From an uncultured Bacteroidota bacterium (GTDB lineage Bacteria; Bacteroidota; Bacteroidia; JABEUT01), in NCBI GenBank assembly GCA_903916255.1, contig CAIWVW010000055.1:1-57747 (forward strand): a DNA stretch of 57,747 bases. The letters are read 5' to 3'. The notes beneath the pieces are model-generated. The model had not been told where the DNA came from. It saw only the letters and a program-made list of their open reading frames with translations, and did no database searches. A program made the translations under genes and the position numbers. This document shows positions 1 to 57,747 of this stretch, one piece after another. Position 1 is the first letter of the stretch. Each line of letters opens with the position of its first letter.

Positions 1-39
1 TAAGGAAAAACCAAGTAAAACTATAACTGCAATTTTTGT

Positions 40-108
40 CAGCCCCAAACCCCTAAAGTGGCTTCGAATGCGAAATGACTTTAAGAGCCCCCTTAGGGGT
101 TTGGGGCT
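40..108 (-). repeat. Inverted-repeat hairpin, copy 1 of a dispersed element
   Basis: Two 16-bp arms are perfectly complementary: 41-56 (AGCCCCAAACCCCTAA) and 93-108. The hairpin lies just past the stop of the DUF1501 gene and could end its transcript. A second, slightly diverged copy is at 26999-27056, so this is a dispersed repeat and not only a local terminator. Confidence 0.75.
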
Positions 109-143
109 AATGTGGGTATGGCTGTTTTTTTTCATACGTTTCG

Positions 144-1358
144 TTACACAAAATTCATCATTTCAAACTTTTTACCAAGCACTTTTTGAGAATCTACGCC
201 TAATACTTTATCGAGCATAGTAGCATACACCTGCCTGAAATCGACATTGTAAATTAAATCGCCTTCATCCAGGTTTTGCAGGTCGGCCATGGGGTTGTAA
301 AGGCCGGGCTTGGCCAGTTTTCCGCTAATTACATAAATGTTGTTGGCGGTTCCATGGTCGGTTCCACCGCTGGCATTTTGGGCAACCCTTCTGCCAAATT
401 CCGAGAAGGTCATTACAACAGTATCATCAAATTTATTGTTCTCTTTCAAGTCCTGGCAAAAGGCAGCCAGCCCGTCCGATAAGGTTTTTAATGCTCTTTT
501 TTGCTGGCCTTTTTGCAGAACATGTGTGTCGAAACCGGACAATGAGAGATAGTAAACCGACGAATTACAATCCGAACAAATCAACTCGGCAATAGTTTTT
601 AAATGATTGCCAAAATTGTTGGCCGGATAGGTGCGTTGCGATTTGAATGTTTTGGAATGCGCATAAATATAATCTGCCGATTCCATCGTTTCCGCCAACG
701 TTTTTTGCAAATACTCTACTTCGGGGTGGTCGTTGTTGGGCCTATATTCATTGGCAACGCCTCTGATAATTGGGTTCTGCGAACTGTTGTGCAAAATAGA
801 TGCCCGGCTGAAAGCAAGGCCTTTCATAGTATCGCCTTTTAAAGCAAGGCTAAGGGTATCATCTATTTCAATAGCATTGTATGGTTTGGCGCAAGTGCCA
901 TTACAGGTAGCATCTAAATACCTGCCCACCCAACCCGAATATAAATATTGGTTTTCATCGCTGGCCGATTGCCATATATCCATACTGCGGAAATGTGAGC
1001 GATTAGGATTTGGATACCCCACAGAATTAATAATGGATAAATTCCCGCTGTTGAATAAATCGGCCAAACCTTGCAAATTGCTGTTTAACGCCACTTCATC
1101 AGTAATCTTGATAATATCATCATCTTTCAACCCGAGTGAAGGGCGAGCCTGGTAATACAAATCATTACGGAAAGGAACCACACAGTTCAATCCGTCATTT
1201 CCGCCCGATAGCTGGATTACTACAAGCCTTTTGCCGGTTGTATTTGCGGCAGGCATAAATAATTCATTCCTGCCTATGCCAAAAGCTTTTAAAAAGCTTG
1301 GTACCATCATGGATGCTGATGCAAGCGCAGAGTTCCGTATAAAATCTCTTCTGTCCAT
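144..1358 (-). CDS. DUF1501 family exported protein
   Basis: 404-residue protein of the DUF1501 family, which has an alkaline-phosphatase/sulfatase-like fold; no substrate is established. The N-terminus MDRRDFIRNSALASASMM has the twin-arginine pattern (RR-x-F-I) before a hydrophobic stretch, so Tat export is likely. Family landmarks visible are SGGNDGLN near residue 52 and SEFGRRVAQN followed by GGTDHGTAN near residues 320-340. It follows the DUF1800 gene with a 3-bp gap; the two families are very often paired, which suggests they act together on an exported substrate. Family call is firm; the biochemical role is unknown. Confidence 0.9.
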   Translation of the reverse strand: MDRRDFIRNSALASASMMVPSFLKAFGIGRNELFMPAANTTGKRLVVIQLSGGNDGLNCVVPFRNDLYYQARPSLGLKDDDIIKITDEVALNSNLQGLADLFNSGNLSIINSVGYPNPNRSHFRSMDIWQSASDENQYLYSGWVGRYLDATCNGTCAKPYNAIEIDDTLSLALKGDTMKGLAFSRASILHNSSQNPIIRGVANEYRPNNDHPEVEYLQKTLAETMESADYIYAHSKTFKSQRTYPANNFGNHLKTIAELICSDCNSSVYYLSLSGFDTHVLQKGQQKRALKTLSDGLAAFCQDLKENNKFDDTVVMTFSEFGRRVAQNASGGTDHGTANNIYVISGKLAKPGLYNPMADLQNLDEGDLIYNVDFRQVYATMLDKVLGVDSQKVLGKKFEMMNFV

Positions 1359-1361
1359 AGC

Positions 1362-2762
1362 TTATATTAATTGAAATTCGGGCAATGACATAATGGCAGC
1401 CATACTGAGCGTTAAATTATCCTTATCGGAGTTGGTCCAGCTTGTTTTTAAAAGGTTGCGGTCTATTCTCGATGTATCGCATTGTATAAAGTAATCGAGC
1501 ATAGCTTGCATTTGTTTATCGGCAGGGATGTCTTTAAAGGCATTATTTAAATCAGTCCAGTCTGATGTTATTTTTCCTCTTTCCGAATCATCATCTTTTG
1601 GCGCATCTTCCGGGTTTTCTTCCGGATGCGGTTTTGCTTTCAGTATTAAACCTTCCCCGCGAATGACATATAATGGAATACTTAAACGCAGCAAAAGTGA
1701 AGAGCTGTCAATCCATGTGTTGCCGCCTTTCCAGCCTGCCACATTAGGCGGGAAAAACAAAACCTGCCCCAATGCTTTTTGCAAATCGACAAGTGTTTTT
1801 TTATTGCTGGTATCCACATTCACTAGTTTCTTGTAGCGCACAAGCAGTTCAACGGGCGAACAAATTTTTGCTCCAATGTTTTCATCATCGTAAAACCAAT
1901 CGGATTTGAAAATCGTTTTCATCAGTGCGCTTATGTCATAACCTGAATTGAAAAAACCTTCAGCCAATTCGTTTACCCGTTCTGTATTCACATTTTGGTT
2001 CACAAATTCCTTGTATATTTTCGTGGTTATAAAAACAGCCGTTTGTTTGTTTGCTAAAATAATATTCAGAATATCCTCACCGGTAAAGTTTCCTTTTTGC
2101 CCCAAAAACTCTTTCTCGTCAAAGTCGTGCTGTTTGTCATTAAACTGGTATTCACCTTTCGCATTAACGGTCCATCCGGTAAAAGCCCTTGCCGATTCTT
2201 TAATATCTTTTTCAGTATAGTTGCCAACGCCCAGTGTGAACAGTTCCATTACCTCGCGGGCGAAGTTCTCATTGGGATGCGCTTTTTTATTTTGCTGATT
2301 GTTAAGGTAAAGAATCATGGCCGGGTCCTTGGCAACGGCATGAAGCAAATCGCCAAACTTGCCCATGGCATATTGCCGCAGTGTGTTGTTCTGCACCTGC
2401 ATTAAGTAGGCTAATGGAGTAGATGTTGAAAAATGATTATGCCAGAAGAAAGTCATTTTTTCCCGCAAAACGGCAGGCGTGTAAGTCATTTTGAAGAGCC
2501 ACTCGCCATTCAGTTCTTCCATTTCCCCGTATGATTTAAGGAACATCTTGAGAATCTTAAATGCGCCTACGCCATTTTTCTCTTCATTTTCGGGAATCGG
2601 GTAGGGGAGGTAGTTAATGTCTTTATATTCCTGCGAAGCAGCAAATAAGCCATCTACAACGGAAGAAAGAGGTGCATTTACCAATGAATTGATACGGCTG
2701 GGAGTTTCACCGAAACCGGCCCTTAAAAACAAATGCTGTATTTTCTTTTGTGCGGAAGCCAT
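1362..2762 (-). CDS. DUF1800 domain-containing protein
   Basis: 466 residues covering the full DUF1800 domain. Seen: LFLRAGFG near the N-terminus, FWHNHFS near residue 105, the core NFAREVMELFTLGVGNY followed by RAFTGWTV (residues ~165-195), and PPNVAGWKGG near residue 340. There is no obvious signal peptide at the annotated ATG. It is the first gene of a two-gene unit with the DUF1501 protein, separated by 3 bp, and was probably made together with it. Function is not established for the family; an envelope or secretion-associated role is inference from the Tat-type partner. Confidence 0.9.
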   Translation of the reverse strand: MASAQKKIQHLFLRAGFGETPSRINSLVNAPLSSVVDGLFAASQEYKDINYLPYPIPENEEKNGVGAFKILKMFLKSYGEMEELNGEWLFKMTYTPAVLREKMTFFWHNHFSTSTPLAYLMQVQNNTLRQYAMGKFGDLLHAVAKDPAMILYLNNQQNKKAHPNENFAREVMELFTLGVGNYTEKDIKESARAFTGWTVNAKGEYQFNDKQHDFDEKEFLGQKGNFTGEDILNIILANKQTAVFITTKIYKEFVNQNVNTERVNELAEGFFNSGYDISALMKTIFKSDWFYDDENIGAKICSPVELLVRYKKLVNVDTSNKKTLVDLQKALGQVLFFPPNVAGWKGGNTWIDSSSLLLRLSIPLYVIRGEGLILKAKPHPEENPEDAPKDDDSERGKITSDWTDLNNAFKDIPADKQMQAMLDYFIQCDTSRIDRNLLKTSWTNSDKDNLTLSMAAIMSLPEFQLI

Positions 2763-2828
2763 TTTTATGTTTTAGACTATAATCGGCGGTAAAGGTAAAA
2801 ATGGAATATGAATGTTGAATGAATTCAT

Positions 2829-2860
2829 AAAAAAACCCGGCATTAAATGCCGGGTTTTTC
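2829..2860 (-). terminator. Rho-independent terminator of the BNR-repeat T9SS gene
   Basis: A strong hairpin (ACCCGGCAT with its complement, short AT loop) flanked by A/T runs lies 23 bp beyond the minus-strand stop at 2883. Read on the minus strand, the stem is followed by a T run, as expected for an intrinsic terminator. Confidence 0.85.
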
Positions 2861-2882
2861 ACAATAACGGTGAAGCTATTTT

Positions 2883-5450
2883 TTAATTCACTACAATCTT
2901 TTTCTCTATAGATTGACCTTGTCCGTTTAATATAAATAGGTAAACGCCCTTTCCATACTGGGAAATATCGAGTGATGAAGAATAATGCCCGGAAATGTTA
3001 ACTGTATTCGAATACACTTTTTGTCCGAGCATGTTATAAATAAAGAGGTTGTAATCTCCTTGTTTGGTAACATCAGCGCTTACAGTAACGTTTCCGTTGC
3101 TTGGGTTAGGATATACATTAAAACCTCCATTATTGTTGGATACCGCATCTATACCCGAACTGGATGAGTTAACATAGGTGGGTGATGACCATACCCCCCT
3201 GCCATAGGTAGCAGCCAAAAGGGTGTTAGTAGGATAGAATATTTGCAAGTCATTCACTATTACATTTGGTAACCCTGTGCTATACGGAATCCATGCATTC
3301 AATAGGGTGTCCCTGTAGTATACTCCGGCATCAGTTCCTATGTAAATGCTTTCGTTCGGGCTTCCCTTTTGGAAAATGATACACTGAACAGGAATGTTTG
3401 GCAAGCCTGTAGAAATATCGGTCCATGTTACCCCTTTGTCGATAGATTGATAAACCTTATCAGGTGCAGAATAACCTGAGAAAGCAACCCAAACCCTGTT
3501 TGGCGCTTTAGGGTCACATGCAATACTGCTGATACCTGCATTTCCTACAGGAAGTGTTCCTGTAATGTCGGTCCATGTAGTATCGTTAATAGTGGTAACC
3601 TCGATAATACCGGGTTGTGCGGCATATATGATATTGCTGTCGCGGGCATCTACACAAATTGCGCTAATATCATCACCGCTGGTTCCCCAACGACTAATCT
3701 GGCTCCAACTGGTACCCTGATTAACAGTTTTCTGCACATTGCCAAAACCACCATATAAGGTATTTGGATTTTGCGGATTCTGGCACCATTTTGTAATCCA
3801 GGGCCCACCGGGCAGGCCGGAATAAATGTTGCTCCAGGTAGCGCCGCCGTCCGTCGAAATCTGGAAATCGCCGCCATAGTTTTCACTGTACATGGTATTG
3901 TCGTTGGAATAATCTATAAATGAAACCATGCCATCACCTCCGTTAACTTCTGCCCATGATGGTGATGATAGATTTACCCCATTATCTTGCCAGCCGGAAA
4001 GCCATAATCCTGCTGTGCTTGATGATGGGCCTATGTTATAAAGTGCGCCAATTTCAAGGTTGTTGCTGATATCAACCCATGAATCGGTACTTGGGTTATT
4101 TAATTCGAACATACCTCCGTCATCGGCTTCAAAGTATGCCGAGCCGCTTCCGGGAATAGGTGCAAGGCAATGCACGTCGGCATGTACATATGGAAATCCG
4201 CTTCCTGTCCAACTGGAAATCTGGGTCCATGTTACACCGCCGTCGGCAGAAGCATAACAATCCAGTCCTCCTTCCAAAACAGAATCAGCATCTGTAGGAG
4301 AAACGCACATAGACATGGTGTACCAGGCCTGATAACCTATTTGGTCGCTGGTGGATGTTTGTGCAAATGTTTGCCCCCTGTCTGTCGAGCGATAGGTTCC
4401 AGTATTTCCAACTACTACATAAACAGTGTTTGAATCAGCAGGAGTAACGGCAATTTTAACCCTGTTTGCAGATGTTGCCGCAGGCAATCCGGTTGTAATA
4501 TTGGTCCAGGTGGTTCCGGCATCAGTCGAGCGGTAAAACTGGCCATTATAAGTGGAAGCATAAACTACGCTGGAATGGAAAGGTTCAGATTCAAGCGACC
4601 TGAAATCGCCGGTATCAACCTGGTTCCATGTAACACCTGCATCCAATGTCTGATAAAGCCCGAAGGATGTTCCTGCAAGTAGGTTCGCAGTATTGGTAGG
4701 GTTTAAAAGCAGTTGATTAACTGTTGAGAATGCCGGGCCTGTAGTGGCCTGTGTATAGGTAAATCCGGTAGGCAGCCATGTAGTTCCGCCATCTGTAGAT
4801 TTTAATACCCCAACTGTCGAAAGGGTTGTGTATCCGCCATAAATACCATCGCCATCTCCCGTAGAAATATACATAACATTGGTATTGGTCGGGTCAATAG
4901 CTATATCGCTAACAGACATATCCACCAAATTATCTGTCTTGGTAGACCATGTAGTGCCGCCATTGGTGCTTTCCCATAATCCTCCGGTTGGGCCGCAGGC
5001 AAAAATAGTTTGACTGTTGCCGGGCATAAAACGCAGATAATTTACCCGTCCGTCGCCACCGTTACTGGGCACATTTGTATTTCCCGAATAGGTCCAGTTT
5101 GCCGCCGAAGATGGGGCATGTTTCACGGCATTTTTAGCCGCTGTTTGTTTTAAATAATCGGCATATTGCTTAGCAATACTGCCCGGTGCAGGCCTGTTAC
5201 CCGACGGATAAGTGCGGATATTCATAAGCCATTCCCAACTTTTAAATTGTACATAGGGCCCGTCCTTTCCTTCATCTTCTTTTCCCGAAGCTGAATTGCC
5301 ATTCGGGTGGGCTGCGTACCATTTATAAAATGCTTTTTGCACATCGTGTACATTGGCATTCTGGTCCTTCATCATGCTTGTCCAATCTTGCGAAATGGCA
5401 GGCGAAGCCAGCAATGATAACACTGCAAGCGGGTAGAAATACTTTTTCAT
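2883..5450 (-). CDS. T9SS-sorted protein with BNR/VPS10-like beta-propeller repeats
   Basis: 855-residue secreted protein. I start at the ATG at 5450 (MKKYFYPLAVLSLLASP, signal peptide ending near AISQ) and not 60 bp upstream, where the extra residues would precede the signal peptide. About nine copies of the Asp-box type motif (STDGGTTW, SADGGVTW, SIDKGVTW and similar) spread over residues ~150-750, as in BNR/sortilin-like propellers. The C-terminus is a type A T9SS sorting domain (VYPNPSNG, then GVYLFIL, ending KKIVVN), so the protein should cross the outer membrane and be surface-attached or released. Its ligand is unknown; sialidase activity should not be assumed from Asp boxes alone. It has its own terminator at 2829-2860. 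Confidence 0.88.
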   Translation of the reverse strand: MKKYFYPLAVLSLLASPAISQDWTSMMKDQNANVHDVQKAFYKWYAAHPNGNSASGKEDEGKDGPYVQFKSWEWLMNIRTYPSGNRPAPGSIAKQYADYLKQTAAKNAVKHAPSSAANWTYSGNTNVPSNGGDGRVNYLRFMPGNSQTIFACGPTGGLWESTNGGTTWSTKTDNLVDMSVSDIAIDPTNTNVMYISTGDGDGIYGGYTTLSTVGVLKSTDGGTTWLPTGFTYTQATTGPAFSTVNQLLLNPTNTANLLAGTSFGLYQTLDAGVTWNQVDTGDFRSLESEPFHSSVVYASTYNGQFYRSTDAGTTWTNITTGLPAATSANRVKIAVTPADSNTVYVVVGNTGTYRSTDRGQTFAQTSTSDQIGYQAWYTMSMCVSPTDADSVLEGGLDCYASADGGVTWTQISSWTGSGFPYVHADVHCLAPIPGSGSAYFEADDGGMFELNNPSTDSWVDISNNLEIGALYNIGPSSSTAGLWLSGWQDNGVNLSSPSWAEVNGGDGMVSFIDYSNDNTMYSENYGGDFQISTDGGATWSNIYSGLPGGPWITKWCQNPQNPNTLYGGFGNVQKTVNQGTSWSQISRWGTSGDDISAICVDARDSNIIYAAQPGIIEVTTINDTTWTDITGTLPVGNAGISSIACDPKAPNRVWVAFSGYSAPDKVYQSIDKGVTWTDISTGLPNIPVQCIIFQKGSPNESIYIGTDAGVYYRDTLLNAWIPYSTGLPNVIVNDLQIFYPTNTLLAATYGRGVWSSPTYVNSSSSGIDAVSNNNGGFNVYPNPSNGNVTVSADVTKQGDYNLFIYNMLGQKVYSNTVNISGHYSSSLDISQYGKGVYLFILNGQGQSIEKKIVVN

Positions 5451-5570
5451 GGTTGGTAAGGTTAAATTAGTATTTGGTATGTTATGCAATATTAGTAAAT
5501 AATTTATCACAAAAAATGATATAAAGCCCTAATTTGCGTTTTTCTCCTATTTTCGCATCAATTCTGTACT

Positions 5571-6530
5571 ATGCCCGGGAAAAATAAATGGAAATATTCA
5601 GTACTGCTGACTGCTGTCGGGTTGATGCCGTTTTGTTTTGCTTTTACTAAAAAAACTGCGACTGCCCCGCACCCGTTTATTGTGGTATTAGGAACGGCAC
5701 AGGATGGCGGTTATCCTCATGCGGGTTGCAAAAAGCAATGCTGCGCAAAATATTATGAAGGAAAAGAAAAACGCCATTTTGTTTCCTGCCTTGCATTAGT
5801 TGACCCTGTTACTAATCAGCGCTGGTTTTTCGATTGTACAACCGATTTTACTTTTCAATTACATGCATTGGATAGTATTTATCCTGTTGCCGGAGCCGGA
5901 ATAAGCGGAATATTCCTTACCCATGCGCATATTGGGCATTATACAGGCCTAATGTACTTGGGGCGCGAGGCAATGAATACCAAAAATATACCTGTATATG
6001 CTATGCCCCGCATGCGCAATTTTCTCAGTAACAATGGCCCCTGGAGCCAATTGGTGAATATCCATAATATCGAGATTCATAAGTTGGAAAAGGATAGTAC
6101 CATTCATTTAAATGAACGTATATCAGTTACACCTTTTCGTGTTCCGCACCGCGATGAATATTCTGAAACGGTAGGTTTCCGTATTTCTACCCCAACCATG
6201 AATGTGATTTTTATTCCTGATATCGACAAATGGGAAAAGTGGGATAGGGATATTGCTAAAACTGTTCAGCAGAATGATTTGGTATTTATCGACGGTACCT
6301 TTTTTAAAGATGGTGAACTATCGGGCATGAAGATGGCTGAAGTGCCGCATCCATTTATAGAAGAAACGATGAAACAACTCATATCGCTTACCGATAAAGA
6401 CAAATCAAAGGTTTATTTTATACACATGAATCATACTAATCCTGCGCTTACCGGGGATTCCGCGGCTGTCAAAGAAATTGAAAATAATAAGTATCATATT
6501 GCAAAAGAGCTCGAAGAATTTGAGTTATAG
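5571..6530 (+). CDS. MBL-fold metallo-hydrolase, PqqB-like
   Basis: 319 residues. An N-terminal hydrophobic segment (residues ~8-26) suggests export or membrane anchoring. The core resembles PqqB-type metallo-beta-lactamase proteins: VVLGTAQDGGYPHAGC near residue 38, the metal-site motif THAHIGHYTGL (H118-x-H-x-x-H123), and IHMNHTNP near residue 285. No other pyrroloquinoline-quinone genes are in the window, so PQQ synthesis is not supported; a general hydrolase or oxygen-dependent role is possible. A variant promoter box TATTTTCG lies at 5553-5560. The stop is 3 bp before the DUF167 gene, so the two are probably co-transcribed. Confidence 0.82.
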   Translation: MPGKNKWKYSVLLTAVGLMPFCFAFTKKTATAPHPFIVVLGTAQDGGYPHAGCKKQCCAKYYEGKEKRHFVSCLALVDPVTNQRWFFDCTTDFTFQLHALDSIYPVAGAGISGIFLTHAHIGHYTGLMYLGREAMNTKNIPVYAMPRMRNFLSNNGPWSQLVNIHNIEIHKLEKDSTIHLNERISVTPFRVPHRDEYSETVGFRISTPTMNVIFIPDIDKWEKWDRDIAKTVQQNDLVFIDGTFFKDGELSGMKMAEVPHPFIEETMKQLISLTDKDKSKVYFIHMNHTNPALTGDSAAVKEIENNKYHIAKELEEFEL

Positions 6531-6533
6531 AAT

Positions 6534-6800
6534 ATGATAAAACTCCTCATTAAAGTAAAGCCCAATTCATCGAAAGATGAAATTTCGGCAGATGCGGAAA
6601 ATAATATATCGGTTAAAATCCGCGCCAAGCCCGTGGACGGAGAAGCCAATGAATACCTTGTGAAATATCTGGCAAAAGAATTTAATATCAGCCGCAGCAT
6701 GGTTCAGCTTGAAAAAGGTGCTACAAGCAGACTAAAGAGGATTGTGATAAATATCGGGCAAGTTGAATTCGACACGATTATTAAAAAATGGAAGCGGTAA
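6534..6800 (+). CDS. DUF167 (YggU-type) small protein
   Basis: 88 residues matching the compact DUF167/YggU family over its whole length: VKPNSSKDEI near the start, then VKIRAKPVDGEANEYLVKYLAKEF and the KGATSRLKRIVI segment. The family has a known fold but no established biochemical role. It starts 3 bp after the MBL-hydrolase stop and is likely translated from the same message. Size and motif order are normal. Confidence 0.88.
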   Translation: MIKLLIKVKPNSSKDEISADAENNISVKIRAKPVDGEANEYLVKYLAKEFNISRSMVQLEKGATSRLKRIVINIGQVEFDTIIKKWKR

Positions 6801-6822
6801 TATTATTGTTAAATAAAAATTC

Positions 6823-6830
6823 TATTTTTG
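6823..6830 (+). promoter_or_regulatory. Bacteroidota -7 box (TAnnTTTG) for the SnoaL-like gene
   Basis: TATTTTTG matches TAnnTTTG exactly, 35 bp before the ATG at 6866. No -33 TTG was found at the ideal spacing. Confidence 0.55.
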
Positions 6831-6865
6831 AATCAGAAACCTAAACCAATTAAAACAATAACCCT

Positions 6866-7429
6866 ATGAAAAAACTACTTCCTCTGCTTGCAGTTGCCTC
6901 CTTATTTGCAGCCTGCAATTGCAGTACAAATAAAAGCGCAGCAATGGATGGCCGTGCCGCACAAAACAAAACAGATATGGCATTTTATTATGAGCAGCTG
7001 ATGAATAAGCACAACTTGGCAATAATCGATTCGATGGTTTCCCCTGATTATACATCCGACCAGGCAGAGCCGGGATATACGCCCAGCCGCGACGGGTATA
7101 AAAAAATTATGGGAGAGTTTTTTAAATCTTTTCCCGACCTTAATGAAAAAGTGAATTTTATGGTGGCAGATTCTAATACGGTTGTGGTGCAATACACCCT
7201 AATGGGGACAAACACTGCGCCTATGATGGGAATGCCTGCTACCGGCAAAAAGATAAACATAGGCGGGGTGGATATAGTGCTTATTAAAAATCATAAAATT
7301 GTTAAGCAATGGGACTATGATGAAGAAATGAAAATGATGACCCAATTGGGAATGATGCCCGGCAGTGGTGGCGATAGCACGAAAAGCCAGGCACCGGCGG
7401 GCGGAGATGCTGCAAAAGATAAAAAATAA
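6866..7429 (+). CDS. SnoaL-like (ester cyclase family) lipoprotein
   Basis: 187 residues. The start MKKLLPLLAVASLFAACNC has a lipobox-like AAC, predicting a periplasm-facing lipoprotein. The body (residues ~40-155) resembles SnoaL/NTF2-fold polyketide-cyclase-like proteins: an initial helix with YEQLMNKHNLAIIDSMV, then the SFPDLNEKV segment and MGMPATGKKINIGGVDI. The C-terminal ~30 residues are low complexity (Gly, Ala, Lys). Members often have no known substrate, so I do not assign one. A -7 box precedes it and a strong terminator follows at 7452-7485, so it looks like a single-gene unit. Confidence 0.8.
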   Translation: MKKLLPLLAVASLFAACNCSTNKSAAMDGRAAQNKTDMAFYYEQLMNKHNLAIIDSMVSPDYTSDQAEPGYTPSRDGYKKIMGEFFKSFPDLNEKVNFMVADSNTVVVQYTLMGTNTAPMMGMPATGKKINIGGVDIVLIKNHKIVKQWDYDEEMKMMTQLGMMPGSGGDSTKSQAPAGGDAAKDKK

Positions 7430-7451
7430 AAGAACCCTTTATTGATTTTTG

Positions 7452-7485
7452 AAATTCCCCGGTTTTTCCGGGGAATTTTTGTTTT
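7452..7485 (+). terminator. Rho-independent terminator after the SnoaL-like gene
   Basis: Perfect 10-bp stem AATTCCCCGG/CCGGGGAATT (7453-7462 with 7468-7477), five-T loop, followed by a T-rich tail; 23 bp after the stop codon. Confidence 0.92.
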
Positions 7486-7542
7486 ATGTACCCTGCTTTT
7501 CCTGATTTAAATCAAAAATGGAACGTGTTTAAATTATTTTTT

Positions 7543-7550
7543 TACTTTTG
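7543..7550 (+). promoter_or_regulatory. Bacteroidota -7 box for the ammonium transporter
   Basis: TACTTTTG fits TAnnTTTG exactly and lies 46 bp before the ATG at 7597, just after the previous gene's terminator. Confidence 0.6.
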
Positions 7551-7596
7551 AAAAACAGTAATGCTCCGATATTTGAATAACTAAAACAAAAACAAC

Positions 7597-8820
7597 ATGA
7601 ATACATTCGACACTGGAAGTACCGGGTTTATGCTTATTGCAACTGCGCTGGTAATGTTAATGACCCCCGGCCTTGCTTTTTTTTATGGCGGCCTTGCCGG
7701 AAAACGCAATGTGGTAGGCATCATTTTTCAAAGCTTTGTTTCCCTTGGAATTACAACCGTAATGTGGTATTGCGTGGGCTATTCCCTGTGTTTTAGCGGC
7801 GGAGTGGGCGGCGTTATCGGCGACCTTCATAAAGCTTTTTTGAATGGAGTAGGCCCCAATAATCCTTTTGCAGATAACCCTAAAATTCCTGAATTTGTTT
7901 TTATAGCCTATCAATTAATGTTTGCCATTATTACCCCGGCTCTTATTACAGGCGCATTTAAAAAACGGGTAACCTTCAAAGCCTATCTGATATTTTTAGT
8001 GATGTGGCAGGTGCTGGTCTATTATCCTTTTGCTCATATGATTTGGGGCCATGGGTTGCTGGCACAATGGGGTGTTCTCGACTTTGCAGGTGGTATTGTG
8101 GTTCATGCCACAGCCGGTTTTGCAGCACTGGCATCAGTTTTATATGTGGGCCGCCGGAATGTTGCAACACATACACCACACAGTCTTCCTTTAATAGCTA
8201 TTGGTACAGGTTTATTATGGTTCGGTTGGTTCGGGTTCAACGCCGGAAGCGAATTAAATGTGGATTCCGTTACCGGGCTTGCATTTTTGAATACCCATAC
8301 AGCTGCCGCTTTCGCAGGCGTAACCTGGATGATTATTGACTGGATACGTGAAAAGAAACCAAAACTGGTAGGCTTCCTTACGGGCGCCGTTGCCGGACTT
8401 GCGACAGTTACTCCCGCTTCGGGTTTTGTTCCTTTAAAAGGGGCAATTATAATCGGCATTCTTGCTTCCATAATTTGCTATGGCGCAGTAATGTTCAAAA
8501 ACAAAATGAAATGGGATGATGCCCTTGATGTTTGGGGCGTGCATGGTATGGGCGGTGCATTCGGAACCATTATGCTCGGCGTATTTGCCTGCAAAGCATT
8601 AAACCCTGCCGGAGCTGACGGACTCTGGTTTGGTGGAAGTACATTCTTCTTTAAGCAATGTGCAGCTGTCGGAATTGCTTGCGTGTATGGTTTTGTATTT
8701 ACTTACGTGATGCTTGCGCTTATTAATTTAATTACGCCTGTGCGTGTTACACCGGAACATGAAGAAGCAATGGACGATGCCCTGCATGGTGAGAATGCAT
8801 ACGATGAAGGGGTGGTATAA
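7597..8820 (+). CDS. amt: Ammonium transporter (Amt/MEP/Rh family)
   Basis: 407 residues with about eleven hydrophobic segments, the normal Amt size. Conserved stretches are TPGLAFFYGGL near residue 25, DFAGGIVVHATAGFAAL (~residues 153-170, holding the first pore histidine) and WGVHGMGGAFG (~residues 312-322, second pore histidine). It conducts ammonium/ammonia across the inner membrane. No PII (glnK/glnB) gene is next to it, although that pairing is common elsewhere. It has a clear -7 box. The downstream nuclease-like ORF begins 12 bp after its stop and in the same frame. Confidence 0.95.
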   Translation: MNTFDTGSTGFMLIATALVMLMTPGLAFFYGGLAGKRNVVGIIFQSFVSLGITTVMWYCVGYSLCFSGGVGGVIGDLHKAFLNGVGPNNPFADNPKIPEFVFIAYQLMFAIITPALITGAFKKRVTFKAYLIFLVMWQVLVYYPFAHMIWGHGLLAQWGVLDFAGGIVVHATAGFAALASVLYVGRRNVATHTPHSLPLIAIGTGLLWFGWFGFNAGSELNVDSVTGLAFLNTHTAAAFAGVTWMIIDWIREKKPKLVGFLTGAVAGLATVTPASGFVPLKGAIIIGILASIICYGAVMFKNKMKWDDALDVWGVHGMGGAFGTIMLGVFACKALNPAGADGLWFGGSTFFFKQCAAVGIACVYGFVFTYVMLALINLITPVRVTPEHEEAMDDALHGENAYDEGVV

Positions 8821-8832
8821 GATTTTAAACTC

Positions 8833-9468
8833 TTGAAAGAAGAACAAGTCAGGCTAACTGACGAGATTGTTGAAACAGCATATGGATTGCTGATAAAAAA
8901 ACTTGCATTTGGCGGGCTAACTGCAAAGAATGAACCTGCATTTCAGTTGGAGTTTGGTGCTATATTAAAAACAGTTGGACAATTATATGAATTTCGGCTA
9001 ATCGACAAATTCAACCTTGAGTTTGAAACATACATTAGTTTAAACGAAAAGAGTATAAAAAGTAAATCAAACAGAGCGAGAGTTGATATATTAATAAAAT
9101 ATCAAGATGATAAAACTTTGACCCAAGCGGTAATTGAATTAAAATTCTTTAAAAAACATAACCATAGAGAGCCCAATAATCGGTATGATGTTTTTGAGGA
9201 TATATCAAATCTTGAAAAATATCGGAAACATAATATAGACCTTTGTTATTTCATTCTTGCTACTGATCACTCACATTATGTCAATCAAGAACAGTATTCT
9301 GAAGATACAGGAGACTTTGATTTTCGACATGCCAAAGAATATAAGTCTGGAAATGTTTTAAAATATAAAACAGATAAGCCTTATGGAGATGATTTGATAT
9401 TAAATGGAGACTATAGATTTAACTGGGAGAAGATAGAGGATTTATATTTTCTTAAAGTAAAAGTATGA
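8833..9468 (+). CDS. PD-(D/E)XK nuclease-like protein
   Basis: 211 residues of unknown role. A PD-(D/E)XK-type pattern is visible: E40 in QLEFG, D85 in RVDILIKY, then E102-x-K104 in VIELKFF. The family includes nucleases, but many such orphan proteins are uncharacterised. The only usable start is TTG at 8833; no ATG exists in the frame and the frame is closed upstream by the amt stop codon, so the 5' end is unusual. Base composition and codon use are clearly more AT-rich than both neighbours, hinting at horizontal origin. It converges on the PorE-like gene with a 9-bp gap. Confidence 0.65.
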   Translation: MKEEQVRLTDEIVETAYGLLIKKLAFGGLTAKNEPAFQLEFGAILKTVGQLYEFRLIDKFNLEFETYISLNEKSIKSKSNRARVDILIKYQDDKTLTQAVIELKFFKKHNHREPNNRYDVFEDISNLEKYRKHNIDLCYFILATDHSHYVNQEQYSEDTGDFDFRHAKEYKSGNVLKYKTDKPYGDDLILNGDYRFNWEKIEDLYFLKVKV

Positions 9469-9477
9469 ACTCACTTC

Positions 9478-11622
9478 TTACTTCCCCGTAATCTTAAACT
9501 CTGTTCTACGGTTCATTTGCCTGCCTTCATCGGTGGCATTGGTAGCCACAGGGCTATCAGCGCCATAGCCTCTCGATGTCATACGGGTGGCTTTAATACC
9601 GTGTTCGGTGAGATATGTAACCACCGATTTTGCACGGGCAGTCGAAAGTTTTAAATTATATGCCTGTGTTCCTTTATTGTCTGTGTAGCCTGAAATTTCA
9701 ATAGTAAGGGTAGGATATTTGTTCAGCAAATCGATTACGCGTTGCAATTCCGGGTCCGATTCTTTCCGTAAAGTAGATTTGTTAAAGTCGAAGAATATAT
9801 TGCGCAATGCAATGTGGCTGCCCACTTCCAGCGGTTGCAGGGCAACGTCTTTTTCAATTTCGCGGTAGTGCGATGAATCCGTTAAATCGATATTAGCCGA
9901 ATAGAATAGATATTTGTCTGCTGTAACTGCTATGCCATAATTAATGCCCGATGAAAGCGAAACCACATATTGGCCTGTGGTGCTATCCGTAGTAAATAAG
10001 GCAATGGGTTTGTTCCGTTTATTATCTACCAGTTTAATGGTTGCATAAAGCGGCTTGTGCGTTTCTGAATCGACCACGGTACCTCTCAGCAATGCCTTGT
10101 TGGATGCAGCAATAGTCACGGCTCCGGTCATCATTACATCGCCTAAATTGGAAGTGAAACCCGATAACGTATTGGGTGAAGTGCTAATCAGCATAGGCTT
10201 TTCAGAACCCAGGAAGGTGACCATATAAATATCCATATCGCCCATGCCGTTATTTTGGTTGGATGAATAGTAGGCATGTTTTTTATTGGTTGGCGCTACA
10301 TAAAATACATCATCGCCCGTTGTGTTGATAGGGTACCCCATATTTTCCGGTGCGCCCCATGTTCCGTTGGTAAAAGTAGATTTGAAAATATCGTATCCGC
10401 CCATTGTGTTATGCCCCGTTGAACTGAAGTATAGCGTACTTCCATCGGAAGAAAGGAATACGCCTGCTTCGTCATATTGTGTGTTAATAGTAGCTCCAAG
10501 GTTTTGCGGGTCGCTCCATTTCCCAGCACCATCGGTAGTAATTTTCCAAATATCGCCCATGCCGTATCCGCCTGTGCGGTCGCTTACAAAGTAAATTACT
10601 TTTCCATCGGAAGATATGGTGAGCGCAGATTCCTTTGCGGTGGTATTTATTTTTACATTCATGGGTTCGGGTTTGCTCCATGCATTATTTGCAAAATGCG
10701 TTTGGTAAAGGTCACCGTTATCGTTTGTACGATATATATATAACGTTTGTCCGTCGGGCGACAAGCCTGCCGCGGCATCATGCGATTTGGTGTTTACCGG
10801 CGCACCCAAATCCTGCGATGTGCTCCAGGCCCCATTTTTATTATAGGAAACAAAAATATTTTCAAAATTTTCGCCATCCAGCATATCTGTTTTGTTTTTT
10901 GATGCTATTGGCATACGGCTGGTATAAATCAGCCGCGACTCGTCGGCGCTTACCAGCGGTCGGTATTCCGGGTATTTGGTATTTACATTTGCACCCAAGT
11001 TATCGATGAACGCCCTTACCGGCGACTGGCAAAGCAGTTTACCATTATCGCATTCTTCTATTTTCTTTCTTACATCGGCAATGTCGGCAGTTTTTTCAGG
11101 TGCCAGTGTTTGCAGGTAAGTGTTGTATTCCATCCTGGCACTATCCCAGTTCATGGCTAAATGGTAGGCCCTGCCCAAATAATAATGCGCATCACCGCGA
11201 AGCGAAGGATTTAGTTTTATGGATTTTTTCAGGTAAATACCTGCCATGTTTTTCATGGAGGAATACAACATGCACCTGCCTATTTTAAAATTCAGCATGG
11301 CATTATCCGGGTTGAATTTTTCTGCGCTCAGGTAATATGGAATAGCATAACGGAAGTAATGCGAACCCTGCGCATAATACGTATCTCCTTTCTTTATAGA
11401 GTCGACAGCCTTTTTATATCCTCTTATATTATCCCTGAAATTCTTTTTTACAAAGTCTTTGTTCAGGCTTTGGCCAACGCCTGCTTGAATCACCAGTGTA
11501 AAAACAATAATAAGCAAGATTGTCATTCTGAGTGAAGCGAAAAATCTCAGCGGTGCCGCGATGTTCCGTTCCTTAATATGACGAATACTGTACTTGTTCA
11601 TAACACTACAACTCAGTTTCAT
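9478..11622 (-). CDS. PorE-like envelope protein: TPR, PD40 propeller, CRD, OmpA C-terminal domain
   Basis: 714 residues from the ATG at 11622, which overlaps the upstream gene's stop as ATGA. Domains in order: N-terminal hydrophobic segment (TILLIIVFTLVI), TPRs (~80-190), PD40/WD40-like propeller (~210-485), carboxypeptidase-regulatory-like domain (~515-595), and an OmpA peptidoglycan-binding domain (~610-714; FFDFNKSTL, GYTDNKGT, LSTARA, NRRTEF). This is the architecture of PorE, a T9SS component linking the machinery to peptidoglycan, but paralogs with the same layout are common, so PorE itself is not proven. The residues before the hydrophobic core are encoded by a dispersed DNA repeat (11518-11548); alternative starts are 11601 and 11526. 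Confidence 0.85.
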   Translation of the reverse strand: MKLSCSVMNKYSIRHIKERNIAAPLRFFASLRMTILLIIVFTLVIQAGVGQSLNKDFVKKNFRDNIRGYKKAVDSIKKGDTYYAQGSHYFRYAIPYYLSAEKFNPDNAMLNFKIGRCMLYSSMKNMAGIYLKKSIKLNPSLRGDAHYYLGRAYHLAMNWDSARMEYNTYLQTLAPEKTADIADVRKKIEECDNGKLLCQSPVRAFIDNLGANVNTKYPEYRPLVSADESRLIYTSRMPIASKNKTDMLDGENFENIFVSYNKNGAWSTSQDLGAPVNTKSHDAAAGLSPDGQTLYIYRTNDNGDLYQTHFANNAWSKPEPMNVKINTTAKESALTISSDGKVIYFVSDRTGGYGMGDIWKITTDGAGKWSDPQNLGATINTQYDEAGVFLSSDGSTLYFSSTGHNTMGGYDIFKSTFTNGTWGAPENMGYPINTTGDDVFYVAPTNKKHAYYSSNQNNGMGDMDIYMVTFLGSEKPMLISTSPNTLSGFTSNLGDVMMTGAVTIAASNKALLRGTVVDSETHKPLYATIKLVDNKRNKPIALFTTDSTTGQYVVSLSSGINYGIAVTADKYLFYSANIDLTDSSHYREIEKDVALQPLEVGSHIALRNIFFDFNKSTLRKESDPELQRVIDLLNKYPTLTIEISGYTDNKGTQAYNLKLSTARAKSVVTYLTEHGIKATRMTSRGYGADSPVATNATDEGRQMNRRTEFKITGK
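11518..11548. repeat. Dispersed repeat inside the signal-peptide region of the PorE-like gene
   Basis: Minus-strand text begins GAGATTTTTCGCTTCACT and ends TGACAATC. It matches 42928-42958 at about 24 of 31 positions. It encodes the residues LRFFASLRMTI. Confidence 0.65.
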
Positions 11623-12692
11623 TTGCAATCTTTTAAATAATCGTTTGCAGCAGCCATACCATACCCAGCAGCCTTCTGCCAATCGGCGCAGGCATCCCTA
11701 TCTTTCCGCTGCGCTTCCTCTATAATTCCCCGGTTCAGGTAAGCAGTTGCATAATCAGCCTTCAGCATAATAGCTTTGTCGCAATCGGCTTTTGCTTTAT
11801 CCAGATTGTTCATTTTAAATTCTGTAAGAGCCCTGTTGCAATAGGCAAAAACATTGGTAGAATCTTGCTGAACAGCTTTAGAAAAATCATTCAGTGCATC
11901 TGTATAGTTTTTTTTATCCATGTAAACGGTACCTCTGTTAATATAGGCATCTGTATAGGCAGGCTTTAACGTAATAGCCTGTGAATAGGCTCCAATGGCT
12001 CCATCCAAATCACTGTCCTTGTGTTCGGCATTGCCGAGATTATTATATGATTCCGGAGTTTTGGCTATGGTTATTGCTTGCCTGTAATCGGCTTCCGCCG
12101 CTTTGTAATTACCCGTCATATAATTGCAGGTACCACGGTCATTATATGCTTCGGCAAAATTCGGTTTAGATGAAATTGCCAGGCTGAAATCAGCCACGGC
12201 ATCTTTATAATTCAATATCATAGCCTGTAATTCGCCTATGCAATACCACGCATCTCCATTGTTGTTATTTTTTCTGACTACGCGTGTAAATGCAGTTATA
12301 GCCTGCCCTTTATTGCCGAGCATTATTTGCGCCAAGCCTAATCCGTACCATACTTTTTCATCATTGGAATCAAGTGCCAGCGCCGATTTGTAATCTTCCA
12401 CCGCATTGCGGTAATCTTTTTGTTTGTAGCGTGTATTGGCGCGGGCTAAATAGGCAGGTTCAAACTTTGTATTACCATTTATGGCCTGTGTAAAATTGGT
12501 GTATGCAGTTTGGTAATCTCCTTTCGCATAATCGTTGAGCCCGTTATTATAATTCACCTTTGCACTTTGGTCGGGGGAAACCTGAATCGTTTTAACCGTA
12601 TCGTGCGCCGTTTTCTTAGGTGCAGGGGCCTGCGCCTTTAAAACTCCGATGGAGAAGCAAAGAACAGCTATGGATATAATTCTGCACATCAT
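11619..12692 (-). CDS. Tetratricopeptide-repeat periplasmic protein
   Basis: 357 residues with a signal peptide (MMCRIISIAVLCFSIGVLKAQ). At least eight TPR units run from about residue 45 to 345, each with the usual A-x-x-D-(F/Y)/A-I pattern; examples are YAKGDYQTAYTNFTQAI, YKAAEADYRQAI and LDKAKADCDKAI. TPRs serve as protein-protein scaffolds. It is the middle gene of a three-gene envelope operon: it starts 1 bp after the DUF5723 stop and its stop overlaps the ATG of the PorE-like gene. This tight coupling suggests the three products work together at the envelope. No enzymatic motif is visible. Confidence 0.9.
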   Translation of the reverse strand: MMCRIISIAVLCFSIGVLKAQAPAPKKTAHDTVKTIQVSPDQSAKVNYNNGLNDYAKGDYQTAYTNFTQAINGNTKFEPAYLARANTRYKQKDYRNAVEDYKSALALDSNDEKVWYGLGLAQIMLGNKGQAITAFTRVVRKNNNNGDAWYCIGELQAMILNYKDAVADFSLAISSKPNFAEAYNDRGTCNYMTGNYKAAEADYRQAITIAKTPESYNNLGNAEHKDSDLDGAIGAYSQAITLKPAYTDAYINRGTVYMDKKNYTDALNDFSKAVQQDSTNVFAYCNRALTEFKMNNLDKAKADCDKAIMLKADYATAYLNRGIIEEAQRKDRDACADWQKAAGYGMAAANDYLKDCK

Positions 12693-12693
12693 A

Positions 12694-14127
12694 TTAAAAA
12701 CCTATTAACCGTATACCTACATTTAAAGATATTACGTGGTCGTCTCTGTTACCTATAAAAGCTAATACATCATTCGAGCCTACAAACAATTCGGAGCCTC
12801 CGATAAAGTCTAAAACAACGCCCGCCGGCACAACATAACCGAATTGTTTTTCGGTAGCAATACCAACGCCTAAGTCAAAATAGTTGAACACATTAATTTG
12901 GGTGCTGAGTGATACATAAGGATTAATAATATTGCCTTCGACTGTGTTGAGCGGCGCAACAAAATCGGAAGCCAATAAAATGCCTTTAGTAAGTTGATAA
13001 CTTAAGCCGGTTCTGAATTTAGAAGGTAATTGGGTAGTATAGTTAGGCCCGTCGCCTGATTGTACAAGGTACTTGAATATCGATTCTTTATTAATTAAAC
13101 CATAACTGCTATCCGAAATTATGTTGTTCATTGCATCCGGAATATTAATGCTTACAATTTGATTGTTTTGCCAGTTAATAACACCCAAATCGATGGCAGA
13201 AGCGCCGAATTTCCAATTGCGGTAGGTTGCGCTTAATCCAATATCGACTCCATAGCCGCGGCCTACGCTATGAAAGATATCTCCCAATGGGCTGTAAAGC
13301 GATTTCGGTGTTTTAACTTCACTTACGTAAGTTGCATTGGTTGTTAAAATGCCATTGGTAATGCTGGAGTTCATATCTGCAAGGCCAAAAACCGGTTTAA
13401 ATCCGATGCCGCCATAAAAAGTTAAATAGTTTTTAATGGTATCGGAGTTTTTCTTGCTGTAATCAAGATATTCCGAATTTTCAAAAGAAGCGCCGCCTTT
13501 TATAGCGCTTGGAATATTAATGGCAAATAATTTGCGCCCGTAATCGATATTCAATTCCCTGTAATAATAACCGCCTGCAACACTTCCGTTAAACCGTTGA
13601 ACCAGTTGGTTGAGGTAACTCGAATTGCCAAGGTATTTTGTGGTGCCTCCGCCTAATTCTGCTGATTGCAGCCCGGAATCGACCACATTGGCAAAGGGTG
13701 TTGCCAAAAATGCATGCGAATATTCCTTATCGGTTAAGCTTATTGCCAAACCTCCTATTTTAGGAATGTGGAAAGAAAGTGCAAACCAGGTAATATTGGT
13801 ATTAAGGTTAAAGCCCCCGGGAGTAGTGGTGGCATTATACATTTGCTGCCTGTTGGCAGGAGTTAAGCTATCATAGGTGGCATTTTTAATTTCATTCAGG
13901 GTAAGCTGGTTATCCTGCAAGTTGATACCTACGTTTAAAATAGTTAAGGTAAATTTCTTGTTAGAACTGTAGCCAAGGTTGGCAGGATTAATTTCAATAG
14001 CTTCCCAATCTTTGGCAGAAGATGTTACTGAACCACCCCGTGCGGTAGCCGATGGCGAGCCAAAATCAATCTGTGCCGATGCCAGTAACGGGGAAATAAG
14101 AAAAGCAAGAAAAGTAATTTTCCTCAT
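12694..14127 (-). CDS. DUF5723-type outer-membrane beta-barrel protein
   Basis: 477 residues with signal peptide MRKITFLAFLISPLLASAQ. The rest alternates polar and hydrophobic residues with many Tyr/Asn/Gly turns, as in large outer-membrane barrels; ARGGSVTSSAKDWEAIEINPANLGY near the start resembles DUF5723/FadL-like and PorV-like proteins, and the C-terminus ends in a short barrel-like strand (SLNVGIRLIGF). It is the first gene of an operon with the TPR and PorE-like genes. No TAnnTTTG box was found close upstream on this strand. The barrel assignment is inference from composition and family likeness. Confidence 0.72.
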   Translation of the reverse strand: MRKITFLAFLISPLLASAQIDFGSPSATARGGSVTSSAKDWEAIEINPANLGYSSNKKFTLTILNVGINLQDNQLTLNEIKNATYDSLTPANRQQMYNATTTPGGFNLNTNITWFALSFHIPKIGGLAISLTDKEYSHAFLATPFANVVDSGLQSAELGGGTTKYLGNSSYLNQLVQRFNGSVAGGYYYRELNIDYGRKLFAINIPSAIKGGASFENSEYLDYSKKNSDTIKNYLTFYGGIGFKPVFGLADMNSSITNGILTTNATYVSEVKTPKSLYSPLGDIFHSVGRGYGVDIGLSATYRNWKFGASAIDLGVINWQNNQIVSINIPDAMNNIISDSSYGLINKESIFKYLVQSGDGPNYTTQLPSKFRTGLSYQLTKGILLASDFVAPLNTVEGNIINPYVSLSTQINVFNYFDLGVGIATEKQFGYVVPAGVVLDFIGGSELFVGSNDVLAFIGNRDDHVISLNVGIRLIGF

Positions 14128-14480
14128 GCGAAATTTTTGAATGCCATTCTTACTATTGACGCTTCTAAACTAAGAAATTTATTAATTGGGCAACCCGGTT
14201 TACTTTTTCAATATTTATTAACAAAATAAATACTGACTTTCTGTTCTACGGTAAAGATTTAAAAAAGTTATAACATGCACTGTGATAGCCGTCATTGGGA
14301 TGAAATAAAATCCTTTTTTTAATTAATGGAAATGTTTAATTATTTGTTTGTCAGTAATATATGATTTAATTTGGTGTTTTCTATAAAGGTGCGCTACTTC
14401 AAATTACAGGTGCATTATGGTGCGTTATACACATAACACGATGCCTTCCGTGAAAATGGAATGTTCATAGAAACCGTAAT
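14128..14480. other. Long divergent intergenic region before glmM
   Basis: About 410 bp without a credible gene separate the DUF5723 and glmM starts. It is AT-rich and holds three direct copies of GGTGCG/A at 14388, 14409 and 14419 (spacing 21 and 10 bp) and an inverted repeat GTTAT-ACAC-ATAAC at 14424-14437. These could be regulator sites. I see no ORF, RNA gene or terminator. Confidence 0.5.
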
Positions 14481-14509
14481 TTGAAATTCCACAGTCTCTG
14501 CAAAAATTT

Positions 14510-14517
14510 TACTTTTG
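14510..14517 (+). promoter_or_regulatory. Bacteroidota -7 box for glmM
   Basis: TACTTTTG matches TAnnTTTG exactly, 28 bp before the GTG at 14538. It would put the transcript start downstream of the TTG codon at 14481, so it argues for the GTG start. Confidence 0.6.
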
Positions 14518-14537
14518 CGTCCCTTAAAGAAAAAACG

Positions 14538-15941
14538 GTGACACTTATTAAATCTATATCAGGCATCAGAGGTACTATTGGAAGCAATGGAGATGACGGT
14601 TTATCGCCTACCGAAATAGTAAAGTTTGCATCTGCTTATGGTACCTGGGTAAAAAGGAATCAGAAAGAAAAGGGCAAAAAGAAACCTAAAATTGTAATAG
14701 GCCGCGATGCCCGTTTATCTGGCCCGTTTGTGCGGAATATTATTGCAGGAACGCTGCAAGGTTTAGGCATCGATGTTACCGACTTAGGGCTTGCTTCAAC
14801 CCCAACAGTAGAAATAGCCGTTACAGGCGAAAGTGCCGACGGTGGCATTATTATTACTGCCAGCCACAATCCTAAAAACTGGAACGCGTTGAAACTTCTG
14901 AATTCAAAAGGGGAATTTATTTCGGAAGCGGAAGGCAAGGATGTACTGAACATTGCCAGAATCGGAAAGTTTGAATGGGCTACCGTTAACCAACTCGGCA
15001 TAATAAAGGAAGATGATACGTATCTTCAAAAACATATTGACCTTATTCTTGCCCTTCCTTTGGTGGATGTGAAAGCAATTAAAGAAAGGAAGTTTAAAAT
15101 AGTGCTGGATGCCGTAAACTCTGTAGGCGGCATCATTGTGCCAGCCTTATTAAAGCAATTGGGTGTGGCTGAAATTGTGCCCTTGTTTTGCGAACCCACC
15201 GGCGATTTTAAGCACGAGGCGGAACCATTACCCGAAAACCTGACCGAACTTTCCAAAACAGTGGAGCGCAACAATGCCCACTTAGGGTTTGCCGTTGACC
15301 CGGATGTAGACAGGCTTGCCATTGTTTGTGAAGACGGCGAAATGTTTGGCGAAGAATACACGCTTGTGGCAGTTGCCGATTACATATTGAAGAATAAAAA
15401 AGGAAGCACCGTTTCCAATCTGTCTTCTACACGCGCACTAAAAGAAATTACCGTAAAAGCCGGTTGCGAATATTTTCCTTCTGCCGTAGGCGAAGTGAAT
15501 GTAGTGGAGGCAATGAAGGAGCATAACGCCGTAATTGGCGGTGAAGGCAATGGCGGAATCATTTATCCTGAATTGCATTACGGACGCGATGCGCTTGTTG
15601 GAATCGCATTGTTCTTAACGCATTTATCAAAGTTTGGCAAAAGTTGCTCCATGCTTCGTTCACAATATCCTAATTACTATATCACAAAAAATAAAATCGA
15701 GTTATCACCCGATTTGAATGTGGATAAGGTTTTAATTGGGATTAAAGACAAGTACAAAAAATATATTGCCGATACCCGCGACGGAATAAAACTTCAATTC
15801 GATAAAGACTGGATTCACTTGCGCCGTTCCAATACCGAGCCTATCATCCGCATTATTGCCGAAGGCGATTCACGAACCACTGCCGATAATCTTGCTGAAA
15901 AACTGATGCAGGATATCAGTGAGGTTATGAAGAACAGGTAA
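14538..15941 (+). CDS. glmM: Phosphoglucosamine mutase
   Basis: 467 residues from GTG at 14538 (then TLIKSISGIRGTIG). The longer frame from TTG at 14481 would start upstream of the likely transcription start and adds residues absent from the family. The enzyme interconverts glucosamine-6-phosphate and glucosamine-1-phosphate for UDP-GlcNAc, hence peptidoglycan. Seen: N-terminal SGIRGT, catalytic phosphoserine loop TASHNPKNWN, metal loop DPDVDRL, sugar-binding GEGNGG, and phosphate-binding RRSNTEPIIRI near the C-terminus. All four alpha-D-phosphohexomutase domains are present. A general phosphoglucomutase/phosphomannomutase is the alternative, but length and the RGT start fit GlmM. Confidence 0.88.
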   Translation: MTLIKSISGIRGTIGSNGDDGLSPTEIVKFASAYGTWVKRNQKEKGKKKPKIVIGRDARLSGPFVRNIIAGTLQGLGIDVTDLGLASTPTVEIAVTGESADGGIIITASHNPKNWNALKLLNSKGEFISEAEGKDVLNIARIGKFEWATVNQLGIIKEDDTYLQKHIDLILALPLVDVKAIKERKFKIVLDAVNSVGGIIVPALLKQLGVAEIVPLFCEPTGDFKHEAEPLPENLTELSKTVERNNAHLGFAVDPDVDRLAIVCEDGEMFGEEYTLVAVADYILKNKKGSTVSNLSSTRALKEITVKAGCEYFPSAVGEVNVVEAMKEHNAVIGGEGNGGIIYPELHYGRDALVGIALFLTHLSKFGKSCSMLRSQYPNYYITKNKIELSPDLNVDKVLIGIKDKYKKYIADTRDGIKLQFDKDWIHLRRSNTEPIIRIIAEGDSRTTADNLAEKLMQDISEVMKNR

Positions 15942-15959
15942 GGAAAAGCAAACAACGAA

Positions 15960-17309
15960 TTATTGTTTTATAACCTTCGCTTCACCTTCCAATTGGCCTG
16001 TTTTGCTGATACCCCTTATGAAATAAACACCTGAGGGTTTTTGAGAAAGGTCAATTGGGTTCTCAATACCACTTTTAAAGTTAGCTGTCAAAATTTTTTC
16101 GCCAAGCACATTGTAAACTTCAACTAATAACGGCCCAGTGGCAACTGACGACTCAACTGTAAACTTTCCATTGCCTGGGTTTGGGTAAACTTCTATTTCC
16201 TGCTCATCTGCCGTGGCATTTGTTAGTCCGGTAGAAACATTGGAACAGGCGACAGTGTCAAAAGGGGTGAAATAAATAAAACCAAGAGAAATATTTTGAT
16301 ATGCATCATAAATGGTAGCCTGTATATGCGCGGAGTCAGGCAAACACCAATAATTACCGTTTATAAGTTCATTGGTAGACATTTCTGAAACAACATTATA
16401 ACTGGAATTATTACAAATGGAATTACACATAATGGTATCATAAGAAGTTTTAATACCAACATTATTATTGGAAATGTTATTCATTGAGATATTGCTAACG
16501 GAGCTGAAAATTCCAACTGCATTGTCTGAAATATCATTATAATGAATTCCCGCATAGGAGGATGAAATAGCTGTTCCATTATATTTCATAATACAATGGC
16601 TTATTTCAGATCCTAGGATAAATATTCCAGTGTTGGCATTGGAATCTATCAGGCAATTCGATGCAAACCCACAATAAGCACCTACATTATTACTTACAAA
16701 AACACAATTTATAATTGAATCAGCACCATTTCCTACGCAATCTATACCTGCGTTACTGTTATTTCTAAACTCACACCAGTATACGGGACCTGAATTGCCG
16801 CTACCGCCGAATATGCCATCGTAGTTATTCGTAAACATGCATGAATCAACGGTTATTTTATACGCCCCCTCCGCAATACCGGTAACACAAAAAGTGAATT
16901 TGCAATGTACTATAGTAAAAGTGGTACTCCCTACAATTCCATTATTACCAAACGAAAACCTGCAATACCTGAATGCAATTGTATCACCACCCTCATCGTT
17001 TATTCCCTTATAGATGCCGGGATATGGATTAGATGAATCACTAGTGAAAATGATGGAGTCGTTCGCCGTACCGTTTGCCAGTATACTTCCTTCAACAATA
17101 AGTAAAGCACTGGTATCAAATTTTACTACAACCCCTGGCTGAATGGTTAGGTTTATGTTTTGAAAAACTACGACCGAATCTTCTATTATATAAGGACTGC
17201 CGGCGGGGGTCCATGTTGTATTGGAATAAATACCGCCATGAACAATGGTTTGAGCTTTTAACACAGCAAATGAGAATACGAACGCTAATAAAATTGCAAG
17301 TTTTTTCAT
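15960..17309 (-). CDS. T9SS-sorted right-handed beta-helix protein
   Basis: 449 residues. Signal peptide MKKLAILLAFVFSFAVLKAQ, then residues ~30-360 rich in short repeats of Asn/Gly/Ser turns with NNVGIKTS- and NDGIFGG-like rungs, typical of parallel beta-helices (NosD/pectate-lyase-like). The C-terminal ~80 residues form a type A T9SS sorting domain (EVYPNPGNGKFTVES, GVYFIRGIS, ending KVIKQ). It is therefore predicted to be secreted across the outer membrane. No polysaccharide-lyase active site is recognisable, so adhesin or enzyme roles cannot be separated. It converges with glmM 18 bp away. Confidence 0.85.
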   Translation of the reverse strand: MKKLAILLAFVFSFAVLKAQTIVHGGIYSNTTWTPAGSPYIIEDSVVVFQNINLTIQPGVVVKFDTSALLIVEGSILANGTANDSIIFTSDSSNPYPGIYKGINDEGGDTIAFRYCRFSFGNNGIVGSTTFTIVHCKFTFCVTGIAEGAYKITVDSCMFTNNYDGIFGGSGNSGPVYWCEFRNNSNAGIDCVGNGADSIINCVFVSNNVGAYCGFASNCLIDSNANTGIFILGSEISHCIMKYNGTAISSSYAGIHYNDISDNAVGIFSSVSNISMNNISNNNVGIKTSYDTIMCNSICNNSSYNVVSEMSTNELINGNYWCLPDSAHIQATIYDAYQNISLGFIYFTPFDTVACSNVSTGLTNATADEQEIEVYPNPGNGKFTVESSVATGPLLVEVYNVLGEKILTANFKSGIENPIDLSQKPSGVYFIRGISKTGQLEGEAKVIKQ

Positions 17310-17447
17310 ACGTTAAAATCTATCGTTATTTACTTTTGCCAAGTTGGGCTTTAATAAAATAGGAAGGTAAAGATAATAGAATTATTAATATGCAAACCAA
17401 TTTTTTAAGATAGTTGGTTTATATATTTTATATTAAAGTGATTATTT

Positions 17448-18215
17448 CTATTTCAATTGCGCCAGCAATTTTTGGCAACTTGCTTTTACGGCGGCGGCAT
17501 CATCGCCTGCATAAGTAGAGTTGATGGCATTTTGCAGCCATAATTTGGCATCAGCATCTTTCCCCATTTTGTGGTAGGTAGATGCCAATTCATATTTATG
17601 CAACGGATAATCGGGTTCATAGATAACGGACTTTTCATAAGCCGCTGCCGCTTGTGCATACGTGCCTTCGGGCAGGGTGGCGCCATACAATACTTTTACG
17701 GCCAGTTTCTCCATCGAATTAAAACTTGCCAGTTTGTCGAACCAGCGGCCTAACAAGTGATAGGCCCCTGCATGGTGAGGGTTGCGCTGCAAGCATTCAT
17801 CCAGTTCATGTTTCATAATTCCGGCAATATCAATCTGTTGCTTGTGGCTGGCATATTCGCTTATTACGCCTATGGAAAATGCATATGCATAGTGCGATTC
17901 GGGATTATTGGTATCCAGTTTCAACGATTTTTTTGCCAGGTATTCGCAATGCTTGTAGGCATCTATGGGAACATTATCCGGTTTTGAATCGTCATGCAAT
18001 GTTTTGCATGTAAGTGTAGAAACGTAATCTAAATAACTGGTATTATTAGAGTCTTTGCTTAATAACAACTTGAATATAGCCAGCGAATTATGATATTGTC
18101 CTTTGGTTCGCAGGTTTACAGCTGTTTTATACAGTTCGGCATTGCTTTGTGCAGAAGCATTTAGCGATAATAAAACTGCAACCGTTGAAATAAATAGGCT
18201 CCTCCTGATTTTCAT
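17448..18215 (-). CDS. RMD1-like TPR protein
   Basis: 255 residues with signal peptide MKIRRSLFISTVAVLLSLNASAQ. TPR-like helices follow. Residues ~140-250 strongly resemble the eukaryotic regulator-of-microtubule-dynamics (RMDN/FAM82) family: the block AYHLLGRWFDKLASF, EKLAVKVLYGATLPEGTY, then the AYEKSVIYEPDYPLHK and MGKDADAKLWLQNAI segments. Function in bacteria is unknown; a periplasmic scaffold is the simple inference. It begins 1 bp after the stop of lpdA and is probably co-transcribed, although nothing links it to 2-oxoacid metabolism. Confidence 0.8.
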   Translation of the reverse strand: MKIRRSLFISTVAVLLSLNASAQSNAELYKTAVNLRTKGQYHNSLAIFKLLLSKDSNNTSYLDYVSTLTCKTLHDDSKPDNVPIDAYKHCEYLAKKSLKLDTNNPESHYAYAFSIGVISEYASHKQQIDIAGIMKHELDECLQRNPHHAGAYHLLGRWFDKLASFNSMEKLAVKVLYGATLPEGTYAQAAAAYEKSVIYEPDYPLHKYELASTYHKMGKDADAKLWLQNAINSTYAGDDAAAVKASCQKLLAQLK

Positions 18216-18216
18216 T

Positions 18217-19602
18217 TTATAAATGTATAACTTCTCCGTAGGCAGCGGCGGCTGCTTCCATTATCGCTTCACTCATGGTAGGGTGTGGGTGAACCGATTT
18301 AATAATTTCATGGCCCGTAGTTTCAAGTTTGCGGGCAACTACTATTTCGGCAATCATTTCGGTTACATTCATACCAATCATGTGTGCACCTAAGAGTTCA
18401 CCATATTTCGCATCGAAAATCAGTTTCACAAATCCGTCTTTAGCCCCGGCAGCACTTGCCTTGCCCGATGCGGAGAATGGAAACTTCCCGATTTTTAATT
18501 CATAACCGGCCGCTTTGGCTTGTTTTTCGGTATATCCAACCGATGCAACTTCAGGCTGGCAATAGGTACAGCCCGGAATATTATTATAGTTGAGCGGCTC
18601 CGGATTTTGTCCCGCCATTTTTTCTACACATATAATTCCTTCGGCACTTGCTACGTGAGCCAATGCTTGTCCGCCAACGCAATCGCCTATGGCATGTATG
18701 CCCGGTATATTGGTTTGGTAAAAAGCATTTACCACTATTTTGCCTTTATCGGTAATAATACCTAAATCTTCCAGCCCAATATTTTCAAGGTTGGAAGCAA
18801 TACCTACTGCTGATAACACTACATCGCAGTCTACAGTAGTTTCCGCTTTGGCGTCTTTTATTTTCACTTTGCAGCCAGTGCCGCTAATATCCACACTTTG
18901 CACCGATGCTTCCAGGCGCACATCTATACCCAGTTTGGTAAATGATTTCAATAATGTTTTCGATACTTCTTCGTCTTCCACAGGAACAATATTCGGCAAC
19001 ATTTCCACCAAGGTAACCTTGGTTCCCATTGTTGCATAAAAATAGGCAAACTCTGAACCGATAGCCCCAGAACCTACTATCACCATTGATTTTGGCAGGG
19101 TTGGCAATACCATCGCTTCGCGGTACCCGATAATTTTTTTGCCATCTATTTTCAAATTTGGCAACTCGCGCGACCTTGCACCAACGGCTACTATTATATT
19201 ATTTGCTTCATAAACAGTAGCTTTTCCGTCAGTGGTAACCTCCACTTTTTTACCTGCTACCAGTTTGCCCGTGCCTTTAATAACTTCAATTTTGTTTTTG
19301 CGCATTAAAAACTGTACGCCCTTGCTCATTCCATCGGCTACGCCACGGCTGCGTTTCACCACAGCCGCAAAGTCGGCTTCGCCACCGTTTACCTTTATGC
19401 CATAGTCGGCAGCATGTTTCAAATATTCGAATACCTGTGCGCTTTTAAGCAATGCCTTTGTTGGAATACATCCCCAGTTGAGGCATATACCGCCCAGTTC
19501 CGAGCGTTCCACAATAGCCACTTTCATTCCCAGTTGCGATGCCCTTATGGCAGCTACATATCCGCCGGGGCCGCTGCCTATTACTATCAAGTCGTATGTC
19601 AT
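18217..19602 (-). CDS. lpdA: Dihydrolipoyl dehydrogenase (E3)
   Basis: 461 residues, the normal E3 length. FAD-binding GSGPGGYVAAIRASQLG at the N-terminus, redox-active disulfide GGICLNWGCIPTKALL (Cys-x4-Cys, ~residues 40-45), NAD-binding VGSGAIGSEFAYF near residue 177, GDCVGG near 310, and the interface histidine pair in VHPHPTMSE near 440. It reoxidises dihydrolipoamide of pyruvate, 2-oxoglutarate or branched-chain dehydrogenase complexes; the partner subunits are not in this window. The 5' leader contains tandem ~10-bp ACTTT repeats ending 10 bp before the ATG. Confidence 0.95.
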   Translation of the reverse strand: MTYDLIVIGSGPGGYVAAIRASQLGMKVAIVERSELGGICLNWGCIPTKALLKSAQVFEYLKHAADYGIKVNGGEADFAAVVKRSRGVADGMSKGVQFLMRKNKIEVIKGTGKLVAGKKVEVTTDGKATVYEANNIIVAVGARSRELPNLKIDGKKIIGYREAMVLPTLPKSMVIVGSGAIGSEFAYFYATMGTKVTLVEMLPNIVPVEDEEVSKTLLKSFTKLGIDVRLEASVQSVDISGTGCKVKIKDAKAETTVDCDVVLSAVGIASNLENIGLEDLGIITDKGKIVVNAFYQTNIPGIHAIGDCVGGQALAHVASAEGIICVEKMAGQNPEPLNYNNIPGCTYCQPEVASVGYTEKQAKAAGYELKIGKFPFSASGKASAAGAKDGFVKLIFDAKYGELLGAHMIGMNVTEMIAEIVVARKLETTGHEIIKSVHPHPTMSEAIMEAAAAAYGEVIHL

Positions 19603-19612
19603 AATTCAGGTA

Positions 19613-19642
19613 AAAGTTTTTAAAGTTCGTAAAGTTCAAAGT
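19613..19642 (-). repeat. Tandem ~10-bp ACTTTnnGAA repeats in the lpdA leader
   Basis: On the minus strand four ACTTT units recur at 8-11 bp, and the last ACTTT ends 10 bp before the lpdA ATG. A variant -7 box TATTTTCG lies just upstream (19652-19659), so the repeats should be transcribed. Related leaders precede topoisomerase IV B and lspA. Confidence 0.7.
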
Positions 19643-19686
19643 ATGAGTTTGCGAAAATAGTAAAAAAATAAGCTATCTAATCGTGT

Positions 19687-19716
19687 GTTCATCATTGCGA
19701 GGCTCTGCGAAGCAAT
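19687..19716. repeat. Dispersed repeat (TCATTGCGAGG family), copy 1
   Basis: The text around TCATTGCGAGGCTCTGCGAA is nearly identical to 42706-42735 (two mismatches over the core 24 bp, plus a shared GTGTTC upstream). It lies between lpdA and mltG. Confidence 0.65.
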
Positions 19717-19791
19717 CTCTGGTATCATATAAAAAATCCAAGCCATTACCTGAGCCCAATCTTATAACTTTGCCGAATTCTAAAAAGAGAG

Positions 19792-20811
19792 ATGCGCAAG
19801 ATAATATTGGGGATAGTAATTTTAATGGCTATAAGCTTGGTTGTTACCTATCGGTTGTTTTTTGGCCCAAGCGTTAAATTAGATAAGAAGTCTGAGTTAA
19901 TTTATATCCGCACGGGTTGGAATTTTAACCAGGTTCAGCAAATGCTGAAAGAGAAGCACATTATTAACAGTTCGCTCGGGTTTCGGTTGTTTGCTAAATA
20001 TAAAAAGTTTGACGGTGCCGTAATTCCCGGGCGTTATCGCATAATGAACGGTATGAGCAATGCCGAGCTTATCAACATGCTGATAAAAGGTAAGCAGGAG
20101 CCGGAGAGTATAAGTCTGCATAACATTATTTTTAAAGGCGATTTGGCAGGAATTGTAGGCTCTAAAATGGAATCGGATTCCGCGGCTGTGATGACAGCCC
20201 TTAACAACGGCCCGTTTTTAAAACAGTTCGGTGTTACCCCGGCGAATGTATTGGCTATTTTCATACCCGGTACCTATAAAATGTATTGGACCGATTCTCC
20301 GGAAGTATTTATTGCTCAAATGGATTCCAATTATAAAAAATTCTGGACTCCCGAAAGACGAACTAAAGCTTCCAAGGCCGGACTCAGCCCTATGCAGGTA
20401 ACTATATTGGCATCGATAGTTCAGGCCGAACAATGCCTCCACATGGATGAAAAGCCAATTATTGCCGGTTTGTATATAAACCGACTGAAACGCGGAATGC
20501 CGCTGCAAAGCGACCCTACGTTGGTTTATGCGCGGGGCGATTTCTCTATTGCCCGTGTTAGGAATGGAGATAAGGAACAGGATTCTCCCTATAACACCTA
20601 TAAACACACAGGCTTGCCTCCCGGCCCCATCAATATGCCGGAACCTTCATCGATTGATGCGGTGCTGGATTATAATGTTAATAATTACCTCTACATGTGC
20701 GCCGAGGCTGATGGCACAGGCAGGCATCACTTTAGCACCAACTTAGATGAACAGAATAAATATGCGGCTAAATACCGGGAGTATCTTAACAAACACCAAA
20801 TAGAGCGTTAG
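19792..20811 (+). CDS. mltG: Endolytic murein transglycosylase MltG
   Basis: 339 residues. Single N-terminal membrane segment (ILGIVILMAISLVVTYRLFF), a LysM-like region (RTGWNFNQVQQMLKEKHII), then the YceG catalytic domain: IPGTYKMYW near residue 165, ASIVQAEQ (catalytic Glu, ~residue 208), then PLQSDPTLVYARGDF and PYNTYKHTGLPPGPI, ending in the usual YLYMCAEADGTGRHHF segment. It cuts nascent peptidoglycan glycan strands at the outer face of the inner membrane. Length is normal. The 3' end faces a T9SS gene across a perfect inverted repeat. Confidence 0.95.
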   Translation: MRKIILGIVILMAISLVVTYRLFFGPSVKLDKKSELIYIRTGWNFNQVQQMLKEKHIINSSLGFRLFAKYKKFDGAVIPGRYRIMNGMSNAELINMLIKGKQEPESISLHNIIFKGDLAGIVGSKMESDSAAVMTALNNGPFLKQFGVTPANVLAIFIPGTYKMYWTDSPEVFIAQMDSNYKKFWTPERRTKASKAGLSPMQVTILASIVQAEQCLHMDEKPIIAGLYINRLKRGMPLQSDPTLVYARGDFSIARVRNGDKEQDSPYNTYKHTGLPPGPINMPEPSSIDAVLDYNVNNYLYMCAEADGTGRHHFSTNLDEQNKYAAKYREYLNKHQIER

Positions 20812-20828
20812 TGAATTTATTTGTATTT

Positions 20829-20896
20829 CGCAAAGACGCTAAGTCGCAAAGCCTTTAAAACAATTCCAAACTTCTTTGCGACTTAGCGTCTTTGCG
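20829..20896. repeat. Perfect 23-bp inverted repeat between convergent genes
   Basis: CGCAAAGACGCTAAGTCGCA at 20829 (23 bp to 20851) has an exact reverse complement at 20874-20896, with a 22-bp loop. It sits between the stops of mltG and a T9SS gene and could stop transcription from both sides. Sequences of this type recur as intergenic repeats in Bacteroidota. Confidence 0.85.
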
Positions 20897-20905
20897 AGAG
20901 ATTAC

Positions 20906-21802
20906 CTATTTCTGAATTATCAACTTGCCTTCTCCTATTAATTGTCCTGAATTAGAAACTATCCTGTAAAAATAAACACCTGCGGGTTGGTTAGAAAAGT
21001 CAAGCTCATAATTACGCTGAACTTGATTCAACATATCAATTGTGACTTTTTCACCCAATACATTATAAATTTCGACTTCGGGCACAAAATTTTGTGCCCC
21101 CACAAGTGCAATTGTAAATAAGCCTTTCGACGGGTTGGGATAAACTTCAATTAATGGTGCAACCTGCTTAACCGGGTCAACTCCAGCAATTACCACTTCG
21201 TTGCCGCAAATAGTATCATGTTTTTTAGAATAGATGAGGGAATAATAATCCGAATATGGAGTATCGTTAATGAAATCAAAAGCGTACATAATGTAATAAG
21301 GCCCTCCGCAGCCTTCCACAAGCCATGATTGCGTTGAATATGTATTCATAGACTCTTGCGTACTATCTATACAAACCTGTGAGGGGCTTTCTTCCCAAAC
21401 TTTACGGTCGCAGTATGGGTAAGTTGAGTCATAATATATCGTATCGCTCAAAGGGCAAGGGCTGTTACCTGTGTCCTGGGAAGCCCTCGAAGATAAATGT
21501 GTGTAGTAAACAGTCGAAACATGCGAACTGAATGAACCAACACATGGTGGCGGGCAAGCAGGCGGAGTATAATATACTACGCTGTCTTTATAAAAAACTG
21601 TATCGGAAAGTGAAGAGTACCATTCACCTAAAATGATGGTTAATCCATAGGTAGGAGGGCCGCCCTCGCTACTGCCTGATTGGGTTTCAAAAACATCTCC
21701 CACATTAAAATTATAAACTTGTCCGTTAGTAAGGTAGTTTTGGGAAAAAGAAGTAAATACCCCACAACCCGCAAAAATCATACTGAAAAGTAGTTTTTTC
21801 AT
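20906..21802 (-). CDS. T9SS-sorted secreted protein of unknown function
   Basis: 298 residues: signal peptide MKKLLFSMIFAGCGVFTSFSQ, a ~190-residue Cys/Tyr/Pro-rich middle with several spaced cysteines (PPACPPPCVG, DSTYPYCDRK, GCGGPYYIMYAFDFIND) and a type A T9SS sorting domain from about residue 220 (EVYPNPSKGLFTIAL, GVYFYRIV, ending GKLIIQK). The middle part is not recognised; the cysteines suggest disulfides in a secreted product. Its sorting domain is close to that of the SprB-repeat protein near 42.8 kb. A minus-strand -7 box, TATATTTG, lies at 21851-21858. Confidence 0.78.
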   Translation of the reverse strand: MKKLLFSMIFAGCGVFTSFSQNYLTNGQVYNFNVGDVFETQSGSSEGGPPTYGLTIILGEWYSSLSDTVFYKDSVVYYTPPACPPPCVGSFSSHVSTVYYTHLSSRASQDTGNSPCPLSDTIYYDSTYPYCDRKVWEESPSQVCIDSTQESMNTYSTQSWLVEGCGGPYYIMYAFDFINDTPYSDYYSLIYSKKHDTICGNEVVIAGVDPVKQVAPLIEVYPNPSKGLFTIALVGAQNFVPEVEIYNVLGEKVTIDMLNQVQRNYELDFSNQPAGVYFYRIVSNSGQLIGEGKLIIQK

Positions 21803-21850
21803 AGTTCCATGAATTGAGTTTGATTAGTTAATGCCTTGTAAATCAATATT

Positions 21851-21858
21851 CAAATATA
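21851..21858 (-). promoter_or_regulatory. -7 box for the T9SS gene at 20.9-21.8 kb
   Basis: Minus-strand TATATTTG, an exact TAnnTTTG, 48 bp before the ATG at 21802. It is divergent from the + strand box at 21876. Confidence 0.55.
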
Positions 21859-21875
21859 AGAATATTTATTACACC

Positions 21876-21883
21876 TATATTTG
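21876..21883 (+). promoter_or_regulatory. -7 box for the formimidoyltransferase gene
   Basis: TATATTTG matches TAnnTTTG exactly, 14 bp before the ATG at 21898, implying a very short leader. Confidence 0.55.
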
Positions 21884-21897
21884 CAAAAAAACAGAAC

Positions 21898-23556
21898 ATG
21901 GAACAGCTTATTGAATGCGTGCCGAACTTTAGTGAAGGGAACGATATGTCGCTTATTAAAAGCATAACCGACGAAATTGAAAAGATAGATGGAGTAAAGC
22001 TATTGGATGTTGACCCGGGGAAAGCCACCAACCGCACCGTGGTTACCTTTGTCGGCTCCCCGGATGCCGTTGTGGAAGCGGCTTTTCATGCCATAAAAAA
22101 AGCTTCGGAGTTAATTGATATGACCAAGCACAAAGGGGAACATCCCCGCATGGGAGCTACCGATGTTTGCCCACTTATACCGCTATCGGGCATTTCGTTG
22201 GAAGAAACCGTGAAGTATGCAAAAAAATTATCAGAAAGGGTAGGGAAGGAATTAGCCATACCTGTTTATCTGTATGAATATGCCCAGCCCATTAAAGAAA
22301 GAAGTAACCTGTCTGTAATACGGGAAGGGGAGTATGAAGGTTTTGCTAAAAAGATTAAGAAGCCTGGATGGAAACCCGATTATGGCCCGACTGAACTGAA
22401 TATCCGCTCCGGCGCCAGTGTAATAGGTGTGCGTGATTTTCTGGTGGCGTATAATGTAAACCTCAATACCACGTCCGTCCGCAAGGCAAACTCCATTGCG
22501 TTTGATATTCGCGAACGGGGCCGTGTGGTAAAAGATGAAAAAGGAAATGATGTGCATGTTCCCGGTACACTGAAATCGGTGAAGGCTATTGGTTGGTATA
22601 TTGAAGAATATGGACAGGCGCAGGTTTCCATCAACCTTACCAATATAAATATCGCTCCTGTGCATATCGCTTTTGAAGAATGTTGTAAAAGCGCTGAAAA
22701 AAGAGGGATGCGTGTTACAGGTTCTGAATTGGTGGGACTTATCCCGTTACAATCTATGTTAGCTGCGGGCAAGTATTTTCTCAAAAAACAAGACCGTTCA
22801 ACCGGAGTTTCAGAAAGTGAGCTGATACATATTGCGGTCAAATCTTTAGGGTTGGATGACCTTACTGAATTCCATCCCGACAAAAAGATTATTGAATACA
22901 GAATGAAAAAAGATTCGGAATCGGCTTTGCAAAACCTTACGGTAAAAGCCTTTGCCGATTTAACTGCCTCTGAATCGCCTGCACCGGGCGGTGGTTCTAT
23001 TTCAGCCTACATGGGCGCATTAGGCGCAGCATTGGGAACAATGGTTGCTAATCTTTCAGCCGTGAAAAAAGGGTGGGAGCCCCGTATAAATGAATTCTCC
23101 GATTGGGCCGAAAAAGGACAGGTTATAAAAGATAAATTACTCAAGGCAGTAGATGAAGACACAGCTGCTTTTAACCGTATTATGGCTGCTTTCGGGCTTC
23201 CCAAAAATACGGATGCTGAAAAGCAGGCAAGGAAAGAAGCGATTGCAAATGCCACTATTTCAGCAATAGAAGTTCCTTATAAGGTAATGCGGCTTTCACA
23301 TGAATCTATGCAGCTTATTAAGTGTATGGCAGAAATTGGCAATCCAAATTCGGTAAGCGATGCCGGTGTGGCTGCGCTTTGTGCCCGTTCGGCAGTTATT
23401 GGCGCGCATTTGAATGTGAAAATAAACGCCGCAGGGTTGGCTGATAAAAGTTCGGTAGAAGAATGGTTAAAGGATGCCGGCCGTATTGAAAACGAAGCAA
23501 TGACGCTTGAAAGCGAGATATTGGGAATCGTAAATAAGGTGATTGAAAAGAGTTAA
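21898..23556 (+). CDS. ftcD: Bifunctional glutamate formimidoyltransferase / formimidoyl-THF cyclodeaminase
   Basis: 552 residues, a fusion of the two enzymes that finish histidine breakdown via formiminoglutamate. N-terminal transferase half: QLIECVPNFSEG at the start, VKLLDVDPGKATNRTVVTFVG, the GEHPRMGATDVCP active-site stretch (~residues 80-92), and GARDF-like IGVRDFLVAYN. The C-terminal cyclodeaminase (from ~residue 345) shows ESPAPGGGSISAYMGALG. The products are glutamate and 5,10-methenyl-THF. No hut genes are nearby, so the gene may serve folate one-carbon supply or belong to a scattered histidine pathway. Length and order match the mammalian-type FTCD. Confidence 0.93.
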   Translation: MEQLIECVPNFSEGNDMSLIKSITDEIEKIDGVKLLDVDPGKATNRTVVTFVGSPDAVVEAAFHAIKKASELIDMTKHKGEHPRMGATDVCPLIPLSGISLEETVKYAKKLSERVGKELAIPVYLYEYAQPIKERSNLSVIREGEYEGFAKKIKKPGWKPDYGPTELNIRSGASVIGVRDFLVAYNVNLNTTSVRKANSIAFDIRERGRVVKDEKGNDVHVPGTLKSVKAIGWYIEEYGQAQVSINLTNINIAPVHIAFEECCKSAEKRGMRVTGSELVGLIPLQSMLAAGKYFLKKQDRSTGVSESELIHIAVKSLGLDDLTEFHPDKKIIEYRMKKDSESALQNLTVKAFADLTASESPAPGGGSISAYMGALGAALGTMVANLSAVKKGWEPRINEFSDWAEKGQVIKDKLLKAVDEDTAAFNRIMAAFGLPKNTDAEKQARKEAIANATISAIEVPYKVMRLSHESMQLIKCMAEIGNPNSVSDAGVAALCARSAVIGAHLNVKINAAGLADKSSVEEWLKDAGRIENEAMTLESEILGIVNKVIEKS

Positions 23557-23602
23557 AAAAGGTTAAGTAAAGAAAAAGCACCCGCTGCCCCGCTAATTTC
23601 AA

Positions 23603-23610
23603 TAAATTTG
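23603..23610 (+). promoter_or_regulatory. -7 box for the SurA-like gene
   Basis: TAAATTTG matches TAnnTTTG exactly, 24 bp before the ATG at 23635. Confidence 0.55.
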
Positions 23611-23634
23611 CACACTTTCCGATAAATTATTCCA

Positions 23635-25023
23635 ATGAAAAAGGTATTTCACATTTTATTTTCCCTTATACTCTTAGTGTCCCTGCAATCTGCATTGAAG
23701 GCCCAGCAAGCTATCGACCAAAATTCTCAGTTGGTGGATAAAGTTGTGGCTGTGATAGGTGGAAAGATAATACTGCAATCGGAAGTGAATGAACGGGTGC
23801 AGGAATATTTGAATGACAAGGTAGGCGACACCAACAACATTCACTGCAAGGTTATAGAAGATTTGATGTATGAAAAGCTGTTGCTTATTGAAGCGGAAAA
23901 GGATACCACCATTACAGTAACCGATGCCCAGGTGGCACAGGAATTCGATAAAAGAATGAATTATTACATTACCCAGCTTGGCTCGAAAGAGGCCTTTGAA
24001 AAATGGTATGGCAAATCTGTAGAGCAATATAAGGAAGAACTGAAACCCGATGTAAGAGACCTGTTGATGGCCCAGCAAATGCGCAGCAAGGTGGTCGATA
24101 ACCTTACGGTAAGCCCTGAAGATGTGCGGAAATATTATGAATCGATACCAAAGGACAGCATACCCGGAATAAACGCCCAGGAAGAAATTGCGCAAATAAC
24201 CAAAATGCCCACGTTAACAGTGGAAGAAAAGCAAATAGCGAAAGCAAAATGCGAAGAATTAAGGGAGCGTGTTGTAAAAGGTGAAGATATGGCTCCGCTT
24301 GCTATCTTATACTCGGCCGACCCCGGTTCTGCCCCTAAAGGTGGCGTATATATGAATGTGCGGAAAAAGGAATTCGACCCCGAATTCGAGCGGGTGGCCT
24401 TTAGTTTGAAAGACAGCGAAGTTTCACAGGTATTTGAAACACAGTTCGGGTTCCATTTTATCCAGTTGATACACCGCCACGGCGAATTGGTCGACCTCCG
24501 CCATATTCTAATTATTCCGAATGTTTCCGATGGCGACATGGAAAAATGCAGAGACCAGTTAGATACAATCGAAAAGCTGATAAAGAAAGATTCCATTAGT
24601 TTTTCGGATGCCGCCGCCCGATATTCTGATGATAAACTTACCAAATACAATGGCGGCGTAATTACCAATCCGCAAACAGGAACATCCAAGTGGGACATGA
24701 GCCAGTTGGGCGAATTGGAACTTTCCTACACCATAAATATGAATCCCGGAGATATTTCAGACCCTGAAATATATTCTACTCCGGATGCTAAAAAGGGCTA
24801 CCGGATTGTACTTTTGAAAAACAGAACTAAACCGCACAAGGCTAACCTGAAAGACGATTACCAAGAAATTCAGACTGCAGCCATGTCGAGAAAACAGTTA
24901 AAAATTATCGGCGATTGGATAAACCGCAAACTGAAAGAGGGTGTGTATGTCCATATCGACAAGGATTATCAAACCTGTAAATTCCAAAACCACTGGCTTA
25001 GCACGGGTAATTACCAGCAATAA
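23635..25023 (+). CDS. SurA-like periplasmic peptidylprolyl isomerase/chaperone
   Basis: 462 residues with signal peptide (MKKVFHILFSLILLVSLQSALKAQ). A SurA-type N-terminal helical domain (VVAVIGGKIILQSEVNERVQEYL to ~residue 165) is followed by two parvulin-type rotamase domains (~175-285, with SADPGSAPKGGVYM and TQFGFHFIQLI; ~287-400, with DLRHILI and YNGGVITN). This is the SurA layout: a chaperone for outer-membrane barrels. The second parvulin domain looks more complete at its start than the first. The window's several predicted barrels would be natural clients. Confidence 0.9.
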   Translation: MKKVFHILFSLILLVSLQSALKAQQAIDQNSQLVDKVVAVIGGKIILQSEVNERVQEYLNDKVGDTNNIHCKVIEDLMYEKLLLIEAEKDTTITVTDAQVAQEFDKRMNYYITQLGSKEAFEKWYGKSVEQYKEELKPDVRDLLMAQQMRSKVVDNLTVSPEDVRKYYESIPKDSIPGINAQEEIAQITKMPTLTVEEKQIAKAKCEELRERVVKGEDMAPLAILYSADPGSAPKGGVYMNVRKKEFDPEFERVAFSLKDSEVSQVFETQFGFHFIQLIHRHGELVDLRHILIIPNVSDGDMEKCRDQLDTIEKLIKKDSISFSDAAARYSDDKLTKYNGGVITNPQTGTSKWDMSQLGELELSYTINMNPGDISDPEIYSTPDAKKGYRIVLLKNRTKPHKANLKDDYQEIQTAAMSRKQLKIIGDWINRKLKEGVYVHIDKDYQTCKFQNHWLSTGNYQQ

Positions 25024-25241
25024 CTCCTACTCCCTTTCCTTATCGGAATGTGTAGGGTGAGGTCATGACTTTTTCCTCTCCTCGAAGGAAAGGGCAGCCT
25101 GCCTGTTTTTAAATACGTGTAAAACCTTGACATTTCATTGGAAGAAAATTGACACCAACTTGTTCATAGCTTATGGTGGGTAGTGGATAGTGAATAGTGA
25201 ATAGGAAGTACTTTTGGATTTTAATTCCTAATTCGCAATTA
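25024..25241. other. Intergenic mosaic of dispersed repeats before the M61 gene
   Basis: 218 bp without a gene. It holds an inverted pair CCCTTTCCTT (about 25033) and AAGGAAAGGG (about 25085), an AAATACGTG element (25110-25153) repeated near 46.7 kb, then heptamers of the type TAGTGAA around 25180-25200. The GTG at 25197 is open in frame but falls within the heptamers and is unlikely to be the start of translation. Confidence 0.6.
25110..25153. repeat. AAATACGTG dispersed element, copy 1
   Basis: Shares AAATACGTG, AAAAC and GACATTTCA at the same spacing with 46675-46719 (about 24 of the first 29 positions). Both copies are intergenic. Confidence 0.55.
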
Positions 25242-26990
25242 ATGAAATATATAGTTTCTTATTCGCCCCATCATCAGCATTTTATAGATATTGAAATAGT
25301 AATACGGGTAAGTTCCGCGCAAACCCAGGTACAATGCCCCGCCTGGCGGCCGGGCAGGTATGAAATTGGGAACTTCTCAGGCAATGTGCGCAGTTGGAGG
25401 GCTATGAATGAAAAAGGGGAAGCCCTTAAATTTCATAAAGTGACGAAGGATTTATGGCAAGTGGAAACAGCTAACTGCAAGGAGTTGCATGTGTTTTATA
25501 ACTACTATGCCGCCGACCTGAATGCAGGTTCAACGTATTTAGATGACCGCCAACTATACATGAATCCCGTAAACTGTTGCATGTATGTGCCCGACTTGCG
25601 CCATGAGCCTGTAATTATGGAGATGCTGCTGCCCGAAGGGTATCGCATAGCATCCAGTATGCGAATGGGCGTTCCGGAGAAGGCGGAAACACACTACAAG
25701 CACACGTTAACAGCGGATACCTACGATGAACTTGCCGACAGCCCTCTAATTGCCAGTCCATCGCTGCAAATGGAAACTATACAGGTAGATAAGCTGAAAG
25801 TAAATATTTGGTTTCAGGGAGAAATTAAACCGGATTGGGCAAAAATTAAGAGCGACTTTTTTGTTTTTATCCGTGAGCAAATTCAAATGATGGGTGGCTG
25901 CCCGGTGGATGAATACCATTTCATTTATCAGGCTTTGCCCTATAAGTTTCATCACGGGGTGGAGCATCTAAGCTCTACAGTTATTGCGGTTGGCCCTTGC
26001 TACAACCTTATGAAGTATGACCCGTTTAATAATTTCCTGGGGGTTTCCTGCCACGAATTGTTTCATTGCTGGAACATCAAAACTATCCGTCCTGTTGAAA
26101 TGTTTCCCTATGATTACACCAAAGAAAACTATTCCCGATTAGGCTATGTGTATGAGGGGGTGACCGATTATTATGGTGATTATCTATTGCTTCGTTCAGG
26201 CGTATTTACCGAATTCGATTATTTGAAAGCCGTTCAGCAGCAAATTCAAAAGCATTTTGATAATTATGGCCGTTATAATCTTGGTGTGGCCGATTCTTCC
26301 TTCGATACATGGCTTGATGGCTATGTTTCCGGGGCTCCGTACCGCAAAGTCTCTATATATACAGAGGGTGCGTTGCTTGCTTTTATTGTAGACACATTTA
26401 TTCGCAGCCATACTCAAAATGCCAAATCGTTGGATGATGTAATGCGCACCCTGTATCATGATTATGCCATGCAAGGCAAGCCATATAGCGAAGCCGATTA
26501 TTGGAACATCATTGAAAAAGTCGCCGGACAGTCCTGCCAATATATTTTTGATAATTATGTAAATAAAGCTGCAGACCTTGACACTCCCTTGGATGAAGCC
26601 TTGCTTTATATCGGGCTTATGATGCAGACCTCCCCCTCTAAAAAGCATTACGAGCGCTATTATGGTATGAAAGTTGTGGAGGAAGACGGGCGTCATAAAG
26701 TGGCTGCGGTAGTTCCGGGCTCTCCCGCTGAACTGGCAGGCATTTGCGTGAATGACGAAATCCATTCGATTAACGGACATGCATTAAAAGGAAATTTTAA
26801 TGACTGGTGCGCATACTATGGAAAAGAGCAGGTTAAATTAAGCCTTATCTCGCAAAGCTTCCGCAGGTATGTCGATGTCAAACCGTTTGAAGAGAAAGAA
26901 TACTTTCCTTCCTTTTTTGTAGTGAAGAAAAAAGATGCAACACCAGAGCAGAAAGAGGCTTACAGAGCCTGGTGTCACCACATGTTTTAG
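25242..26990 (+). CDS. M61 family metallopeptidase (glycyl-aminopeptidase type) with PDZ domain
   Basis: 582 residues from ATG 25242. The open frame runs to GTG 25197 but its first 15 residues come from a repeat. Seen: N-terminal beta domain with CPAWRPGRYEIGNF (~30-43), zinc motif HELFH (271-275) followed by CWNIK, then the downstream YEGVTDYYGDYLLLRSG helix that supplies the third zinc ligand, and a C-terminal PDZ-like segment (VVPGSPAELAGICVNDEIHSING). M61 enzymes cleave N-terminal Gly/Ala residues. No signal peptide is seen, so a cytoplasmic location is likely. It converges on ridA across a dispersed hairpin. Confidence 0.93.
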   Translation: MKYIVSYSPHHQHFIDIEIVIRVSSAQTQVQCPAWRPGRYEIGNFSGNVRSWRAMNEKGEALKFHKVTKDLWQVETANCKELHVFYNYYAADLNAGSTYLDDRQLYMNPVNCCMYVPDLRHEPVIMEMLLPEGYRIASSMRMGVPEKAETHYKHTLTADTYDELADSPLIASPSLQMETIQVDKLKVNIWFQGEIKPDWAKIKSDFFVFIREQIQMMGGCPVDEYHFIYQALPYKFHHGVEHLSSTVIAVGPCYNLMKYDPFNNFLGVSCHELFHCWNIKTIRPVEMFPYDYTKENYSRLGYVYEGVTDYYGDYLLLRSGVFTEFDYLKAVQQQIQKHFDNYGRYNLGVADSSFDTWLDGYVSGAPYRKVSIYTEGALLAFIVDTFIRSHTQNAKSLDDVMRTLYHDYAMQGKPYSEADYWNIIEKVAGQSCQYIFDNYVNKAADLDTPLDEALLYIGLMMQTSPSKKHYERYYGMKVVEEDGRHKVAAVVPGSPAELAGICVNDEIHSINGHALKGNFNDWCAYYGKEQVKLSLISQSFRRYVDVKPFEEKEYFPSFFVVKKKDATPEQKEAYRAWCHHMF

Positions 26991-26998
26991 GTTTTTGT

Positions 26999-27057
26999 CC
27001 CAAACCCCTAAAGAGGCTTTGAATAGTGCTACTTAAAGCCCCTTTAGGTGTTTGGGG
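26999..27057. repeat. Inverted-repeat hairpin, copy 2 of the dispersed element at 40-108
   Basis: Arms 26999-27020 and 27035-27056 pair with two mismatches over 22 bp, and the left arm contains CCCAAACCCCTAAAG exactly as at 43-57. It separates the convergent M61 and ridA genes and could act as a two-way terminator. Confidence 0.75.
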
Positions 27058-27067
27058 CAGAATATAT

Positions 27068-27442
27068 TTATTCAGCCGCTGCAATTACCGAAATCTCAAT
27101 ATTTACATTAAGCGGCAAGCGTGAAACTTGCACTGTTTCCCTTGCAGGATAATTGCCTGTGAAGTAGGAGCCATATATTTCATTCACTTGTGCGAAATCA
27201 TCCATGCTGGTAAGGAATATGGTGGTTTTTACAATGTTTGCCATCGTAAGTCCGGCGGTTTCAAGTATGCTTTTAACGTTTGCCATAACTTGCAGCGTTT
27301 CCGCTTTAATATTTTCATTATGCATTACTCCGGCAGCATCTTTAGCAACCTGTCCGGAAACAAATACAAAGTTACCAGCCTGAACAGCATGGCTATAAGG
27401 GCCGATTGGTTCAGGTGCATTTTTTGAAGTTATAATTTTCAT
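27068..27442 (-). CDS. ridA: RidA family enamine/imine deaminase
   Basis: 124 residues from ATG 27442 (MKIITSKNAPEPIGPYSHAV). A longer frame to 27511 runs back into the hxlR 3' end and is rejected. Conserved RidA features: GPYSHAVQAGNFVFVSGQ, the NVKSILETAGLTMANIVKTTIFL helix, and the C-terminal PARETVQVSRLPLNVNIEISVIA, where the Arg binds substrate. RidA proteins hydrolyse reactive enamines such as 2-aminoacrylate. It lies 10 bp after hxlR, so the two are probably one operon. A second RidA gene is at 48802. Confidence 0.92.
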   Translation of the reverse strand: MKIITSKNAPEPIGPYSHAVQAGNFVFVSGQVAKDAAGVMHNENIKAETLQVMANVKSILETAGLTMANIVKTTIFLTSMDDFAQVNEIYGSYFTGNYPARETVQVSRLPLNVNIEISVIAAAE

Positions 27443-27452
27443 ATAAAAGGGT

Positions 27453-27845
27453 TTAGTTTTTCGAAAGTAGTCTTTTCCGGTGTTGGGTGCCCCATGTGCG
27501 AAGTTCTTCAATAACCTTATGCAGCGATTTACCGTAAGTGGTAAGCGAATATTCTACCGTAACCGGAAGCGTATCGTAAACCGTGCGTTTCACAAGTTGG
27601 TTTACTTCCAGTTCTTTTAGCTCTTTCGACAGCATTTTCGGAGTAATATCGCCCAGATGGCGTTGCATTTCCTTGAAACGCTTGGTGCCGAAAGTAAGGG
27701 TAATGATAATCGGAATTTTCCATTTGCCGCTGAGGATATCCAGGGCATCCTGAACAGGCAGCAGCTTTTTGTTGCACTGGCTATGGTCGACTTCCGTACC
27801 ATTAATTAGTTTTGTCTTGATTTCCTTTTCTAATACAGTTGCCAT
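27453..27845 (-). CDS. HxlR family transcriptional regulator
   Basis: 130 residues, normal for the HxlR winged-helix family. A conserved Cys occurs in HSQCNKKLLPVQDALDILSGKWKI, followed by the recognition region RFKEMQRHLGDITPKMLSKELKELE and the wing with VEYSLTTYGKSLHKVIEEL. It is divergent from doxX and yceI-like genes and is followed by ridA. Such regulators usually respond to electrophile or redox stress, which fits that gene set. The shared 156-bp intergenic region holds -7 boxes in both directions and repeated TATAGT motifs. Confidence 0.93.
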   Translation of the reverse strand: MATVLEKEIKTKLINGTEVDHSQCNKKLLPVQDALDILSGKWKIPIIITLTFGTKRFKEMQRHLGDITPKMLSKELKELEVNQLVKRTVYDTLPVTVEYSLTTYGKSLHKVIEELRTWGTQHRKRLLSKN

Positions 27846-27871
27846 GGTAAGGTCATTTAGATTAGTGGCTG

Positions 27872-27879
27872 CAAAGATA
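27872..27879 (-). promoter_or_regulatory. -7 box for hxlR-ridA
   Basis: Minus-strand TATCTTTG, an exact TAnnTTTG, 26 bp before the hxlR ATG. The doxX box is the identical 8-mer. Confidence 0.6.
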
Positions 27880-27902
27880 CTGTTTTTGTAAATAATATAG
27901 GT

Positions 27903-27960
27903 AGTATATCAAAGTATACTGGTATCTTTTGGTATAGTGGTAACTTTTGTATAGTAACTA
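27903..27960. promoter_or_regulatory. Candidate HxlR operator region
   Basis: Contains the inverted repeat AGTATA-TCAAAG-TATACT (27903-27920) and two direct copies of a TATAGT(nn)TAAC-like motif (about 27933-27945 and 27950-27959), placed between the two divergent -7 boxes. Autoregulation and co-regulation of doxX are inferred from position only. Confidence 0.5.
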
Positions 27961-27965
27961 TGTTG

Positions 27966-27973
27966 TATCTTTG
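27966..27973 (+). promoter_or_regulatory. -7 box for doxX
   Basis: TATCTTTG, exact TAnnTTTG, 28 bp before the ATG at 28002. The open frame from ATG 27960 overlaps this box, so it is not used as the start. Confidence 0.62.
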
Positions 27974-28001
27974 CGCTCCTAAACCAATAAAAACTATAAC
28001 C

Positions 28002-28406
28002 ATGAAAGCAATTCCACTTATCGGACGAATTCTTTTCTCGCTCATCTTTCTTATGTCGGGACTTATGGGCCACTTAGCAATGGCTTCCCAAACCGCAGCC
28101 TATGCCGCCTCGGCAGGTTTGCCTGCTCCAATGGCGCTTGTTGTAATATCCGGAATTGTCGCCCTATTAGGCGCATTAAGCATTATACTTGGGTATAAAG
28201 CAAAATTAGGCGCATGGTTAATCGTGCTGTTCCTTATTCCGGTAACATTTACCATGCATAAATTCTGGACCGTTACAGACCCTATGCAAAACCAAATGCA
28301 AATGTCATTATTCATGAAGAATATTGCATTAATTGGCGGCGCGCTGATGATTAGCTATTTCGGTGCAGGCCCTTTAAGCATCGACGCTAAGAACGCAGGC
28401 AAGTAA
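28002..28406 (+). CDS. DoxX family membrane protein
   Basis: 134 residues with four hydrophobic segments, as in DoxX/YphA-type proteins: IPLIGRILFSLIFLMSG at the start, ALVVISGIVALLGALSIIL, LGAWLIVLFLIPVTFTMHKFW, and NIALIGGALMISYFG. I use ATG 28002 (MKAIPLIGR) because the upstream ATG lies in the promoter. DoxX proteins sit in the inner membrane and are linked to redox and thiosulfate-related stress, though this subgroup has no defined activity. It is divergent from hxlR and 104 bp ahead of the YceI gene, a common Bacteroidota grouping. Confidence 0.9.
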   Translation: MKAIPLIGRILFSLIFLMSGLMGHLAMASQTAAYAASAGLPAPMALVVISGIVALLGALSIILGYKAKLGAWLIVLFLIPVTFTMHKFWTVTDPMQNQMQMSLFMKNIALIGGALMISYFGAGPLSIDAKNAGK

Positions 28407-28510
28407 GGGAAGGGACTCTATTCAGTTATTAAAAATTTACCGTCCGGGGTATATCCCGATTCCGGCGCGGGTAAGAATATTTTGGGATAATTTTAAACAA
28501 AACAAACAAC

Positions 28511-29056
28511 ATGGAAACAACAGAAAAAACAGCAAAACCAAGAGTGTGGACATTAGACAAAGCGCATGCAAAAATCGGATTCGGCATTACACACATGCTT
28601 GTATCGGAAATCGAAGGTTCTTTCAAGAATTTCAGTATTAACTTAAATGTACCGAGTGATGATTTCACCGGAACTGAAATCGATTTTACTGCCGATGTTC
28701 ATAGTATCGATACAGCCAATGAAATGAGAGACAATCATTTGAAACAAGCAGACTTCTTCCACGCAGAAAAGCACCCGAACCTTACATTTAAAAGCAAATC
28801 GTTTGTGAAAGTAGCCGATAAAAAGTATGCCTTAAATGGAGATTTAACCTTTAACGGAGTTACCAAAAACGTTAACCTGGATGTGAAAGGCAATGTGGTG
28901 AAAAGCCCACGGGACCCTGCTATGACTATTGCAGGATTTAAAGTTACCGGCGAAGTAAAACGCAGCGATTTCAATTTTGGCGGAAGCTTTCCTACACTTG
29001 CCCTTAGCGATGAAGTTAACATTACTTGTAATGTTGAGTTTACAACAAAAGACTAA
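28511..29056 (+). CDS. YceI family protein
   Basis: 181 residues covering the YceI lipocalin-like domain: WTLDKAHAKIGFGITHMLVSEIEGSFKNF, then DVHSIDTANEMRDNHLKQADFF and FKVTGEVKRSDFNFG. YceI proteins bind long isoprenoids or fatty-acid-like ligands. Unlike E. coli YceI there is no signal peptide, so this copy should be cytoplasmic. It follows doxX and is closed by a terminator at 29077. Probably part of the HxlR-controlled set; that link is inference. Confidence 0.92.
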   Translation: METTEKTAKPRVWTLDKAHAKIGFGITHMLVSEIEGSFKNFSINLNVPSDDFTGTEIDFTADVHSIDTANEMRDNHLKQADFFHAEKHPNLTFKSKSFVKVADKKYALNGDLTFNGVTKNVNLDVKGNVVKSPRDPAMTIAGFKVTGEVKRSDFNFGGSFPTLALSDEVNITCNVEFTTKD

Positions 29057-29076
29057 GTAAAATAGTAAATTAGTTT

Positions 29077-29112
29077 AATCCTTCCGGCTGGAAATGCCGG
29101 GAGGATTTTTTG
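29077..29112 (+). terminator. Rho-independent terminator after the YceI gene
   Basis: Stem AATCCTTCCGGC/GCCGGGAGGATT (one G-T pair), 7-nt loop, then a T6 run; 20 bp after the stop. Confidence 0.9.
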
Positions 29113-29195
29113 TTTGGAACCACTTGCCATAACAAGTAAAAGTAAATAGGCATGCTGAATTAAGTTCCGTATAACTTAGTAACACGACGGCGCTG

Positions 29196-30137
29196 TCAGC
29201 ACTTCTCCTCTTCACAAGACTCATTCCCATATTCCGATTCAAGGGTAATGTGGTGAATATTGTTGTGCTCCAGTTCGTGTTTCAGATTATGTTTTATTTT
29301 TTGCTCCTCTTCATTGGTTGTACCTTGCGGAAAAACAAGGTGGGCAGTCAATGCGTTTTCCGTGGTGCTGATGGCCCAAATATGGATATGGTGCAAATCC
29401 TTTACGCCTTTTATTTTCATAGCGGCAGCCCGTATTTTTTCAATGCTGATACCTTCCGGAACGGCATCTAATGAAAGCCTAAGGCTGTCGCGCAACAGGC
29501 TCCAGGTGCTGCTTAGAATAAAAGCCGCAATTACCAAACTCAAAATACTGTCGATAATATACCAGCCGGTATAAATTATCACAATTCCCCCCACCACTAT
29601 TCCAAAAGAGACAATAGCATCAGATAACAGATGCAGGTAAGCGCTTTTAATATTCAGGTCCTTTTCTTTGTTTCGCATAAAAAGCATGGCCGATATGCCA
29701 TTTACGGCTATACCGATTCCGGCAACAATAGAGATGGTGGCGCCTTGAATAGGCTCCGGATGGAAAAGCCTGTGAATGGCTTCAAAAACAATGGCTCCTA
29801 TGGATACAAGTAAGATAACCGCATTTAGCAAGGCCACAAAAACGGAGGTCTTTTTATACCCGTAGGTATAGCGTTCATTCGATTTTATTTTCATCATCCG
29901 GAAGGCCAGCAGTGATAATGCCAGCATACCTACATCGGCCAGGTTATGGCCCGCATCAGATAATAATGACAAGGAGTTGATGACAAATCCAACGATAACT
30001 TCAATAATCACAAATGAAAAATTGAGGATAATACCAATAATAAAAGCGGTATTCACCTCCTCTGCATGAACTGTGTGGTGATGGTGATGCCCGTGGTGGT
30101 CGTGCCCGTCGTGATTATGTCCGTGGTCGTGCGCCAT
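29196..30137 (-). CDS. Cation diffusion facilitator (CzcD-type) metal transporter
   Basis: 313 residues. The N-terminal ~25 residues are very His/Asp-rich (HDHGHNHDGHDHHGHHHHH), a metal-binding tail. Six membrane segments follow with the CDF metal-site pairs in SDAGHNLADVG (~78-88) and HLLSDAIVSFG, then a cytoplasmic domain ending in Cys/Glu residues (ESCEEEKC). It exports zinc or similar divalent ions by proton antiport. It begins 3 bp after the dapA stop, so it probably shares the dapA transcript, an odd functional pairing. Confidence 0.93.
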   Translation of the reverse strand: MAHDHGHNHDGHDHHGHHHHHTVHAEEVNTAFIIGIILNFSFVIIEVIVGFVINSLSLLSDAGHNLADVGMLALSLLAFRMMKIKSNERYTYGYKKTSVFVALLNAVILLVSIGAIVFEAIHRLFHPEPIQGATISIVAGIGIAVNGISAMLFMRNKEKDLNIKSAYLHLLSDAIVSFGIVVGGIVIIYTGWYIIDSILSLVIAAFILSSTWSLLRDSLRLSLDAVPEGISIEKIRAAAMKIKGVKDLHHIHIWAISTTENALTAHLVFPQGTTNEEEQKIKHNLKHELEHNNIHHITLESEYGNESCEEEKC

Positions 30138-30140
30138 AAA

Positions 30141-31052
30141 TTACCGATAGTTTTTAATTTCTTCGGCTAAGGCAATTTGCACTTTCTTATTTACATTTAC
30201 CAACGGTAGCTTTACATAATCCTGGCATAAGCCCATAGTTTCTAATGCGGATTTAACACCTGCGGGGCTGCCATCGGCAAACATCAGGTTGGTAATGGAA
30301 AGTAATTTGTAATGCAACTTCCGAGCTGCCTCAAAATTGCCTGCTAAACATTGTCTGGTCATTTCAGAAAAATCTTTCGGAAAAGCGTTGGCAACAACCG
30401 AGATTACACCATCGCCTCCGGCTGCAATAATAGGCAGTGTAATAGAATCGTCGCCCGAGATAACCATAAATCCTTTTGGCCGTTTTTGAATAATATTCAT
30501 AATTTGAGCCATGTTGCCCGATGCTTCTTTAATGCCAATTATTTCTTCAAAGTCATTGGCAAGGCGCAAGGTTGTTTCATCGGTCATGTTGCAGGCTGTT
30601 CTTCCCGGCACGTTATAAAGTATAACAGGCAGGGGCGATGCGTTGGCAACAGATTTGAAATGCTGGTATAAACCTTCCTGTGTTGGGCGGTTATAATACG
30701 GGCAAACAGAAAGAATAGCCGAAATACCGGAAAGCTCGGTTGAATCAAGAGCATGAACAATATCTGCGGTGTTGTTGCCGCCAATGCCTAATACTATCGG
30801 AATTCTGCCATCGGCAACATCAACTATATGCTGCGTTACTGCCGATTTTTCATCCTTCCTAAGGGTCACCGATTCACCGGTGGTGCCTAACGCAACAATA
30901 TATTCCACCTTACCTTTTATAAGGTGCTCCGCTATATTTTCCAATGCTTTAAAATCGACACTGCCATCTTTTTTGAACGGAGTAACAATGGCTACGCCCG
31001 TTCCTTTTCCGATGGCTTGCGGTTTGCTTTTCATATCTTTTTTGGCTGACAT
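30141..31052 (-). CDS. dapA: 4-hydroxy-tetrahydrodipicolinate synthase
   Basis: 303 residues, a TIM-barrel lyase condensing pyruvate with aspartate semialdehyde in the lysine/diaminopimelate pathway. Seen: GTGVAIVTPF near the start, ALGTTGES (~55-62), the YNVPGRTACNM segment with the catalytic Tyr (~145), Schiff-base Lys in IGIKEASGN (~173), and GGDGVISVVAN. A KDG aldolase-type relative is possible, but GTTGES and NVPGRT fit DapA. lysC and lysA lie 5-8 kb away. The CDF transporter follows by 3 bp. Confidence 0.95.
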   Translation of the reverse strand: MSAKKDMKSKPQAIGKGTGVAIVTPFKKDGSVDFKALENIAEHLIKGKVEYIVALGTTGESVTLRKDEKSAVTQHIVDVADGRIPIVLGIGGNNTADIVHALDSTELSGISAILSVCPYYNRPTQEGLYQHFKSVANASPLPVILYNVPGRTACNMTDETTLRLANDFEEIIGIKEASGNMAQIMNIIQKRPKGFMVISGDDSITLPIIAAGGDGVISVVANAFPKDFSEMTRQCLAGNFEAARKLHYKLLSITNLMFADGSPAGVKSALETMGLCQDYVKLPLVNVNKKVQIALAEEIKNYR

Positions 31053-31132
31053 GCTTTTTTTATTTTAAGAATGTAAAGGTACGATTTATTAAAATTTGTA
31101 CTTTTAGAACTTTAAGTCACAAGAAAACATAC

Positions 31133-31789
31133 ATGGTTATCACATTTTTCAGGGGTGCAATTTTAGGTTTCTCGATGTCTGTTATTTTCATTGGGCCTGC
31201 TTTGTTTGCCCTCATACAAACCAGTATTAAAAATGGCTTTCGTTCGGCTGCCGCTATGGCATTGGGAATTGCCATGAGTGATGCCTTTTTTGTTTTTCTG
31301 GCTTATTTGGGCGCTGCCCAGTTTCTCAACAATCCTGATATGAAGAAATATGAGGGCATTGGAGGCAGTATTATCTTGTTTGCGTTCGGTATTTATACGC
31401 TCTTCCAAAAGCATGAAGATGAAAAAGATGAACAAAAGGGGCTTGAAGTAGCCGCCAAGCTCAATAAAAATAAGCGATTACCCTGGATGCTTGTAAAAGG
31501 ATTTATTTTAAACCTGCTGAACCCTCTTGTGCTGTTTATGTGGATTGGGGTAATGGCGAATGTCAGTTCCCGTTATAGTACCAGGGAGGATATTCTTTTC
31601 TTTTTTGCGGGAACCCTCGGAACTATCCTGGCCTTGGATATATTAAAATCGTTAGCGGCAAACAGGCTTAAAAAGCTACTCACCCACAAATTAATGGTAT
31701 TTATCCATTTTGTAATGGCAATAGCCCTTATTATTTCAGGAATTGTATTGCTCTATGATGTGTTTTCCGGGAAGAGCGCTAGTGCTTAG
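31133..31789 (+). CDS. LysE family amino-acid exporter
   Basis: 218 residues with about six membrane segments, the LysE/RhtB layout: GAILGFSMSVIFIGPALFALIQTSIKNGF at the N-terminus (with the usual Gly-Pro), and later LVKGFILNLLNPLVLFMWIG. These carriers export lysine, threonine or homoserine lactones. It is divergent from dapA, which makes lysine or DAP precursor efflux an attractive guess, but the substrate is not proven. Its 3' end overlaps the convergent ompH-like gene by 11 bp. Confidence 0.88.
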   Translation: MVITFFRGAILGFSMSVIFIGPALFALIQTSIKNGFRSAAAMALGIAMSDAFFVFLAYLGAAQFLNNPDMKKYEGIGGSIILFAFGIYTLFQKHEDEKDEQKGLEVAAKLNKNKRLPWMLVKGFILNLLNPLVLFMWIGVMANVSSRYSTREDILFFFAGTLGTILALDILKSLAANRLKKLLTHKLMVFIHFVMAIALIISGIVLLYDVFSGKSASA

Positions 31790-32414
31790 CGCCGGTATTT
31801 ACCTTTTGCAGGCTGTCTTTATACTGTGCGTTAAGCCCCGATACAATAGGCTTTGTTATATCTAAGCTGTCATTGCCATAAAGCAGAGAGCCACCAATGT
31901 TTTCATAGCCCAATACATAGTCGAATTTGGCTTTCTTATTGTATTCCACAATAAAATGCTGGATTTTCTTTTGCAGCTCAAAGTTCCTTTCCTGAACGTC
32001 TTTCAATAGTTCATCACGTTGTTGCTGCATACCATCCAGTTCATTCTTTTTCTCCTGCAGGCTTTTTTGCGCTTTTTCATCATCCAATTCGGAAATATTG
32101 CCCGATTGTTTCTTTACCATATACGCCTGGTATTCATCTTGCAGCTTTTTAGCTTTCATATTGTACTCTTCCTGAAATTGCGCCTCTTTAGCCTGTATTT
32201 CTGCATTAAAATCTTTCATTAACTGGTAATTCGAATTGATGCTGTCGGCATTAACGTATGCAATTCGCAGCAACTTGTTTTTTCCTACCGATTCCCCGTT
32301 GCCCATATTGCTGCTGTCGCTACCCATACCTTTTTTCAGGTTGTTCACCATTACAAACAAGATAATTACCAGAATCAGCAGTATGCCATTAAGCGCAATC
32401 GAAAGGTTTTTCAT
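31779..32414 (-). CDS. OmpH/Skp family protein
   Basis: 211 residues. An N-terminal hydrophobic anchor (ALNGILLILVIILFVMV) is followed by the start motif IAYVNADSINSNYQLM, a long coiled coil (~60-150, rich in Lys/Glu/Gln), and a C-terminal DYVLGYENIGGSLLYG-type strand, all typical of the Skp/OmpH chaperone fold. In this family the uncleaved-looking anchor suggests a membrane-tethered periplasmic chaperone for outer-membrane proteins. It follows cdaA by 45 bp but has its own -7 box at 32442. It overlaps the convergent LysE gene. Confidence 0.9.
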   Translation of the reverse strand: MKNLSIALNGILLILVIILFVMVNNLKKGMGSDSSNMGNGESVGKNKLLRIAYVNADSINSNYQLMKDFNAEIQAKEAQFQEEYNMKAKKLQDEYQAYMVKKQSGNISELDDEKAQKSLQEKKNELDGMQQQRDELLKDVQERNFELQKKIQHFIVEYNKKAKFDYVLGYENIGGSLLYGNDSLDITKPIVSGLNAQYKDSLQKVNTGAKH

Positions 32415-32441
32415 TTTTAGTTTTTTTTAATTATTGGGGTG

Positions 32442-32449
32442 CAAATGTA
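32442..32449 (-). promoter_or_regulatory. -7 box for the ompH-like gene
   Basis: Minus-strand TACATTTG, exact TAnnTTTG, 28 bp before the ATG at 32414 and inside the cdaA-ompH gap. Confidence 0.55.
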
Positions 32450-32459
32450 AAGATTCTTT

Positions 32460-33239
32460 TTATCCCGATTTTTCCTGAATTAAATTAGCCAGCCTTTCGG
32501 GGGTAAGGTCATATTCCAGTTCACCATTATGGGCCAATGATATGGAGCCTGTTTGTTCAGATACCACTATAGCCAATGCGTCCGACTTCTCGGTAATACC
32601 AACTGCTGCCCGGTGCCGCATACCCAGGTGTCCCGGAAAGTCAGTCTTTTCCGTGCTGGGCAATACACAGCGCACTGCATGTATTTTATTATTTTCAATG
32701 ATTATGGAGCCATCATGCAAGGGGCTGTTTTTGTAGAAAATGCTCTCCAAAATAGATTCTGTTATGTTCGAGTCTATTATATCACCCGTCTGGCTGTAAA
32801 AAGAAAGGTCGGTATCATGGGCAATAACTATTAATGCTCCCGTTTTCTTCTCGCTCATGTTGCGGCATGCTCTTATGATGGGCTGTATATCCAGTAACCT
32901 TTTGTCGGTTGTTTGAAGCATCAGGAAGTTTTTGGCAAAATTGCGCCGGTTTAAAAAGTCGGTTTTGCCAATTAATAAGAGAAACCTCCTTAACTCTTGC
33001 TGAAAAACTATAATAATGGCAATTATCCCCGCATTGATAAAGCCGCCCAGTATGCTGCTGAAAAGGGTCATATTAAGGGCTTTTACTATAAGCCATATTA
33101 CATACAGCAATATCATACCCATTAGGATATTGATGGCCGTTGTACCTTTTACCAAATTATACAATTCATACAATAACACCGCCACCAGCAGAATATCTAC
33201 CGCATCAATAAAATGGAATGTGATAAACAAGGTTAACAT
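32460..33239 (-). CDS. cdaA: Diadenylate cyclase CdaA (c-di-AMP synthase)
   Basis: 259 residues. Three N-terminal membrane segments (~5-80) precede the DAC domain. Active-site elements: LHDGSIII (the usual DGA is DGS here) and GMRHRAAVGI (RHR motif), plus VVSEQTGSISLA. It joins two ATP molecules into c-di-AMP, an essential messenger for potassium and cell-wall control in many bacteria. In Firmicutes cdaA sits with glmM; here it follows folP with a 1-bp overlap, the usual Bacteroidota arrangement, and glmM is 17 kb away. No c-di-AMP phosphodiesterase is in the window. Confidence 0.95.
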   Translation of the reverse strand: MLTLFITFHFIDAVDILLVAVLLYELYNLVKGTTAINILMGMILLYVIWLIVKALNMTLFSSILGGFINAGIIAIIIVFQQELRRFLLLIGKTDFLNRRNFAKNFLMLQTTDKRLLDIQPIIRACRNMSEKKTGALIVIAHDTDLSFYSQTGDIIDSNITESILESIFYKNSPLHDGSIIIENNKIHAVRCVLPSTEKTDFPGHLGMRHRAAVGITEKSDALAIVVSEQTGSISLAHNGELEYDLTPERLANLIQEKSG

Positions 33240-34102
33240 TATTCTGCTTTTCTGTATTGGTTTACTAACGCAATTACTTGTTTGGCTTCTTTCACATCAT
33301 GCACCCGTAAAATATTCGCTCCGTTTAACAGCGCAATGGTATTTAGGGAAATGGTTCCCGTTAATGCATTTTCCGGTTTTGTTTTCAGCACTTTATTAAT
33401 CATCGATTTGCGGGAAAGCCCTGCCAGTATGGGAAGCCCCAGTTTTTTAAACCTGTCGAGGTGCCGTAATAATGCAAAGTTGTGGTCAACTGTTTTGCCA
33501 AAACCAAATCCGGGGTCAAGTATAATTTCCGCTGCTCCCGCAGATTTTAACTGGGCAATCCTTTTTTCAAAGAATTGATATACTTCTTCCACCACATTTG
33601 TATAATGCGGTTCAACCTGCATGGTTTTCGGCGTGCCTTGTATATGCATCAATATATAAGGCACCTTTAATTCTCCAATGGTTTTATACATCTGTTCATC
33701 CATTGTGCCGCCCGAAATATCATTAATTATGGAAGCCCCGTGTGCAACCACTTTTTTTGCTACCGCAGAATGATAGGTATCTATTGAAACCGGAATTTGC
33801 GGGTGATGCTTTACAAGGAAATCTAATACGGGTAATAACCTTTTCAGTTCTTCTTCCGGAGCCACATCCTCGGCCCCCGGACGGGTAGAAACAGCCCCAA
33901 GGTCAATAATATCTACTACTTCGGCTATTAGGCGTTCGGCATGAGCAATAGCTTCCTGTTCGGAAATATAGCGGCCGCCATCATAAAATGAATCAGGCGT
34001 AATATTTACAATGCCCATTACCAAAGCACGGTCAGTTGTAAGTACATTTCTGACAGCATTTTGAAAGGCGGGTTTTTTTATTTCTTTGGCCGGAGTATCC
34101 AT
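33239..34102 (-). CDS. folP: Dihydropteroate synthase
   Basis: 287 residues, TIM-barrel enzyme that joins p-aminobenzoate to 6-hydroxymethyl-dihydropterin in folate synthesis. Signature VMGIVNITPDSFYDGGRY (~30-47), pterin-site segments RPGAEDV and SIDTYHSAVA, NDISGG, and the C-terminal DPGFGFGKT and GLSRKSMI. It has a minus-strand -7 box at 34113-34120 and overlaps cdaA by 1 bp, so the two are translated from one message. The sulfonamide-binding loop looks ordinary. Confidence 0.95.
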   Translation of the reverse strand: MDTPAKEIKKPAFQNAVRNVLTTDRALVMGIVNITPDSFYDGGRYISEQEAIAHAERLIAEVVDIIDLGAVSTRPGAEDVAPEEELKRLLPVLDFLVKHHPQIPVSIDTYHSAVAKKVVAHGASIINDISGGTMDEQMYKTIGELKVPYILMHIQGTPKTMQVEPHYTNVVEEVYQFFEKRIAQLKSAGAAEIILDPGFGFGKTVDHNFALLRHLDRFKKLGLPILAGLSRKSMINKVLKTKPENALTGTISLNTIALLNGANILRVHDVKEAKQVIALVNQYRKAE

Positions 34103-34112
34103 AGGTTAGTTA

Positions 34113-34120
34113 CAAACTTA
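34113..34120 (-). promoter_or_regulatory. -7 box for folP-cdaA
   Basis: Minus-strand TAAGTTTG, exact TAnnTTTG, only 10 bp before the folP ATG, so the leader would be almost absent. Confidence 0.5.
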
Positions 34121-34179
34121 CAAAAAATGGAATAAGTTGCAAGTGTTAATTATACTTAAATCCGGTTGGTTCAGATTTA

Positions 34180-34917
34180 TTACATATACCCAAAGGTATA
34201 ATTCAGGCTGATAATGCCGAAAATACCGCCAACATTGAATGCATCTTTGTAACGCACTTTTAAATACTCGGAACCTACTTCGGGCGTATATATATAAGAG
34301 GCGGGATGGGTGGCTAATGGCATATCATAAAAAACTTCCAATGTCCAATCGAAGTGGCGCGACATGCGATAATGCTCTCCAACACCCAAATCAAGCCAGG
34401 GTGTTTTATTTCCATATTGAGCCGTATTAATTCGGTAGGAATATATCACATTCGTTTCATAACTGATTCCTCCTAATAGAAAACGGGTGAATTTATGCAC
34501 CCTTAAGGGCCTGTAGGCCCAATAGTATAATGCATTGATACCATAACGTGCATCGGTATGATACCCTAAACGCAGAATTTCGGTTTTAAAACGGTCGCCA
34601 TAACCCTCCAGGCTCCATTGTTTGGCAAGCCTGTAACGTATACAAAGGCCAAGGCCGAAACCAATACTTGCCGGGTCGAACAGCGTGCATGCCCCGGCCC
34701 TTAGTCCGACAGTTAGTTGTCCAAAACCTTCATCTCCTCCAAAATTTGGGCAGGCCGCTATTCTCGGGTCGTGGCCGCCAGAATCTTCAATGTCGTTACA
34801 TACAGTGTCGGCAGGGTTAAGTAAGCGAAAAGATTCGGCATTTACCCTGAATGCGGCAACGCATGGAATGAAAAAAACCACTAAAAGGGTAATAAATATT
34901 TTTTTTGCCGGGGTCAA
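34180..34917 (-). CDS. Predicted outer-membrane beta-barrel protein, unknown
   Basis: About 245 residues. The frame opens with TTG at 34956, but that codon abuts a -7-like box (TATCTTCG, 34946-34953), so I prefer TTG at 34917, giving TPAKKIFITLLVVFFIPCV, a good signal peptide. The mature part has alternating aromatic strands (RYRLAKQWSLEGYGDRF, SRHFDWTLEVFYDMP) and ends in YTFGYM with an aromatic near the C-terminus, consistent with a small barrel. No family is recognised. It stands alone between folP and the LuxC-like gene. Confidence 0.68.
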   Translation of the reverse strand: MTPAKKIFITLLVVFFIPCVAAFRVNAESFRLLNPADTVCNDIEDSGGHDPRIAACPNFGGDEGFGQLTVGLRAGACTLFDPASIGFGLGLCIRYRLAKQWSLEGYGDRFKTEILRLGYHTDARYGINALYYWAYRPLRVHKFTRFLLGGISYETNVIYSYRINTAQYGNKTPWLDLGVGEHYRMSRHFDWTLEVFYDMPLATHPASYIYTPEVGSEYLKVRYKDAFNVGGIFGIISLNYTFGYM

Positions 34918-35018
34918 GCTTTTTAAAAGATTGTTATTTATGGGACGAAGATACAAACTATATGCGGAGTTTTACCATGAAATAAATCAGTAATTTATCC
35001 CATTAGGCAAACAGGTTA

Positions 35019-36083
35019 CTATTGCAGTTCCTGCAAAAACTCCATTACATCTGCACCATCTGCATAATCGGTTATAGCAGGACTTTGGGTTTCGCCTATT
35101 TTTACAAACGGCAGGTTGGCAGGGCCGAGTTTATTCTCTACCGAATCTGAACAGGCAACACACTGTATTTGTTCTTTTATATCCGTCAACTGTGGGGGCA
35201 GTTTTTTGAGGTCGGAATATTCCTCAAAGTTAAGCACAGCAATAGGGGATGAGAGTTGCGGATTATGTATAACGGCCAGAAAGCCATTGTCGGTAAACTT
35301 TTTTCCGTCCATCAGGTAAATGGTACGGTTATACATGTAATTGGAATGGTATTTACTGTGGTTAATAACATCTTTATAGGACTCGATATTCAGAAAGAAG
35401 TTATCGAATACATAGCCTTCCGGAACATATAGTTTCGCCACATTACGGCATCCCAACCCGAAATAGCTGAATATATCTTTACCTAATGTATATAATTCCA
35501 AATTGGTTTCTGTCCCATCTAAAACGGCAATGCCATTGCGGTTCCTGCGGATAATGTTCGGAATATTTTTAAAATAATGTTCGAAGTGCTTTGCCGTATT
35601 ATTGCTGCCAGTGGCTATTACTGCATCAATACCGTTATTCAGTTTGTCAACAAAATGGATGCTGTTTTTCCATTCAGGTTCTGTTTCAATCAGCCTATCG
35701 GCAAGAAATTTCAACAACCTGGAATCGGAGCTTGAAAGTTTGGCATGAAGGATATTGCCGCTCATCAAAACGCATAAAAAATCGTGAAAGCCCACCAATG
35801 GAATATTGCCAGCCATCACTACGCCAATAGTTAAAGGCTTGGGGTTTTCAATATTCAAATCTGGGTAGGAGGAGAGCCACTTGGTTAATACATCCTTATC
35901 CAGCCATAATTGAATACCACGCAATGATTCAATAATGTTTTTCTGTGTAAACCATGGATTTTCCTGTTCGGCTATTAACATGGTTTTCTGCCATTCTTCT
36001 TGCCGGGAGTCGTTACTATTCAGGAAACTTCTGATTTCTTCTCCTAAAGAATGAAAACTATTTATGGCTTTGTCGGGATGCAT
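35019..36083 (-). CDS. LuxC-type acyl-CoA reductase
   Basis: 354 residues resembling the LuxC family of ALDH-fold fatty acyl reductases. Seen: PLTIGVVMAGNIPLVGFHDFLCVLMSGN (nucleotide-binding, ~80-107), AVIATGSNNTAKHFEHYF, RRNRNGIAVLDG, and the probable catalytic Cys in FSYFGLGCRNVAKLYVP (~218). It would reduce an acyl-CoA to the aldehyde using NADPH. Light-emission genes are absent, and the role of this Bacteroidota branch is not established. A minus-strand -7 box (TACCTTTG, 36104-36111) lies 20 bp ahead of the ATG. Confidence 0.87.
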   Translation of the reverse strand: MHPDKAINSFHSLGEEIRSFLNSNDSRQEEWQKTMLIAEQENPWFTQKNIIESLRGIQLWLDKDVLTKWLSSYPDLNIENPKPLTIGVVMAGNIPLVGFHDFLCVLMSGNILHAKLSSSDSRLLKFLADRLIETEPEWKNSIHFVDKLNNGIDAVIATGSNNTAKHFEHYFKNIPNIIRRNRNGIAVLDGTETNLELYTLGKDIFSYFGLGCRNVAKLYVPEGYVFDNFFLNIESYKDVINHSKYHSNYMYNRTIYLMDGKKFTDNGFLAVIHNPQLSSPIAVLNFEEYSDLKKLPPQLTDIKEQIQCVACSDSVENKLGPANLPFVKIGETQSPAITDYADGADVMEFLQELQ

Positions 36084-36103
36084 GGTGTAATTTGTAGAAG
36101 GCG

Positions 36104-36111
36104 CAAAGGTA
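36104..36111 (-). promoter_or_regulatory. -7 box for the LuxC-like gene
   Basis: Minus-strand TACCTTTG, exact TAnnTTTG, 20 bp before the ATG at 36083. Confidence 0.55.
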
Positions 36112-36125
36112 GATAATTGTTGAAA

Positions 36126-36147
36126 GTGAAAAGTTGAAAGTAGAAAG
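36126..36147 (+). repeat. Left inverted repeat flanking a small ORF
   Basis: 22-bp sequence starting GTGAAAAGTTGAAAG; the reverse complement of 36498-36519 differs at one position. See the small ORF at 36222. Confidence 0.8.
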
Positions 36148-36193
36148 TGGGGAGGAGGGAAAGGGCATAATTATCCAGTTTAAAATACTCTTT

Positions 36194-36201
36194 TATATTT
36201 G
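36194..36201 (+). promoter_or_regulatory. -7 box for the small membrane protein
   Basis: TATATTTG, exact TAnnTTTG, 20 bp before the ATG at 36222 and inside the inverted-repeat pair. Confidence 0.55.
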
Positions 36202-36221
36202 CACGTCAAAACCCTTATGAA

Positions 36222-36473
36222 ATGAATCATTTACTATTCTTAGAAGCAATAAAGCCTGGTGAAATTACTTTGATTCTTCTAATTATTGCTATTGTTATTA
36301 TTTACAGATTAACCAGAAAAAAATATAATGATGTTGTTACGTTGAAAAATGGTTCTGTTATTCATTGTAAGATAGTTGAACAAAATCCCAATGTTTCAAT
36401 TAAAGTTGAGACAAAGGATAAGAATTTGATGGTTTATAAGAACGAAGAAATTGAGAAAATAACAAAGAGTTAA
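36222..36473 (+). CDS. Small membrane-anchored protein with a KNGS-type domain
   Basis: 83 residues. One membrane helix (ITLILLIIAIVIIYRL, ~17-33) is followed by a ~48-residue soluble part, DVVTLKNGSVIHCKIVEQNPNVSIKVETKDKN with YKNEEIEKITKS. This short module recurs in Bacteroidota proteins whose function is unknown to me. The gene is markedly AT-rich, has its own -7 box, and is bracketed by 22-bp inverted repeats (36126-36147 and 36498-36519), which suggests a small inserted cassette between the LuxC-like gene and lysC. I assign no function. Confidence 0.72.
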   Translation: MNHLLFLEAIKPGEITLILLIIAIVIIYRLTRKKYNDVVTLKNGSVIHCKIVEQNPNVSIKVETKDKNLMVYKNEEIEKITKS

Positions 36474-36497
36474 TGAAAGGTACTAAATTTGCTTTGG

Positions 36498-36519
36498 CTT
36501 TCTACTTTCCACTTTTCAC
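36498..36519 (-). repeat. Right inverted repeat, also the lysC leader
   Basis: 22 bp starting CTTTCTACTTTCCAC, complement of 36126-36147 with one mismatch. TTTTCAC units repeat at 7 bp and reach to about 10 bp from the lysC ATG. Confidence 0.8.
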
Positions 36520-36534
36520 TTTTCACTCATTGTA

Positions 36535-37857
36535 ATGCAGGTATTAAAATTCGGAGGTACGTCGGTAGGTTCTGCGGAACGCATGAAGGAAGTTGCCAAA
36601 CTGGTAAATTATCCCGGTAAAAAAATCGTTGTATTATCGGCCATGTCAGGTACAACCGACCAGTTAGTGAAAGTTACCAAAGCCCTTTACGCGCACAATT
36701 CCGAAGAAGCATCTAAACTTTTAAAGGCGCTGGAACCTAAGTACAGGGAGACGGTAGAAAAACTTTTTACCTCGGAAGAATATAAAAAGAAAGGAAACGA
36801 ACTGATAACACAGCATTTCAATTTATTGTGGTCGTTTACGTTAGATATGTTTACCCACAATGAAGAGAAAACTATTCTGGCCGAAGGGGAATTGCTTTCT
36901 ACTGCCTTGTTTCATTACTATTTAGAAGAACAGAAAATCCCTTCCATATTAATGCCGGCCCTCAATTTTATGCGCATAGATGAAGATGGGGAACCTGATA
37001 TTGAATATATAGAAGAGCATTTAAAAAGAGAACTTTCAAAAGACCCTCACAGCCAATTGTTTATTACACAAGGATATATTTGCCGTAACCCTTTCGGGCA
37101 GATAGATAATTTGAAAAGAGGCGGAAGCGATTACACAGCTTGTTTGGTTGGGGCGGCCATCAATGCCGAAGAAATTCAAATATGGACCGACATAGACGGG
37201 ATGCATAACAACGACCCGCGCATTGTTCCCAATACCTTCCCCATAGCCGAATTGTCCTTTGATGAAGCAGCCGAGTTGGCCTATTTCGGGGCGAAAATAT
37301 TGCACCCCTATTGTATCCGTCCCGCAAAAAAAAGGAATGTGCCCGTGCGCTTGCTAAATACGATGCAGCCGGAAGCTAAAGGAACCTTAATAAGCCGTAA
37401 TGCATCGGGCGATGCCATAAAGGCGGTAGCAGCTAAATATAAAATTACAGTTATTAAAATTAAGTCCGACCGGATGTTGATGGCATATGGTTTTCTGCGC
37501 AGCGTTTTTGAAGTGTTCGAGCGGTATAAAACGCCTATCGATGTAATTACCACTTCGGAAGTCGCCGTATCACTTACCATTGACGATAACAGCCATATCG
37601 ATGACATTATAAAAGAACTTGAAATTTTCGGAACCGTAAGTGCCGAAATGAACCAGGTAATAATCTGCATTGTCGGCGATTTTCTGGCAGACAGGCATGG
37701 ATATGCCGTTAGGATTTTCGATTCGCTGAAAGATGTCCCTATCCGCATGATTTCCTATGGCGGAAGCAAAAACAATATATCCATACTGGTGAATGCCGAG
37801 CACAAAAATGACGCGCTGCTGGCTTTGAATAAAGGATTATTTACCAAAAACAAATAA
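36535..37857 (+). CDS. lysC: Aspartate kinase (monofunctional)
   Basis: 440 residues. Amino-acid-kinase domain with KFGGTSVGSAERMKEV at the start, SAMSGTTDQLVK, TQGYICRNPFGQ and LKRGGSDYTACLVGAA (~190-205), then C-terminal ACT domains (~300-440; VIKIKSDRMLMAYGFL and the later ICIVGDF) for likely lysine or threonine feedback. It phosphorylates aspartate, the first step to lysine, threonine and methionine. It is followed 6 bp later by lysA, so the two form a lysine operon; dapA is upstream on the other strand. There is no homoserine dehydrogenase fusion. Confidence 0.94.
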   Translation: MQVLKFGGTSVGSAERMKEVAKLVNYPGKKIVVLSAMSGTTDQLVKVTKALYAHNSEEASKLLKALEPKYRETVEKLFTSEEYKKKGNELITQHFNLLWSFTLDMFTHNEEKTILAEGELLSTALFHYYLEEQKIPSILMPALNFMRIDEDGEPDIEYIEEHLKRELSKDPHSQLFITQGYICRNPFGQIDNLKRGGSDYTACLVGAAINAEEIQIWTDIDGMHNNDPRIVPNTFPIAELSFDEAAELAYFGAKILHPYCIRPAKKRNVPVRLLNTMQPEAKGTLISRNASGDAIKAVAAKYKITVIKIKSDRMLMAYGFLRSVFEVFERYKTPIDVITTSEVAVSLTIDDNSHIDDIIKELEIFGTVSAEMNQVIICIVGDFLADRHGYAVRIFDSLKDVPIRMISYGGSKNNISILVNAEHKNDALLALNKGLFTKNK

Positions 37858-37863
37858 GCGCCT

Positions 37864-39024
37864 ATGTTCACCTCAGCATTGCTTAAAAAGTTTCAGGGAA
37901 CAGCAACTCCTTTCTATTATTACGATACCGATTTGTTGGCTCAAACCCTTTCTGCGGCAAGTAAAAGTGCGGAAAAGCACGATATAGAATTACACTATGC
38001 GCTGAAAGCAAATTCAAATAAACGCATTTTAAAACTGATTAAAAGCGCCGGTTTTGGTGCCGATTGCGTAAGCGGCAACGAAGTGAAACGAGCCGCCGAC
38101 TGCGGATTTAAAGCCAATAAAATTGTATTTGCCGGAGTGGGCAAGTCTGATGAAGAGATTCGGTTTGCAATCAAAAAAAATATTTTTTGTTTCAACTGCG
38201 AATCCATCGATGAGCTGAAAATAATTAATGCAATAGCTAAAAGCGAGAATAAAACAGCCAATATTGCACTTCGGATAAACCCCAATGTAAACGCACATAC
38301 CCACCACTATATTACCACAGGATTGGAGGAAAATAAGTTTGGGATAAACGTATGGGAACTGGAAGCCGCATTAGCCGCTATACATAAATGCAAAAATGTA
38401 AAATTAATCGGGCTGCATTTTCATGTGGGTTCGCAAATAACTGATTTGAATGTGTTTAAAACCCTTTGCCTGAAGGTGAACGAGATTGTTCAATGGTTTA
38501 CTAACCGAAATATATTTATTGAAAATATTAACCTTGGCGGCGGGCTTGGGGTTGATTATTATAACCCCGATAAAAACGCCATCCCGAATTTTGAAAACTA
38601 TTTCAGCCTGTTCCGCAAGTTTTTAACTATCGAACCCTCGCAAAAGTTGCATCTGGAGCCCGGACGCGCCATAGTGGCGCAATGCGGTTCGCTTATTTCC
38701 AGTGTGCTGTTTGTTAAAAAAGGCGTGCAGACCAATTTTATCATCCTTGATGCAGGCATGACAGAGCTTATAAGGCCTGCCCTATACCAATCGTATCATA
38801 AAATTGAAAACCTTACCGGCGCCAAAAGGAAAACGGTTTTGAAATATGATGTTACCGGGCCCATTTGTGAATCGTCTGATTGTTTCGGTAAATCGGTTGA
38901 ATTGCCCGAAACCAAACGGGGAGATATGATTGCCATACGCACAACAGGAGCCTATGCCGAAAGTATGTCGTTGGAATATAACCTGCGAAATAAAGCAAAG
39001 GCGTATCTTGCGGAAGATTTATAG
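37864..39024 (+). CDS. lysA: Diaminopimelate decarboxylase
   Basis: 386 residues, PLP-dependent fold-III enzyme making L-lysine from meso-DAP. PLP-lysine in HYALKANSNKRILKLI (~44), GADCVSGNEV, GLHFHVGSQI (~182-191), NLGGGLGVDY (phosphate-binding Gly-rich turn, ~222), and the CESSDCFGK motif with the catalytic Cys near 343. It starts with MFTSALLKKFQGTATPFYYYDTDLL, slightly short at the N-terminus compared with longer LysA proteins. Directly after lysC. Confidence 0.94.
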   Translation: MFTSALLKKFQGTATPFYYYDTDLLAQTLSAASKSAEKHDIELHYALKANSNKRILKLIKSAGFGADCVSGNEVKRAADCGFKANKIVFAGVGKSDEEIRFAIKKNIFCFNCESIDELKIINAIAKSENKTANIALRINPNVNAHTHHYITTGLEENKFGINVWELEAALAAIHKCKNVKLIGLHFHVGSQITDLNVFKTLCLKVNEIVQWFTNRNIFIENINLGGGLGVDYYNPDKNAIPNFENYFSLFRKFLTIEPSQKLHLEPGRAIVAQCGSLISSVLFVKKGVQTNFIILDAGMTELIRPALYQSYHKIENLTGAKRKTVLKYDVTGPICESSDCFGKSVELPETKRGDMIAIRTTGAYAESMSLEYNLRNKAKAYLAEDL

Positions 39025-39036
39025 CCCGAAATTACC

Positions 39037-39843
39037 ATGATGAATGTATTAGCCAAGTGGACAAGAAGTGCGGTATGCATAGTATTCATTCTTGCCGGAT
39101 GCCAAAATGCGTTGGCGCAAGATGCGTATATGAATTTGGACACCAATTCGCACGGGTTGTTTAATAATTTTATAGGCATTAAATTTTTTGCGGCTGATTT
39201 TGCCGCTACCAGCCTCAACCAGGACTTGCAGTTCAACTATGTTTCAAAGAACCCTGCCGGGTATGATTTTACGTTTAAGCACGATATGAATGTTACTGGG
39301 CTTACCAACTTTTACAATATTGGGTTAGGGCTTGAAGAGAATTACGGCAAGCATTTATCCATTACCTTTTTCGACGCTTCCATAGGTGCCATACAACATA
39401 CCTGGAACTGGAACTTAGGTGCAGGCGCCGGATTTTTTGTAAACCTTAATAAGGCCCAAAGTATGCGGCTCAATGCTTCTGTTAAAATTTATTACCAGAA
39501 CATTACCTACAGTTTTGGAAATTATTACGACACCACCGGACTTGGCTTTGTAGTCGACCAGACGAATGTTGGAACCAGCCTGAAAAATGTAAAATACGTT
39601 AACAGTGCATGGACGGTAAGCCCGGGGGTGGAATTTCTTTACCGCCGTTTTAGTATCGATTATTTTGCAGGCGTATATTACAACTATGTTTTTGCATACC
39701 ACGAAGACATTAATTTTTACAATGCCAGTATTCCCGTTTCCTATGCCATATATGACAGGAACGGCAATTATGTTTCGCGCGGCATTACTAACCCCGGAAA
39801 TTATATCATCCAGGTCGGCATAGTAAAAGAATTCGGCCTTTAG
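39037..39843 (+). CDS. Predicted outer-membrane beta-barrel protein, unknown
   Basis: 268 residues. N-terminal export signal (SAVCIVFILAGCQNALAQ); ILAGC could also be read as a lipobox, so either a cleaved signal peptide or a lipoprotein. The remainder has barrel-like alternating strands (HLSITFFDASIGAIQHTWNW, GFFVNLNKAQSMRLNASVKIYY) and ends IQVGIVKEFGL. No family is recognised. It starts 12 bp after lysA, so it may be co-transcribed by read-through. Its stop codon overlaps the stop of the convergent DUF3078 gene (39840-39843). Confidence 0.7.
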   Translation: MMNVLAKWTRSAVCIVFILAGCQNALAQDAYMNLDTNSHGLFNNFIGIKFFAADFAATSLNQDLQFNYVSKNPAGYDFTFKHDMNVTGLTNFYNIGLGLEENYGKHLSITFFDASIGAIQHTWNWNLGAGAGFFVNLNKAQSMRLNASVKIYYQNITYSFGNYYDTTGLGFVVDQTNVGTSLKNVKYVNSAWTVSPGVEFLYRRFSIDYFAGVYYNYVFAYHEDINFYNASIPVSYAIYDRNGNYVSRGITNPGNYIIQVGIVKEFGL

Positions 39844-40832
39844 AGGTTATAGGCCAGCCCCAATCCTGAAATTTCTTTAAACTGTGTGCGTGGGCCTTTA
39901 CCTATAACAATGTTATCGCTGTTGTAAATAGGAATCAATACATTTTGGTCGTATATTAATTCTGTATTCACGGTTACGGAAATCCACTTGTTCACTTTCA
40001 ACTGAATTAAATTGGTCCAGTCAACTACTATATCTTGTGGGTTTTTCAGGTAATTGGAGAACAATTCAAGGTTGGTGGTGAGGGTAACGCCCTTCATCAC
40101 GGTAGCCGAATAGTTGCCTTTAAAATATGCCCCGGCCTGCAGCAGTATTTCCTTACCATGCTGGATAAGCGCTCCATCAGAAGCGTAAACCGCCGGCGTA
40201 ACGCCATAATCACCTGCATCAGCAAGTGCCTGGTTTTCCACAAAAGTATATTTAAGCGTAGCCGGAGAAAGAAAGATGGATAAATTTTTAGACGGCGTAT
40301 AGGTTAATCCGGCGGCAACGGTTAGATAGCCGGGCGCCATCCATTTGGAAAGCAATCCTGTATCCAATATAGAAGAATAGCCCGGTGCAAATTGCGATTT
40401 GAAATTAACCAGCAAACCGGCCATGGTATTATCGAATGCCTTATATCCAAGGTTGGAGGTGGCTTCTATTTTGTCGGTTGTTTTTTGCGCAGGTTCTTTA
40501 TCGAGTTCCTGAAATCCATATGCCATATCGATACTATTGAGCCAGCTTATTTTCTTCCCTTTGTAATTGGCATGAAGTGAAACAAGCGCCACCAACCCAA
40601 CCGAGTTTTGTCCCCCTGCGGCCCAATTGGTAAGGCTTACCTGCGAGAAAGCAACGTTTACAATTCCACCGAGGTCCCATGCTGTATCTTTTTCAACTTT
40701 TTCCGTAATAACAGTGTCCTTTTTCACCGATACTAATTTATCGGCTGGGTGTTTAACAGTATCGCTTTGAGCAAAAGCAGAGAAAGCGGAGGAAATAATG
40801 AGAGAAAACGCAAATAGTTTTTTAATGTTCAT
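39840..40832 (-). CDS. DUF3078 outer-membrane family protein
   Basis: 330 residues from ATG 40832 (MNIKKLFAFSLIISSAFSAFAQ, a clean signal peptide); the open frame to 40895 adds residues ahead of it and overlaps the promoter. DUF3078 features: WDLGGIVNVAFSQVSLTNWAAGGQNSVG (~70-97), repeated barrel strands, and YTPSKNLSIFLSPATLKYTFV. The family is specific to Bacteroidota and predicted to lie in the outer membrane; its role is unknown. It shares a symmetrical divergent promoter with the M23 peptidase gene and overlaps the preceding barrel gene's stop. Confidence 0.85.
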   Translation of the reverse strand: MNIKKLFAFSLIISSAFSAFAQSDTVKHPADKLVSVKKDTVITEKVEKDTAWDLGGIVNVAFSQVSLTNWAAGGQNSVGLVALVSLHANYKGKKISWLNSIDMAYGFQELDKEPAQKTTDKIEATSNLGYKAFDNTMAGLLVNFKSQFAPGYSSILDTGLLSKWMAPGYLTVAAGLTYTPSKNLSIFLSPATLKYTFVENQALADAGDYGVTPAVYASDGALIQHGKEILLQAGAYFKGNYSATVMKGVTLTTNLELFSNYLKNPQDIVVDWTNLIQLKVNKWISVTVNTELIYDQNVLIPIYNSDNIVIGKGPRTQFKEISGLGLAYNL

Positions 40833-40863
40833 AAGTTGAAAGAATTTAAAAGGGGGACATTCA

Positions 40864-40881
40864 TAATTTTGCGCAAAAATA
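40864..40881. promoter_or_regulatory. Head-to-head symmetrical divergent promoter
   Basis: Plus-strand -7 box TAATTTTG (40864-40871) and minus-strand TATTTTTG (40881-40874) meet at a perfect palindrome TTTTGCGCAAAA (40867-40878). They lie 36-43 bp before the M23 ATG and 32-42 bp before the DUF3078 ATG. Confidence 0.65.
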
Positions 40882-40906
40882 AATGAATATCCCAATTTTC
40901 AAATAG

Positions 40907-42682
40907 ATGTACTTCAATATCCGTAAAATATTCCCCGCTTTTAACTCACTTTTTTTCTCTAAATATCGTATTCTAAAAGCTGCTGTTTTTATGCTGGCTT
41001 CGGTTTTCAGCCTGCATGCACAGGATACCCTGCCCCAGCATTATTTTATCAATCCGCTCGATATTCCTATTTCGCTGGCAGGCACTTTTGGTGAAATCCG
41101 CACCGACCATTACCACATGGGCATCGATATCCGCACCCAAGAAAGGGAGGGATTGGCAGTTCATGCTGCCGCAAATGGCTATATATCGCGCATTGTGGTA
41201 TCACCTTCCGGGTATGGTAATTGCATTTATGTAACACACCCGAACGGATACATTACATTATACGGGCACCTTAGCCGCTTTAATAGTACCCTTACAAAAT
41301 ATGTGCGGAAAAAGCAATATGCTGAAGAAAAGTATCAGCAGGATATTGCAGTGCTTGCCGGACTTTTTAATATGAAACAAGGAGATACATTAGGCTTTAG
41401 CGGTAGCACCGGTGCTGCGGAAGGCCCACATTTACATTTTGAAATACGCAATGCAAAAAATGATGACCCGATTAACCCTTTGTTAGCCGGTTATAAATAT
41501 GCGGATAATATAGCGCCGATTATTAACGGCATTGCTATTTACCCGTTAAATGACTCCAGCAGTATTAATGGCAAGCATGAACCTCTCTACATTAAAGTTG
41601 AAAAAAAGAATAACCATTACAGGCTTTTGGGCGATACCAATATTTATGCCAGTGGAAGTATTGGAGTGGCAGTTAGTTGTTACGATATGGCAGACAGCGC
41701 AGAAAGCCACAACGGGCCATATATGAAGATACTTTCAGATAATAGTGACATTATTTATTACACAAAAATGAATGTGTTGAGTTTTGCCACCAGCCATTTT
41801 GTAAATGGACATATAGACTATGCCGCCATGCGGAAGCATTCAGATACCTATGAATACAGCTTTTTGCAGGATAATGACAAATTGAAAATTTATAAAAAAC
41901 TCGTAAACAAAGGCCGCATCGATTGCCTGAAAGGCCAAAACCACCGCATGGAATACACTATCAGCGATTTTAACGGAAATACATCTACGGTTGCGTTTAC
42001 CATACAAGGTGATAGCAGGATGCCTAAAATTTATCACGATACCGCGAAATATGTGGCTGTTGCTTCATATGACAAGCCCTTCGAGTATTCCGGTAGCGGC
42101 ATGAAAATACAAATACCCGCAGGAGCTTTGTTTAATAACCTGCACTTTCGTTATTCGGTGGAACAAGGTGAAGGCGGCACGGAAATATCGCCAGTATATA
42201 ACATACAAGATGAAAACATTCCGCTTTCCGCCAACTACACACTTATGTTGAAACCAAAACCTGACTTACCTGATTCGCTTATGCGGAAGGCTGTGGTTGT
42301 GCGGCTGGAAGGCAATTCGCATTCATCGATTGGCGGGCATTGGGAGAATGGATATATGACCGTCCGCCCTAAAAGTTTTGGCAAATATGTAATTATGATT
42401 GACCTCTATCGCCCAACAATAAAGCCAGTAAATATTTACAAAGGGAAAGATATGAGCCGCGAAACGGAAATGGCATTTGAAGTAACCGACAACCTTGCCG
42501 GAGTTGGTTTCTATAGAGCTACTGTAGACGGCAAATGGATTTTAATGGAAGCGAACCCTAAGGAAAACGAAGTGTACTATACCTTTGATGAGCATGTGAG
42601 CAAAGGCAAACACCATTTAAAATTAGTAGTTTCAGATGCGGTAGGCAATACCAGTGTTTATGAAACGGACTTTACAAGGTAA
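40907..42682 (+). CDS. M23 family metallopeptidase
   Basis: 591 residues. N-terminal hydrophobic/signal segment (ILKAAVFMLASVFSLHAQ), then a LytM domain: HYHMGIDIR (first zinc His and Asp, ~68-76), YGNCIYVTHPNGYITLYGHLSRF, and GPHLHFEIRN (HLH pair, ~172). All usual zinc ligands are present. The ~400 residues after it are an Ig/beta-rich extension that I do not recognise. It cuts peptidoglycan peptide bridges in the periplasm or at the surface. It shares a divergent promoter with the DUF3078 gene. Confidence 0.9.
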   Translation: MYFNIRKIFPAFNSLFFSKYRILKAAVFMLASVFSLHAQDTLPQHYFINPLDIPISLAGTFGEIRTDHYHMGIDIRTQEREGLAVHAAANGYISRIVVSPSGYGNCIYVTHPNGYITLYGHLSRFNSTLTKYVRKKQYAEEKYQQDIAVLAGLFNMKQGDTLGFSGSTGAAEGPHLHFEIRNAKNDDPINPLLAGYKYADNIAPIINGIAIYPLNDSSSINGKHEPLYIKVEKKNNHYRLLGDTNIYASGSIGVAVSCYDMADSAESHNGPYMKILSDNSDIIYYTKMNVLSFATSHFVNGHIDYAAMRKHSDTYEYSFLQDNDKLKIYKKLVNKGRIDCLKGQNHRMEYTISDFNGNTSTVAFTIQGDSRMPKIYHDTAKYVAVASYDKPFEYSGSGMKIQIPAGALFNNLHFRYSVEQGEGGTEISPVYNIQDENIPLSANYTLMLKPKPDLPDSLMRKAVVVRLEGNSHSSIGGHWENGYMTVRPKSFGKYVIMIDLYRPTIKPVNIYKGKDMSRETEMAFEVTDNLAGVGFYRATVDGKWILMEANPKENEVYYTFDEHVSKGKHHLKLVVSDAVGNTSVYETDFTR

Positions 42683-42705
42683 GTTTGGAATGTTGAATGC
42701 TAACG

Positions 42706-42735
42706 TGTTCCTCATTGCGGGGCGCTGCGAAGCAA
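42706..42735. repeat. Dispersed repeat (TCATTGCGAGG family), copy 2
   Basis: Core TCATTGCGGGGCGCTGCGAA (from 42712) matches 19692-19715 with two differences, and both copies are preceded by GTGTTC. Intergenic. Confidence 0.65.
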
Positions 42736-42826
42736 CACCGAAGGGCTCGTGAACTCTACTAAAATAAAAGCTGTGAACAATCTTACACACTTTACCACTA
42801 AGTGCGCTCAAATACACTAAGAAAAC

Positions 42827-45800
42827 CTAGTGGTTTATTACAAACTTTCCCTCTCCAATTAAGCCCCCATTATCATTTATTACCCTATAGAAATAAACTC
42901 CTGATGGTTTATCGCCAAGGTTAATGAGATTGTCACTCTTCGTGCAGCGAAGGGTCTCAGTCAGTACACCTTGCCCCAATACATCATAAATTTTAATAAT
43001 GTATTTTTCGTTAATATTTAATAATGATAAAGTAAATATTCCGTTCGATGGGTTGGGGAAAATGGTTATTCCTCCATATTTTTTCAACCCACTTATACCA
43101 GTAGTTAAAATTAATGGAATAGTTACACAAACGCTGTCAATACAGCCGTTAGAATCAGAAACGGTGCAACAATAATTTCCGGCACATTGGTTTTTGATGG
43201 TATCGGTTGTAAGTCCGCCCGTCCATAAATAGGAATATGGAACAGTGCCGCCACTCACTATGGCCCATGCAGAGCCGTTGCAACTGCCGTTATCGGGTAG
43301 GGTATTGGTTAAGATGCTGATAGCGGGAGGTTGGGTAATCATAGCCGAGGAAGAACCTGTGCAGCCATTATTGTCTGTTACATTTAGCGTATAAGTTCCC
43401 ATGCTTAACCCACTTATACTTGCTGTGGTTTGACTATTAGACCATAAATAAGTATAAGGCAAAACCCCGTTAGATGCGCTGGCAGTAGCAGTGCCCCCTG
43501 ATGTGCAGCTAGCCCCAGTTACAGTTGTGGTAACAACAATGGCGGGCGGTTGGGTAATAGTAACAACATAGGGCCCGGTATTGCAATAGAGCTGGTTTTC
43601 TACCGAAATAGTGTAGGTTCCTGCCGTTAAGTTAGTGTATGTATACGGTTGATTATAGGAAGAGTATGTCCCACCCGGAGTTATGGTATATTGCAAAAGG
43701 CCGCTGCCGCATAGGCCCACGGTAATAGAACCATTATTTCCACCATAACAAGTTACATTGGTTTGCGTAACACTGGCTATCTGTAAATAGGTGTTAAAGT
43801 ACATAAGGACAAGAGAGCTGCACCCATTCGCGTCGTAAACGGTTACCCCAAAAGGACTGTAAAGATACAATGGGCAAGTCATAGTAAACTGGATATAATT
43901 GCCGGGGTTGCCAAAACCCACAGGCCAGTCATAGGTATAGGGTGGAGTGCCTCCGCTTGCATTAATTTGGAACTCTACCAGAGGGCCGCAACCTTGATTG
44001 GTATTAGATGAAGTAATTAATGGGGGAGGCTGAGTAATAGTAACGGAGCCCGATGCAGTGCATCCGTTGGCATCGGTAACAATAACAGTTGCCAGCCCCG
44101 CAGGAAGAGCAGTGGCAGTGGCATTGGTTTCTCCATCGCTCCAATGGTAGGTGTAGGCAGGTATGCCTCCGCCCGGGTTTGCGCTTGCGCTTCCGTCATC
44201 TTCGCCAAAGCATTGGACTTCGCTGTTTAAAGATACGCCAACCGTTAACATGGGCGGTTGTGTAATGGTGACCATTTGGGCTACCTTGCAACTTGGAATA
44301 GAATCAACTACCGTTACGGTATAGCTGCCCGCTGAAAGCCCGCTTATTCCTGCCGTGGTTTGCCCGCCCGGAGCCCAGGTATAATAAAACCCGGAACCGG
44401 AAGGAGAAACCACACTTGCACTGCCGTTACTCTCCCCATAACATAACACATTTGTTTGAGATGTGGTTACTATAATGGATAGATTCGGTACGGTTACACT
44501 ATCAATATAGGTGCAACCATTTGAATCGGTAATGGTTACAGAATAGGTGAGTCCCCCGGTTACATTCAGATTAGTATCGGTAGTTATGCTATTCGACCAT
44601 AAATAAGTATAGGGCGGTGTTCCTCCTGATGGAAAAGCTATCAATGTTTTTTTGCAAACACATTCATTGGATGCAATAATTGCAATGGTGTCGGTTAAAG
44701 CGGCGGGTTGGGTAATGGTAACGATTGAGGAGTTATAACACCCATTAACATCATTTACTCTAACGGTATATATGCCTGCACTCAACCCTGATACGGTATC
44801 GGTAATTGCTCCTCCGGGGCTCCATAGATACATATAAGGCAGAGTGCCTCCTGACGGATTTGCCCAAGCGCTTCCTGTATTATTTCCGTTACAATAAATC
44901 TCACTAATTACCGCTGGGGTGCACGTTATATTGCATGTGGCGTTGCAGTCCCATTTTGCAACAAAACTAATTTCACTACCAATGCCACTTAGCTTAATAT
45001 TTCCAAAAGAACAAACCATTGTATCATTGTGAGAATGCACATCAAAGTCCCCACCTAAATATACGGCAGAGCTTGTAGGGTCTGCAGCAACAGCATTTTC
45101 GTCGTCATTTTCATTATTTACTGAAGTTGCACAAATTACGGCTCCGGAACTGTCAAACTCAAACAGGAAAGAAGGGCTTCCTGAATCTGATTTCAATGTA
45201 GTTGAATTAAACCGGATGGAGTCGTTAAAAGTTCCACAGAGAAATATGTTACCCCTGCTTCCACATGAAATTGACCAAGGTTGAACTGGGCCATTCCTAT
45301 CAAATCCATTTTTAGCCCACAAAACATTACCGGCAGGAGAATACTTTACTAAATAAGGTACACTTGTAGACGCATTATGTACCAAGGTATCTCCACTAAA
45401 AAAAACCGAATCGGAAAACCAGCCTGACCAATACAGGTCATTGTGCTTGTCAATGCTCAACCACCTTCCTCCGTCTCCGTTTATCTCGGCATGATTATTA
45501 ACAATGGCCGGTATTACCCAAACAGGATTACCGGATGGATCGAACTTGGATAGAAAAACGTCTACATAGCCTTTTGTAGTAAAAATGTACGAACCTATTA
45601 CAAGGCTGTCAATAAATTCCCCTGCCACATAAGAGTTGCCGGCAGTATCAACCACCACAGTATTTCCTGCAGTAAATGTATTGGTATGCGAGGTGGTAGC
45701 CCATAGCACATTACCGGTATTATCAATCTTAACGGCCAGAAGACTGTTGTGTCCTGAACCCACCACGCGAAATGTGCCAATTGTATCGACTCCATTACAA

Positions 45801-46306
45801 TAACCTGCTGCATACACATTTCCCTTATTATCCATAGTTACAGAATATATAACAACACCAGAGCTTATACCCCATTTAAACCCTCCTGAAGAATCAAATA
45901 CAGCAATGAACGTGCCACCATGTGAAAAGTTATGGCCACCAAGGATTAAGCCTGCGCCTCCACGGCCTGCCAGGCAAACATCACCCGAAGCATTGGTGGC
46001 AACCGAAATCCCGTAAGGATATCCTCCGTTTACACCCTGTAAGCCCCACAAGGGTATTCCTATTTTACTGTATTTTATTAAATATACATCATCATCGGTG
46101 TTATTAAAGTTTATAGAACCAAAAGATACATTACCTGCAAAAAATCCTGTCTCATACACATTTCCTTTACTATCGCTTACTATATCAGTTGGATCAACGA
46201 AACTACTTTCCGTGTTGTTGATATTCTGAGAAGCCCACATCCAAGCTTGCCCGTAAGAAAACGAACACCCCAAAATCGCAATTAAAACAAACAGTAATTT
46301 TTTCAT
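42827..46306 (-). CDS. Giant SprB-repeat T9SS-sorted adhesin-like protein
   Basis: 1159 residues from ATG 46306 (MKKLLFVLIAILGCSFSYGQ). Residues ~25-450 form a beta-propeller-like region of SBBP-type repeats (GNVYETGFFAGN, GNILCGT-like turns). About eight SprB/HYR-type repeats follow (~460-1070): CxGxxxGSAxxxPxGGxxPYxYxWS ... LSAGxYTVxVxDxNGC, each ~75 residues with paired Cys. The C-terminus is a T9SS sorting domain (IFPNPSNGIFTLSL, GVYFYRVI, ending KFVINH). A surface adhesin is likely; SprB relatives act in gliding, but no gliding genes are here. A DNA repeat (42928-42958) encodes part of the sorting domain. Confidence 0.87.
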   Translation of the reverse strand: MKKLLFVLIAILGCSFSYGQAWMWASQNINNTESSFVDPTDIVSDSKGNVYETGFFAGNVSFGSINFNNTDDDVYLIKYSKIGIPLWGLQGVNGGYPYGISVATNASGDVCLAGRGGAGLILGGHNFSHGGTFIAVFDSSGGFKWGISSGVVIYSVTMDNKGNVYAAGYCNGVDTIGTFRVVGSGHNSLLAVKIDNTGNVLWATTSHTNTFTAGNTVVVDTAGNSYVAGEFIDSLVIGSYIFTTKGYVDVFLSKFDPSGNPVWVIPAIVNNHAEINGDGGRWLSIDKHNDLYWSGWFSDSVFFSGDTLVHNASTSVPYLVKYSPAGNVLWAKNGFDRNGPVQPWSISCGSRGNIFLCGTFNDSIRFNSTTLKSDSGSPSFLFEFDSSGAVICATSVNNENDDENAVAADPTSSAVYLGGDFDVHSHNDTMVCSFGNIKLSGIGSEISFVAKWDCNATCNITCTPAVISEIYCNGNNTGSAWANPSGGTLPYMYLWSPGGAITDTVSGLSAGIYTVRVNDVNGCYNSSIVTITQPAALTDTIAIIASNECVCKKTLIAFPSGGTPPYTYLWSNSITTDTNLNVTGGLTYSVTITDSNGCTYIDSVTVPNLSIIVTTSQTNVLCYGESNGSASVVSPSGSGFYYTWAPGGQTTAGISGLSAGSYTVTVVDSIPSCKVAQMVTITQPPMLTVGVSLNSEVQCFGEDDGSASANPGGGIPAYTYHWSDGETNATATALPAGLATVIVTDANGCTASGSVTITQPPPLITSSNTNQGCGPLVEFQINASGGTPPYTYDWPVGFGNPGNYIQFTMTCPLYLYSPFGVTVYDANGCSSLVLMYFNTYLQIASVTQTNVTCYGGNNGSITVGLCGSGLLQYTITPGGTYSSYNQPYTYTNLTAGTYTISVENQLYCNTGPYVVTITQPPAIVVTTTVTGASCTSGGTATASASNGVLPYTYLWSNSQTTASISGLSMGTYTLNVTDNNGCTGSSSAMITQPPAISILTNTLPDNGSCNGSAWAIVSGGTVPYSYLWTGGLTTDTIKNQCAGNYCCTVSDSNGCIDSVCVTIPLILTTGISGLKKYGGITIFPNPSNGIFTLSLLNINEKYIIKIYDVLGQGVLTETLRCTKSDNLINLGDKPSGVYFYRVINDNGGLIGEGKFVINH
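42928..42958. repeat. Dispersed repeat inside the sorting-domain coding region
   Basis: Minus-strand GAGACCCTTCGCTGCACG... matches 11548-11518 (minus) at about 24 of 31 positions, including both ends. It encodes ETLRCTKSDNL within the T9SS domain. Confidence 0.65.
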
Positions 46307-46737
46307 GATTCGTTTATTTCTCAATTACTATTTTCCCTCTCCCGCAATCCCCACTAAAAATAAAACCAAATAAAAAAAGTAGTTTTTATAAATTTTCATA
46401 GTGTAAAGATAAGAAATTTAATGTATTGTATCAAATATTATAATCCGCTATTAAGGAGACATTTCATATTAAAAACCTGTCATCTTCAAAATAGTCAATC
46501 CCGCACCTGACACTAATTCGGTACCACTAAATAGTGGCATTACGCTATAATTATATTCGACGATTATAAATGCCACCCATTTGCCTGTCATCAAAAATGT
46601 CCAAAAAAGCGCCAACTATCTGGACATGCCTTAAAGCTATACCCAATAAAGGTTTTAGGGGTTTTTTGAATTTTCAAATACGTGAAAAACCCGGACATTT
46701 CAGTCGCGGGAATTTTGCAGGAATAGCCGGTAATAAG
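46307..46737. other. 431-bp intergenic region with nested hairpins
   Basis: No gene. It contains CCACTA-AA-TAGTGG (46524-46537), whose right arm also begins a larger hairpin GTGGCATT...AATGCCAC (46534-46576) with an internal ATAAT/ATTAT stem, an ATGTCCA/TGGACAT pair (about 46596-46626), and an AAATACGTG element (46675-46719). It is the downstream region of topoisomerase IV B and the leader side of the SprB-repeat gene. Confidence 0.55.
46675..46719. repeat. AAATACGTG dispersed element, copy 2
   Basis: Shares AAATACGTG, AAAAC and GACATTTCA at the same spacing with 25110-25153. Confidence 0.55.
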
Positions 46738-48588
46738 TTATAACTCTATCGGGGCTTCTTCTTTTTCCACCACCAAATTTTCAATGATGTCATCCTGGCG
46801 TTCCTGGGAGTTTTTGCCCATGTAATAACGGAGCTCCTGTTCAATATTGGTTTCATGGGTAACAATAACCGGCTGCAACCGGATGTTCTTATCAATAAAG
46901 TGCTTAAACTCATCGGGCGATATTTCTCCCAAGCCTTTAAAGCGGGTAATCTCCGGCCTTACGCCCAATTTCTTAATAGCATTTTGTCGTTCTGCATCCG
47001 AATAACAATAGATGGTTTCCTTTTTATTCCGCACCCGGAATAATGGGGTTTCAAGAATATAGAGGTGCCCGTTTTTAACTAAATCAGGAAAGAACTGCAT
47101 GAAGAATGTCATAAGCAACAAGCGAATGTGCATACCATCCACATCGGCATCAGTAGCAATCACCACGTTGTTATAGCGAAGGTCTTCCATGCCGTTTTCA
47201 ATATTCAGTGCGCTTTGCAACAGGCTGAATTCCTCATTTTCATAGACAATCTTTTTGGTCAGTCCGTATGAGTTGAGCGGTTTTCCTTTCAAGCTGAATA
47301 CCGCTTGTGTGTTGGGGTCACGGGCTTTTGTAATGGAGCCGCTGGCAGAATCACCTTCGGTAATAAACAGGGTTGTTTCAAGTCTGCGTTCATCGGTACC
47401 ATTGTAATGTGACTTACAATCGCGCAGTTTTTTGTTATGAAGGCTGGCCCTTTTGGCACGCTCACGGGCAAGTTTTTCTATTCCCGACATAGCCTTGCGC
47501 TCTTCTTCCGATTGAACTATCTTCCGGAGTAATTCTTCGGCTACGGGTTGGTTTTTATGCAGATAATTATCTAATTCGGTCTTTATAAAATCCCCTATGA
47601 AAGTCCGCACCGAAGGCCCTTCGGGACCCATTTCCTGCGAGCCGAGTTTAGTCTTAGTCTGCGATTCGAATATGGGTTCCTGAACCTTTATACTGATTGC
47701 CGCTACAATAGATTTCCGTATATCAGCCGCATCGAAATTCTTTTTGTAAAACTCGCGCAAAGTCTTAACTACCGCTTCACGAAAGGCAAGCAGGTGAGTT
47801 CCGCCTTGGGTGGTATGCTGCCCGTTTACGAAAGAGTAATATTCTTCGCTGTATTGTTGCATACTGTGGGTCATGGCCAACTCTATATCTGTTCCACGCA
47901 GGTGAATGATAGGGTAGAGGATAGGCCCGTTAATATTACGTTCCAGCAGGTCATGCAGCCCTTTCTCCGATTCTATTTTTTTTCCATTAAATTTAATGCG
48001 CAAGCCGGCATTCAGGTAAGCGTAGTTCCATAACATGCGTTCCACGTGCTCGGTAAGGTAGTGGAAGTTGTGGAAAATGCCATCATCCGCATGAAAGGTA
48101 ATCATAGTGCCATCGCTCTCTTCAGAATTAACAATCGCATGGTCCTTGAGTATCTCTCCTTTGTTAAATTCAATCACCTTTGTTTTCCCTTCTCTTACTG
48201 ACTGCACCCTGAAGTAGGAGGAAAGTGCATTAACAGCCTTAGTTCCCACACCATTCAACCCAACGGATTTTTTAAATACTTCAGAATCGTATTTGGCGCC
48301 AGTATTTATTTTGGCAACACAATCTAATACCTTGCCAAGCGGAATACCCCTGCCATAATCGCGAACGGTAACGGTTTTCTCCTTAATTTGTATTTCGATG
48401 GTTTTGCCGAAACCCATGGTAAACTCATCAATAGAGTTATCAATAGCCTCTTTAAGCAATACATAAATGCCATCATCAATAGAGGAGCCGTCTCCCAGTT
48501 TACCAATATACATTCCCGGGCGGAAACGTATATGGTCCTTCCAATCAAGCGAGCGGATGCTATCTTCAGTATATTTTCCTTGTGCCAT
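46738..48588 (-). CDS. parE: DNA topoisomerase IV subunit B
   Basis: 616 residues, the type IIA topoisomerase ATPase/TOPRIM subunit. GHKL motifs: the [11 protein letters not shown] helix (~50-60), [11 protein letters not shown] (~97), [14 protein letters not shown] (~118-131); transducer [14 protein letters not shown] motifs TEGDSASGS and [13 protein letters not shown]. The length is short of GyrB and fits the Bacteroidota ParE type. With ParC it decatenates daughter chromosomes; parC is not beside it here. The transcript probably starts near 48650 (-7 box 48658-48665) and its leader carries ~10-bp ACTTT repeats. Confidence 0.9.
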
Positions 48589-48596
48589 AAGTCAGT

Positions 48597-48628
48597 TAAA
48601 AGTTCATAAAGTTTATAAAGTTGAAAGT
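48597..48628 (-). repeat. Tandem ~10-bp ACTTTATGAA repeats in the topoisomerase leader
   Basis: On the minus strand four ACTTT units recur about every 8-10 bp, ending ACTTT-TAACTGACTT-ATG. The run lies between the -7 box and the ATG, so it should be transcribed. It matches the lpdA and lspA leaders. Confidence 0.72.
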
Positions 48629-48657
48629 AAAACCACCTTTCAGCCTAATAAGAAGCG

Positions 48658-48665
48658 CAAAATTA
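48658..48665 (-). promoter_or_regulatory. -7 box for topoisomerase IV B
   Basis: Minus-strand TAATTTTG, exact TAnnTTTG, 69 bp before the ATG and just upstream of the tandem repeats. Confidence 0.6.
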
Positions 48666-48763
48666 CAGTAAACTACCCATGTTAGCCATTAATAAAGCCT
48701 AATCTTATTAACAGGTGTTGAAAGGTCGGTGACCAACGGACAATGGCTTATATCTATTTTCCC

Positions 48764-48771
48764 TACCTTTG
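48764..48771 (+). promoter_or_regulatory. -7 box for the ridA-ileS run
   Basis: TACCTTTG, exact TAnnTTTG, 30 bp before the GTG at 48802. Confidence 0.6.
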
Positions 48772-48801
48772 CCAACTTAAAAAATCAAGTCTGAAGATAA
48801 A

Positions 48802-49212
48802 GTGGAAAAACTATATTCATCTAAAGCCCCTGAACCGGTAGGTTCCTATCCCCATGCCCGCAGGGTGGGTAATTTGCTGTTCCTTTCTGGCATTGGCCCG
48901 CGTGAGCGCGGTACTAAGGTAATTCCGGGTGTAACGCTTGACGAAAAAGGCAATATTACTTCGTATGACATAGAGGCTCAATGCCATTCGGTATTCAATA
49001 ATATTAAAACCGTTCTGGAAGAAGCAGGCAGCAGTTGGGATAAAATGGTGGATGTAACCGTTTTCCTCACCAATATGAAAGCAGATTTCCCTACCTATAA
49101 CCGCATTTATGCTGAATACTTTAAAGAAAACCAGCCTTGCCGGACTACGGTTGAAATAACCTCCTTGCCAACCCCTATTGCTATTGAATTAAAAGTAATA
49201 GCAACCATATAA
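48802..49212 (+). CDS. RidA family protein
   Basis: 136 residues, starting with GTG at 48802 (EKLYSSKAPEPVGSYPHARRVGN). RidA-like core with SGIGPRERG near 30 and the C-terminal CRTTVEITSLPTPIAIELKVIA. The substrate-binding Arg of the PxRxTVEV signature is present as CRTTVE. It is closer to the RutC-like or aminomuconate-deaminase-type RidA subgroups than the copy at 27068. It lies 16 bp before ileS, so the two are likely on one transcript; RidA enzymes counter enamines that arise in branched-chain amino-acid metabolism, which makes the pairing suggestive. Confidence 0.88.
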   Translation: MEKLYSSKAPEPVGSYPHARRVGNLLFLSGIGPRERGTKVIPGVTLDEKGNITSYDIEAQCHSVFNNIKTVLEEAGSSWDKMVDVTVFLTNMKADFPTYNRIYAEYFKENQPCRTTVEITSLPTPIAIELKVIATI

Positions 49213-49228
49213 TCGTCCCCTATTAACT

Positions 49229-52200
49229 ATGTCGAAGTTTCCACAGTACGATAATCTAGATTTAAGTTCCATAAGTAAAGAGATACTTGAAAAATGGGCG
49301 AAAGAAAACACTTTTGAAAAGAGCGTTTCACTTCGTGAAGGTGCCAAAACTTTTACTTTTTACGAAGGGCCTCCATCGGCAAACGGTATGCCGGGCATTC
49401 ATCACGTAATGTCCAGAACTATAAAAGATATGTTCTGCCGCTACCACACCATGAAAGGTTTTAAGGTAGAACGTAAAGGTGGTTGGGACACTCATGGGTT
49501 GCCAATAGAATTAAGCGTAGAAAAATCATTAGGTATTACAAAAGAGGATATAGGTAAAAAGATAACCGTTGAAGAATACAACGCCGCTTGTCGCCGCGAG
49601 GTGATGAAGTATAAAGACAAGTGGGAAGAAGTGACTACCAAAATGGGCTATTGGGTTGATATGAAAGACCCATATATCACATTTGACAACAACTATATCG
49701 AGAGTGTATGGTACCTGTTAGGTGAACTCTACAAAAAGAAAATGCTTTATAAAGGCTATACCATTCAGCCCTATTCATGGGCTGCGGGTACAGGCCTTAG
49801 TTCTCACGAACTCAACCAGCCGGGTTGTTATAAAAATATAAAAGATACTTCTGTAACGGCACAATTCAAAGTTATAAAAGATAAGAAGTCTGAAATCTTA
49901 ATCACAGATGATAAAGATGTTTTCTTTTTAGCCTGGACCACTACCCCCTGGACATTGCCATCCAACTGTGCATTAGCTGTTGGTAAGGATATTAAATATG
50001 CCTTGGTAAATACCTATCAGCCCTATATGGGTAATTCGATTAAGGTGATTCTTGCATTGGATTTAGTGCATAAATATTTTCAGGAAAAGGCATCAGATGT
50101 TCCTTTTGGCGATTACAAACAAGGAGACAAATTAGTGCCGTATAAAATTGAAAAGACGTTTACAGGAAAAGAACTCGAAGGAATCAAATACGAACAGTTA
50201 ATGCCTTACGTGAAGCCCGAAGGGAAAGCTTTTGAAGTCATTATAGGCGATTTTGTAACAACCGATGATGGAGCAGGTATCGTTCATACAGCCTCCCTAT
50301 TTGGGGCAGATGACTTTAGGGTTTGCAACCAGAATGGCATTTCGGCTATTTATGTAAAAGATGTTGATGGAAATAATGTTCCGTTAGTTAATAAGCAAGG
50401 AAAGTTTGTAAAGGAGGTAACAGACTTCGCCGGAATGCATGTTAAAACCAAAGAAGACCAGCAAAATCAAGATAAATCAACCGATTTGGCTATTGCTCTC
50501 TTATTGAAAAGGGAAGGCAAAGCCTTTAAAATTGAAAAGATAGAACACAGTTATCCGCATTGCTGGAGAACCGACCAACCCGTAATCTATTACCCACTCG
50601 ATTCATGGTTTGTGAAGACTACAGCGATGAAAGACCGGATGATAGAACTTAATAAAACCATCAACTGGAAGCCGGAATCTACAGGCACAGGCCGTTTTGG
50701 CAATTGGCTCGAAAATATGGTGGACTGGAACCTTTCCCGTTCACGCTTTTGGGGTGTTCCGCTTCCTATTTGGAGAACGGAAGATGGCAAAGAGGAAATC
50801 TGTATTGGTAACTATGAGGATTTAGATAAAGAGGTTAAGAAGTCTTTTGCCGCAGGCATCATGACGGAAGATGATTTAAAGAAAAACAAATGGAATACTT
50901 CGGAAAGAGATATTCATAAACCCTATTGCGACAACATATTCTTAGTTTCCCCATCCGGCAAAAAAATGACCCGTGAATCTGACCTGATAGATGTTTGGTT
51001 CGATTCAGGCTCCATGCCCTATGCCCAATGGCATTATCCTTTTGAGAATAAAGATAAATTCAAAGAAAACTTCCCCGCTGATTTTATCGCCGAAGGGGTA
51101 GACCAGACCAGGGGTTGGTTCTTTACGCTTCATGCCATTGCCAGTATGTTGTTTGATTCGGTTGCATTTAAAAATGTGGTATCAAATGGACTGGTATTGG
51201 ATAAGCATGGCAATAAAATGTCAAAGCGCTTAGGCAATGCGGTTGACCCATTTAAAGTAATTGAGCAATATGGCGCCGACGCCACCCGCTGGTATATGAT
51301 AAGTAATGCCCAACCTTGGGATAACCTGAAGTTTGATGAGGAAGGCATTACGGAGGTTCAGAGGAAACTTTTCAGGGCGTTGTATAATACTTATGCTTTT
51401 TATGCCCTTTATGCTAATATAGATGGTTTTACGTATTCTGAGAAAGAAATCCCTTTGGGTCAGCGCCCGGAATTAGACCAATGGATTCTTTCCGTTCTAA
51501 ACTCACTTATCAAAAGGGTAGATGAATTTTATGCTACTTACGAGCCAATGCGGGCGGCAAGGGATATTGAGGCCTTTGTAACCGACCAGTTAAGTAACTG
51601 GTATGTGCGTTTATCACGCCGCCGTTTTTGGAAAGGAGAATATAGCGAGGATAAGATTGCAGCTTTCCAAACCCTTTATACCTGCCTTGAAACTATTGCC
51701 AAATTAATTGCCCCGATTGCCCCCTTCTTTTCAGACAAATTATTTACTGATTTAAATGGCGTTTCGGGAAAAGAAAAAGTAGAGAGTATCCACCATTCTT
51801 TATTCCCTGTTTCCGATGACAAAAACATCAATCCAACTTTAGAAGAAAGGATGGACTTGGCGCAGCGTATTTCATCTTTAACACTTGCTTTACGTAAAAA
51901 GGTAAATATTCGTGTTCGCCAGCCACTTAATAAGATATTGATCCCTATTTTGGATGAGAACTTAAAGCATCAGATAGATTCAGTAAAAGGACTCATTTTG
52001 GCAGAGGTAAACGTGAAGGAATTACACTTTGTGCATGATACAGATGGCATGTTAAACAAGAAGATAAAAGCCAACTTCAAAGAACTGGGTAAAAAGCTTG
52101 GCCCGTTGATGAAAGAAGCGGCTGCATCCATCGCAAGTTTTGGCATGAAAGAAATAAAACACCTTGAAACGACCGGGAAATATGGCATGAACCTATCAGG

Positions 52201-52588
52201 CAGGGAAGTGGAGATTCTGCTAACAGATGTAGAAATAACCTCGGAAGATATGCCCGGATGGCACTTAATGTCGGATGGCAAACTTACGGTGGCTTTAGAT
52301 ACTACTGTTACAAAGGAGCTTGAAGAAGAGGGAATTGCCCGTGAGTTGGTAAACCGTATTCAAAACCTTAGAAAGGATAATAATTACGAAGTAACGGATA
52401 AGATAAAGCTTCAAATAGTTAAGAACAAAGCCTTGGAAACCGCGATTAAGAATAATTTTGACTATATTTGCAGCGAAATTTTAGCGACTTCCTTCGAAAT
52501 GGTTGATAATCTTGACGAAGGACGAGCTATAGTGGTGGAAGTGGGTGATAATTTAACCGCTTCCATTTTTATTAACAAGTCTAATTAA
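49229..52588 (+). CDS. ileS: Isoleucyl-tRNA synthetase
   Basis: 1119 residues, the long form with a C-terminal extension. HIGH-type motif in PPSANGMPGIHHVMSR (~50-65), CP1 editing domain (~180-420, with TTTPWTLPSNCAL), WFDSGSMPYAQW, the KMSKRLGNAVDP signature (~670) and an anticodon-binding domain with ELVNRIQNLRKDNNYEV. The isoleucine-type IleRS2 form is suggested by the lack of the C-terminal zinc-finger cysteines, though I did not check this in detail. It charges tRNA-Ile and edits valine. It precedes the DksA-like gene by 6 bp. Confidence 0.96.
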   Translation: MSKFPQYDNLDLSSISKEILEKWAKENTFEKSVSLREGAKTFTFYEGPPSANGMPGIHHVMSRTIKDMFCRYHTMKGFKVERKGGWDTHGLPIELSVEKSLGITKEDIGKKITVEEYNAACRREVMKYKDKWEEVTTKMGYWVDMKDPYITFDNNYIESVWYLLGELYKKKMLYKGYTIQPYSWAAGTGLSSHELNQPGCYKNIKDTSVTAQFKVIKDKKSEILITDDKDVFFLAWTTTPWTLPSNCALAVGKDIKYALVNTYQPYMGNSIKVILALDLVHKYFQEKASDVPFGDYKQGDKLVPYKIEKTFTGKELEGIKYEQLMPYVKPEGKAFEVIIGDFVTTDDGAGIVHTASLFGADDFRVCNQNGISAIYVKDVDGNNVPLVNKQGKFVKEVTDFAGMHVKTKEDQQNQDKSTDLAIALLLKREGKAFKIEKIEHSYPHCWRTDQPVIYYPLDSWFVKTTAMKDRMIELNKTINWKPESTGTGRFGNWLENMVDWNLSRSRFWGVPLPIWRTEDGKEEICIGNYEDLDKEVKKSFAAGIMTEDDLKKNKWNTSERDIHKPYCDNIFLVSPSGKKMTRESDLIDVWFDSGSMPYAQWHYPFENKDKFKENFPADFIAEGVDQTRGWFFTLHAIASMLFDSVAFKNVVSNGLVLDKHGNKMSKRLGNAVDPFKVIEQYGADATRWYMISNAQPWDNLKFDEEGITEVQRKLFRALYNTYAFYALYANIDGFTYSEKEIPLGQRPELDQWILSVLNSLIKRVDEFYATYEPMRAARDIEAFVTDQLSNWYVRLSRRRFWKGEYSEDKIAAFQTLYTCLETIAKLIAPIAPFFSDKLFTDLNGVSGKEKVESIHHSLFPVSDDKNINPTLEERMDLAQRISSLTLALRKKVNIRVRQPLNKILIPILDENLKHQIDSVKGLILAEVNVKELHFVHDTDGMLNKKIKANFKELGKKLGPLMKEAAASIASFGMKEIKHLETTGKYGMNLSGREVEILLTDVEITSEDMPGWHLMSDGKLTVALDTTVTKELEEEGIARELVNRIQNLRKDNNYEVTDKIKLQIVKNKALETAIKNNFDYICSEILATSFEMVDNLDEGRAIVVEVGDNLTASIFINKSN

Positions 52589-52594
52589 GGTGAT

Positions 52595-53353
52595 ATGAAA
52601 AAGAAACCTGTTAAAAAGACCAATAAGGTAAAAGTTAGTTCTTCAAAAAAGGCTGCTCCCAAAAAGGTTGTTAAAAAAAGCAAGCCTGTTGCAAAAAAGA
52701 ACGCTCCCGTCAAAAAGAAAATCGAAAAAAAAGTGGTAAAGTCAAAGCAAAAGCCTGAGCCTAAGAAAGTAATTAAAAAAGCAATAAAGAAACCGGAAGT
52801 GAAAAAAGCAAAACCAGAAGTGAAGAAAGCCCCAGTTGTTGCCAGAAAAGAAGTTAAAATATTTAAGCCTGTTGCAAAACCGGAAGTTAAGCCAACACCA
52901 GTAGTTTTGAAACCAGAGCCTAAAAAAGTAGTTGTTGAAAAGCCTCTAGCTGTAAAAGCTGCTCCTGTGGATGAAAAACAACGTTATTCGGAAAAGGAAT
53001 TAGCTGAATTTAAAACCCTTATTGTTGATAAACTGGACCAGGCCAAGAAAGACTACGAATTGCTGAAGAATACCCTTTGCCATACGGATGACCATGGTAC
53101 TGACGATACATCACCTACATTCAAAGCTTTGGAAGACGGTTCTGATGTATTAACCCGTGAAGAAACGGCACAACTTGCTCTTCGTCAGGAAAAGTTTATC
53201 CAAAACCTGCAGAACGCACTTATCCGCATTCAAAATAAAACCTATGGAATTTGCAGGGTAACCGGTAAATTAATCCCGAAGGAAAGGCTGAGGAGAGTAC
53301 CTCATGCTACCCTTAGCATCGATGCGAAAAAAGAACAACAATTCAATCAATAG
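52595..53353 (+). CDS. TraR/DksA-family protein with histone-like lysine-rich tail
   Basis: 252 residues. Residues ~1-125 are almost only Lys, Pro, Val and Ala (KKPVKKTNKVKVSSSKKAAPKK-type blocks), resembling histone H1 or AlgP tails. Residues ~128-252 are the DksA coiled coil and C-terminal domain: LREE/ALRQEKFIQNLQNALIRI, then YGICRVTGKLIPKERLRRVPHAT. The canonical CxxC pairs are missing (only one Cys), as in many Bacteroidota homologs. Family members bind RNA polymerase; the tail may add nucleic-acid binding. It lies between ileS and lspA, a conserved neighbourhood in the phylum. Confidence 0.87.
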   Translation: MKKKPVKKTNKVKVSSSKKAAPKKVVKKSKPVAKKNAPVKKKIEKKVVKSKQKPEPKKVIKKAIKKPEVKKAKPEVKKAPVVARKEVKIFKPVAKPEVKPTPVVLKPEPKKVVVEKPLAVKAAPVDEKQRYSEKELAEFKTLIVDKLDQAKKDYELLKNTLCHTDDHGTDDTSPTFKALEDGSDVLTREETAQLALRQEKFIQNLQNALIRIQNKTYGICRVTGKLIPKERLRRVPHATLSIDAKKEQQFNQ

Positions 53354-53354
53354 A

Positions 53355-53391
53355 GTTTATAAAGGGAAAAGTTATAAAGTTTATAAAGTAA
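53355..53391 (+). repeat. Inverted arm of the lspA-leader repeat
   Basis: TTTATAAAGT units on the plus strand can pair, with G-T pairs, to the tandem ACTTTATGAA units at 53404-53437. Confidence 0.55.
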
Positions 53392-53403
53392 AAATGCAAA
53401 ACT

Positions 53404-53437
53404 CACTTTATGAACTTTATGAACTTTATGAACTTTA
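53404..53437 (+). repeat. Tandem 10-bp ACTTTATGAA repeats in the lspA leader
   Basis: ACTTTATGAA is repeated three times in a row and followed by a fourth ACTTT, then AACCTGTTTTA and the lspA ATG. Same design as the lpdA and topoisomerase leaders. Confidence 0.78.
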
Positions 53438-53447
53438 ACCTGTTTTA

Positions 53448-54059
53448 ATGAAAAGGCCTTTGCTTATAATCTTTTTGGTGCTGCTGTTTGACCAGGCACT
53501 GAAAATTTATATTAAAACCCACTTTATTTTAGGGGAAGAACATAGGATTGCATCCTGGTTTATTATTCATTTTACCGAGAATAACGGAATGGCTTTCGGG
53601 ATGACATTCGGCGGCCAATACGGCAAAATTTTTCTGAGCGTTTTCCGTATTGCTGCCGTTTCCCTCATTGGCTATTACTTATGGACCTTAGTAAAGCGTA
53701 ATGCACCTAATGGCTTAATTGCAAGTTTTGCCCTCATTTTTGCAGGGGCATTAGGCAATATTTTGGACAGCACATTTTATGGGGTGTTATTTAGCGACAG
53801 CGGATACGAATTGGCTAAATTTATGCCTAAAGAAGGGGGCTATGCAGGCTTTTTGCACGGTAAGGTAGTCGATATGTTTTATTTCCCTTTAATAGAAGGG
53901 CATTTTCCTTCCTGGTTCCCTTTTTGGGGCAATGAAGAATTCCTGTTTTTCCGCCCGGTATTTAATGTATCCGATTCCGCTATTACAGTAGGTGTGATTT
54001 TTATTCTCCTGTTCCAGAAGAAATTCTATCCTAAAGCAGAAACAATAGATAATAAATAA
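53448..54059 (+). CDS. lspA: Lipoprotein signal peptidase (SPase II)
   Basis: 203 residues, four membrane segments. Conserved: DQALKIYIKTH at the N-terminus (DQxxK), TENNGMAFGM (~45), ALGNILDS with one catalytic Asp (~105), and GKVVDMFYFPL with the other (~140). It is longer than E. coli LspA (164) because of an insertion between the catalytic segments, as in other Bacteroidota. It removes signal peptides of lipoproteins such as the ones predicted at 6866 and 54611. It ends in a strong terminator and follows the DksA-like gene across the tandem repeat. Confidence 0.94.
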   Translation: MKRPLLIIFLVLLFDQALKIYIKTHFILGEEHRIASWFIIHFTENNGMAFGMTFGGQYGKIFLSVFRIAAVSLIGYYLWTLVKRNAPNGLIASFALIFAGALGNILDSTFYGVLFSDSGYELAKFMPKEGGYAGFLHGKVVDMFYFPLIEGHFPSWFPFWGNEEFLFFRPVFNVSDSAITVGVIFILLFQKKFYPKAETIDNK

Positions 54060-54060
54060 A

Positions 54061-54090
54061 AAAATCCACAACTATTAAATTGTGGATTTT
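54061..54090. terminator. Bidirectional terminator between lspA and an LTxxQ gene
   Basis: Stem AAAATCCACAA/TTGTGGATTTT (54061-54071 with 54080-54090), 8-nt loop, A-run on the left and T-run on the right. It can serve the convergent genes on both strands. Confidence 0.92.
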
Positions 54091-54115
54091 TTTGTTCGAA
54101 TAATATGCTAATGTA

Positions 54116-54502
54116 TTATTTTGTCTTCGAAGCTTGTTCCTTCTCCCAGGCGGCATTAGCTGCATTCAGTGATTTCATTTGTTCCGGGGTAAGTACTTTA
54201 GCCAGTTTTTGATTATAATCATAGCTGTTCTTTTTGTTCGCCTCTTTCAAAGCAGCCGGATTGCCTTTGTTGGCGCTTTCATTGGCAGCCTGAGTTGCCT
54301 CCATGTCGGTAAGCAAAGATTTCACTTTAGCGCTTTGGTCAGGTGTCAGGTTGCAAGCCTTTTGTATAGATGCCAAACGCTTCTCAACACCGGCGCTTTG
54401 CTGGGCTGCGGTTTGAATGATGCCAGGCATGCTACGTGCTTCAAGAGATAAAAATGATACTCCGCTCAAGAGTATTCCAAGGGATAATACAAGCTTTTTC
54501 AT
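54116..54502 (-). CDS. LTxxQ (Spy/CpxP-like) periplasmic protein, paralog 1
   Basis: 128 residues: signal peptide MKKLVLSLGILLSGVSFLSLEA, then a helical body with ACNLTPDQSAKVKSLL (~50) and a second VLTPEQMKSLN near the C-terminus. The paired LTPxQ motifs are those of Spy/CpxP-type periplasmic chaperone-like proteins. A -7 box (TAGTTTTG) lies at 54528-54535. Three relatives are at 54611, 56820 and 57363; all share the N/D-P-ALKxA middle segment. Possible role: envelope stress; inference from family only. Confidence 0.78.
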   Translation of the reverse strand: MKKLVLSLGILLSGVSFLSLEARSMPGIIQTAAQQSAGVEKRLASIQKACNLTPDQSAKVKSLLTDMEATQAANESANKGNPAALKEANKKNSYDYNQKLAKVLTPEQMKSLNAANAAWEKEQASKTK

Positions 54503-54527
54503 TATAATTTGTTTATTGGTTATAATG

Positions 54528-54535
54528 CAAAACTA
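54528..54535 (-). promoter_or_regulatory. -7 box for LTxxQ paralog 1
   Basis: Minus-strand TAGTTTTG, exact TAnnTTTG, 25 bp before the ATG at 54502. Confidence 0.55.
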
Positions 54536-54610
54536 AGAATATATTTAAATATGGTTCATGAGCCGGATTACAATACCCGTTCTCGGGCAGTAACTAATCA
54601 GAATAAGTTT

Positions 54611-54985
54611 TTATTCCTGCTCTCCTCCATTATCCTGGCCTGCATTTTTATTCGCTTTCATTTGGGCGCGAGCTGCTTTAAATTTCTCGAACTGGTCAGG
54701 TGTCAATATTTTTTTTAAGGTATCTATGTAATGTCTTTTGTTCACCGAATCGGCTTTTCTCAGTGCCGGTTGGTCGCTGGCATATTTATCCCTGTTATCT
54801 ACTTTGGTTTTAATAAAGGTTTCCACAATGGGCTCCAGTTTTGCAGATTGGTCGGGTGTAAGCTGGCAAATAGCAGTCATTTTACTTATTACTTTTGCCG
54901 CCCTGTTTTCCTCATTTTTTTGAGTGCCGGAATTACAGCCGACACCTATAATCAGGATTCCATAAAATATAACGATTTTTTTCAT
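54611..54985 (-). CDS. LTxxQ family lipoprotein, paralog 2
   Basis: 124 residues: MKKIVIFYGILIIGVGCNSG with lipobox VGC, so this copy should be membrane-anchored by lipid. Body with ICQLTPDQSAKLEPIVETF (~38), KYASDQPALRKADS, and ILTPDQFEKFKAA (~95), the same layout as paralogs 1 and 3. It starts 26 bp after the ABC-2 permease stop and is likely the third gene of that operon, tying this family to the transporter. The C-terminus is Lys/Gly/Gln-rich. Function unknown. Confidence 0.77.
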   Translation of the reverse strand: MKKIVIFYGILIIGVGCNSGTQKNEENRAAKVISKMTAICQLTPDQSAKLEPIVETFIKTKVDNRDKYASDQPALRKADSVNKRHYIDTLKKILTPDQFEKFKAARAQMKANKNAGQDNGGEQE

Positions 54986-55011
54986 GATAAGCGGGTATAA
55001 TGTTTTCTGTT

Positions 55012-55785
55012 CTAATTATCTCTTTTGGTTAAAAGTAAATAGGTTGCAAAGATAAATATGCTTGAATACAGTATGGCAAAAATAAAATGAATTCCAAGTG
55101 GTGAGTTACCTTCACCCATGCCAGCCAGTTGAAGCGCCGGGTTGCTTATTAGTTTTGATATGGTATGGAATGGCAGGTAGTCGGAAATATAATCGGGTAA
55201 TGGCCAACTCATTAAAGGCTCTACTATTTTGCTGTAAAGCAGGAAGAAAATAATTCCCATACCGGCCTTTTTAAAGAGTGTTCCCATAAACAATGCAAAA
55301 CACAGGTAGGCTAACGATTGCACAAAATAAGCCAATACGAAACTGCTTTCGTTGAAAATTGCAGTAAAGCTTATGGATGCAGAGGCAAAAAGCCCATATA
55401 CTAGGCCAAGTAAAAACACGAAAGCAGTCGAGCAAACAGACATGAAAACCATCAACAATACTTTAGCTGATAAAAATTCATTTACGGTCCACCCGTCAAT
55501 AATATTTTGCCGTACTGTGCGAAAGGTGAATTCATTCGTAATAAGGATAACAACCAGTACGCCCAGTAATAAATTGAACCAACCGGCAAGGTAGGTTAGG
55601 GTATGCCAAATATCGGGGAAGGTGTAATAGGATTTAAGGTTGAACATCATTCCAGGGCCGGGCAGTCTTATGGCTGGTATACTACAAAAAATAGCCAATA
55701 CCAATAGGGTATATAATATTACAAACACCCAAAATGTTGGATAAGAAAGTATTTTCCGGAGTTCAGTATTTAGCAACCGCATCAT
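55012..55785 (-). CDS. ABC-2 type transporter permease
   Basis: 257 residues with six hydrophobic segments: LLNTELRKILSYPTFWVFVILYTLLVLAIF at the N-terminus (typical for this family), LLGVLVVILITNEFTFRTVRQNIIDG (~80-105, conserved in ABC-2 permeases of the gliding/Nos-type group), and further helices to residue ~250. It overlaps the ATPase stop by 4 bp (ATGA) and so forms an operon with it. The exported substrate is unknown; ABC-2 permeases export lipids, peptides or polysaccharides. Confidence 0.88.
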   Translation of the reverse strand: MMRLLNTELRKILSYPTFWVFVILYTLLVLAIFCSIPAIRLPGPGMMFNLKSYYTFPDIWHTLTYLAGWFNLLLGVLVVILITNEFTFRTVRQNIIDGWTVNEFLSAKVLLMVFMSVCSTAFVFLLGLVYGLFASASISFTAIFNESSFVLAYFVQSLAYLCFALFMGTLFKKAGMGIIFFLLYSKIVEPLMSWPLPDYISDYLPFHTISKLISNPALQLAGMGEGNSPLGIHFIFAILYSSIFIFATYLLLTKRDN

Positions 55786-56681
55786 TTTTCCTTTCTTATT
55801 AATTCGAGAAATTGCGTTTCCAGCGTTTTTTTACGAAGCAATAAATGTGAAACTGAAATACCTTGCTTAAACAGGTATTCATTCAATTCGGCCGCGGAAA
55901 TAGGGGAAGAGAAGACAAGTTCTAATTTCCCCGAATTGTTTTTTGAAACCGATTTTATAGCCGGATGGGCTTTTGCAACGGACTCCAGTTTTTCCATATT
56001 ATCGGCGCTTAACTCTATAATATCATTATTTCCGAGAATATCGGACACTTTTCCGCTTGAAATTATTTTGCCTTTAAGCAGCACTGCCACATGGGTGCAA
56101 ACCTTTTCAACTTCATCTAATAAATGACTTGCCAGAATAATAGTTTTTCCTTGTTTAGAAATAGATAATATCAACTCCCTAATTTCAGCTATCCCTTGCG
56201 GGTCGAGGCCATTGGTAGGTTCATCGAGTACCAGCACCTCCGGATTGGCCAGCAGTGCGGATGCTATGGAAAGCCTTTGCTTCATGCCAAGCGAAAAAGT
56301 AGAGAAACGGTAATCTTTTCTATCTTTCAGATTTACCCTTTCCAATATTTTATCGATATTACTGTAATCGACACCTTTTATATCCGCTGCAATCTGCAGG
56401 TTTTTGTAAGCGCTTAAATAGTGGTAAAAATTAGGAGTTTCAAGAATTGCTCCGATATTTTTACGGGGATTTCCGGTTCCCTTATTATCAAACCAGCTAT
56501 AAGTCCCGCCCGAGGAATTTATAACCCCAAGCACTATTCCCAATGTGGTTGTTTTTCCGCTTCCATTGGGGCCGAGTATGCCAAAAACACTGCCCTTTTC
56601 GATACTGAAAGATACCCCCGAAAGGGCAGCTAATGTACCGTATTGTTTAGAAAGGTTTTGGATACTTAATATCACCGGCAA
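55782..56681 (-). CDS. ABC transporter ATP-binding protein
   Basis: 299 residues, full ABC ATPase: Walker A GPNGSGKTT (~37-45), LSLGM-type signature in FSLGMKQRLSIASALL (~130), Walker B EVLVLDEPTNGLDPQG (~153), and switch His in ASHLLDEVEKV. An extra C-terminal ~80-residue domain (KIISSGKVSDILG to ...LELIRKEK) is typical of ABC-2 exporters. It powers the permease that starts with a 4-bp overlap. The LTxxQ lipoprotein follows, forming a three-gene unit. Confidence 0.93.
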   Translation of the reverse strand: MPVILSIQNLSKQYGTLAALSGVSFSIEKGSVFGILGPNGSGKTTTLGIVLGVINSSGGTYSWFDNKGTGNPRKNIGAILETPNFYHYLSAYKNLQIAADIKGVDYSNIDKILERVNLKDRKDYRFSTFSLGMKQRLSIASALLANPEVLVLDEPTNGLDPQGIAEIRELILSISKQGKTIILASHLLDEVEKVCTHVAVLLKGKIISSGKVSDILGNNDIIELSADNMEKLESVAKAHPAIKSVSKNNSGKLELVFSSPISAAELNEYLFKQGISVSHLLLRKKTLETQFLELIRKEK

Positions 56682-56775
56682 AAATTAGATGGTATTGGGG
56701 AGTATAGTAACTGGACCCGTTATGAAAAATTACCCGAATAATTAAAACTGGTAATGGTACAGAATTTAATTAAAA

Positions 56776-56798
56776 AGCCCTGATAGGATATCAGGGCT
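56776..56798 (-). terminator. Rho-independent terminator after LTxxQ paralog 3
   Basis: Minus-strand stem AGCCCTGATA/TATCAGGGCT with a 3-nt loop, followed on that strand by a T run. It lies 21 bp past the stop at 56820 and separates that gene from the ABC operon. Confidence 0.9.
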
Positions 56799-56819
56799 CA
56801 ATAGCATTAAAACTTAAAA

Positions 56820-57206
56820 TTATTTGTTTCCTTGCGGAAGAGTAGAAGTAGCTGATGGTGCAGGTGCTGCTTTCTTCATGCTTTCACGTTTAAGGGCATC
56901 TGCCGTAAATTTTTTCATCTGGTCAGAACTTAAAACAGTTTGCAATTTGCTTCTGAATCCATCGGAAATAGATTTGTTTGCATCCTTGAGGGCACCCGGG
57001 TTGCCCGCATATTTTTGCTGGGCTTCAGCGCGGGCTTTAACCATTGCGTCGGTAAATGGTTTTACAAGACCTATTTGGCTGGGAGTAAGGCTGCATACAG
57101 TTGTAATATGGTTCAAAACTTTTGTCGACTGGCTAGAAATATCCTGTGCATTTATAAAGAAAATTGCGGAAAGGAAGATTCCGAGTGTAAGGGTTAATTT
57201 TTTCAT
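56820..57206 (-). CDS. LTxxQ (Spy/CpxP-like) periplasmic protein, paralog 3
   Basis: 128 residues: signal peptide MKKLTLTLGIFLSAIFFINAQ, then VCSLTPSQIGLVKPFTDAM (~38), KYAGNPGALKDANK and the weaker second motif VLSSDQMKKF (~95). The first motif keeps LTPxQ; the second has LSSDQ, so it is slightly degenerate. The C-terminal tail is Ala/Pro/Ser-rich. Same family and same middle signature (NPxALKxA) as the copies at 54116 and 54611. It has its own terminator and no recognised TAnnTTTG box within 60 bp upstream. Confidence 0.77.
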   Translation of the reverse strand: MKKLTLTLGIFLSAIFFINAQDISSQSTKVLNHITTVCSLTPSQIGLVKPFTDAMVKARAEAQQKYAGNPGALKDANKSISDGFRSKLQTVLSSDQMKKFTADALKRESMKKAAPAPSATSTLPQGNK

Positions 57207-57362
57207 GGTGTAATAGGTTTATGTTTGAGAATACTATTTGGTTGATGGTATAAAATTATAAAATAATTCAATACCAACTCTTATTTATCGTATTAAAATA
57301 GAATTAGATTTATTCGGTATCTCCTGAAAGGGTTCACCTGCTTAGGGTTGTAAAAGAGCATA

Positions 57363-57614
57363 TTATTGCTGGCCGCCACCTTGTTGCGGTTGGCTTTGGT
57401 CATCTTGCCGCCCAGCTTCTCCACTATTTCCATCGGCTTTATGCTGGGCATGATACTCTTTAATTTTTGCCATTTGTTCCGGAGTAAGTATATTTTTAAG
57501 CTGGTTTTTATAGTTCTCATTTGCAATTTTATCAGCGCTTTTTCTTCCTCCAGGGTCATTGGCATATTGAAGCTTGTTTGCTTTTCTTATTTGATTTTTT
57601 TCTTTGTGGATCAC
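57363..57614 (-). pseudogene. 5'-truncated LTxxQ paralog 4
   Basis: 83 codons open from GTG at 57614; the codon just upstream in frame is TGA. The protein begins inside the middle of the family domain (LQYANDPGGRKSADK matches KYAGNPGALKDANK of paralog 3) and keeps only the second motif ILTPEQMAKIKE; the signal peptide and the first LTPxQ helix are missing. The tail is Gln/Gly-rich. This looks like a decayed copy, although an assembly problem or a very short functional fragment cannot be excluded. Confidence 0.6.
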
Positions 57615-57669
57615 TCATTTTAACAATATACAGTGCCGGAACTGGAACCAGTAATTTGGTAAAAAATGG

Positions 57670-57730
57670 TAAATTAACGTAAAATTACGTAAAATAACCA
57701 AAATAAAATTACGTAATTATACGTAAAAAT
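57670..57730. repeat. AT-rich block with paired ACGTAA motifs
   Basis: ACGT core positions at 57677, 57687, 57711 and 57721 form two pairs 10 bp apart, the pairs being 34 bp from each other. Surroundings are almost pure A/T. It reaches nearly to the window edge, so more copies may follow. Confidence 0.5.
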
Positions 57731-57747
57731 AAAATATTTATACTCAA

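Follow-up and report, generated by a model that had tools for sequence, protein, structure and literature searches.

Tandem ACTTT repeats before lspA, parE and lpdA in a Bacteroidota genome as probable gene-less derivatives of intervening-sequence-like hairpin elements

The tandem repeats that stand before lspA, the topoisomerase IV subunit B gene (parE) and lpdA in the DNA analysed here (the window, 57,747 nt, contig C55 of a 3.74-Mb Bacteroidota genome in 149 contigs, G000) belong to a dispersed ACTTTAYRA family restricted to one genus, and are not a leader of these three genes. We consider it likely, with a probability of roughly 0.7, that the three leaders are derivatives of hairpin elements resembling the intervening sequences (IVSs) of 23S rRNA, placed at gene boundaries and without the gene for the 23S rRNA intervening-sequence protein (IVP or S23; PF05635, a four-helix bundle). 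A sequence-only reading of the window had proposed a common leader of ~10-bp repeats, with a conserved CTG and a fixed distance to the start codon, that could influence translation, and had named a simple dispersed repeat as the alternative. The pattern is explicable without any effect on translation, and the alternative came nearer the truth in that the repeat is dispersed, although it is neither simple nor randomly placed.

The three leaders lie where the sequence-only reading had put them, at 53405-53447 (+) for lspA, 48599-48628 (-) for parE and 19613-19642 (-) for lpdA, with 11, 10 and 10 nt, respectively, from the end of the last ACTTT to the ATG. The ~10-bp period was an error: the unit is 9 bp (ACTTTATGA or ACTTTATAA, consensus ACTTTAYRA with variable seventh and eighth bases), and the ACTTTATGAA given earlier had one base counted twice. 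Also overlooked was an inverted left arm at lspA, which begins at the stop codon (TAG, 53351-53353) that ends the preceding gene and makes this leader a strong hairpin spanning 53351-53437; the two arms fold at -29.3 kcal/mol (z -5.3), where shuffled sequences give -14.3 +/- 2.85. The parE and lpdA leaders have one arm each, and no stable fold was found for them. The features are:

53351..53389, + strand: left (inverted) arm of the lspA element, seen in the sequence and pairing with the right arm in the fold
53390..53404, + strand: loop of the lspA hairpin in the fold, 15 nt, gene-free
53405..53437, + strand: right arm of the lspA element, three copies of ACTTTATGA plus ACTTT, pointing forward to the lspA start
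53448..54059, + strand: lspA ORF, start ATG
48599..48628, - strand: parE leader, single-arm array, shared among congeners by G002 only
48657..48665, - strand: parE -7-like box TAATTTTGC, with a similar box upstream of orthologues
19613..19642, - strand: lpdA leader, single-arm array, shared among congeners by G002 only
19651..19659, - strand: lpdA -7-like box TATTTTCGC, with a similar box upstream of orthologues

The -7 box that had been noted in two cases is present, 77 nt upstream of the parE ATG and 57 nt upstream of the lpdA ATG, and since it lies upstream of both arrays and recurs at orthologues, these arrays are probably transcribed. No -7-like box was found within 120 nt of lspA, which is probably an operon member. 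The window holds two other repeats. A different hairpin (TCGCAAAGACGCTAAGTCGCAAAG and its complement around a 22-nt loop) occupies a convergent gap at 20797-20920 and may be a further family of similar kind, or an ordinary terminator or REP; a CATTGCGAGGCTCTGCGAAGCAATCTCT repeat lies upstream of lpdA at 19695-19725, and like repeats form hairpins elsewhere in G000.

A two-unit probe (ACTTTATRAACTTTATRAAC, up to 2 mismatches) gave 151 matches in G000 and its reversed control 0, so the ACTTT repeats are not due to chance. Among ten congeners the family is clear in six (15-49 matches each, with 49 in G002, the sister species of G000), two have 1-2 matches, in one of them no higher than its own control, and G006 (99% complete) and G010 (84%) have none. 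By IleS (76%), the closest named record is a Bacteroidetes MAG contig, JABDHI010000036.1. Across 49 genomes from other families, probe matches stayed at control level, and a search of plasmids for DNA related to the lspA hairpin found none. A known RNA family was rejected as a candidate, there being no Rfam match above the gathering score at the five loci checked.

Placement relative to genes was analysed in ~1.15 Mb (31%) of G000, mostly contigs known to hold matches, so that the density there is not a genome-wide one; genes were called with a simple codon-usage caller of our own, and distances are therefore approximate. This sample holds 45 clusters, 17 of them two-armed with the left arm inverted and the right arm forward. 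Thirty-seven clusters could be assigned to a gap between called genes; they lie on average 16 bp from the nearest ORF end, versus 42 bp for random placement simulated within the same gaps, and in gaps where other sequence amounts to 150 bp or more, 62% of arrays are within 15 bp of an ORF end versus 12% expected. Arrays that adjoin a start codon point forward in 24 of 26 cases, and arrays are equally tight behind stop codons and at convergent gene ends. Random placement relative to starts, which the sequence-only reading had named as the outcome that would speak against it, was not what we saw, none of 20000 simulations reaching the observed closeness; the non-random leader location it had suspected is borne out by the ORF-end bias, by the forward orientation and, at parE and lpdA, by the promoter-like box. 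Purifying selection by itself could be the source of part of the ORF-end bias; that few arrays lie mid-gap in long gaps argues against its being the whole source. The other two elements of the proposed leader fail genome-wide: CTG is present in 9 of the 26 start-adjoining arrays, and the start lies anywhere from 0 to 18 nt beyond the last A[AC]CT. Some arrays apparently provide the start codon (TTTATGAAC) or stop codon (TTCATAA) themselves. In gene-less ACTTT hairpins, arms paired in cis match no better than arms paired in trans, and there is no G-U bias; selection for pairing was rejected on these grounds.

Comparison with related species shows that array placement, non-random as it is, is not conserved. 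The lspA element is found in G000 only and is absent from ten lspA genes of eight congeners, nine of which start with GTG or TTG, where G000 lspA has the element followed by ATG. (G008 and G004 each have a second lspA gene, L213 and L214, in a different neighbourhood.) Of 6 congeners, 5 lack the parE array, and of 7, 6 lack the lpdA array; in both cases G002 is the one that has it. In both sister species the parE and lpdA arrays sit between the -7-like box and the ATG, and the other congeners mostly have a shorter leader from box to ATG. Related genomes thus largely lack the repeats at these genes, which had also been named as evidence against a leader, with G002 at parE and lpdA as the exception. 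Of 19 clusters alignable with G002, including those at parE and lspA, ~10 are arrayed in both species, with differing unit numbers at the common sites, and in the remaining half or so no array can be recognised in G002. The nuoE/nuoF junction is occupied by a gene-less ACTTT array in G000 (L363, C74:35103-35149) and by a full IVP gene with ATTAGGA-type arms in G002 (L364, contig C62), and in six congeners it is tight and empty.

The connection with IVP genes appears on contig C13 of G000, where an insert of ~400 bp that G002 lacks encloses an ORF between two terminal ACTTT arms (C13:15785-16210). The ORF matches PF05635 (E 2e-33) and TIGR02436, and Xanthomonas XCC0516 (2gsc) is the only solved structure that it matches in sequence. 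Inspection by eye showed no target-site duplication, the mark of a MITE, at lspA or C13, where G002 is too diverged to offer a clean empty site. PF05635 is common in Bacteroidia, with matches in 120 of 149 genomes and up to 23 in one, and we collected 135 IVP loci across the class, 37 of them usable in the genus. Inverted arms with a score of at least 14 surround the IVP gene in 86 of the 135 loci and 30 of the 37 in the genus, versus 0 of 252 other small G000 genes, and 124 of the 135 flank pairs are at or above the 95th percentile of flanks paired across loci. Many different short tandem units make up the arms. In 123 of 131 cases the IVP gene is codirectional with its upstream neighbour; its median distances are ~50 bp from the upstream stop and ~40 bp to the following start. 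The copies examined adjoin protein genes or tRNA genes; two IVP genes (L317, L319) stand directly 3' of apparent tRNA 3' ends.

Arm type goes with IVP type. ACTTT-type arms occur at 10 of 11 loci of the FED..WQ subfamily of IVP versus 30 of 125 for the rest (p 1.7e-5, a guide only, as the pattern was set after the data had been seen and related loci are not independent), and across families arm similarity tracks IVP similarity with r 0.15, against a permutation maximum of 0.10. The lspA element of the window has the arm type of the IVP-carrying copy in G000, and its stem likewise consists of tandem units at ORF boundaries. Within the genus, ACTTTAYRA-armed IVP genes number only two, L313 and the truncated L327, and none of eight of the nine G002 IVP matches has such arms, despite the 49 repeat matches in that genome.

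Certain junctions carry IVP genes recurrently. The sufB/sufC junction holds one at 9 loci in 9 Bacteroidia families, with differing arm sequences (L348, L387, L389, L408, L412, L416, L422, L426 and L429), a fadJ/fadA junction at 12 loci in 10 families, and a thiolase/acyl-CoA dehydrogenase junction at 9 loci in 8 families, the last two being named from the flanking proteins. At all three the arms match in cis, although they often differ from one family to another; the observed mean is reached by 0, 0 and 4 of 20000 permutations, respectively. IVP similarity between the two fatty-acid junctions (0.50) is as high as within them (0.50), which suggests repeated insertion rather than a single ancient insertion per site.

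We propose that the repeats are copies of a dispersed hairpin element, with a stem of tandem 9-bp ACTTTAYRA units, lying between a stop and the next start or between a promoter and a start, with an arm ending a few bases before the ATG. The lspA leader has a two-arm, gene-less copy, and the parE and lpdA leaders have single arms; longer relatives have an IVP gene in the loop, codirectional with the upstream host gene. The repeat family, its placement, the differences between species, the association of arms with IVP genes and the agreement of arm type with IVP subfamily are direct observations. We infer that gene-less copies descend from IVP-bearing elements and that IVP recognises its own arm type and takes part in making or keeping copies, and, by analogy with rRNA IVSs, the hairpins may be cut by RNase III. 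In 23S rRNA, for example of Coxiella burnetii, the S23 ORF is regarded as part of a selfish stem-loop within the rRNA, and RNase III cutting of such IVSs is known (PMC4990558); rRNA insertions of CPR bacteria are also reported to contain IVP ORFs (PMC11270868). The likeness to the elements described here lies in a stem-loop, considered selfish, that sits inside a host transcript and whose terminal inverted repeats enclose a PF05635/S23 ORF. The elements here differ in standing at protein-gene junctions, not in 23S rRNA, and in having stems of tandem short units, and the window copies are ORF-less (the lspA loop being 15 nt), although the C13 relative does carry an IVP ORF. The stem of an IVS is found in the lspA hairpin (z -5.3), but not in the single arms at parE and lpdA.

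It seems improbable that the ACTTT units act in translation or after transcription by binding a ribosomal or regulatory protein, the phylum being sparing with Shine-Dalgarno sequences. The nearness of the arrays to starts, their 24:2 forward orientation, their location after a promoter-like box in the parE and lpdA leaders and the similar placement of TAACTGA repeats reported in MacGregor 2015 (PMC4679880) would suit such a role, but the arrays are as tight after stops and at convergent gene ends, CTG and spacing vary, and the forward orientation at starts is explained by the element's arms pointing outward. The array is also missing from most orthologues, on which ground a shared regulatory leader was rejected; with this and the variable CTG and spacing, the conserved leader with a translational role put forward in the sequence-only reading is left unsupported. 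We likewise doubt that the repeats are a dispersed palindromic family unrelated to IVP, into which the C13 gene merely hitched. Gene-less copies do far outnumber ACTTT-armed IVP genes, and ACTTT-armed IVP was not found among eight of the nine G002 matches, whereas inverted flanking arms are the rule for IVP genes class-wide and ACTTT-type arms track one IVP subfamily in several bacterial families.

Local replication slippage, yielding variable-number tandem repeats of the phase-variation type, would account for the unit numbers that differ between G000 and G002, but is very unlikely: a single sequence family with inverted arms occurs at many places, the lspA, nuoE/nuoF and C13 junctions of other species have no recognisable array, and the association with IVP would be left unexplained. 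REP/REPIN sequences with RAYT (PMC3116915) resemble the present repeats in being dispersed intergenic hairpins, some of them gene-less, and Y1 (TnpA/RAYT) transposase genes are present in 10 of 11 genomes of the genus. Mobilisation of such palindromes by Y1 is nevertheless hardly credible here and was rejected, as none of 30 Y1 loci has an ACTTT array in flanks of up to 1.5 kb and the ACTTT stems are tandem AT-rich 9-mers, not REP-like.

Our preferred reading, that the leaders are IVP-less derivatives of IVS-like elements, has a bearing on repeats described elsewhere. MacGregor 2015 (PMC4679880) reports TAACTGA direct repeats in Beggiatoaceae, Cyanobacteria and Bacteroidetes, favours translational regulation, leaves their origin open and also suggests a repeat-binding protein as a possible mobile element. 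As here, the units are tandem, forward before starts and reversed after stops, patchy in distribution and without a link to gene function; they differ in being a 7-bp heptamer of other sequence, against 9-bp ACTTTAYRA, and IVP is not mentioned in the accessible text. One IVP element of G002 (L307) has TAACTGA-type arms. Descriptions of cyanobacterial STRR (short tandemly repeated repetitive) sequences present them as bare repeats; on Nostocales plasmids, four-helix-bundle genes are flanked by short tandem units of similar kind.

A wider reading, which we offer as tentative, is that IVP/S23 proteins might be repeat-specific factors of widespread mobile hairpin elements in Bacteroidota and Cyanobacteriota, each recognising its own stem units and placing copies at ORF junctions, perhaps via RNA; gene-less offspring would include ACTTTAYRA, TAACTGA and perhaps STRR repeats, and the 23S rRNA IVS would be one special site. 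To our knowledge, the function of PF05635 proteins is not known, although their presence in 23S rRNA intervening sequences was noticed long ago, nor is the origin of short tandem repeats before start codons. If these proteins and repeats belong together, two long-unexplained features of bacterial genomes are joined and both become testable; the link would also caution against taking leader repeats as regulatory sites, and would account for small ORFs recurring within core operons such as suf. No paper tying such repeats to IVP, or naming IVP as a repeat-binding protein, turned up in a literature search with thin coverage of subscription journals; the link would be new, though its novelty is not certain.

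Of 13 IVP loci on cyanobacterial plasmids, 7 have arms that match in cis at the 95th percentile. In Anabaena sp. 90 and Pseudanabaena galeata, a four-helix-bundle gene separates cas6 from cas4 (L453, L462); it is flanked by inverted arms in Anabaena, and on both sides by long tandem repeats, not inverted, in Pseudanabaena. At two loci on Nostoc plasmids, L452 and L455, the IVP gene is downstream of a hypothetical protein gene (WP_104899637.1) in one strain and upstream of it in the other.
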